The translations under genes were made by a program, and so were the position numbers. Shown piece after piece: positions 1 through 26,300 of a stretch of DNA of 26,300 bases. This stretch comes from a virus. Position 1 is the stretch's first letter; every line of letters starts with the position of its first letter. The stretch covers positions 1 to 26,300 of IMG/VR virus record IMGVR_UViG_3300042875_000284; one strand, written 5' to 3'. Below the pieces are notes generated by a model. That model saw only the letters and a list, made by a program, of their open reading frames with translations, was not told where the DNA came from and made no database searches.

Positions 1-109
1 TATTCCTCAGCCGTGTCGCCTCCTTTCGTTTGTCCTTTTGGAAGGCTGGCATATTTCGATAATATTCGCGGTCATACGTCCGTTGCTTTTCCCTTTCTTC
101 GTCGGTCAT
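1..109 (-). CDS. Small basic Tyr/Arg-rich protein, 3' end cut by window edge
   Basis: The reading frame opens at the ATG at 109-107 and stays open to the window edge, giving 36 residues that begin MTDEEREKQRTYDREYYRNM. The start overlaps the stop of the upstream dCTP deaminase gene by an ATGA-type overlap, which supports translational coupling and the start choice. The product is rich in Arg, Lys, Glu and Tyr and looks helical. It resembles the protein at 10272-10496 on the other strand (repeated YxxEYYR or YREK-type segments). Such basic Tyr-rich proteins are common in phages and sometimes lie near HNH genes, but no function can be assigned from this fragment. Confidence 0.6.
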   Translation of the reverse strand, partial: MTDEEREKQRTYDREYYRNMPAFQKDKRKEATRLRN

Positions 110-645
110 GGCTGCTTATTTAAATAATTCTTTGAGGCGACTGGATCTTTCCCCTGATTTGAATACTTTGCGTCTTGCTTTTTATCATACGAAATATTAG
201 GCATCTCAGAAATATCCTGATAAGTAAGCTGGGCGATTTTCATTCCCGCGTAAATCTTCAGCGGCTGAACCGTCAAAAGTTCCAATGTCCAATGCCCCTT
301 GAATCCAACGTCTCCGAATCCTGCTGTCACATGGACAAATAAACCTAATCTTCCTAATGATGATTTCCCTTGGATAATTGGCACGTGTTTCAAGGTCTCC
401 GTGTATTCCACCGTGGATGCAAGGTAAACAATGCCAGGTTGCAAAATTATTCCTTCGTCAGGAATAATGATTGGCGCAGATGGGTTTTTCTTGCGCACGT
501 CTAACACTCGCTCGGTGTAAAGTACCAGGGTATTTGAAAGAGTTAAATCGTAGGAATTGGTGCCAAGGTTCTCAGGGTTAAAAGGCTCAATAACGATGTT
601 ACCTTCGCTAATTTCGTCATTAATTGTCTTGTCGGTTAAAATCAT
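106..645 (-). CDS. dcd: dCTP deaminase (dUTPase superfamily)
   Basis: This 179-residue protein belongs to the dCTP deaminase/dUTPase fold family, which converts dCTP to dUTP (some members go on to dUMP) and feeds dTTP synthesis. The family signature is clear: KSSLGRLGLFVHVTAG at residues 94-109 and the catalytic-Glu strand FKGHWTLEL at about 115-123, with Glu122 in the position of the deaminase glutamate. The GFGDVGFKGHWTLEL stretch resembles the bifunctional deaminase-dUTPases as much as the monofunctional ones, so a direct dCTP-to-dUMP activity is possible. Length is normal for the family. The start overlaps the stop of the 642-1013 gene, and both act on dNTP pools, so they form one nucleotide-metabolism unit. 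Confidence 0.88.
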   Translation of the reverse strand: MILTDKTINDEISEGNIVIEPFNPENLGTNSYDLTLSNTLVLYTERVLDVRKKNPSAPIIIPDEGIILQPGIVYLASTVEYTETLKHVPIIQGKSSLGRLGLFVHVTAGFGDVGFKGHWTLELLTVQPLKIYAGMKIAQLTYQDISEMPNISYDKKQDAKYSNQGKDPVASKNYLNKQP

Positions 646-1013
646 TTTGTTTCGTATTTTTTGCGGTTATCAAAATCTTGTTTAGTAAAATAATATTCGG
701 TCAACATTTGCGCGTTGCATTGCAAGTGCGCGGCGTGAAGGCAACCGTCCTCTGGGTCAATGTCCTCACCGAGACGAATGGCTTCAAGGTGACGCAAGGC
801 GGAGGCAATCACCTCGCTCCACGGCATACCTTTTTCCCAATTTCCTGCGGGGTATTTGTCCAATCCCTTTGTCCAAACTTTGGCACATTCACGGTGAGCC
901 AACGGGGGAATAAGGTCGTATCTGATTTTTTCATCATTGAACCTTAATCCCCTTGTATCTGATTTCATTATCTTTTTCAATTCATTTTCCAAATCATCGG
1001 TCATGGCTTCCAT
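642..1013 (-). CDS. dATP/dGTP diphosphohydrolase-like protein (DUF5664/MazZ-like)
   Basis: The 123-residue product matches the pattern of the DUF5664 family (dATP/dGTP diphosphohydrolase, MazG-like fold). The conserved blocks are GLRFNDEKIRYDLIPP (about 22-37), a Lys-Tyr-x-x-x-Asn-Trp-Glu block (53-60), RHLEAIRLGEDIDPEDG (74-90) and HAAHLQCNAQML (93-104). Acidic residues and histidines in these blocks are where MazG-type enzymes bind magnesium. Members in Z-genome phages (MazZ) make dZMP from the modified triphosphate, but most homologues occur without the partner enzyme PurZ, and no PurZ is visible here. A role in trimming the purine dNTP pool is therefore the safer reading. The gene sits between the nuclease gene and dcd with overlap or 1-2 bp spacing. 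Confidence 0.72.
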   Translation of the reverse strand: MEAMTDDLENELKKIMKSDTRGLRFNDEKIRYDLIPPLAHRECAKVWTKGLDKYPAGNWEKGMPWSEVIASALRHLEAIRLGEDIDPEDGCLHAAHLQCNAQMLTEYYFTKQDFDNRKKYETK

Positions 1014-1014
1014 T

Positions 1015-1617
1015 TTAATGGCTGTGTAAAAAACTTTTATAAACCTCGCTTATCTGCTTGCAAGTTTGCTCAATCAAAACAATGGCTTTAAGCAAGTCAT
1101 CCATTTCAAAGGTATGGTTTAATTCACAACTTTCACCCGTAAAAGATAAGCCGTTTTTCGTTCTCTTTGTTCCCAGCCAGTTGATTTGGCTTTCGGGAAT
1201 CGTGTCACCATTTACAAACATTGCCAGAGCGTACACTTTCATTTGAAGGCTTGTTTTTAAGGTCTCCATTGTCCACGGTTTGCCTGAGGTTTTAAAGTCA
1301 ATAACGCGGTTGTTCTCCCTGTCCCATGCGTCGATATAACCAACGACTTGAATATCGTTAATACTCAGGCTTATTGGTTTCTCAGCCTCCAAACCTTTGA
1401 AGCCTTGTATTTTGTCAATGTAAAAATCGGGAAAGGTTTCCATGATTATGCCGTTTTTGATAAACGCTTCCGTATCCTCGGCAAATTGTTTGCCAAAGTC
1501 CATGTAAATGGATGGTTCCTCAGGAAGGTTTAAAAAGTAACGATTAATGTACTTTTGACGGTCAGAGTACCAAAGATTAATCTGGCTGACTGATATATAT
1601 TTTTTTGGAAGGAGCAT
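1015..1617 (-). CDS. PD-(D/E)XK nuclease, RecB/Cas4-like
   Basis: The 200-residue product carries the core of the PD-(D/E)XK exonuclease fold: an N-terminal SVSQINLWYSDRQKYINRY helix typical of RecB/Cas4 nucleases, an acidic GLEAEKP turn (about 75-81), GYIDAWDR (93-100), the IDFKT catalytic strand (Asp107 and Lys109) and the downstream QMKVYALA helix (Gln125, Tyr129). No cysteine cluster for an iron-sulphur centre is seen, so it is not a full Cas4. In phages such proteins usually act in recombination or end processing as a lambda-exonuclease substitute. No single-strand annealing protein is recognisable beside it. It sits in the same minus-strand operon as the dNTP enzymes. Confidence 0.8.
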   Translation of the reverse strand: MLLPKKYISVSQINLWYSDRQKYINRYFLNLPEEPSIYMDFGKQFAEDTEAFIKNGIIMETFPDFYIDKIQGFKGLEAEKPISLSINDIQVVGYIDAWDRENNRVIDFKTSGKPWTMETLKTSLQMKVYALAMFVNGDTIPESQINWLGTKRTKNGLSFTGESCELNHTFEMDDLLKAIVLIEQTCKQISEVYKSFLHSH

Positions 1618-1619
1618 GG

Positions 1620-1895
1620 TTATTTGTTTTTATTAGGGTTAAAATTTTCAGCACCATCAAACCAACCTTCTTTATAAGCCATATTTATTTTATCTTCATA
1701 AAATGCAATTGCTTGGTTCTTAAAATCCATTTTACCTTTCATATAAGCCTTTTCAATTTCCTCGTCATACATTTTCTTTGCCTCATTCAAAGCATCGACA
1801 ATGGCTTTGTATTCTGATTCGTAAAACTCGGAGGCGTCCAATACCTTATCGTAAAAGTATTCCAACGACGTTTCTTTTTCTTCTTGGTTTTCCAT
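1620..1895 (-). CDS. Hypothetical small acidic helical protein
   Basis: I do not recognise this 91-residue protein. The chosen start is the ATG at 1895-1893 (MENQEEKETSLEYFYDK), because an upstream in-frame extension to 1961 reads as unlikely protein and overlaps another frame. It is rich in Glu, Lys, Tyr and Met, with a long predicted helix or coiled coil (about 10-75) and a C-terminal GWFDGAENFNPN segment. The gene is more A+T-rich than the nuclease gene that follows it by 2 bp, and is co-oriented with the early operon. Confidence 0.6.
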   Translation of the reverse strand: MENQEEKETSLEYFYDKVLDASEFYESEYKAIVDALNEAKKMYDEEIEKAYMKGKMDFKNQAIAFYEDKINMAYKEGWFDGAENFNPNKNK

Positions 1896-1966
1896 GGTTC
1901 TTTTGTTTTGCGGCGCGGTAAAACCCCAGCCATGTTTCAGGCTGGGGAAAAAACGTACCAAATTGA

Positions 1967-2425
1967 TTAAAAATATTTTCCGATTTGAATAAAGATCGTG
2001 GCGGCGGCTGGTTGCGCCTGGGCAGGCTCCAGCCCCGAGGCTTGCAACTGGTGAAATATGTCAGCATAAACCGAAGTCATTAACGTCGCCTTTTCCGTGA
2101 TTTCCTCAGGTGTCATTTTACCGTTGCTTTTAGGGGGTACATTTGCCGCCTGCTGCACGTTTGCGCCTTCGGTGGGTGTTTGTACCTTTTCAGGTATTTC
2201 GTTCGCTGTAAGCATATCGAATGCGACTTTATAACTTTTGCCGTCGTGGATAATGGTGACGGCGTCGTCTTTCTTCAATGCCATTAACTTTGTATCGTCT
2301 GCTTTTCCGTAAACGCGCGCCTCAGTGCCGTTGTCCAATGTAATGACGGCGTTAATGGATGGTCCGTATTGACCTTCGAACACTTTGCCCGCCGTGTATT
2401 TAACCTTGCCTTTTAGAATATTCAT
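1967..2425 (-). CDS. Hypothetical protein with OB-like N-terminal half
   Basis: The start used is the ATG at 2425-2423 (MNILKGKVKYTAGKVFEGQY), which overlaps the stop of the preceding gene; an in-frame extension to 2482 lies inside that gene and is unlikely. Residues 1-75 alternate strands and glycines (KGKVKYTAGKVF, AVITLDNGTEARVYGK, DAVTIIHDGKSYKVAF), a pattern compatible with an OB or SH3-like barrel and hence nucleic-acid binding. Residues 76-152 form a linker rich in Pro, Gln and Ala followed by a helical tail. It might be a phage single-strand DNA or RNA binding accessory factor, but this is only a fold impression. A spacer of about 70 bp to the next gene shows no clear signal. Confidence 0.55.
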   Translation of the reverse strand: MNILKGKVKYTAGKVFEGQYGPSINAVITLDNGTEARVYGKADDTKLMALKKDDAVTIIHDGKSYKVAFDMLTANEIPEKVQTPTEGANVQQAANVPPKSNGKMTPEEITEKATLMTSVYADIFHQLQASGLEPAQAQPAAATIFIQIGKYF

Positions 2426-2660
2426 GACCCATATTAATTTGAAAATTTTGAGAATCGTACCACATTTGTTTTTTGTGGTCACTTATTGCCTTCCAGTCTA
2501 TTTCCTGATCGTATTTTATTTTCTTACCCGTCCAAAAGTATTTTTCTATTTCACCCACTCCGCGGTCCCTCCACCATTTTTTCAGGTGAAGGGGTTCAAC
2601 GATATGCGAAGGGCAAATACTCAATGAGGCATTGAGCGCGAAGTCTTGTATATTAATCAT
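2400..2660 (-). CDS. Hypothetical protein
   Basis: This 86-residue product is not recognised. The start at 2660-2658 (MINIQDFALNASLSICPSHI) forms an ATGA overlap with the stop of the 2657-3007 gene, preferred over an upstream in-frame ATG at 2684. The middle is rich in Trp, Lys and Asp (KKWWRDRG, YFWTGKKIKYDQEIDW). Its 3' end overlaps the next gene by 26 bp. Tight coupling on both sides says it belongs to the early operon, but nothing points to a function. Confidence 0.6.
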   Translation of the reverse strand: MINIQDFALNASLSICPSHIVEPLHLKKWWRDRGVGEIEKYFWTGKKIKYDQEIDWKAISDHKKQMWYDSQNFQINMGHEYSKRQG

Positions 2661-3007
2661 CTTGCTGCGGTTATTTGTTGGCATTTAATAATAGCGATTT
2701 TGCAACGAGCAATTATTTCAATTCTTAACTTATTTATACCAGTATCCAATGCTTTTTCTTCTTTACTTTCCATGTTTTGTAATATTGTTTTAATCATGTC
2801 AAGATAATGGTCATGATTGGACTCCTTATGAAATATTACATAAGCCTCAATTATACGCTGGGCGTAAATCCAAAAGTCTAACACCGTTAAAAAGTCGGCG
2901 CGCGCCTCATTCCTTAATCTTTCGTTTTCGCCTTCAAGATACTTGATTCTCAACTCGTAATAACGGGTAAGCGCGTTGTCGGTTAATGTGGTTTTTAAAG
3001 CTTCCAT
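2657..3007 (-). CDS. Hypothetical coiled-coil protein
   Basis: A 116-residue product, beginning MEALKTTLTDNALTRYYELR, with no family I recognise. Residues 15-40 (ELRIKYLEGENERLRNEA) form a short heptad-like coiled coil, followed by helical segments and a C-terminal basic stretch with two cysteines (RCKIAIIKCQQITAAR). It is A+T-rich. It is coupled to the next gene by an ATGA overlap and sits 14 bp after the preceding one. Confidence 0.6.
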   Translation of the reverse strand: MEALKTTLTDNALTRYYELRIKYLEGENERLRNEARADFLTVLDFWIYAQRIIEAYVIFHKESNHDHYLDMIKTILQNMESKEEKALDTGINKLRIEIIARCKIAIIKCQQITAAR

Positions 3008-3021
3008 TTTTTGGTTTGTTT

Positions 3022-3285
3022 TTAAAGTGATTGATTTGTTAAAATTGTCCAGTCCATTTCATTCTCAGCTACAAGGGGCATGAGATTGTAACGGGTGATT
3101 TTTGGATATAATTCAAGGTCAATGTCCGCTGGCTCAAATGTCCAGCCGTGTATCTCCATGTTATCCTCAGGCGAATGCGGTGACGTTTGCCCGTACAAGC
3201 CGAAGCCGTGGGAAAAAGTCACGTGTACAAAGTGACCTTTCTTTTTATCGATGGTACATTTGCATGTGTATTTTGTAATATTCAT
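3022..3285 (-). CDS. Hypothetical protein
   Basis: An 87-residue product starting MNITKYTCKCTIDKKKGHFV. The first half looks beta-rich with two cysteines (Cys8, Cys10) and several His, Gly and Thr residues; the second half has a WTFEPADIDLELYP segment. Two cysteines without a second pair do not make a zinc site. No function can be given. It lies in the early minus-strand operon with about 35 bp to the preceding gene. Confidence 0.58.
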   Translation of the reverse strand: MNITKYTCKCTIDKKKGHFVHVTFSHGFGLYGQTSPHSPEDNMEIHGWTFEPADIDLELYPKITRYNLMPLVAENEMDWTILTNQSL

Positions 3286-3320
3286 TTTGGTAAGTTTTTA
3301 AAGGTGGAAAAATGGAGTGG

Positions 3321-3539
3321 TTAGCTCCATGATTCTTGAACCTTTTTAATGTCCTGGTCTAATTTGTTTAGATACTCATTTGCCATTCTTGCAACTATTG
3401 GCATTTTATTTGCCTCCCATTCTTCGTCGGTGCAACCCTGAGATTTTACCGCGTGGTAAACAGTTTTTACAAATGCTGCATCGGCTACTAATTCGTGAAC
3501 CTTGTCAAAGTGGTTTTTTAATTCATTCATTGTCATCAT
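3321..3539 (-). CDS. Hypothetical small helical protein
   Basis: A 72-residue helical protein beginning MMTMNELKNHFDKVHELVAD; the exact start among Met1, Met2 and Met4 cannot be decided. It is unrecognised. It is the first gene after the terminator-like hairpin at 3617-3651, so it probably begins a separate transcript or is reached by read-through. A TATTTTTG box on the minus strand at 3614-3607 fits the Bacteroidota -7 consensus but has no matching -33 element. Confidence 0.6.
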   Translation of the reverse strand: MMTMNELKNHFDKVHELVADAAFVKTVYHAVKSQGCTDEEWEANKMPIVARMANEYLNKLDQDIKKVQESWS

Positions 3540-3616
3540 GATAATTGGCTTTTGTTATTTTCAATACGTAAATTTAAATATAATTATTTGAATAAAAAAA
3601 TATTTACAAAAATAAA

Positions 3617-3651
3617 TTAAAAAAAAGTGAGGTATAATTTCTATACCCCAC
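3617..3651 (-). terminator. Rho-independent terminator after the 3676-3900 gene
   Basis: On the minus strand an inverted repeat (GTGGGGTATA / TATACCTCAC with one mismatch, 5-nt loop) spans 3651-3627 and is followed at once by a run of eight or more T. It closes the transcription unit that ends with the gene at 3676-3900. The 136 bp between 3540 and 3675 hold no gene that I can support. Confidence 0.75.
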
Positions 3652-3675
3652 CAAAACAAAACCAAATTATGAAAC

Positions 3676-3900
3676 TTATTCCTTCAATAAATGTCCTTTT
3701 ATTTCCTCATATTCTTTTTGTAAACCATAAATTTCATGGTGATGAGTAAAAAATCTACAAAACATTTTTGTTTTTACATTAAAATACCAATCAGAATCTC
3801 CACAAAGTTCTTTTGGCAAACATTCATTGGAATTTAAAATAAAAGAATTTCCGTTACATTCATTATCAATGACTGCGTAATAAATTAATGCTTTTTTCAT
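3676..3900 (-). CDS. Hypothetical protein
   Basis: A 74-residue product, MKKALIYYAVIDNECNGNSF onward, with five cysteines but not in CxxC pairs and a FFTHHHEIYGL segment. It reads like a small alpha/beta protein. No family is recognised. It follows the 3910-4647 gene by about 10 bp and is the last gene before the terminator hairpin. It is clearly more A+T-rich than the 3910-4647 gene, which may mean a later gain. Confidence 0.58.
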   Translation of the reverse strand: MKKALIYYAVIDNECNGNSFILNSNECLPKELCGDSDWYFNVKTKMFCRFFTHHHEIYGLQKEYEEIKGHLLKE

Positions 3901-3909
3901 ATTATTTTT

Positions 3910-4647
3910 TTAATCTCTTAATAACACCTTGCGCCAGACGGCTAACTTGTAAGCAAGTGCGCGGGCCCGTGGCATATTTCCTTCCTCAATTTTTCTCATG
4001 TGGTTCTTGCGATCAATCATATTGTCGGAATCAGGCTTTTCCTGCTTTGCCATTTCCTGAGCCTCAAGCCACAAGGCTTCCTTTTCGCCTTCCTTCCATT
4101 CGTTGATATAACCACGCTTCACACATTCGTCGTACCAAAATACGGGTATTTCTTCCAGCGGCTTTTGAAAGTTTTTCAACTTGTTATCAAAGTCCTTATC
4201 GTATTCCTCAGCAACTTTGCCCAGGCGTTTAATCCGATCCTCTTCTTCCTTCTTCGCTTGAATATCGGAATCCATCGCGAAATATATCTTTTGCCTCCAG
4301 GTAATGTACGCGGTCAGGATTCTTCCAATCGCATGAAGGTCAACTTTGCCGTAAAATTTATGGTCATTAATATCAAGTTCTTGTTTTGCAAACTTTTCAA
4401 AAGCAAGTTTAATCTCATCAACGGCAAGTAACTTGTAATTTGAAATAAAGTCGGTGACCTCCATCAAGTGTTCGGGCTTTGGCTCAATGCCATACACGGG
4501 GAGCAAGTGGCTTAAGGTTTGGGCAATCTTCGGGATGGCTTCCTTTGTTCCCGTTTTAAAAATCCTTAATTCGCGGTTCTGGATAACAAGCTGCACGTCT
4601 TGTATCTTTTCTTCCACGCGATTGGCAATCATTGGTAAGTTGTTCAT
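3910..4647 (-). CDS. Probable replication-associated protein of unknown function
   Basis: This 245-residue protein has an N-terminal helical half with LLAVDEIKLAFEKFAKQELD (about 73-92) and a following DLHAIGRILTAYITWRQK segment, a pattern I associate with proteins next to replication initiators in Bacteroidota mobile elements. The middle is highly charged (AKKEEEDRIKRLGKVAEEYD) and the C-terminus is basic (ALAYKLAVWRKVLLRD). No nucleotide-binding motif is present, so it is not a DnaC-type ATPase. Its gene follows the winged-helix replication gene (4662-5615) by 14 bp, which is the main reason to place it in replication, perhaps as a helicase-loader or primosome adaptor. That role is an inference from position. 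Confidence 0.6.
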   Translation of the reverse strand: MNNLPMIANRVEEKIQDVQLVIQNRELRIFKTGTKEAIPKIAQTLSHLLPVYGIEPKPEHLMEVTDFISNYKLLAVDEIKLAFEKFAKQELDINDHKFYGKVDLHAIGRILTAYITWRQKIYFAMDSDIQAKKEEEDRIKRLGKVAEEYDKDFDNKLKNFQKPLEEIPVFWYDECVKRGYINEWKEGEKEALWLEAQEMAKQEKPDSDNMIDRKNHMRKIEEGNMPRARALAYKLAVWRKVLLRD

Positions 4648-4661
4648 AATTGGTTGGTTTT

Positions 4662-5615
4662 TTAATCTTGAAACTTTGCCATCCTTTCGGCAAGCAATTC
4701 TTGAAGCCTGTCATTATACGCTTTGTCCTTTGCCGCTGGGCTTGTCGTTTGGTATGCCGTAAATATCTTTGAGGCTTGTCCATAAATGTTTGCTATGGTG
4801 AAATTTGCCCTCAGCCATTTGTCATTCAAGTTCCACGCGGCTTGTATAAACACCTTCAATGCCTCAAGGCTATCGCCCTGCCTGTCTATTTTGTCAATGT
4901 ATTTCAGGAGATTTCCCATTTGCCCTGCATCTTTGGGCATCATAATATAATGTCCATTTTGATCCGTGGGATACGCGGCACCGGATAAGGATTCAAACGT
5001 TTGGCAAAACACGGTGAAGGCGGCGTAAGTGGGGGAGGGCGTCTTTTCTTTTTCTTTTTTCGCGGAACTTTTTTCTTTTTCTTTTTCACTTTGCAACTTA
5101 GCAACAACGGTAAAGGGGTTTACTTTGGGGGTTTGGACATTTGGAAAATCATTTGAAACTTTTGTAAAGTCGGTAAAATCTGAAGGATTTTCAACTAATA
5201 CTTGAATATGGTTAATACTTGAATTGGCTAATACTTCAAGGGGCTTCATTGGTGAAGGCGTCCCCCCTTCATGGATGAATATCCCCCCCTCTTCATCATT
5301 AAAGGGGGAGGTATCCAAATTTGACATATTTTTACCCGTTACAAATACGCCGATTAACTCCGTGGTAATCTTATAAAGGTTACTTGTTTGGCTTCCATCA
5401 GGTCTAAAGCGTTGTTTTACGCTTATAATTTTCCGTGTTACCAATTCATTTTTAACCCGTAAAATCTTTGAATCGCTGAATCCAGATTGTTCAATCAATT
5501 TTTTGTTTGAAGGGAAACACATACGGTTTTCATTCATAAAATTTACAATGTGACAAAGGAGAAACAACTGGTCAGGCGTCACCTGCGGCAAAAGTCTTGT
5601 ATCAATGTTTATCAT
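4662..5615 (-). CDS. Winged-helix replication initiation protein
   Basis: The 317-residue product has an N-terminal winged-helix domain (about 8-88) of the phage replisome-organiser type: DQLFLLCHIVNFMNENRMCF, SNKKLIEQSGFSDSKILRVK (recognition region), then a wing with KQRFRPDGSQTSNLYKIT. A low-complexity linker follows (about 95-190), with a strongly charged SEKEKEKSSAKKEKEK part encoded by long pyrimidine runs in the plus strand. The C-terminal domain (195-317) is helical and may contact the helicase or its loader. Such proteins bind the phage origin and start replication. The gene is preceded by a three-hairpin leader (5624-5720) ending in a terminator-like stem about 14 nt before the ATG, so its expression may be attenuated. 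Confidence 0.72.
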   Translation of the reverse strand: MINIDTRLLPQVTPDQLFLLCHIVNFMNENRMCFPSNKKLIEQSGFSDSKILRVKNELVTRKIISVKQRFRPDGSQTSNLYKITTELIGVFVTGKNMSNLDTSPFNDEEGGIFIHEGGTPSPMKPLEVLANSSINHIQVLVENPSDFTDFTKVSNDFPNVQTPKVNPFTVVAKLQSEKEKEKSSAKKEKEKTPSPTYAAFTVFCQTFESLSGAAYPTDQNGHYIMMPKDAGQMGNLLKYIDKIDRQGDSLEALKVFIQAAWNLNDKWLRANFTIANIYGQASKIFTAYQTTSPAAKDKAYNDRLQELLAERMAKFQD

Positions 5616-5623
5616 AAGTTTAT

Positions 5624-5656
5624 AAAAAAACCCAGCAGGTGCAAGGCTACTGGGTT
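5624..5656 (-). terminator. Terminator-like hairpin (hairpin A of leader L)
   Basis: On the minus strand AACCCAG (5656-5650) pairs with CTGGGTT (5635-5629), loop of 14 nt, followed by a T run to 5624. It ends only 8 nt before the ATG of the winged-helix gene, so it may end the helicase transcript or act as an attenuator. Its loop carries CTTGCACCT, complementary to the loop of the hairpin at 5687-5720. Confidence 0.75.
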
Positions 5657-5720
5657 AGATGAAACAATGCGGATATTGTCCCGAAGTTCTTTTGAATGAC
5701 TTGCACCTCGTTCAAAAGAA
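5624..5720 (-). ncRNA. Three-hairpin leader L with complementary (kissing) loops
   Basis: In minus-strand order: hairpin C (perfect 10-bp stem TTCTTTTGAA/TTCAAAAGAA, 5720-5711 with 5696-5687, loop 14 nt), hairpin B (GGGACAAT / ATTGTTTC with two G-U pairs, about 5683-5662), hairpin A (see 5624-5656). The C loop holds AGGTGCAAG (5708-5700) and the A loop holds CTTGCACCT (5645-5637): nine complementary bases, able to form a kissing complex or an alternative pairing that would compete with hairpin A. The same layout, with other loop sequences, occurs at 8164-8256. I know of no named RNA family that fits. Confidence 0.7.
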
Positions 5721-5738
5721 TGATTAAAGATAAAGAAT

Positions 5739-6344
5739 TTATTTCATTTCCTTCAGGTATAAAGTAAGGTCTTGCACTAATTTTTCAATCTGATTAATTT
5801 CAAGATTATTTATTGCCTTAGTTACAAAATCTTCAGCCTTGCATTTTACAACAACTGTTCTATCTTTTAACCCAGCTATTTCCATGCCTTGCTTTGCGCT
5901 TATTTCACGGTTAATTACCTTAGTGGCAATGTCAGGGGCATCACGTTTAAGGCGTTGAATTTGGTATTGTCTTGAAGTACCTTTATCAATTTGAGGAGGT
6001 GATATATAACCTCCTTTATTGTGTTGATTAATGCCGTGTTTAGGCATTGCATTAATTTGTTCTTCATGTTCCTGCCAAATATTAGGTTTTCGCTTACAAT
6101 GTGCTTTTATAACATCAATGTCCCAGCCTAATCCCCAGGGCACTTCGTACCTTGCAAATTCTACATAAGTTGTAAAAGTTTTAGGAGACAAACCATAAGG
6201 GTGTCTGTTACTCCAAAAGTCTTTAAATGAATATAAAGAATCAAAATAGGTCATGGCTAAACCAAAACTGTTTATACCATTTATGTCAATAAGTTTATTG
6301 TAAACTTCCTCTGGATTAGTGCTTAGTGAAATTGCTGATGTCAT
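5739..6344 (-). CDS. Hypothetical protein with helix-turn-helix-like segment
   Basis: A 201-residue protein. The N-terminal part (1-100) is not recognised (LSPKTFTTYVEFARYEVPWG, KRKPNIWQEHEEQINAM). Residues 121-160 read KGTSRQYQIQRLKRDAPDIA then a segment ending AKQGMEIAGLK, a pattern seen in DNA-binding proteins where a helix-turn-helix follows an LKRD-PDI stretch. The C-terminal 30 residues are helical and acidic. The start at 6344 lies inside the 3' end of the helicase gene (29-bp overlap), so the two are translated together. It shares the helicase gene's high A+T content, and may be its DNA-targeting partner; that is inference. Confidence 0.62.
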   Translation of the reverse strand: MTSAISLSTNPEEVYNKLIDINGINSFGLAMTYFDSLYSFKDFWSNRHPYGLSPKTFTTYVEFARYEVPWGLGWDIDVIKAHCKRKPNIWQEHEEQINAMPKHGINQHNKGGYISPPQIDKGTSRQYQIQRLKRDAPDIATKVINREISAKQGMEIAGLKDRTVVVKCKAEDFVTKAINNLEINQIEKLVQDLTLYLKEMK

Positions 6345-8154
6345 CGTTAATGATTTGTAATTTTTTATTTAATAATCTTAAGTCCATACAAGTTTTATGA
6401 TCCTTAATATTTGCAGCTTCATTGTATTTATAATGAGCGTTTTGATACTCAGTGTAAATACCTAACCTTATAGCATATCCAACTCTTTTGTGAATTTCCT
6501 TTTTTACAAGTTTGATTTTTTCGTACTTAGGAATTTCATCTATTTTATTGTTTTCCTGAGGTTCATCTTTCTGAATATTCCTTGCAATCATATTTTCAAA
6601 AATACTTGCTAAAGCATAGTTTAAATCTTTGACTTGGTTTAAAGCATCTATTTCTTGGTCAGTAAACTTATATCCATTGTTTATAATACCATGATTTCCA
6701 GCTATTATATCGTCGAATAAAGTTTGTATTGTTTTAGGTTTTCTTTCTAAACCTTCACTTAGTCCAGTATTAATCCTTTTATTTTCGTCTATTACAAAAT
6801 GCTTATAGCCTGCTTCAAGAGTTTCTGCAACCTCAGTAAATAAAGAAAAATTAGGATAATAAAAATAGCAATGGTCTATTGCATTTTGATAAACCTTGCA
6901 ATTTCTTACACCTCTACCCATTACTTGTTCAAAGTATGTCCTGGTTGTAATATTGTTTAAATACAGGATAACACGTATTTGAGGAATGTTTACTCCTTCA
7001 GAAACCATTTGAACAGTCACAACCCAATGCTTATTATTATTTCTAAATTCTTTTATTGTTTCGGTAGTTGAATCCGCGTCACTTGTAATAATAGAACAGC
7101 TTATATTTTGATTTTGTAGATTACTAAAAATACTTTTAGCATCTTCAATCGTGTTGGCAATAATTAAACCTTTTGCCTCAGGATAATAAGTATTTCTTAT
7201 TCCTTTTAATTCTTTGTTAGCTTGATTAAAAGCAATGTCAATAAAATTACTATTTCCATTTGAGGCATCTATTATTTGATTTAAATATTTTTTATTCTCC
7301 TCACCTATTATAACGCCACCTTCTCCATTAATAATTACATCAATAGGTCTAAATGAAGTAGGGCAACATATACGATCTTTTACACTTTGAGCATACGTGT
7401 AAGAATAATCTGTTTCAATTTCCCAACCATCAATATCATTAGATTTTGTTTCCTTATATTTTACAAAAGGTATTTTACTATTATCGCTTCTAAAAGGAGT
7501 TCCTGTTAAACATAAAATTACCCCAGCATTCTCACAAATATTTTCAAGTTCAATACCCCAGCTTCCAGAATCAGAAGCATGGTGATGTTCATCTAAAACT
7601 ACAATGGTTTTATTTGTTATCTTGTTTTTTAATGAATTAGTATTGTTTTTTAAAATTTGATAGCAAAGGGAAACACCATGAAAGTCAGGTTTCCAATGAT
7701 ATTTAAACAAATAATTTGCATCAATTTCAAGGTTAAATTTTTTACATTCAATAGCCCAATCCGTTTTAATAGCATCTTTTGGACTAAAAATAACAACATC
7801 AAATCCATCGTCAACGAAATTTTTTATAATTGACGAAGCCCACAAAGTTTTTCCTGAACCTACTCCAGCATGAAGTAAAAATACTTTGTTAGATTTAATT
7901 TCCTCATAGAATTTTTTAGTGGCTTCTATTTGCCATTGTCTCGGTTTAAATTCAAACATTTTATTAGATTTTTTTAAGTTACAAGTTGGACATAATGCCT
8001 GGGCATTATTTAATGAAGTTATCCCTCCTTTGCTAAAAGGTATAACGTGGTCAGCATGCCAAAACCTTGGAAGGTTGCATTTACACAACTGGCATTTGCC
8101 GTCAGCAAGTCTGTATAAAAATGCTTTTTCTGAATCGGAGTAATTCCTTTTCAT
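6316..8154 (-). CDS. HNH nuclease - SF2 helicase fusion
   Basis: The 612-residue product starts at the ATG at 8154-8152 (MKRNYSDSEKAF); an in-frame extension to 8265 would translate through the leader hairpins and is rejected. Residues 18-60 form a cysteine-bound HNH domain: CQLC (21-24), HADHVIPFSKGG (33-44), N50, CPTC (55-58). A superfamily 2 helicase follows: Walker A GVGSGKT (97-103), DEHH box (188-191), TGTP motif III (217-220), MVSEGVNIP motif V (383-391) and QVMGRGVR motif VI (410-417). The C-terminal 190 residues are helical and unassigned. The protein could unwind and nick DNA during replication or recombination, or attack foreign DNA. It is strikingly A+T-rich compared with flanking genes, suggesting separate origin, and has its own structured leader. 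Confidence 0.85.
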   Translation of the reverse strand: MKRNYSDSEKAFLYRLADGKCQLCKCNLPRFWHADHVIPFSKGGITSLNNAQALCPTCNLKKSNKMFEFKPRQWQIEATKKFYEEIKSNKVFLLHAGVGSGKTLWASSIIKNFVDDGFDVVIFSPKDAIKTDWAIECKKFNLEIDANYLFKYHWKPDFHGVSLCYQILKNNTNSLKNKITNKTIVVLDEHHHASDSGSWGIELENICENAGVILCLTGTPFRSDNSKIPFVKYKETKSNDIDGWEIETDYSYTYAQSVKDRICCPTSFRPIDVIINGEGGVIIGEENKKYLNQIIDASNGNSNFIDIAFNQANKELKGIRNTYYPEAKGLIIANTIEDAKSIFSNLQNQNISCSIITSDADSTTETIKEFRNNNKHWVVTVQMVSEGVNIPQIRVILYLNNITTRTYFEQVMGRGVRNCKVYQNAIDHCYFYYPNFSLFTEVAETLEAGYKHFVIDENKRINTGLSEGLERKPKTIQTLFDDIIAGNHGIINNGYKFTDQEIDALNQVKDLNYALASIFENMIARNIQKDEPQENNKIDEIPKYEKIKLVKKEIHKRVGYAIRLGIYTEYQNAHYKYNEAANIKDHKTCMDLRLLNKKLQIINDDISNFTKH

Positions 8155-8163
8155 AGTAAAAAT

Positions 8164-8198
8164 AAAAAAACCCACAAAGGCACTACTCTTTATGGGTT
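8164..8198 (-). terminator. Terminator-like hairpin (hairpin A of leader R)
   Basis: On the minus strand AACCCATAAAG (8198-8188) pairs with CTTTGTGGGTT (8179-8169) in an 11-bp stem with one U-G pair and an 8-nt loop, followed by seven T (8170-8164). It ends 9 nt before the helicase ATG. The U-G pair makes sense only for RNA from the minus strand. It may terminate upstream transcription or attenuate the helicase gene. Confidence 0.8.
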
Positions 8199-8256
8199 TA
8201 ATGAGGTAAATGGTTTCCTCAAATACCTTTTGCTGGGTAGTGCGTCCTGCAAAAAG
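8164..8256 (-). ncRNA. Three-hairpin leader R with complementary (kissing) loops
   Basis: Same layout as leader L. Hairpin C: CTTTTTGC (8256-8249) with GCAAAAGG (8233-8226), one U-G pair, 15-nt loop. Hairpin B: GAGGAAA with TTTACCTC (one bulge, about 8221-8204). Hairpin A with T run: 8198-8164. The C loop contains GCACTAC and the A loop contains GTAGTGC, seven complementary bases. Compared with leader L the loop sequences have changed completely while complementarity between the loops is kept, which is covariation support for a loop-loop contact. A TATATTTG box (8270-8263) lies just upstream, so the RNA could start at hairpin C. Confidence 0.72.
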
Positions 8257-8262
8257 TTTAAG

Positions 8263-8270
8263 CAAATATA
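8263..8270 (-). promoter_or_regulatory. Possible -7 promoter box for leader R and the helicase gene
   Basis: TATATTTG on the minus strand fits the Bacteroidota -7 consensus TAnnTTTG. A start about 7 nt downstream would fall at the base of hairpin C. No TTTG box is found at the usual -33 distance, so the call is weak. Confidence 0.35.
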
Positions 8271-8281
8271 CAAAATATTAT

Positions 8282-8374
8282 TTACTTTCTCCTCCTTTTT
8301 TTCCACGGCGGATTCCCCAGTGCGCTTTGCATTTCCATGTATTTTACCACGGCTGGCGGCGTTTCGTATGTCAC
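8282..8374 (-). CDS. Possible small basic-tailed ORF (GTG start)
   Basis: A 30-residue frame with a GTG start reads VTYETPPAVVKYMEMQSALG and ends in a basic WKKRRRK tail. It lies in the same frame as, and just after the TAA of, another short frame at 8384-8437 (MANFIKEALDKVFTEGN). The two could be halves of one small protein broken by the TAA that sits at the centre of the palindrome 8371-8400. Coding character is suggested by the amino-acid make-up only; there is no recognised family. Confidence 0.3.
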   Translation of the reverse strand: MTYETPPAVVKYMEMQSALGNPPWKKRRRK

Positions 8375-8400
8375 AGACGGAAATTAATTTCCCTCTGTGA
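8371..8400. repeat. 30-bp near-perfect palindrome
   Basis: The arms TCACAGA and TCTGTGA flank a perfect 14-bp core GGAAATTAATTTCC, with a single c/c mismatch in each arm junction and no loop. The centre is between 8385 and 8386. It lacks a T run, so it is not an ordinary terminator. It may be a protein-binding operator between the methyltransferase and the helicase leader, or an RNA-processing hairpin. Confidence 0.7.
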
Positions 8401-8437
8401 AAACCTTGTCCAATGCTTCTTTTATGAAATTTGCCAT
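8384..8437 (-). CDS. Possible 17-residue ORF upstream of the palindrome
   Basis: ATG at 8437-8435 overlaps the region just after the methyltransferase stop (8441-8443) and reads MANFIKEALDKVFTEGN before a TAA at 8386-8384. It is in frame with the short ORF at 8282-8374. Too short to support on its own. Confidence 0.25.
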   Translation of the reverse strand: MANFIKEALDKVFTEGN

Positions 8438-8440
8438 AAT

Positions 8441-9067
8441 TTACTTTTTCTCCCTTTTCACGAACAAAAGCCCCCAGGGCGTCACCTCCGTCGCTTCCCT
8501 CAGCAAGTCAAAACCGTGCCTTGCAAACATGGCAACCCATTCATCCTTTTGCTTCAAGTTGATATGTCCCCATTCAATGTCAAAGGCAGGATCGGCTGAG
8601 GCATGAGGCGTGGATGTGAAATAAAAATACTTCTTACAAGCTTTGTAAAGTATCGGCATGACAAAGGATATTTGTTGGTCGGTCATGTGTTCAAATACCT
8701 CCGTGGAATAAATGGCATCGTAACTGCCATACGTTTTTAATTCATACCTGCCCAGTTGGTACTTTGTCACCCATTTTGCAAGTAAATATCTCCCTGGGTC
8801 AATGCCCTTGCTTATCGCAAATTCTCTTTCATACGGGTTAATGTCATACCCAACGTGTTTATATAAGCCCACGCGCTGGCAGGCGGATAAAAAGAATCCA
8901 AGTCCTGAGCCAAATTCAAACACGGATTCGCACCCCATGATTTGCAAAACCCTTGCACCGTTGGTATGCAAGTTTACAAGGGGTTCGTAATCCGTGGTGG
9001 TAAAACCAAGTTCCACGGATTTGTCAAAAAAGAATTTGTTATCAATCATTTGTTTTGTTTTTATCAT
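8441..9067 (-). CDS. Class I SAM-dependent methyltransferase
   Basis: A 208-residue protein of the Methyltransf_23 type. Motif I is VFEFGSGLGFF (49-59) for SAM binding, with GYDINPYE (73-80) as the acidic motif II loop and YDAIYSTEVFEHM (116-128) as motif IV. The C-terminal part (HGFDLLREATEVTPWGLLF) matches the usual final strands. These enzymes typically methylate small molecules or glycans; no DNA-methylase DPPY-type motif is present, so DNA is an unlikely substrate. Two starts are possible: Met1 at 9067, whose ATG lies within a palindrome (9065-9088), or Met7 at 9049 (MIDNKFFFDK). It is the first gene of the leftward block. The phage glycosyltransferase at 10653-11657 could act in the same modification, which is speculative. 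Confidence 0.82.
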   Translation of the reverse strand: MIKTKQMIDNKFFFDKSVELGFTTTDYEPLVNLHTNGARVLQIMGCESVFEFGSGLGFFLSACQRVGLYKHVGYDINPYEREFAISKGIDPGRYLLAKWVTKYQLGRYELKTYGSYDAIYSTEVFEHMTDQQISFVMPILYKACKKYFYFTSTPHASADPAFDIEWGHINLKQKDEWVAMFARHGFDLLREATEVTPWGLLFVKREKK

Positions 9068-9088
9068 TTTGTTGACGTCAACGAAATG
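9065..9088. repeat. 24-bp palindrome overlapping the methyltransferase start
   Basis: A perfect 12-bp palindrome GTTGACGTCAAC (9071-9082) is flanked by CATTT and AAATG arms with one mismatch. The first ATG of the 8441-9067 gene (9067-9065) is the outer edge of one arm. In RNA it would form a hairpin that holds this start codon; in DNA it looks like an operator. It fits control of the first gene of the leftward block. Confidence 0.6.
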
Positions 9089-9096
9089 GTGTAATT

Positions 9097-9138
9097 TTAA
9101 GAGAGATTAAGAGAGATTTAATTAGAGATTTAAGAGAG
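9097..9138. repeat. Short tandem repeats (TTAAGAGAGA-type, four copies)
   Basis: Units TTAAGAGAGA (9097-9106), the same again (9107-9116), a variant TTTAATTAGAGA (9117-9128) and TTTAAGAGAG (9129-9138) follow head to tail. The tract is pure purine plus T on the plus strand and sits in the divergent region. It could be an initiator-binding iteron set or an A+T-rich unwinding element of a replication origin, but nothing else proves an origin. Confidence 0.5.
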
Positions 9139-9148
9139 GTTTAAAAAA

Positions 9149-9259
9149 AGCAAGGGCAGCATTCGAAACTGCACGGTGGATTTTATAAGGTTATTTTCTC
9201 TGTTTTACGTTGCAACATCCACCCAACCCTTAAGCGTCTACCAATTCCGCCACCTTGCT
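9149..9259 (-). tRNA. tRNA-Leu-like RNA with a 37-nt anticodon loop
   Basis: The 111-nt RNA has a perfect 7-bp acceptor stem (AGCAAGG/CCTTGCT), a Leu-type D arm (GCGGAATTGGTAGACGC) and a good T arm (GCAGT, TTCGAAT, GCTGC). At the canonical anticodon-stem place TAAGG (9232-9228) pairs with CCTTA (9190-9186), but the loop is 37 nt instead of 7. GGTGGAT (9223-9217) inside that loop pairs with ATCCACC (9181-9175) in the variable region, making a pseudoknot, and the loop also holds the palindrome GTTGCAAC. CCA is not encoded. No group I intron of that size is known, so it is either a degenerate tRNA or an RNA with a different job. No anticodon can be assigned. Confidence 0.6.
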
Positions 9260-9273
9260 AATTAATTTTAAAA

Positions 9274-9438
9274 TTAACTTAATAAATTACCTAAGAAAAT
9301 ACCTAATGCAAAAGTTGCTAACACTAGTCCTACAAATCTTCTGCTAGATACATCTTTAATAGGTACATCTTTAATAAAAGATGGTATTGTCCAACTCGAT
9401 ATGATAATTACCCATCCTACAATCATTGCTATTTCCAT
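9274..9438 (-). CDS. Small two-helix membrane protein
   Basis: A 54-residue protein starting at the ATG at 9438-9436 (MEIAMIVGWVIIISSWTIPS). Residues 3-20 and about 36-53 (FVGLVLATFALGIFLGN) are hydrophobic and long enough to span a membrane, separated by a charged IKDVPIKDVSSRR loop. It lies between two tRNA-like RNA genes on the same strand, 14-16 bp from each, so all may be on one transcript. Size and layout would suit a holin, a superinfection-exclusion protein or a small toxin, but nothing selects among these. An extension to 9513 would run into the tRNA-like gene and is rejected. Confidence 0.5.
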   Translation of the reverse strand: MEIAMIVGWVIIISSWTIPSFIKDVPIKDVSSRRFVGLVLATFALGIFLGNLLS

Positions 9439-9453
9439 AATTAAAATTTTAGT

Positions 9454-9547
9454 AGCAAGGGCGGGAATCGAACCCGCTTGTGCACCGCTCAACGTTGAGT
9501 AGCTTGCGTACACGGTTAGCCCTGGCGATACCTTTCGCCACCTTGCT
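9454..9547 (-). tRNA. tRNA-like RNA without a normal anticodon arm
   Basis: A 94-nt RNA with the same acceptor stem as the RNA at 9149-9259 (AGCAAGG/CCTTGCT), a D-like arm (GGCGA, 6-nt loop, TCGCC) and a perfect T arm (GCGGG, TTCGATT, CCCGC). Between D and T arms lie 46 nt that contain no 5-bp stem with a 7-nt loop. Instead GTGTAC (9513-9508) pairs with GTGCAC (9485-9480) just before the T arm and encloses the palindrome CTCAACGTTGAG. CCA is not encoded. It cannot decode in the normal way unless processed. Confidence 0.58.
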
Positions 9548-9552
9548 TTTTA

Positions 9553-9583
9553 CACCGTTCCATCCCTTTATCAACGCACGGTG
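9553..9583. other. Hairpin between two tRNA-like genes
   Basis: CACCGT (9553-9558) and ACGGTG (9578-9583) are perfect 6-bp arms around a 19-nt loop, in the 65-bp spacer between the tRNA-like RNAs. It may be a processing or spacer structure. Nothing else is seen in the spacer. Confidence 0.35.
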
Positions 9584-9612
9584 CCAGCATTGCTCAACCT
9601 TCGGGTGGTAAG

Positions 9613-9733
9613 TACAAGGGCGGGAATCGAACCCGCGGCACACTCGCTTGACACCCTACACACCTCATACTTTCGTATGGAACGGACTCGAACCGTTGTC
9701 GCCAGTTGCTCTAACCTACTGAGCTACCTTGTT
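9613..9733 (-). tRNA. tRNA-like RNA with two T arms and no anticodon arm
   Basis: The 121-nt RNA opens with AACAAGG, TA and a textbook D arm (GCTC, AGTAGGTTA, GAGC) and ends with the same T arm as the RNA at 9454-9547 (GCGGG, TTCGATT, CCCGC) and CCTTGTA; the acceptor pairs over six bases with an A/A end mismatch. The core holds a second complete T arm (AACGG, TTCGAGT, CCGTT; 9697-9681) and a perfect CATAC-GAAA-GTATG tetraloop hairpin (9679-9666). GGC(G)ACA after the D arm can pair with TGTGCC just before the final T arm. No anticodon stem-loop can be found. It might be a fusion of two decayed tRNAs. Confidence 0.55.
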
Positions 9734-9810
9734 AAACCTGCAAGTGAAGGAATCTAATCTTCGTCTTTTTGCCGTCGCAAAACATTTTAACATTAAACTA
9801 ACTTGCGCCA

Positions 9811-9826
9811 CAAAGTTACAAATATA
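9811..9826 (-). promoter_or_regulatory. Two possible leftward -7 promoter boxes
   Basis: TATATTTG (9826-9819) and TAACTTTG (9818-9811) on the minus strand both fit TAnnTTTG. They would drive the tRNA-like RNAs and the leftward block. No matching -33 TTTG is seen. The stretch 9734-9810 shows nothing else I can support. Confidence 0.35.
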
Positions 9827-9846
9827 TTCTTAAAAAATATTTTAAA

Positions 9847-9874
9847 TTTGATAACAAATAAAATATTATCTTTG
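9847..9874 (+). promoter_or_regulatory. Bacteroidota-type promoter for the rightward block
   Basis: TTTG (9847-9850), 16-bp spacer, TATCTTTG (9867-9874) match the known Bacteroidota -33/-7 consensus (TTTG and TAnnTTTG). A start near 9880 would leave a leader of about 12 nt before the SSB ATG at 9892, which has an A-rich upstream region (AGAAAGAAAAAATAC) and no strong Shine-Dalgarno. Confidence 0.7.
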
Positions 9875-9891
9875 CAGAAAGAAAAAATACA

Positions 9892-10269
9892 ATGATAAAA
9901 TTAATAGTCGCAGGTCGCATTGGTACAGATGCTGAAATCAAGTCCGTTGGCGATACAACCGTTTGTTCATTCTCGGTAGCTCATACGGAAAAGACATTTG
10001 GAAACAATCCAACTGAAAAGACGGTTTGGGTCACCTGTTCAATGTGGGGTGAGCGTGGCTCCAAACTTGCGCCTCACTTGCTAAAAGGTACTTATGTTGT
10101 CGTGGAAGGAACGGGCGGCGTGAATGCGTACATGAAGAACGGAGAACCGACGGGCGTAATTCGTTGCATGGTAAACAACATCGAGTTTGGAGGCAAGGCA
10201 ACGGCTGGGGAAAATAACCCGAAGATGACAAATGAAACAACGGTAAAAGACGAATCACTCCCATTTTAA
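9892..10269 (+). CDS. ssb: Single-stranded DNA-binding protein
   Basis: A 125-residue SSB with one OB-fold (about 1-100): LIVAGRIGTDAEIKSVGDTT, VCSFSVAHTEK, KTVWVTCSMWGERGSKLAPHL and KGTYVVVEGTGGVNAYMKNG follow the bacterial SSB pattern. A short disordered linker leads to the acidic tip DESLPF, which in bacterial SSB (DDDIPF) recruits replication and repair proteins. It is the first gene of the rightward block, behind a clear promoter, while the replication genes lie on the other strand. It coats single-stranded phage DNA during replication. Confidence 0.92.
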   Translation: MIKLIVAGRIGTDAEIKSVGDTTVCSFSVAHTEKTFGNNPTEKTVWVTCSMWGERGSKLAPHLLKGTYVVVEGTGGVNAYMKNGEPTGVIRCMVNNIEFGGKATAGENNPKMTNETTVKDESLPF

Positions 10270-10271
10270 TT

Positions 10272-10496
10272 ATGACGCCTGAGTATCAAAAGCAGTATCG
10301 GGAGAAAATGACCGAGTACCAGAAGCAAAAGCTAAGGGAATATTTTAGGCTTTATCACCAGAATCAATCACCTGAGAAAAAGGCCGAGAAAAGCATTAGG
10401 AATAAAGCGTGGTATCAAGCGAACAAAGAGAGGGTAAATAAATACCAAATGGAACGTTATTACAGATTAAAAGAACAAAAAAATGAATGTCAATAA
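10272..10496 (+). CDS. Small basic Tyr/Lys-rich protein
   Basis: A 74-residue, strongly basic, helical protein, MTPEYQKQYREKMTEYQKQK onward, with repeated YxK and YR segments (EYFRLYHQNQ, KAWYQANKERVNKYQ). It follows ssb by 2 bp and overlaps the next gene by 14 bp. The make-up resembles the fragment at 1-109 and small proteins near HNH genes in other phages. DNA or RNA binding is plausible from charge, but there is no recognised motif. Confidence 0.6.
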   Translation: MTPEYQKQYREKMTEYQKQKLREYFRLYHQNQSPEKKAEKSIRNKAWYQANKERVNKYQMERYYRLKEQKNECQ

Positions 10497-10656
10497 AACA
10501 GCCGCCGCCGTGTTTTCGGTAAGCTATCGGGATGAGAAAATAAGAAAGAAGTTGCTTGATTTGCAATTTCAGTTGTGGAAGGAAACCAACGTCAAGCACT
10601 CGATGGAAGAGGTTTTAAACCTTTTATTGGATAATTACCAAAAGAATAATAAATGA
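10483..10656 (+). CDS. Small protein, possibly ribbon-helix-helix-like
   Basis: A 57-residue protein (MNVNKTAAAVFSVSYRDEKI onward) too short for a usual ORF cutoff but well supported: it overlaps the gene before by 14 bp and the glycosyltransferase start by an ATGA overlap (10653-10656). The pattern, a short strand followed by two helices (RDEKIRKKLLDLQFQLWKE and HSMEEVLNLLLDNYQKN), resembles CopG/Arc-type ribbon-helix-helix repressors. If so it could regulate this block. The fold call is tentative. Confidence 0.55.
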   Translation: MNVNKTAAAVFSVSYRDEKIRKKLLDLQFQLWKETNVKHSMEEVLNLLLDNYQKNNK

Positions 10657-11657
10657 GGCTAGGCATTGTAACCAATTTAACCAGCCCAACGACTGATTAT
10701 TATCGGTCGGTCAATCCATTTATGCGGCTTCGTTCTCAAATGGTAAATCTTCATATTACTTACCTCAATCCTGAGACGGTAAAGTGGTACGATTTTTACG
10801 ACGTTGATGTTATCTTATTTCAACGCCCAAACGGTGACGGCATGTTATCAATGATTGCTGAGGCGAAGAAGATGGGTAAGAAAATCATCCTTGACCATGA
10901 CGATCTTTTGCATGAGGTTAACGCCGCGAATCCAGCGTCGGCACACTTCGGGAAACCTCAGGTAAAAGAATCGGTTGAAAAGGCTTTCAAGTACGCTGAT
11001 TATATCATCGTTTCAACGCCATACCTCAAAGAGTTTTACAAGCAATTCTTTGACGAAAGTAAAATAATGGTTATTCCCAATGCCATTGACTTCCAAGTAA
11101 CGCCCCTTTGTCCCGTGTCACCTGATAAGCTGGAGGCAAAAGTAAAACGCGTGTTGTGGCGTGGAAGCATGACGCACATTGAGGACTTGAAAACTGTGGA
11201 TACGTTTTGGCATTATGTCAGCAGCCGCAAGGACACCGAGGTGGCATTCATTGGAATCCCTGAGTGGTTGGGAAAAACATTGTATCCGAATGTCAAGGTC
11301 ATACCGTGGAACAATTCCTTATTTCAATATTTCGAGTTAATCAAAAACAGTGCGGCTCATTACGCCGTGTTTCCGTTGACAAATGACAATTTCAATCAAA
11401 GTAAGTCGAATAACTTTGCTATGGAAATGCTTGTCACAGGTTGCGTGCCTTATGCACCGAAGGAAATAACGGAGTTCAATGTTCCAGGCGTTCGGTTGTA
11501 CGAGGGTTCAGACGATTTGTATTATCAATTTGAAAAGGCTTTGGAAAAGGATGGGAATTATTTTAATCATTTGCAGGCAGGCAGGAAATGGCTTTTGACT
11601 GAGCGAAATTTGCTCACCGTCAACAACAAACGTAAACAAGTGTTAAAAGGAATATGA
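10653..11657 (+). CDS. GT-B fold glycosyltransferase (family 1/4-like)
   Basis: The 334-residue product looks like a two-domain GT-B glycosyltransferase. The N-terminal Rossmann half has MRLGIVTNLTSPTTDYYRSV, DVDVILFQRPNGDG and KKIILDHDDLLHEV (a pattern common in phage and bacterial surface-glycan enzymes), then VEKAFKYADYIIVSTPYLKE and KIMVIPNAIDF at the domain junction (about 140-150). The C-terminal half has VKRVLWRGSMTHIEDL, EVAFIGIPEWLG and the donor-site region KSNNFAMEMLVTGCVPYAP (about 250-270). It transfers a sugar from a nucleotide-sugar to an unknown acceptor: virion protein, phage DNA base or host glycan. It precedes the ParB-like and ABC-GNAT genes in one operon, so DNA is a candidate acceptor. 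Confidence 0.8.
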   Translation: MRLGIVTNLTSPTTDYYRSVNPFMRLRSQMVNLHITYLNPETVKWYDFYDVDVILFQRPNGDGMLSMIAEAKKMGKKIILDHDDLLHEVNAANPASAHFGKPQVKESVEKAFKYADYIIVSTPYLKEFYKQFFDESKIMVIPNAIDFQVTPLCPVSPDKLEAKVKRVLWRGSMTHIEDLKTVDTFWHYVSSRKDTEVAFIGIPEWLGKTLYPNVKVIPWNNSLFQYFELIKNSAAHYAVFPLTNDNFNQSKSNNFAMEMLVTGCVPYAPKEITEFNVPGVRLYEGSDDLYYQFEKALEKDGNYFNHLQAGRKWLLTERNLLTVNNKRKQVLKGI

Positions 11658-12037
11658 TGGGAAATGTAAACGAAAAATCATTATATGAATTTAAATTAAT
11701 TCCTGGAATTGCTCCGACGGCTCAGGTTGTGGACTTAACATTTAAAACCATTGAAGTAACGGCGTATAATCCAAATAACATTATGGTAACAGCAGAAGAA
11801 AATAATAATTTATCGTTTGACCCAAACGAAAAAGAAAACACGTCAAAAGATTTGTATAAATCAAACGCCGAGTTTAACGCTAATCAGGAACAATCCTCAG
11901 GCGCTTATTGGGATCCAGAAGCCGAAAGACGTTGGAAAGAAAGGGCGGCTGCAATCAACGCACAAAGACGGTTGGAAAAGAAAATTGAAACAAAGGTTTA
12001 CAAGCGATTAATTAAAGAGTTGCTGAAGAAAATATGA
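11654..12037 (+). CDS. Hypothetical protein with basic helical C-terminus
   Basis: A 127-residue protein, MMGNVNEKSLYEFKLIPGIA onward; the ATG-ATG start leaves the first residue uncertain. The first third looks beta-rich (VVDLTFKTIEVTAYNPNNIM), the middle is polar and disordered (Asn, Glu, Ser), and the last 40 residues are a basic helix (WKERAAAINAQRRLEKKIETK). It overlaps both neighbours by ATGA overlaps, so it is an integral member of the glycosyltransferase-ParB operon. No family recognised. Confidence 0.6.
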   Translation: MMGNVNEKSLYEFKLIPGIAPTAQVVDLTFKTIEVTAYNPNNIMVTAEENNNLSFDPNEKENTSKDLYKSNAEFNANQEQSSGAYWDPEAERRWKERAAAINAQRRLEKKIETKVYKRLIKELLKKI

Positions 12038-12546
12038 AGCTAAAAGACATAAAACCAAACCCAAACAACCCACGGGTTCTCAGGGATGACAAGTTTCAAA
12101 AGCTAAAGCAAAGTATCAAGGAGTTTCCAAAAATGCTTTCGCTTCGCCCTATGGTCATTGATGAAAACAACGTGGTTCTTGGTGGAAACATGAGGCTCAG
12201 GGTTTTACAAGAACTTGGATTTAATGACATAGACGAGGCATGGGTAAAACGAAGCAGCGATTTAACCGAGGAGGAAAAGAAGCGGTTTATTATTGCGGAT
12301 AACGTCGCCTTTGGCGAATGGGATTGGGACACACTTGCGAACGATTGGGAGGTTGTGGACTTGGAGGCATGGGGCTTGGATATACCGCAGTTTGACACGG
12401 TGGAGAAGCAAGAAATGGAAGATTTATCTGATAAAATAAAATCAATGTTTAAGATTGAAGTTATTTGCAAAGATGAACAAGAGCAAGAAAGAACTTATAA
12501 TAAACTAATTGAACAGAACTACGAATGCCGACTTTTGACATTATAA
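12034..12546 (+). CDS. ParB/Srx-like nuclease-domain protein
   Basis: This 170-residue protein begins with a ParB-like domain: LKDIKPNPNNPRVLRDDKFQ, KLKQSIKEFP, then MVIDENNVVLGGNMRLRVLQ (the G-G-N-x-R-L box at about 51-57) and VKRSSDLTEEEKKRFIIADN. Members bind NTP and DNA and often sit beside phage DNA methylases or terminases. The last 45 residues (FKIEVICKDEQEQERTYNKL onward, ending CRLLTL) form a separate domain that I have seen paired with ABC-GNAT proteins in phages; that pairing is from memory. The gene overlaps the ABC ATPase gene by 22 bp. A role in recognising or modifying phage DNA before packaging is inferred. Confidence 0.78.
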   Translation: MKLKDIKPNPNNPRVLRDDKFQKLKQSIKEFPKMLSLRPMVIDENNVVLGGNMRLRVLQELGFNDIDEAWVKRSSDLTEEEKKRFIIADNVAFGEWDWDTLANDWEVVDLEAWGLDIPQFDTVEKQEMEDLSDKIKSMFKIEVICKDEQEQERTYNKLIEQNYECRLLTL

Positions 12547-13214
12547 AAGAAATCAAGCCAAAAGAATCTTTTCGCATTGCAAGTGTAATCGGAAGATTTG
12601 ATTTACAAAGTAACCATATAACCGAAAGGTTTAAAGGTAGTATTGATATTGATGATGATTGGCAAATTGGTTTAATAGTTGGTAAAAGTGGAACAGGAAA
12701 AACAACGATTGCAAAACAGTTGTTTCCAGAAAGTTATATTACTAATTTTAATTATAAAAGCGAAAGCATATTAGACGATATGCCTAAAGATTGTTCCATC
12801 GAAGAAATCACAAACACTTTTAGTAGCGTTGGATTTAGTACGCCCCCAAGTTGGTTAAAACCTTATCATGTTTTGAGTAATGGAGAAAAAATGAGGGTGG
12901 ATTTAGCCAACGCGATATTGCAAAAGAATGATTTATTTGTATTCGATGAATTTACGAGCGTTGTAGATAGACAGATTGCAAAGATTGGGTCATTTGCCAC
13001 TCAGAAAGCAATCAGGAAAACAGATAAAAAGTTTATAGCGGTATCATGTCATTTTGATATAGAGGAATGGTTGATGCCTGATTGGGTTTTTAACACCGAC
13101 ACAATGACTTTTATAAAGCATTCTGATAAAAAAAAAGACCTGACATTAAATTTGAATTATTTCAAGCAACAGATAAATCAATATGGAAAATGTTTAGTAA
13201 GTATCACTATTTAA
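12525..13214 (+). CDS. ABC-type ATPase, N-terminal part of a COG2401-type ABC-GNAT protein
   Basis: The zero-frame product has 229 residues with a full soluble ABC ATPase: Walker A GKSGTGKTT (53-61), signature LSNGEKMR (117-124), Walker B LFVFDEFTS (137-145) and H-loop SCH (His176). There are no membrane segments. The true domain ends near residue 200; the last 25 residues after the A9 run (13128-13136) look unrelated to the family. A -1 shift on that run gives a continuous frame RPDIKFELFQATDKSIWKMF into the GNAT domain, matching the linker pattern of COG2401 proteins (RPxI..., then W-x-x-F-x-x-[HY]HYLS). The complete product would be 361 residues. It may load or position a base- or protein-modifying acetyltransferase on DNA. 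The gene is visibly A+T-rich. Confidence 0.85.
   Translation: MPTFDIIKEIKPKESFRIASVIGRFDLQSNHITERFKGSIDIDDDWQIGLIVGKSGTGKTTIAKQLFPESYITNFNYKSESILDDMPKDCSIEEITNTFSSVGFSTPPSWLKPYHVLSNGEKMRVDLANAILQKNDLFVFDEFTSVVDRQIAKIGSFATQKAIRKTDKKFIAVSCHFDIEEWLMPDWVFNTDTMTFIKHSDKKKDLTLNLNYFKQQINQYGKCLVSITI
13128..13138 (+). other. A9 slippery run: -1 frameshift joining ABC and GNAT frames
   Basis: Nine A (13128-13136) code for Lys202-204 of the ATPase. Re-reading one base (AAA AAA AAA then AGA at 13136-13138) moves into the GNAT frame, with no stop until 13609. It could be programmed slippage by ribosome or polymerase, a true mutation, or a homopolymer sequencing error. Confidence 0.7.
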
Positions 13215-13609
13215 GTTCAAGTCATAATAATGCAGCAAATGTTTTTATCTGCATGGTAAATAATGAAATAGCTGGATTTATTAGCGTTTTACATTTTCCG
13301 CATCCTTTTTTAAAAAATATGAAAAAGGTTCATAGACTTGTTGTTCTTCCTGATTATCAAGGTTTAGGAATTGGAAGTACAATTTTAAATCAGATTGCAA
13401 AAGTTTACAATAAAGAAAAACATAGATTTAGTATTTCAACATCTCAACCTAATTTAATTTATTCTTTGAAAAAACAAAAAGAATGGATTTGTAAAACTTT
13501 TGGAAGAAGCAAACCTAATAAAGGAGATTTAAAAAGAAATGTTGGCAATATTTCATCTGGTTCAGAAAATAGGATTACAGTATCTTTTGAATACAAAACA
13601 ACGAAATAA
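13190..13609 (+). CDS. GNAT acetyltransferase domain, C-terminal part of the ABC-GNAT protein
   Basis: The frame is open from 13136; the first ATG inside it is 13190, but family comparison says the domain begins upstream (IWKMFSKYHYLSS). It has a GNAT core: NVFICMVNNEIAGFISVLHF (strands 2-4), KVHRLVVLPDYQGLGIGSTI (motif A, acetyl-CoA pyrophosphate loop Q-G-L-G-I-G) and LNQIAKVYNKEKHRFSISTS. The R-L-V-V-L-P-D-Y-Q-G-x-G-I-G box is typical of COG2401. The tail is basic (FGRSKPNKGDLKRN). The acceptor is unknown; phage Mu Mom, which modifies adenine in DNA, is a GNAT-fold relative, so DNA is one possibility. If translated alone from 13190 it would lack the W-x-x-F segment. Confidence 0.8.
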   Translation: MFSKYHYLSSSHNNAANVFICMVNNEIAGFISVLHFPHPFLKNMKKVHRLVVLPDYQGLGIGSTILNQIAKVYNKEKHRFSISTSQPNLIYSLKKQKEWICKTFGRSKPNKGDLKRNVGNISSGSENRITVSFEYKTTK

Positions 13610-13616
13610 CAACGAA

Positions 13617-13928
13617 ATGGGAGGAAGAGGAAAGATTGAACCACGTTGGAAAAAAGGAGAAACAGGCAACCCCAACGGACGCCCTAAGAAACTCCCAGCC
13701 CTTGACTTGATTATGGCAAATGTCATGGGACAGGAAAAGGACGGTATCACGGCAGCCGAAGCTATTATCATGAAGCTTCGTGAACAGGCGGCAAAGGGTG
13801 ACATCAAGGCGGCTCAGTTGCTCCTTGACCGTGCATACGGGAAAAGCAAGCAAAACATTGACATCACGACACAGGGGGAAAAGGTGACCGTGCCAACGAT
13901 TATATTTACAAAGGAAAATAATGTATAG
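13617..13928 (+). CDS. DUF5681 protein, probable small terminase subunit
   Basis: A 103-residue protein starting at the ATG at 13617 (MGGRGKIEPRWKKGETGNPN). The N-terminal WKKGETGNPNGRPKKLP is the DUF5681 signature. A helical region follows (ITAAEAIIMKLREQAAKGDI, AAQLLLDRAYGKSKQ), then a short tail. DUF5681 proteins commonly lie directly before the large terminase and are taken as small terminase or DNA-recognition subunits. Here one small gene intervenes before the large subunit. An in-frame extension to 13539 overlaps the GNAT frame and lacks sense. Confidence 0.75.
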   Translation: MGGRGKIEPRWKKGETGNPNGRPKKLPALDLIMANVMGQEKDGITAAEAIIMKLREQAAKGDIKAAQLLLDRAYGKSKQNIDITTQGEKVTVPTIIFTKENNV

Positions 13929-14154
13929 TATAATGTTTAATATTAGAAAAATTTTAATGTTTTTAAGTGTAATTCAATTTACAAAAGAATTGCCAAATCA
14001 TAAAATGTATATGGTTGAAAAAAGACGTTGGAATCCTTTTAATCCATTAAGTTATGTTTGCCTCTTTCTTTTGTTCATTGTTGGCTTTGTCCTTTACGGT
14101 GCAAAAGGCGTTTTTGAAGAAACAGAAATTAAGGATGCTTTTAAATGGAGATAA
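13921..14154 (+). CDS. Small single-pass membrane protein
   Basis: A 77-residue frame whose start at 13921 overlaps the DUF5681 stop; an internal start at 14005 (MYMVEKRRWNPFNPLSYVCL) is at least as likely. The clear feature is one membrane helix, YVCLFLLFIVGFVLYGAKGV, preceded by basic residues (positive-inside) and followed by a short acidic tail. It overlaps the terminase start by 10 bp. Its place between the two terminase genes is odd for a membrane protein; a moron function such as exclusion or host-membrane alteration is possible but unsupported. Confidence 0.55.
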   Translation: MYSIMFNIRKILMFLSVIQFTKELPNHKMYMVEKRRWNPFNPLSYVCLFLLFIVGFVLYGAKGVFEETEIKDAFKWR

Positions 14155-15374
14155 AAGTTAGTAACAAATATCAAGCCCTTTGGCAACCGCAGACGCGTTA
14201 CTTCCTCATCACTGGTGGGCGTGGTTCGGCAAAGTCATTCACCGTGGGGCTTTGGGCTTGCAATATGTTACTTGCTTACAAGAATTGGAAGGTGTTGTTT
14301 ACCCGTTACACGTTATCAAGTGCAAATATTTCCGTGATTCCTGAGTTCCGTGAAAAGATTGATTTGCTTGGCGTTGGTGACGAGTTCAATATGACCAACA
14401 CGCAAATTGGTCACAAGGTGACAAAGAGTGAAATAATCTTTTCCGGTATTAAAACAAGTTCAGGAAATCAAACGGCAAAGTTAAAGTCGATACCCGGGTT
14501 AAATGTTTTCATTGTCGATGAGGCTGAGGAATTTGTAAGCGAAAAGGACTTCGATACCATTGACGAATCCATTCGTATGCCTGATACTCCTAACCTTGTT
14601 ATCCTTGTCATGAACCCGCAAGACGTGGAGCATTGGATTTGGAAGAGGTGGTTTGAAAAGTCGCATCGCATGGAGACGATTGATGGGCATTCGATCCCGA
14701 TAAGTACGCACCCAGATATAACCCACATTCATACCACGTACCTTGATAATTACCATAACATAAGCAAGGATTACATTGCAAAGATTGAGGCAATTAAAAG
14801 CAAGTCACCTGAGGCATACGCGCACAGGTTTTTAGGGAAGTGGCTGGATAAGAAACAGGGCGTAATATTTCCAAACTGGGTGGAGGGCGAATTTGATACA
14901 AGCCTACCTTTTGCCTACGGGCTTGACTTCGGATTTTATCCAGACCCCTTGGCACTTGTCAAAGTTGCGGTTGATAACACGGCAAATAAGATTTATGTGA
15001 AGGAAATCATTTACGAACAAAGCCTTTCGTATGACATGGTTGTAACAAAGATTAGGAATGAGGTTGAAACCGATGCCATGATTGTTGCGGACACGAGCGA
15101 ACCACGTTTGATTGACGCGCTTATCTCAAATGGTATCAATGTACATAAGACGGAAAAGTACGCTGGCAGCGTGGTTGACGGAATAAAACGAATGCTTGAT
15201 TTTACCATTGTGGTTACTGAGGAATCGTATAATTTAAAGTTTGAATTAAGGAATTATATTTGGAATGACAAGAAATCTTCAACGCCAATGGATATGCATC
15301 AGCACGGGCTTGACGGAGTTCGCTATGCCTCGCTTCGTTTAATGCAAGGCTCGGATTCACTTGCGCACAACTAA
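14145..15374 (+). CDS. terL: Large terminase subunit (PBSX/Terminase_3 type)
   Basis: The 409-residue DNA-packaging motor has an ATPase domain with Walker A GGRGSAKS (24-31), an adenine or coupling region (FTRYTLSSANISV) and Walker B VFIVDEAEEF (Asp125, catalytic Glu126), with MNPQD (156-160) as motif III. The RNase H-like nuclease domain carries the three acidic residues Asp261 (YGLDFGF), Asp316 (VADTSEP) and Asp390 (HGLDGVRYA). All catalytic residues are present and length is normal. It cuts concatemers and pumps DNA into the prohead together with the small subunit and portal. Unusually, neither portal nor capsid gene follows. Confidence 0.95.
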   Translation: MEIKVSNKYQALWQPQTRYFLITGGRGSAKSFTVGLWACNMLLAYKNWKVLFTRYTLSSANISVIPEFREKIDLLGVGDEFNMTNTQIGHKVTKSEIIFSGIKTSSGNQTAKLKSIPGLNVFIVDEAEEFVSEKDFDTIDESIRMPDTPNLVILVMNPQDVEHWIWKRWFEKSHRMETIDGHSIPISTHPDITHIHTTYLDNYHNISKDYIAKIEAIKSKSPEAYAHRFLGKWLDKKQGVIFPNWVEGEFDTSLPFAYGLDFGFYPDPLALVKVAVDNTANKIYVKEIIYEQSLSYDMVVTKIRNEVETDAMIVADTSEPRLIDALISNGINVHKTEKYAGSVVDGIKRMLDFTIVVTEESYNLKFELRNYIWNDKKSSTPMDMHQHGLDGVRYASLRLMQGSDSLAHN

Positions 15375-15381
15375 AAAAACT

Positions 15382-15600
15382 ATGACACCAAAAGAAAAAG
15401 CAGAGGAGTTAATTGATAAGTTCAGGAATGAAATAACCTCATTTTTAGGCGATAACATGAAAAAAAATAATGCTAAAAAATGCGCCTTGGTTGCCGTGGA
15501 TGAGTTAATAAAAATCCATTATCTTTTAACGGCTACACATGACACATCCCCTTCCATTAATTATTGGAAAGAAGTTAAACAAGAACTTGAAAAATTATGA
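15382..15600 (+). CDS. Small tandem-paralogue protein, copy 1
   Basis: A 72-residue protein starting at the ATG at 15382 (MTPKEKAEELIDKFRNEITS). It shares with the next two genes an N-terminal MTxxEKAxEL helix, a middle helix of the CALVAVDELIK type and a C-terminal YWKEVKQELEKL. The three follow each other with 4-bp ATGA overlaps. Such MTPKEKAEEL proteins are frequent in Bacteroidota phages and prophages; their function is unknown. Confidence 0.7.
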   Translation: MTPKEKAEELIDKFRNEITSFLGDNMKKNNAKKCALVAVDELIKIHYLLTATHDTSPSINYWKEVKQELEKL

Positions 15601-15824
15601 CCCCGAAAGAAAAAGCAGACGAATTATTTACCCATTATCACAACCTTATTCAAAGCATCGGAGGCGAACTTGGGCAAGAGATCCTTGTCTCCATCCTTGC
15701 AAAGCAAAGCGCCTTGTATGCGGTACGGGAGGTCTTGAAACAAAAGTGGAGAATTATGGTACCTGGCAGCGAAGCTGAATATTATTGGTGGGAAGAAGTT
15801 GAACACGAAATAGAAAATATATGA
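15597..15824 (+). CDS. Small tandem-paralogue protein, copy 2
   Basis: A 75-residue paralogue: MTPKEKADELFTHYHNLIQS, middle SALYAVREVLKQK, C-terminal YYWWEEVEHEIENI. It is closer to copy 1 at its N-terminus than elsewhere, as expected of old tandem duplicates that have diverged. It overlaps both neighbours by ATGA, so the three are translated together and may form a mixed helical complex. Confidence 0.7.
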   Translation: MTPKEKADELFTHYHNLIQSIGGELGQEILVSILAKQSALYAVREVLKQKWRIMVPGSEAEYYWWEEVEHEIENI

Positions 15825-16063
15825 CGGCTCAGGAAAAAGCAAGGGAATTGCATTTGATAATTTACGACACATTGCCTTATCGACACGTGGTAACGGGTGA
15901 ATACGACAGTTGGCTTGAGGCAAAGAAAATAGCTTTGCTTTTGACCGACATAATCATAAGTAACAATCAAACGATTTGCGGACAACTTGGCTCAGACGTG
16001 GACGAAAACACGGCGTACTGGTGCGAAGTGGAATTGCATTTAAAAAATATCATAACGAAATGA
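15821..16063 (+). CDS. Small tandem-paralogue protein, copy 3
   Basis: An 80-residue paralogue, the most diverged: MTAQEKARELHLIIYDTLPY, middle KKIALLLTDIIIS, C-terminal AYWCEVELHLKNI. The conserved frame is the EKAxEL start and the aromatic-x-E-V-x-x-x-x-x-x-[IL] end. Unknown function. It overlaps the next gene by an ATGA overlap. Confidence 0.68.
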   Translation: MTAQEKARELHLIIYDTLPYRHVVTGEYDSWLEAKKIALLLTDIIISNNQTICGQLGSDVDENTAYWCEVELHLKNIITK

Positions 16064-16359
16064 CAAACAACGAAAAGGCGGTTTACATCATTCACTTGAT
16101 TGAGGAAATAACCAAAGAGATACAGGAACACCCAATGAAAAGGAAACAACTTCTTTTGCTTCGTTCTCACTTGGAAAAGGCGGTTCGTTTGACTGGCACA
16201 GGAAGGTACAGGGAATTAAAAAGACCTGAATCATTGCCATTGGTGAGCCATGAAAAAGTATTAACCCCAAAGGTTAATGAAAATCAAAAGAACATTGAGC
16301 CGAGCGCAAGCATCGCAGATAATATTCCAGAACCAATAAGAAAAAGCAAGCGAAAATAA
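16060..16359 (+). CDS. Hypothetical protein, possible distant fourth member of the small family
   Basis: A 99-residue protein, MTNNEKAVYIIHLIEEITKE onward. The MTxxEKA start resembles the three genes before it, but the rest differs: a helical half (KQLLLLRSHLEKAVRLTG) and a polar C-terminal half ending in a basic tail (IRKSKRK). The start used is the ATG at 16060; an in-frame extension to 15976 lies inside copy 3. Its stop overlaps the ATG of the next gene. Function unknown. Confidence 0.62.
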   Translation: MTNNEKAVYIIHLIEEITKEIQEHPMKRKQLLLLRSHLEKAVRLTGTGRYRELKRPESLPLVSHEKVLTPKVNENQKNIEPSASIADNIPEPIRKSKRK

Positions 16360-17252
16360 TGGTACAATTTCATTTAAGCCACTCCGATACAAAGTATTTT
16401 TATCCTGAGACCGCAGCTGATATAACATTGGAACAATACGTTTACTTCCATAAATTTATCCTACCTCAATACCCCGAGGTTGAACTTGATGCCCTTGTTG
16501 CACAAAAGCAAATGAACGCGGCGTATGAAAAAATTAAACCGTATGCAAAGAAAATTGGCATTGACTTGAATAAGTTGTGGGCGGACGTGGTTCAAGAATG
16601 TGAAATAATCCTTTTGACAGATAATGTCAAAGACAATGTGCGCCGTTTCCTTCCAGCATTGATTGACCAATTCAACGTAAATCAAAAGGCATTAGACAAG
16701 TGTTTTGAAATCATGGACGAAGTCTGGGAGGCTCAGGTAAAATACCCGTACATGGCAAAGGTGGTAAACTATTTCACGGGCATTCCTTTAGATGCTTGTT
16801 ATGGCAAAGTTGCGGAAAGTCTGGAGCTGAAATATTTAACCTTCATGTTTTCAAAGATACTCAATGCGATTAGCGTTCCCGAAGAACTTAAGTATAAACA
16901 GATTTACGACTTCAATGGCACTTTGTATTATCTTCCTGATAAGCTAATGGCAAAGTCCACGTTACTTGAATTCGCGGAAGCAGCCCAATTTGACAAGGGG
17001 CGCAAGGCGATTGAAAACAATGACGCACAGGGCTTGCTTCATGTTATAGCCGTGTTGCTCAGGAAGAAGGACGAGGCATATAGCGACGAGGTTTTTCAAA
17101 GGAATTGTCTTGACTTTTTAAAATTGCCTTTACAAGTTGGCTTTGAAATTGGTTTTTTTTTGACGAAGTTAAGCGAGAGTTATCAAGTAGATTTGCAGAC
17201 CTCTATGCTCAAAAAGGCGATGGAAAGTATGCCAGCGCTTCAAGACAATTGA
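16359..17252 (+). CDS. Tail-assembly-chaperone-like protein (upstream frame)
   Basis: A 297-residue, mainly helical protein, MVQFHLSHSDTKYFYPETAA onward. It is not matched to a named family, but it behaves like the first frame (gpG) of a tail assembly chaperone pair: it lies upstream of the tail genes, and near its end a T9 run (17153-17161) allows a -1 shift into a frame that runs to 17437. The zero-frame ending after the run (LTKLSESYQVDLQTSMLKKA) still looks like real protein, so both a short and a long product are plausible. The N-terminal part (ITLEQYVYFHKFILPQYPEV) has the feel of many Bacteroidota phage proteins found here. It would bind the tape measure during tail assembly. Confidence 0.6.
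   Translation: MVQFHLSHSDTKYFYPETAADITLEQYVYFHKFILPQYPEVELDALVAQKQMNAAYEKIKPYAKKIGIDLNKLWADVVQECEIILLTDNVKDNVRRFLPALIDQFNVNQKALDKCFEIMDEVWEAQVKYPYMAKVVNYFTGIPLDACYGKVAESLELKYLTFMFSKILNAISVPEELKYKQIYDFNGTLYYLPDKLMAKSTLLEFAEAAQFDKGRKAIENNDAQGLLHVIAVLLRKKDEAYSDEVFQRNCLDFLKLPLQVGFEIGFFLTKLSESYQVDLQTSMLKKAMESMPALQDN
17153..17161 (+). other. T9 slippery run: -1 frameshift into the 17249-17437 frame
   Basis: In the zero frame the run reads GGT TTT TTT TTG; slipping back one gives TTT TTT TTT GAC and continues DEVKRELSSRFADLYAQKGD, then through YASASRQLNDKYGWYLTIKK to the stop at 17437. The new frame reads as convincing protein for about 30 codons before any start codon, so the shift is the likely way it is made. 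Confidence 0.68.
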
Positions 17253-17437
17253 ATGACAAATACGGTTGGTACTTGACGATTAAAAAAATAGCTGAGTGCG
17301 GCTTGTTTAACTTGGCAGGGTTGACGCCCTTACAATCAAGCGAAAGGGCAAATTTGTACGAGGTATTTCAATACCTTGCGTCCAAAGCGGCTGAGGATAA
17401 CTTGTATCATGAAATACAAAAGCAAAGTAAAAAATGA
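17249..17437 (+). CDS. C-terminal extension of the tail-assembly-chaperone-like protein (-1 frame)
   Basis: The frame is open from at least the T9 run at 17153; the only candidate internal start near 17249 is TTG. The protein (NDKYGWYLTIKKIAECGLFN, then LAGLTPLQSSERANLYEVFQ and a basic tail) is short, helical and aromatic, like the T part of lambda gpGT-type fusions. I therefore read it as the frameshift extension of the 16359-17252 product and not as a separate gene. Fused length would be about 359 residues. Its stop overlaps the ATG of the next gene. Confidence 0.6.
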   Translation: MNDKYGWYLTIKKIAECGLFNLAGLTPLQSSERANLYEVFQYLASKAAEDNLYHEIQKQSKK

Positions 17438-19224
17438 ATATTAGGGAAATAAGCGACATTTTCAAGGATACCGCGGATAATATAACGGCGATAAAAAGCT
17501 ACAATTTCGGTTGGGCTTCCGACCGTGTTCGACAAGGAAACACTGAGGACTTTCAGGAGTTGAACGAGTTCCCGCGCGTCTTCTTTGCCGTGCCAACGAT
17601 AACAGGCTCAGACCAAACAAGGAAACAAGACACGTATCAAGTGACCTTGTTCTTTGACGATTTACTTGGATATGATAATGAAGGCGACGAAGACCCGACG
17701 TTACAAATTGACAAATGGGCAAATCTTCAACAATATGCAAATTACTTTGTACAAAGGTTGAACAAGATAAAACAAAGCATTTTACCCAATTACCTTTTTA
17801 TTCCCGAAGCGCCGTCGATTACCTTTGATTCCTTTACGGGGCTTCAAAGAATGATTACCGTGCAACTTAGCTTCAACTTGGTTGTACCGACCAACTGTGA
17901 GCCAGGCGTTATCGCATTGGTTCAGTGCATTGCCAACATTGTAACATCGAGCAACTTAACCGCATCATTGACCACGGTGTTGAAATTTGCCGCAAGCTTG
18001 GAAGGCAGGGCAACGGTGACGGCTGACATTTCCTTCGTTCAAAAAGTTGCATCAAGTTTAGACACTTCCTCTTCCTTGATTTCCAATTTGCAACTTGCAA
18101 AGACAATGGAATCAAGTATAATGGCATCAAGTTTATTGAATAGTGATTTAAAAATAGCAAAGACTTTTGAATCTTTATTAAACGCAAATGGAACATTGGT
18201 AAGTGACTTGAAAATTGCAAAGACTTTTGAATCATCTTTAAATGCAAATGGCACATTGGTATCCAATGCAACCATTGCAAAGAACTTAGCATCCTCACTC
18301 ACTTCATCTAACTCCCTTGCTGCAAGTGCCTTAGTATCAAAGTTAGCAAGTGCATCTTTGACAGGGGCAGGGACAACGGCAGCGAATTTGACGGTGACTT
18401 CATCTGCTTCATTTTTACTTGATTTATATCCAAATGCAGGAGCGGCTTATTCTTTGCGTAAATTGCGCACGGCTTATGCAGGAAGTGCAATAAGGGTTAG
18501 GAGGTCAAGTGATAACACAGAACAAGATATTGGTTTTGTAAGTGGTAATTTGGATGAATCAGCATTAACAACCTTTTGTGGAGTTGGTAATGGCTTTGTA
18601 ACAACGTGGTATGACCAAAGTGGGAATGCAAATAACGCAACACAATCAACCGCGGCAAATCAGCCGCAAATAGTAGTAAGCGGAACATTACTAACCCAAG
18701 GCGGTAGACCGATTATGAGATTCACATCAAGCGCTCAGGTTTTAAATACTCCATCATTCTCTTTATCTGCAAATAGGACTTATTTAATTACTTTATATAA
18801 TGTGACAAATGCCATAGCAAGTTATAAAGTATACTTAGGAGCTCTGGCTGGTGGTGCAGATACTTTAGTAAATGGTTTAATTGGACAATTTAATAATAGC
18901 AATATAATAAAAAGTAATGTTGGTAGTGGAGCATCAAGTAATTCAATTGGAGTAAACGCTACCGCCAATAATGCTTATTTTCTCTTAGGAGCATACATTC
19001 AAGGTTCTGTACAACAACAGCACTATCGTAACGGTGCTTTAAATGCTCAAAACACATCATTAACCATATCACCAACTACTAATTCACAAGTTAACTCAAT
19101 TATGCTTAATAATGCAAGCGGTAGTGATATAAGAACCAACGAAGCAATTATATGGGATAGCTACCAATCCACAAATCGAACAGGAATAGAAACAAATATA
19201 AACACATATTATGCAATCTATTAA
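17434..19224 (+). CDS. Tail terminator-like domain fused to repeat stalk and binding domain
   Basis: A 596-residue mosaic. Residues 1-155 (NIREISDIFKDTADNITAIK, FPRVFFAVPTITG, DTYQVTLFFDDLL, ITVQLSFNLVVPTN) look like a tail terminator or tail-completion domain. Residues about 176-330 are at least seven degenerate 20-residue repeats, (S/A)xLxxxKxxxSSLxxxxxLx, including two nearly identical copies with AKTFES and LNANGTLVS. From about 331 a beta-rich domain starts LLDLYPNAGAAYSLRKLRTA and continues with IRVRRSSDNTEQDIGF, FVTTWYDQSGNANNATQ, RPIMRF and YLGALAGGADTL, a sequence type found in phage receptor-binding proteins and related to arabinofuranosidase-B or LamG-like lectin folds. The protein would thus join tail end and host-binding parts. 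Confidence 0.65.
   Translation: MNIREISDIFKDTADNITAIKSYNFGWASDRVRQGNTEDFQELNEFPRVFFAVPTITGSDQTRKQDTYQVTLFFDDLLGYDNEGDEDPTLQIDKWANLQQYANYFVQRLNKIKQSILPNYLFIPEAPSITFDSFTGLQRMITVQLSFNLVVPTNCEPGVIALVQCIANIVTSSNLTASLTTVLKFAASLEGRATVTADISFVQKVASSLDTSSSLISNLQLAKTMESSIMASSLLNSDLKIAKTFESLLNANGTLVSDLKIAKTFESSLNANGTLVSNATIAKNLASSLTSSNSLAASALVSKLASASLTGAGTTAANLTVTSSASFLLDLYPNAGAAYSLRKLRTAYAGSAIRVRRSSDNTEQDIGFVSGNLDESALTTFCGVGNGFVTTWYDQSGNANNATQSTAANQPQIVVSGTLLTQGGRPIMRFTSSAQVLNTPSFSLSANRTYLITLYNVTNAIASYKVYLGALAGGADTLVNGLIGQFNNSNIIKSNVGSGASSNSIGVNATANNAYFLLGAYIQGSVQQQHYRNGALNAQNTSLTISPTTNSQVNSIMLNNASGSDIRTNEAIIWDSYQSTNRTGIETNINTYYAIY
17961..18380 (+). repeat. 60-bp tandem repeats within the tail gene
   Basis: A 60-bp period is visible across seven units. 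Units 18141-18200 and 18201-18260 are nearly identical (both hold GCAAAGACTTTTGAATC and ACATTGGT); flanking units are diverged. They encode the 20-residue stalk repeats and could change copy number by recombination. Confidence 0.7.
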
Positions 19225-19450
19225 AGGCTACAAATATACAACGGAGAACCAAGCCATTGAGGCAAAGTTGCAATGCAATGAATACTATGGCATTCCTTTG
19301 AATCCAAATGATGTAACTCAAAATTGGGTAGATTACCAATTTGCAGAATTAAACGACCCTCAATTTTGGTACATTATTTACGATGAAACCTTGCTTCCTG
19401 TTTTGGGCGAACCAATTGAATTTACAGTGATTTACCCAGAATTAAATTAA
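19211..19450 (+). CDS. Small conserved tail-region protein
   Basis: A 79-residue acidic protein, MQSIKGYKYTTENQAIEAKL onward, rich in Tyr, Trp, Asn and Pro, with NPNDVTQNWVDYQFAELNDP and a C-terminal PIEFTVIYPE. It overlaps the 3' end of the fibre-like gene by 14 bp. I associate such proteins with fibre genes in Bacteroidota phages, where they might be fibre chaperones or tip proteins; that is from memory and position. No catalytic motif. Confidence 0.6.
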   Translation: MQSIKGYKYTTENQAIEAKLQCNEYYGIPLNPNDVTQNWVDYQFAELNDPQFWYIIYDETLLPVLGEPIEFTVIYPELN

Positions 19451-19469
19451 TAAACAAAAAATAAATATC

Positions 19470-19859
19470 ATGGCATTTTCAAATTATTTAGAAGACCAAA
19501 TCACAGGGTGGATAAACGGCTCAACCTTCGCTTCCGCTCCCACGTCTACCTTTGTCCAATTGTATTCACAAGACCCAACTGATGCAGGCTCTGCCACAGG
19601 TGCTTTGTACACACGCATAGCCGTTGCAGCAGGTGGATGGACACGGGGAACAGGTGGCGCAGGGACATTGACGAACACGGCAGCGATTACGATTACATCA
19701 AGTGCAGCATCGGGCGCAACGGCTACGCACGTGGCAGTGTTTGATACCATCACGGGTGGAAATATGTTATTTGCAGGCGCGTTGACGGCAAGTAAGACCA
19801 TTGCAACGGGGGATGAGGTGAAATTTAACGCGAGTGCATTGGCTTTGACAGTGGCATAA
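19470..19859 (+). CDS. Phage tail fibre-like / virion decoration protein
   Basis: A 129-residue protein rich in Ala, Thr, Ser and Gly, MAFSNYLEDQITGWINGSTF onward, then TFVQLYSQDPTDAGSATGAL and a C-terminal beta-rich half (ITITSSAASGATATHVAVFD, LTASKTIATGDEVKFNASAL). This pattern, an N-terminal N-Y-L-E-x-x-I helix, a VxLYxxDPTDAG strand and a GDxVxFxAxxL end, is found in many small phage structural proteins annotated as tail fibre-like. Its base composition is richer in G+C than the gene before it. A terminator follows at once. Confidence 0.68.
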   Translation: MAFSNYLEDQITGWINGSTFASAPTSTFVQLYSQDPTDAGSATGALYTRIAVAAGGWTRGTGGAGTLTNTAAITITSSAASGATATHVAVFDTITGGNMLFAGALTASKTIATGDEVKFNASALALTVA

Positions 19860-19865
19860 AAACAC

Positions 19866-19890
19866 GGTAGCCCTTCGGGGTTACCTTTTT
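19866..19890 (+). terminator. Rho-independent terminator after 19470-19859
   Basis: GGTAGCCC (19866-19873), TTCG tetraloop, GGGTTACC (19878-19885) with one G-U pair, then five T. It ends only 4 nt before the ATG of the next tail gene, so it probably lowers expression downstream of a highly made structural protein. Confidence 0.82.
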
Positions 19891-19894
19891 CATT

Positions 19895-20422
19895 ATGGAG
19901 AAAGAATTGCAAAAGTTGGCGGATAACATTGCGCAAATGGCGATTGACGCCGTGGCGAATGAATGGAAATCGCAAGGGCATAACTTGACAGGGGCAGCCA
20001 TAAAGAATATGGAAACGGTAATACGATTCCAAACAAATGAATTAATCATTGAGGGCTTTGTTCCTGATTACATGGCAATAAATAACAAAGGGGTACTTGC
20101 AACAAAGATTCCGTATTACCCAGGAAGCGGACGGAAGGAAAGCGAATACATTAAAGGCTTAATGAAATATGCTAAACAAAGGTTTGGCGCTTCCGATAAA
20201 GAAGCTAAATCAATAGCCTTCGCCATTGCAAGTAAACATAAAAAAGAAGGAATGCCAACGATTAAAAGTCAAAAGCATTCACAAACAGGAAAGCGCACGG
20301 GCTTTATTGAACAGGCGTTGGAAAAGAAAGAGGCTGAAATGGCTGAGTTGATAAACAGGGCGATTACATATAGCATTGAAACCACGGTTGAAACATTTTA
20401 CAAATCAATTTTAAACAGATGA
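19895..20422 (+). CDS. Hypothetical tail/neck protein
   Basis: A 175-residue protein, MEKELQKLADNIAQMAIDAV onward. Layout: helix, then GHNLTGAAIKNMETVIRFQT, a beta segment (NELIIEGFVPDYMAI), PYYPGSGRKESEYIKGLMKY, KEAKSIAFAIASKHKKEGMP and a long C-terminal helix. The helix, two strands, then a R/K-rich arm and helix are reminiscent of HK97 gp10-type tail completion or neck proteins, but longer. It lies behind the terminator and overlaps the next gene by an ATGA overlap. Confidence 0.55.
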   Translation: MEKELQKLADNIAQMAIDAVANEWKSQGHNLTGAAIKNMETVIRFQTNELIIEGFVPDYMAINNKGVLATKIPYYPGSGRKESEYIKGLMKYAKQRFGASDKEAKSIAFAIASKHKKEGMPTIKSQKHSQTGKRTGFIEQALEKKEAEMAELINRAITYSIETTVETFYKSILNR

Positions 20423-21621
20423 GTTACACGATAAACCCCGATACAATTTCAAGCAGCCTTTACCCCGTGGCGTTTCGCTCCATTGAACCGTCGGGAGTTA
20501 TTCAGCAACAAATCAATGTTTACCTTGATGAAACATTGGAAGGTTCTTTCTTGGCAGCGCAAACGGGGACAAGTGGAACGTCGGCAGTGTTTGACACAAA
20601 TGTCCAATCGTTCTTGATTACTCAGCTTGCACCAAAGACAAACGCCAAAACAAGTTTCTTCGGAAACCTTTATGGGTTCAGCCTTACAAATAATACCGAC
20701 GTTATTTCATCTTTGTATTGCACGGCGTTTAATCAAACGGTTAATTCATCGGGTTTTGTCGTTACCTCCACGGCTTCGCAAAGCAGCACCACGGCATACG
20801 TTTTACCTTCCTTGTTTGTCGATGGGGAATATGACATGGGGGATTTTTACCAACCCTCAGCAAATCCTTTCTTATTCTTAACACAAAGGAATGATTTTAT
20901 TAAATGCAATTCCTCAGGTAACATATTTTTAAGTTACCTCGGACGTGGAACAAACGCAGCTCAATTTGAGTTTTATTTAAAGTCTGGTTCTTCAGCCGTC
21001 ACCATTGTTGACAATTTAAACTCCACGGCAAACAATGATTTATATTCATTGTCCGTTGGTGTATCAAATATATTTGGAAACACTGCCATATTTCACGCTG
21101 GCAATTTTCCAACCAATCCAGATTTATACGATTATTACGACGTGTCCGTTGGCTCTTATGACGGGGCATACACGCGCCTAAGCGAAAGGCAACGCATTTA
21201 CATTTACCCAAATTGCAACGATAACATTGAGCTTCATTGGTTCGGAAAACATGGTGGCGCGGAAAGTTACCAGTTTACAGGCTTAATGATTGATAAGCAA
21301 ACGAGCAACGCAGATACGATTAACCTTGCGCAACGGTGGAACATTGCCGCAAGTCCAAAGGCTAACACGTTTGATAAAAATGTTATCAAGGTTAATCAAA
21401 GGTCAAACAAAAGTAAGACGGTCACGGTGGCGGTAAGTCATGAGGATGCTTTGTACATTGCCACAATGTTTAACTCCCCTGAGGTGTACATCATTGAGAA
21501 TGGCAAATATGTTAACGTTACCATTGCCAACGGTGAGATAAACAAGGATAACAACAGGGCGACGGATATTGGTGTTTCCTTTGAAATCATTTACCAAAAT
21601 ACGCCAGTCGCTCAGCTATGA
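20419..21621 (+). CDS. Putative minor tail / distal tail protein
   Basis: A 400-residue beta-rich protein, MSYTINPDTISSSLYPVAFR onward, with many Ser, Thr, Asn and aromatic residues and a C-terminal domain (KVNQRSNKSKTVTVAVSHED, SPEVYIIENGKYVNVTIANG) that looks like the end of tail or baseplate hub proteins, where a strand pair faces bound partners. There is no capsid-like N-terminal arm or protease site, so I do not read it as the major capsid protein. It precedes the large tail protein with overlap. Confidence 0.6.
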   Translation: MSYTINPDTISSSLYPVAFRSIEPSGVIQQQINVYLDETLEGSFLAAQTGTSGTSAVFDTNVQSFLITQLAPKTNAKTSFFGNLYGFSLTNNTDVISSLYCTAFNQTVNSSGFVVTSTASQSSTTAYVLPSLFVDGEYDMGDFYQPSANPFLFLTQRNDFIKCNSSGNIFLSYLGRGTNAAQFEFYLKSGSSAVTIVDNLNSTANNDLYSLSVGVSNIFGNTAIFHAGNFPTNPDLYDYYDVSVGSYDGAYTRLSERQRIYIYPNCNDNIELHWFGKHGGAESYQFTGLMIDKQTSNADTINLAQRWNIAASPKANTFDKNVIKVNQRSNKSKTVTVAVSHEDALYIATMFNSPEVYIIENGKYVNVTIANGEINKDNNRATDIGVSFEIIYQNTPVAQL

Positions 21622-24053
21622 TAAAACTATTTATAAATAATCAAGAAGTCGATTTAAACCAAAAGGATGTCAATGTAACCATTGATTACTCTATTGAAAA
21701 TATTGAACTTGGAAACATATCGGGCGCGCATTCTAAAAGGAATGTAACATTACCCGGAACAAAGACAAACATTGAAATCTTTGAAAACATTGAGACGCCA
21801 AATGTCATTGTCACCAATGCTTACAAGTTACTTCCTGCACGGCTTGAGGCAAATGGCGTTCCAATACTCACGGGAAAAGCACGGTTGGATTCAGGGGAAT
21901 TAAACGCCATGAACCACGGATTCAAGGCGAATAATTACAAAGTCGCATTGATTGGAAACAATGCGGATTGGTTCGCCGACGTGGGTAATATCTTAGTCAG
22001 GTCATTGGGTTGGCAAGACATAACCGTATCCACGGCGACGGTAAAAACCAATTATAATCCATTGACTTCGGAACATTGTTTCATCTTGATGAAATGGAAA
22101 GCGTGGGAAAACGAAACGTACATTGTTGACAATGAGTTGACGCCCGCAATTTTCATTTGGCAAATCTTGGAAAAGGCTTTTCAAAATAAGGGATACCAAT
22201 TAAACAGTATTTTTAAAACCGATCCTTTCAGCCGCTTGATTATTCCTATGGGACTTAATCTTGATGCTGATTACATTGCAGACTTCGTAAATCTTCGAGC
22301 TTCCAATCCTTCGCCTTCATCCTTTGTTTATTCCTCAGGTGATTACGGGACGGTTGACATTGCATTCACAAATGAAACAACGTCACCCAACTTTGACACA
22401 GGAGGCAATTACTCAGGTGGCGTTTACACGGTCCCGATTAATGCTTTATACGAGTTGATAGCTGAGTTAAATGTTACCTTAACGGCTTCCATTGGTGACT
22501 TAAACCAATTCGCAGAACTGATTCTTTTCTTTGAGGTCAACGGAAACAACGTTTCAACGTATGATTTAACCAATGAAACATCTTTAAATGATTCTATTGC
22601 CCTTGAATTTCTGGGAGACTTGGTGGCAGGTGACTTGGTTAAAATGCGGCTGAGGTATGAGAACGTAACCTTTAGTCTTACTATTGATGGTTCTTTGTCC
22701 GTGGTGGCACAAAAGGAAGGATTAGAGCAAGGAGAGACGGTAAATTTGGAATACATCATTCCTAATTCATGGTATGTCAAAGATATAATTGTGGACCTTA
22801 CAACCATTTTCAATCTTGCATGGGAGACCGACGTACTAAGTAAACAAGTGTATGCATACCCAAAGGACAATTATACGGTAAGATACAGGGCAAACGCAAG
22901 CGGAGCGATTACCCTTACAACTTTTGACGGCTTTTTTAAGGATACGAATAAGTATGACTTAAATACCCGTGACATTGATGGAAGCGAATTGACAATTTTA
23001 GATAATTACAAATCAAGTCAGGTACTGGCGTATGCCACGGACGATGACACGACGAACAAAGAGGAAGCAAGGCGCGGAGTTAACATTTATTCAGGGGGTT
23101 ATAATTTCCCCCAGGATAGATTCCCAAATGGCATTGAATTTTTATATACAAATTTCTTTGCAAAAGCCATTCATATAAACGACGTTACAATTACCACGGG
23201 TGGAACATACGGGGCTCAGATGCCACTTGTTTTCGGTGACGATTACAATACCGTTCCCGATGCTGAGCCCAATTATAACTTGGCACCTCGTTTGCTTTAT
23301 TACGCAGGCAGGCGAAGCGGCTTAGACGGATATGTTCGTTTGTACGATGAAGCAAGTTCAGCGGCTTCGGCTTTTGATTTTCCTGCGGCTTTCATGGTAA
23401 ATTACAATGACCCGAGCGGCGGTGATTTTAACCTTTCTTTTTCCGACGAAGTCACAAATTATACAAATGTGATGCAAGGCGTTTTTAAAACCTTCCATCT
23501 TCAAACATATAAACGCATTGAACTTGGAAAGCAATATACGACCTTTGTCAAATGGGAAAACAAGGACATAACGCAACTGTCATTCAGACGAAAGGGAATG
23601 ATTGGAAGTTCTAATTTCATCATTCAAGAACTTGAATACAATCCCAAATCCAATAGTCCAGCAAGAACGGTTATCTTATACGACGAAAAGCCAAATGTAA
23701 ATGACCTTAACAAGGTTTCAAATACGATTACTTTGGCAGGCGCACCGCCTCAGGGTGGCACGGTGACAGGATCGGGAAGCGGCTTGGTTGGAGCAAATGG
23801 GGCAACGGTAAACATTCAGTTATCTTATACGCCGTTCCTTAACTCGATGACAAACGTACTTGTATTACCGGTTAACTCAGGCATAACGCAGGTAAGTAAC
23901 ACGAATGCAAATGTACTTGTATTCCAGAACGGGCAAAAGTTGATACCAACGATTCAATATATTATTGGTGGTTCAACCATTGGAATAAACATTGATACCC
24001 ATTACGATGGGGCAAATTATGAAGTTATTGTAAACGGAGTAACAAAAGGATAA
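21618..24053 (+). CDS. Large putative tail/baseplate protein
   Basis: An 811-residue protein, MIKLFINNQEVDLNQKDVNV onward. The first 120 residues (IENIELGNISGAHSKRNVTL, ILTGKARLDSGE, YKVALIGNNADWFADVGNI) resemble the start of baseplate hub or distal tail proteins. The long middle is beta-rich, and the last 110 residues after TITLAGAPPQGGTVTGSGSG form a probable jelly-roll or fibre-anchoring domain. No peptidase or hydrolase motif is seen. It sits directly before the tape measure gene, the reverse of the usual order in lambda-like siphophages, where the tape measure comes first. Stop and next start overlap (TAATG). Confidence 0.65.
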   Translation: MIKLFINNQEVDLNQKDVNVTIDYSIENIELGNISGAHSKRNVTLPGTKTNIEIFENIETPNVIVTNAYKLLPARLEANGVPILTGKARLDSGELNAMNHGFKANNYKVALIGNNADWFADVGNILVRSLGWQDITVSTATVKTNYNPLTSEHCFILMKWKAWENETYIVDNELTPAIFIWQILEKAFQNKGYQLNSIFKTDPFSRLIIPMGLNLDADYIADFVNLRASNPSPSSFVYSSGDYGTVDIAFTNETTSPNFDTGGNYSGGVYTVPINALYELIAELNVTLTASIGDLNQFAELILFFEVNGNNVSTYDLTNETSLNDSIALEFLGDLVAGDLVKMRLRYENVTFSLTIDGSLSVVAQKEGLEQGETVNLEYIIPNSWYVKDIIVDLTTIFNLAWETDVLSKQVYAYPKDNYTVRYRANASGAITLTTFDGFFKDTNKYDLNTRDIDGSELTILDNYKSSQVLAYATDDDTTNKEEARRGVNIYSGGYNFPQDRFPNGIEFLYTNFFAKAIHINDVTITTGGTYGAQMPLVFGDDYNTVPDAEPNYNLAPRLLYYAGRRSGLDGYVRLYDEASSAASAFDFPAAFMVNYNDPSGGDFNLSFSDEVTNYTNVMQGVFKTFHLQTYKRIELGKQYTTFVKWENKDITQLSFRRKGMIGSSNFIIQELEYNPKSNSPARTVILYDEKPNVNDLNKVSNTITLAGAPPQGGTVTGSGSGLVGANGATVNIQLSYTPFLNSMTNVLVLPVNSGITQVSNTNANVLVFQNGQKLIPTIQYIIGGSTIGINIDTHYDGANYEVIVNGVTKG

Positions 24054-26300
24054 TGGCACAAGTAATAGGTTTTCAAATACAAATAGACGGGCTTGGAAAA
24101 ACGGTTGAAACGGCAACGGAGTTGAAAAGAGCCATTGCCGACGTTAACGCGGAGCTAAAGAAAACAACGGACGTTCAAGAAATCAAGAAACTTGAAACAA
24201 AGTTGGTTGACTTGAAGGCAGCGCAAATGGAAGTCAACAAAGTTGTTAAGGAGCAAATCAAAAGCCGCAACGAAGAAATAACCGCAACCGACAAAGCCAA
24301 TGGAGCTTATCGCAAGTTAAGCAAGGAGTTGAATGATCAGCGCAACCGATACAAGGACTTGGCGGCGGCTGAGCAGGAATCAAGTCAGGAGGCAAAAGAT
24401 TTATTGGTAAGTATCAATAACCTTGATAAAAAGCTAAAAGGCATTGATGCCACGGTTGGGCAATTCCAAAGAAACGTCGGCGGTTATACTGAGGCATTGG
24501 GGCAATTCTTTCCAAAACTTGGGGGAACATTGGGACAAGTGACGGGTACAATAGGCGGTTTATCTCAGGGAATAAATGGATTAACTCAAACCACAGGAGC
24601 ATTTAATAAATCGCTTGGCGCCATTGGAATAGCATTAACCCTATTTAGTGGCATATCTGAAATATTTCAAAGTATAAATGAATCGGTTGCCGAAACAAAA
24701 GAACTTTCTAATCAGGTGGCAGCGTTTACGGGTGCGACGGGAAACGTTTTAACCGACTTTGTAAGCAAGTCAAAAGCAATATCAACAACATATAAAAAAG
24801 ATGTAAACGACATAACCGTTGCAGCCAACGCGGCAAGTAAATCATTAGGCATTGGTTTTAATGAGGCATTAGACGCGATTGAGGCAGGATTTAGAAAGGG
24901 AGCGGATAGTAATGGGGAGTTCTTAGATAACCTAAAAGAATATCCAGCGCAATTTGCGGCGGCTGGATTAAGTATTAAAGATTATTTAGCCATTTCAATC
25001 GAGGCGGCAAATCAGGGTATTTATTCAGATAAAGGCTTGGATGTTGTAAAGGAATTTGGATTAAGAATTAGGGAGCAAACAAAGACTTCAAAAGATGCTT
25101 TAGTGGGTGCATTTGGCGAAGAATTTACTGGAGAATTATTTGAGAATTTAAACAACGGCTCAATTACAACCGCCGAAGCTTTATCATTGGTTAGCGGAAA
25201 AATGGGTGATACTGAAGTTGCAGGTGATAAATTACAAACGGTTATCGCAGACGTTTTCGGTGCAGCTGGTGAAGATGCTGGGTTAGCTTATATTCTTTCG
25301 TTGGAAAAGATTTTAAAAAATACCAACGATGTAACAAAGTCAACAAACCAATATCAAACACAACAGGAAATTCTTTACCAAACAAACTTAGAATTAGAAG
25401 CAAGTCAATCGGAATTAAATGAATCATTCACAAAGTTTGGCGGAGAATTTACAATTATATCCTCCAAAGCAAAGATATTTTTTAACAACTTATTAGGCGG
25501 TTTACTTGATTTTGCAAATGAGTTTCCTGCAACCTTAAAAGCCATGGGGGCAGGCTTAACAACATTTTTTACAACAGGAAGCATAAGTGGTGCATTAAAA
25601 GCAAATCGAGATGTATTTAGAGCCGAAAAACAAAAGATAGACAAGGAGGATAAGTTAGCTATTGAGAAAGCTGAAAAGGATCGGATTGCACTTGAAAAGC
25701 AAAACGCCGAAGAACAAAAGAAAAGGTTAAAAGCCCAAAATAAAGAATTAAGCACCACGGCAAATAAAGGAGGTAAGGACGTGGCTAAGTCCTTCACCGA
25801 AGGTTCACTTGCAGAACTTGAAAACCAACGTTCAGAATTACAAAGCGCGTTTTCCAACGCCGTGGTTGGCTCAGGAACACAGAAAGAACTTGCGGTAAAG
25901 TTGAACGCAATTAATAACCAAATTAAAACGGCGGTTGAAGAACAAAATCAAATCATAGCCGATGCGTCACGGGGTAACTTGCTTAAAAATCTTCAGGATG
26001 CCCAGCAACTTGCAACGCTTCCATTAACAACAACTCCTTTAAAAAGTGTAAAGGCTTCCGATTTAGCAAAAAAGGAAAAGGAAGATTTAAAAAAGGTACA
26101 AGATGAAATTATAAAAAACTCAGCCGATGCAGCAAAGAAAGAAAAAGAAATAAATGACCAGCAATTAAAAGACAAACAAGAAAACACTCAAAAATTAATT
26201 GATTCAGTAAGTAATTCAATTTTATCAGTTACCGACATTATCGCAACCTTCCAGCAAGCACGCGCGGAAAAAGAAGCTGAGGCAATTAACGAGCAAATAA
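24053..26300 (+). CDS. Tape measure protein, 3' end cut by window edge
   Basis: The frame is open from the ATG at 24053 (overlapping the previous stop) to the window end, 749 codons so far. The N-terminal 150 residues are coiled coil (TATELKRAIADVNAELKKTT, LVDLKAAQMEVNKVVKEQIK). A hydrophobic Gly-rich stretch follows (LGGTLGQVTGTIGGLSQGIN, SLGAIGIALTLFSGIS), then a Phage_tail-like region resembling the TP901 type (LSNQVAAFTGATGNVLTDFV, ISTTYKKDVNDITVAANAAS). Later parts have FFNNLLGGLLDFANEFPATL and long Lys/Glu/Gln coiled coils. This mix of coiled coil and hydrophobic helices is typical of tape measures, which set tail length and help DNA entry. It implies a long tail (siphovirus or myovirus shape). 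Confidence 0.85.
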   Translation, partial: MAQVIGFQIQIDGLGKTVETATELKRAIADVNAELKKTTDVQEIKKLETKLVDLKAAQMEVNKVVKEQIKSRNEEITATDKANGAYRKLSKELNDQRNRYKDLAAAEQESSQEAKDLLVSINNLDKKLKGIDATVGQFQRNVGGYTEALGQFFPKLGGTLGQVTGTIGGLSQGINGLTQTTGAFNKSLGAIGIALTLFSGISEIFQSINESVAETKELSNQVAAFTGATGNVLTDFVSKSKAISTTYKKDVNDITVAANAASKSLGIGFNEALDAIEAGFRKGADSNGEFLDNLKEYPAQFAAAGLSIKDYLAISIEAANQGIYSDKGLDVVKEFGLRIREQTKTSKDALVGAFGEEFTGELFENLNNGSITTAEALSLVSGKMGDTEVAGDKLQTVIADVFGAAGEDAGLAYILSLEKILKNTNDVTKSTNQYQTQQEILYQTNLELEASQSELNESFTKFGGEFTIISSKAKIFFNNLLGGLLDFANEFPATLKAMGAGLTTFFTTGSISGALKANRDVFRAEKQKIDKEDKLAIEKAEKDRIALEKQNAEEQKKRLKAQNKELSTTANKGGKDVAKSFTEGSLAELENQRSELQSAFSNAVVGSGTQKELAVKLNAINNQIKTAVEEQNQIIADASRGNLLKNLQDAQQLATLPLTTTPLKSVKASDLAKKEKEDLKKVQDEIIKNSADAAKKEKEINDQQLKDKQENTQKLIDSVSNSILSVTDIIATFQQARAEKEAEAINEQI

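Follow-up and report, generated by a model that had tools for sequence, protein, structure and literature searches.

In the cobalamin riboswitch, an L5-L13 kissing interaction joins an upstream hairpin to the hairpin of the expression platform. In plasmids of the ColIb/IncB family, translation of the replication gene repZ needs a pseudoknot that lies ahead of the gene's start and is itself controlled by the antisense Inc RNA. The rep attenuators of pT181 and pIP501 are attenuator-like hairpins in replication-gene leaders, where the antisense RNA meets the leader through a contact between RNA loops. Attenuation of plasmid rep genes by antisense RNA is also described in the available part of PMC8383071. 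Among phages, the put element of HK022 is an RNA of about 70 nt that consists of two stem-loops with shared sequence and acts alone, according to the accessible part of PMC9378689.

The phage leader analysed here, which consists of three hairpins and a kissing helix, resembles each of these systems in part. Like HK022 put, it is a phage RNA of similar length located just downstream of an early promoter and has no gene-specific ligand; put occurs twice per genome in HK022, and the leader occurs twice in 19 of 63 virus sources (once in the rest, many of which are fragments). Unlike put, it has three hairpins, variable kissing loops and a terminator-like last hairpin by the ATG, and the two stem-loops with shared sequence that mark put membership are absent from the family. 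With the pT181 and pIP501 attenuators it shares an attenuator-like hairpin in a replication-gene leader, whereas the phage contact is intramolecular and many non-rep genes follow. As in repZ, the contact lies upstream of a replication-gene start, but it is made with the loop of a terminator-like hairpin, in phages whose likely hosts lack Shine-Dalgarno sites. Kissing of an upstream hairpin with an expression-platform hairpin recalls the cobalamin riboswitch, although the phage leader has no evident ligand-binding core: the invariant columns of our first alignment (8 of 110) lie, by our reading, in stems or in the T run, and the downstream genes are unrelated.

Two such leaders, A and B, are located on the minus strand of the window, by which we mean the whole stretch of DNA analysed, a 26.3-kb virus record:

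5725 to 5732, minus strand: -7 promoter box TATCTTTA of leader A, predicted +1 at 5720 (letters checked)
5687 to 5720, minus strand: hairpin 1 of leader A, arms 5720-5711 and 5696-5687, 14-nt loop
5706-5700, minus strand: kissing strand GTGCAAG of hairpin 1, leader A (fold and covariance alignment)
5661 to 5682, minus strand: hairpin 2 of leader A (fold and alignment)
5629 to 5656, minus strand: hairpin 3 of leader A, terminator-like, loop 5646-5639
5645-5639, minus strand: kissing strand CTTGCAC of hairpin 3, leader A (fold and loop comparison)
5624 to 5628, minus strand: T run of leader A, 3' of hairpin 3 (letters checked)
4662 to 5615, minus strand: gene after leader A, HTH_36 / replication initiation protein, 317 aa (Pfam)
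8263 to 8270, minus strand: -7 promoter box TATATTTG of leader B, predicted +1 at 8258
8225 to 8257, minus strand: hairpin 1 of leader B, 15-nt loop in the single-sequence fold
8243-8237, minus strand: kissing strand GCACTAC of hairpin 1, leader B (fold and alignment)
8202 to 8221, minus strand: hairpin 2 of leader B (fold)
8168 to 8199, minus strand: hairpin 3 of leader B, terminator-like, loop 8187-8180
8186-8180, minus strand: kissing strand GTAGTGC of hairpin 3, leader B (fold and loop comparison)
8164 to 8167, minus strand: end of the T run of leader B, 3' of hairpin 3 (letters checked)
6316 to 8154, minus strand: gene after leader B, HNH endonuclease and ResIII/DEAD helicase, 612 aa (Pfam)

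The first-pass annotation had described two minus-strand leaders with this order of hairpins, T run and ATG, and both the letters and the folds bear it out (leader A at 5720-5624, leader B at about 8257-8164), so that the observation itself is confirmed. It had also given the loop match of leader A a length of 9 nt; the complementarity stands, but two of these bases belong to the stem of hairpin 3, and the contact of the family is 7 bp. On the minus strand the fold z-score is -4.14 for leader A and -4.37 for leader B, versus -3.74 and -2.00 on the plus strand. A strict descriptor, comprising hairpin 1, the kissing match, hairpin 3, the T run and a TAnnTTT box upstream, was found twice in the window versus 0 times in 300 dinucleotide shuffles, and without the box condition three times versus a shuffle mean of 0.013.

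Related phage contigs were gathered using the proteins encoded after the leaders and the hairpin 1 pattern. A descriptor demanding loop complementarity yielded 51 matches, and after removal of a false one (L112) the remaining 50 were aligned (alignment A2). The covariance model R1 was built from A2 with the three stems, the kissing pairs being left out, and was then applied to further loci, including those retrieved through two other proteins; of 104 new loci, the 97 searched leave out L277-L283, which repeat known contigs. This search, which had been proposed as a check, recovered the three-hairpin leader in 82 places, corresponding to 68 distinct rows from 63 virus sources that were picked to limit repeats and do not include the divergent L120 (alignment A5). 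The counted copies score at least 55.7 bits in R1, the divergent pair L120 and L143 (GC 55%) scores 38.3, and everything else scores at most 33.3, mostly opposite-strand shadows plus the chance-like L095, L134 and L149 and the truncated L014 (117-235, minus strand), which lacks hairpin 1 and is excluded from all counts. A candidate match in L122 at 10731-10826, outside the locus analysed, reaches 59.3 bits. Among 40 chosen virus records, 32 have an R1 match at E <= 0.01, each with one or two leaders by our reading of the list and with shadows as the other matches; all eight records with no R1 match had entered via the hairpin 1 pattern.

After the kissing helix was added to A5, 97.4% of the cells in the 68 distinct rows pair, and two-sided changes are present in 31 of the 34 pairs overall. 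In the kissing helix alone, each of the 7 pairs shows two-sided changes and 98.9% of the cells are paired, in agreement with the earlier claim that the loop-loop contact covaries while the loop sequence is free. None of 500 shuffles attained any of five covariation measures, and when the partners are slid by 1-3 columns, only 38-50% of cells pair. We also compared the loops directly, setting the hairpin 1 loop against the hairpin 3 loop plus two columns on each side: at least seven contiguous Watson-Crick pairs are found in 67 of the 68 rows and six in one (L318), with the pairing one base out of register in L295 and L302. Between rows of different loop types, of which there are about 19, the longest match is mostly 3-5, commonest 4, and reaches 6-8 in 147 of 4172 cross-comparisons. 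The first 50 sequences had been chosen on their loops, and all 18 rows outside this loop-selected set keep the contact (17 with at least seven pairs and L318 with six), as does the divergent L120 copy, which has a different hairpin 2 (GTAACGG with CCGTTAC). A lack of homologues with conserved loop complementarity, named beforehand as a ground for abandoning the idea, is thus clearly not what was found. The stems covary as well, with many one-sided changes via minus-strand G-U pairs, and together with the stronger fold z-score on that strand this upholds the original assignment to a structured RNA of the minus strand. Judged from these alignments, the structure of three hairpins and a kissing helix is close to certain.

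The contact joins the last 7 nt of the hairpin 3 loop to 7 nt of the hairpin 1 loop. Of the 68 rows, 62 have an 8-letter hairpin 3 loop and the others a shorter one of 7 or 6; the hairpin 1 loop has 14 letters in 65 of 68, and the two hairpins are spaced by 24-31 nt. The kissing strand is flush with the 3' arm of hairpin 3, and at its other end the next base out is paired in just 6% of the 50 A2 rows; the contact therefore stays within the loop and allows hairpin 3 to remain closed. A nested antiterminator formed by the two kissing strands was considered and rejected: in every one of the 68 rows it is the weaker fold, with a deficit of 2.7 to 22 kcal/mol (mean fold energy -22.5 vs -34.3 kcal/mol). 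Because the pairing fits inside the loop of a closed hairpin 3, the kissing pair looks like a tertiary contact that would support this hairpin rather than a competing antiterminator.

In all 68 rows the TAnnTTT box, sought within 6-16 nt, begins 10-13 nt ahead of the first position of the model. In the Flavobacterium johnsoniae promoter the T of this box is placed at -12 (-12/-11 numbering, PMC6847099), so that the predicted +1 coincides with the first pair of hairpin 1 or lies no more than two bases from it. The outermost pair of this hairpin is unformed in 18 of the 68 rows, and the next pair is formed in all of them. At the other end of the leader, hairpin 3 is GC-rich and is followed by a T run with at least five T in the first eight positions in 68 of 68 rows, so that it has the GC-rich hairpin and directly adjoining U run of an intrinsic terminator or attenuator; the run is interrupted in a few rows (L013, L023 and L313), where the kissing contact is kept. 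Positions -13 to -10 from the ATG are 67-96% T in 67 leader genes, whereas in 19 of the sources a set of 149 other mechanical ORFs has T at 9-19% and A at 60-71% there. As the other ORFs are A-rich in this region, the T run is not the ordinary pre-start composition in these phages. Hairpin 3 and the ATG are 12-19 nt apart in 60 of 68 rows and 21-32 nt apart in seven, and no ATG was found in one cut copy; in the divergent L120 and L143 the T run is poor and the gene starts 112 nt downstream.

According to Pfam, the genes after the leaders encode HTH_36 initiators, N6_N4 methylases, Dam, HNH_3, MUG113/T5orf172 proteins (GIY-YIG-like) and HNH proteins with a helicase, as well as Thy1 (ThyX) in L143, 112 nt away. 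A ParB-like gene lies below the Pfam cut-off, and Pfam gave no match for 5 of 16 relatives' proteins scanned. The downstream genes are unrelated, their common theme as predicted from sequence is DNA replication and modification, and no one product could be the regulator of the whole set. The suggested tie to helicase and replication genes was too narrow, since methylases, nucleases and ThyX are preceded by the leader too. The loop type GTAGCAG precedes five gene families, and the MINIDT-type initiator is preceded by three loop types. Such mixing of loop types and gene families implies that promoter and leader behave as an exchangeable cassette.

The first-pass annotation could match the leader to no known family, and Rfam 15 likewise gave none for the leaders scanned (those of the window, L143, L023, L032, L304 and L317). 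With fast filters the window had 0 matches, although the same filters missed a tRNA scoring 40.5 bits; with permissive filters, window positions 5560-8320 gave two snoRNA matches at E 1.9, which lie outside the leaders and score far under the threshold. L143 at 11420-11640 gave two matches, both below threshold, and L023, L032, L304 and L317 gave two tRNAs only at the gathering threshold. The hairpin 1 pattern occurs at no fewer than 119 loci in bacterial contigs; as we read the descriptor results, none of those listed is a family member. A wider scan by descriptor, over 3.06 Mb, produced 66 strict matches, and the 11 listed matches outside the family pattern include three family loci (L035 and the opposite strands of L037 and L122). 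Another of the 11, the bacterial contig L185, has the box and an ATG but also a 75-nt linker and no relatives seen, and was taken as a chance match. R1 found nothing in 395 Bacteroidota genomes or in 294 of one family, a weak negative given the stricter filters and the few candidates per genome; equally weak is the lack of a match for the Rep protein in the 395 genomes. Among cultured phages the Rep protein had no match, and one leader searched as DNA aligned weakly and in part to Rhodococcus and Synechococcus phages (four matches, E 0.1-0.4). The descriptor found no leader in 41.1 of 46.7 kb of one Riemerella phage or in 32.9 of 35.7 kb of one Nonlabens phage, and one leader had no match among plasmids. 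In the literature, where most subscription journals lay outside the search, nothing was recognised as this leader RNA. We rate the leader as a new RNA family, of the structured 5' leader or attenuator kind. It may coincide with an unnamed candidate among the thousands of candidate structured RNAs of PMC8040213.

The closest cultured relatives of the terminase of the window phage belong to Riemerella (45.8% identity) and Nonlabens (44.6%) phages; this kinship and the Bacteroidota-type promoter box suggest a Bacteroidota host. The leader-bearing viruses form a clade of uncultured phages, probably with Bacteroidota hosts. To our knowledge, gene control in Bacteroidota phages has been little studied.

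We tentatively favour, at somewhat short of an even chance, a model of transcription attenuation in cis, with the kissing contact holding the terminator hairpin of the leader. Hairpin 1 would form from the predicted +1 of a leader of about 90 nt, with hairpin 2 as a short bridge, and its waiting loop would capture the loop of hairpin 3 as this emerges from RNA polymerase. The 7-bp kissing helix, stacked flush on the 3' arm of hairpin 3, would nucleate and hold the terminator hairpin, so that part of the transcripts would end at the T run and others would continue into the gene. From the hairpin form and the T run we infer that hairpin 3 terminates transcription, and from the geometry and the poor nested alternative that the contact may help it to do so. 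A loop sequence that is free while its pairing is kept, ahead of unrelated genes, points to action by shape or a common factor, not by a gene-specific ligand. Attenuation does not explain everything: the T run is broken in the few contact-keeping rows named above, the tight spacing to the ATG is not needed by a pure attenuator, the divergent L120 and L143 combine a poor T run with a distant gene, and a terminator right after a promoter needs a reason for read-through, for which no regulator was found. A stronger form, in which a self-acting RNA of new design, by kissing the emerging terminator loop with its +1 hairpin, times or meters the transcription of any gene behind it without ligand, antisense RNA or dedicated protein and serves the phage clade as an interchangeable promoter-leader cassette, is a doubtful proposition.

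The tight spacing and the position of hairpin 1 are what would be expected if the leader were instead a protector of the mRNA 5' end and a translation platform, with the fold at +1 hiding the 5' triphosphate, the U-rich stretch before the ATG left for the ribosome, and the kissing contact as a lock. This proposal is rather unlikely, though a serious candidate. It accounts for the promoter box at a fixed place in 68 of 68 rows, which sets the first pair at or near +1, and for the indifference to the downstream gene, and the Bacillus pyrophosphohydrolase prefers single-stranded 5' ends and requires at least two unpaired nucleotides (according to a review, PMC3997798, the reference list of which also names 5' stem-loops that stabilise mRNA). 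Yet hairpin 1 alone would suffice for such a role, leaving the GC-rich hairpin and its T run unexplained, and the outermost pair of hairpin 1 is unformed in 18 of the 68 rows. Moreover, the T run occupies positions -13 to -10, where other genes of these phages are A-rich; in F. johnsoniae an A at -3 is a positive determinant and -6, -12 and -13 are also discussed (PMC6847099).

Processive antitermination of the put type, in which the leader would bind the elongating RNA polymerase so that its own and later terminators are ignored, is unlikely. The leader does sit where putL sits, just downstream of an early promoter, is of similar size and would act as RNA alone (compared with the available part of PMC9378689), and the sources with two copies fit this idea; however, its three hairpins with free loops differ from the two stem-loops with shared sequence of put, its invariant columns are confined to stems or the T run, and a terminator-like hairpin belongs to its own fold.

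The variability of the loops might also mean that the loop pair is an identity tag read in trans, with a short terminated leader serving immunity or copy control after the manner of antisense RNAs, a kind of rep attenuation known in plasmids (PMC8383071, in the part available). Loop types differ between phages, and none of the 19 two-copy sources shares a type between its copies; nevertheless, random pairing gives the same with P = 0.16, and avoidance of equal loops within a phage is not established. Loop divergence was compared with that of the hairpin 3 stems in 54 of 56 distinct rows of alignment A3 (L120 and the L023/L049 row being dropped). One of eight bins (0.03-0.06, 10 pairs) has loops about three times as diverged (0.100 vs 0.035), but in the other seven bins the divergence is at or below that of the stems, for which reason diversifying selection on the loops was rejected as a general rule. 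As the loops of each leader are, in addition, already satisfied within it, a tag is very improbable. Least credible of all is a DNA-level feature mimicking RNA, such as operator half-sites or a recombination site: the loops are inverted copies in DNA and the leaders combine freely with different genes, but three stems covary independently, many one-sided changes proceed via minus-strand G-U pairs, and the plus-strand fold z-score is weaker.

Returning to the attenuator model, the family provides an RNA with a loop-loop contact backed by strong covariation, and its approximately 19 natural loop pairs are usable for tests or for building insulated leaders. If kissing tunes termination, a leader RNA would have a means of metering expression that needs neither protein nor ligand.

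Upstream of the -7 box (TAnnTTT) of the leaders in general, a clear TTTG -33 element was not found; an A-rich stretch is present instead (e.g., window 8290-8271), with a weak GTAA-like motif that begins ~15 nt before the box. Two related loci carry variant leaders:

L014 117-235, minus strand: truncated leader
L143 11464-11660: a divergent copy, from a phage of high GC content

The former retains part of the second hairpin together with the third hairpin, the T run and the ATG, with other sequence in place of the first hairpin. In L143 the leader is followed by a second TAnnTTTG-like box and then by a Thy1 gene.

Two other features of the window are serial:

15361-16063: three related small ORFs in tandem
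9820-9130, minus strand: a row of four elements resembling tRNAs

The starts of the three ORFs are alike. None of the four tRNA-like elements was called by ARAGORN, and their anticodon regions are unrecognisable. By reading of the sequence, they have common acceptor-like ends, (G)CAAGG...CCTTG(C), and one of them contains two T-arm-like pieces. Under permissive filters, Rfam matched one element as tRNA (40.5 bits) and another below threshold (27.7 bits), and revealed tmRNA-like T arms in two. Odd tRNAs also occur in the relatives L016, L051 and L032.
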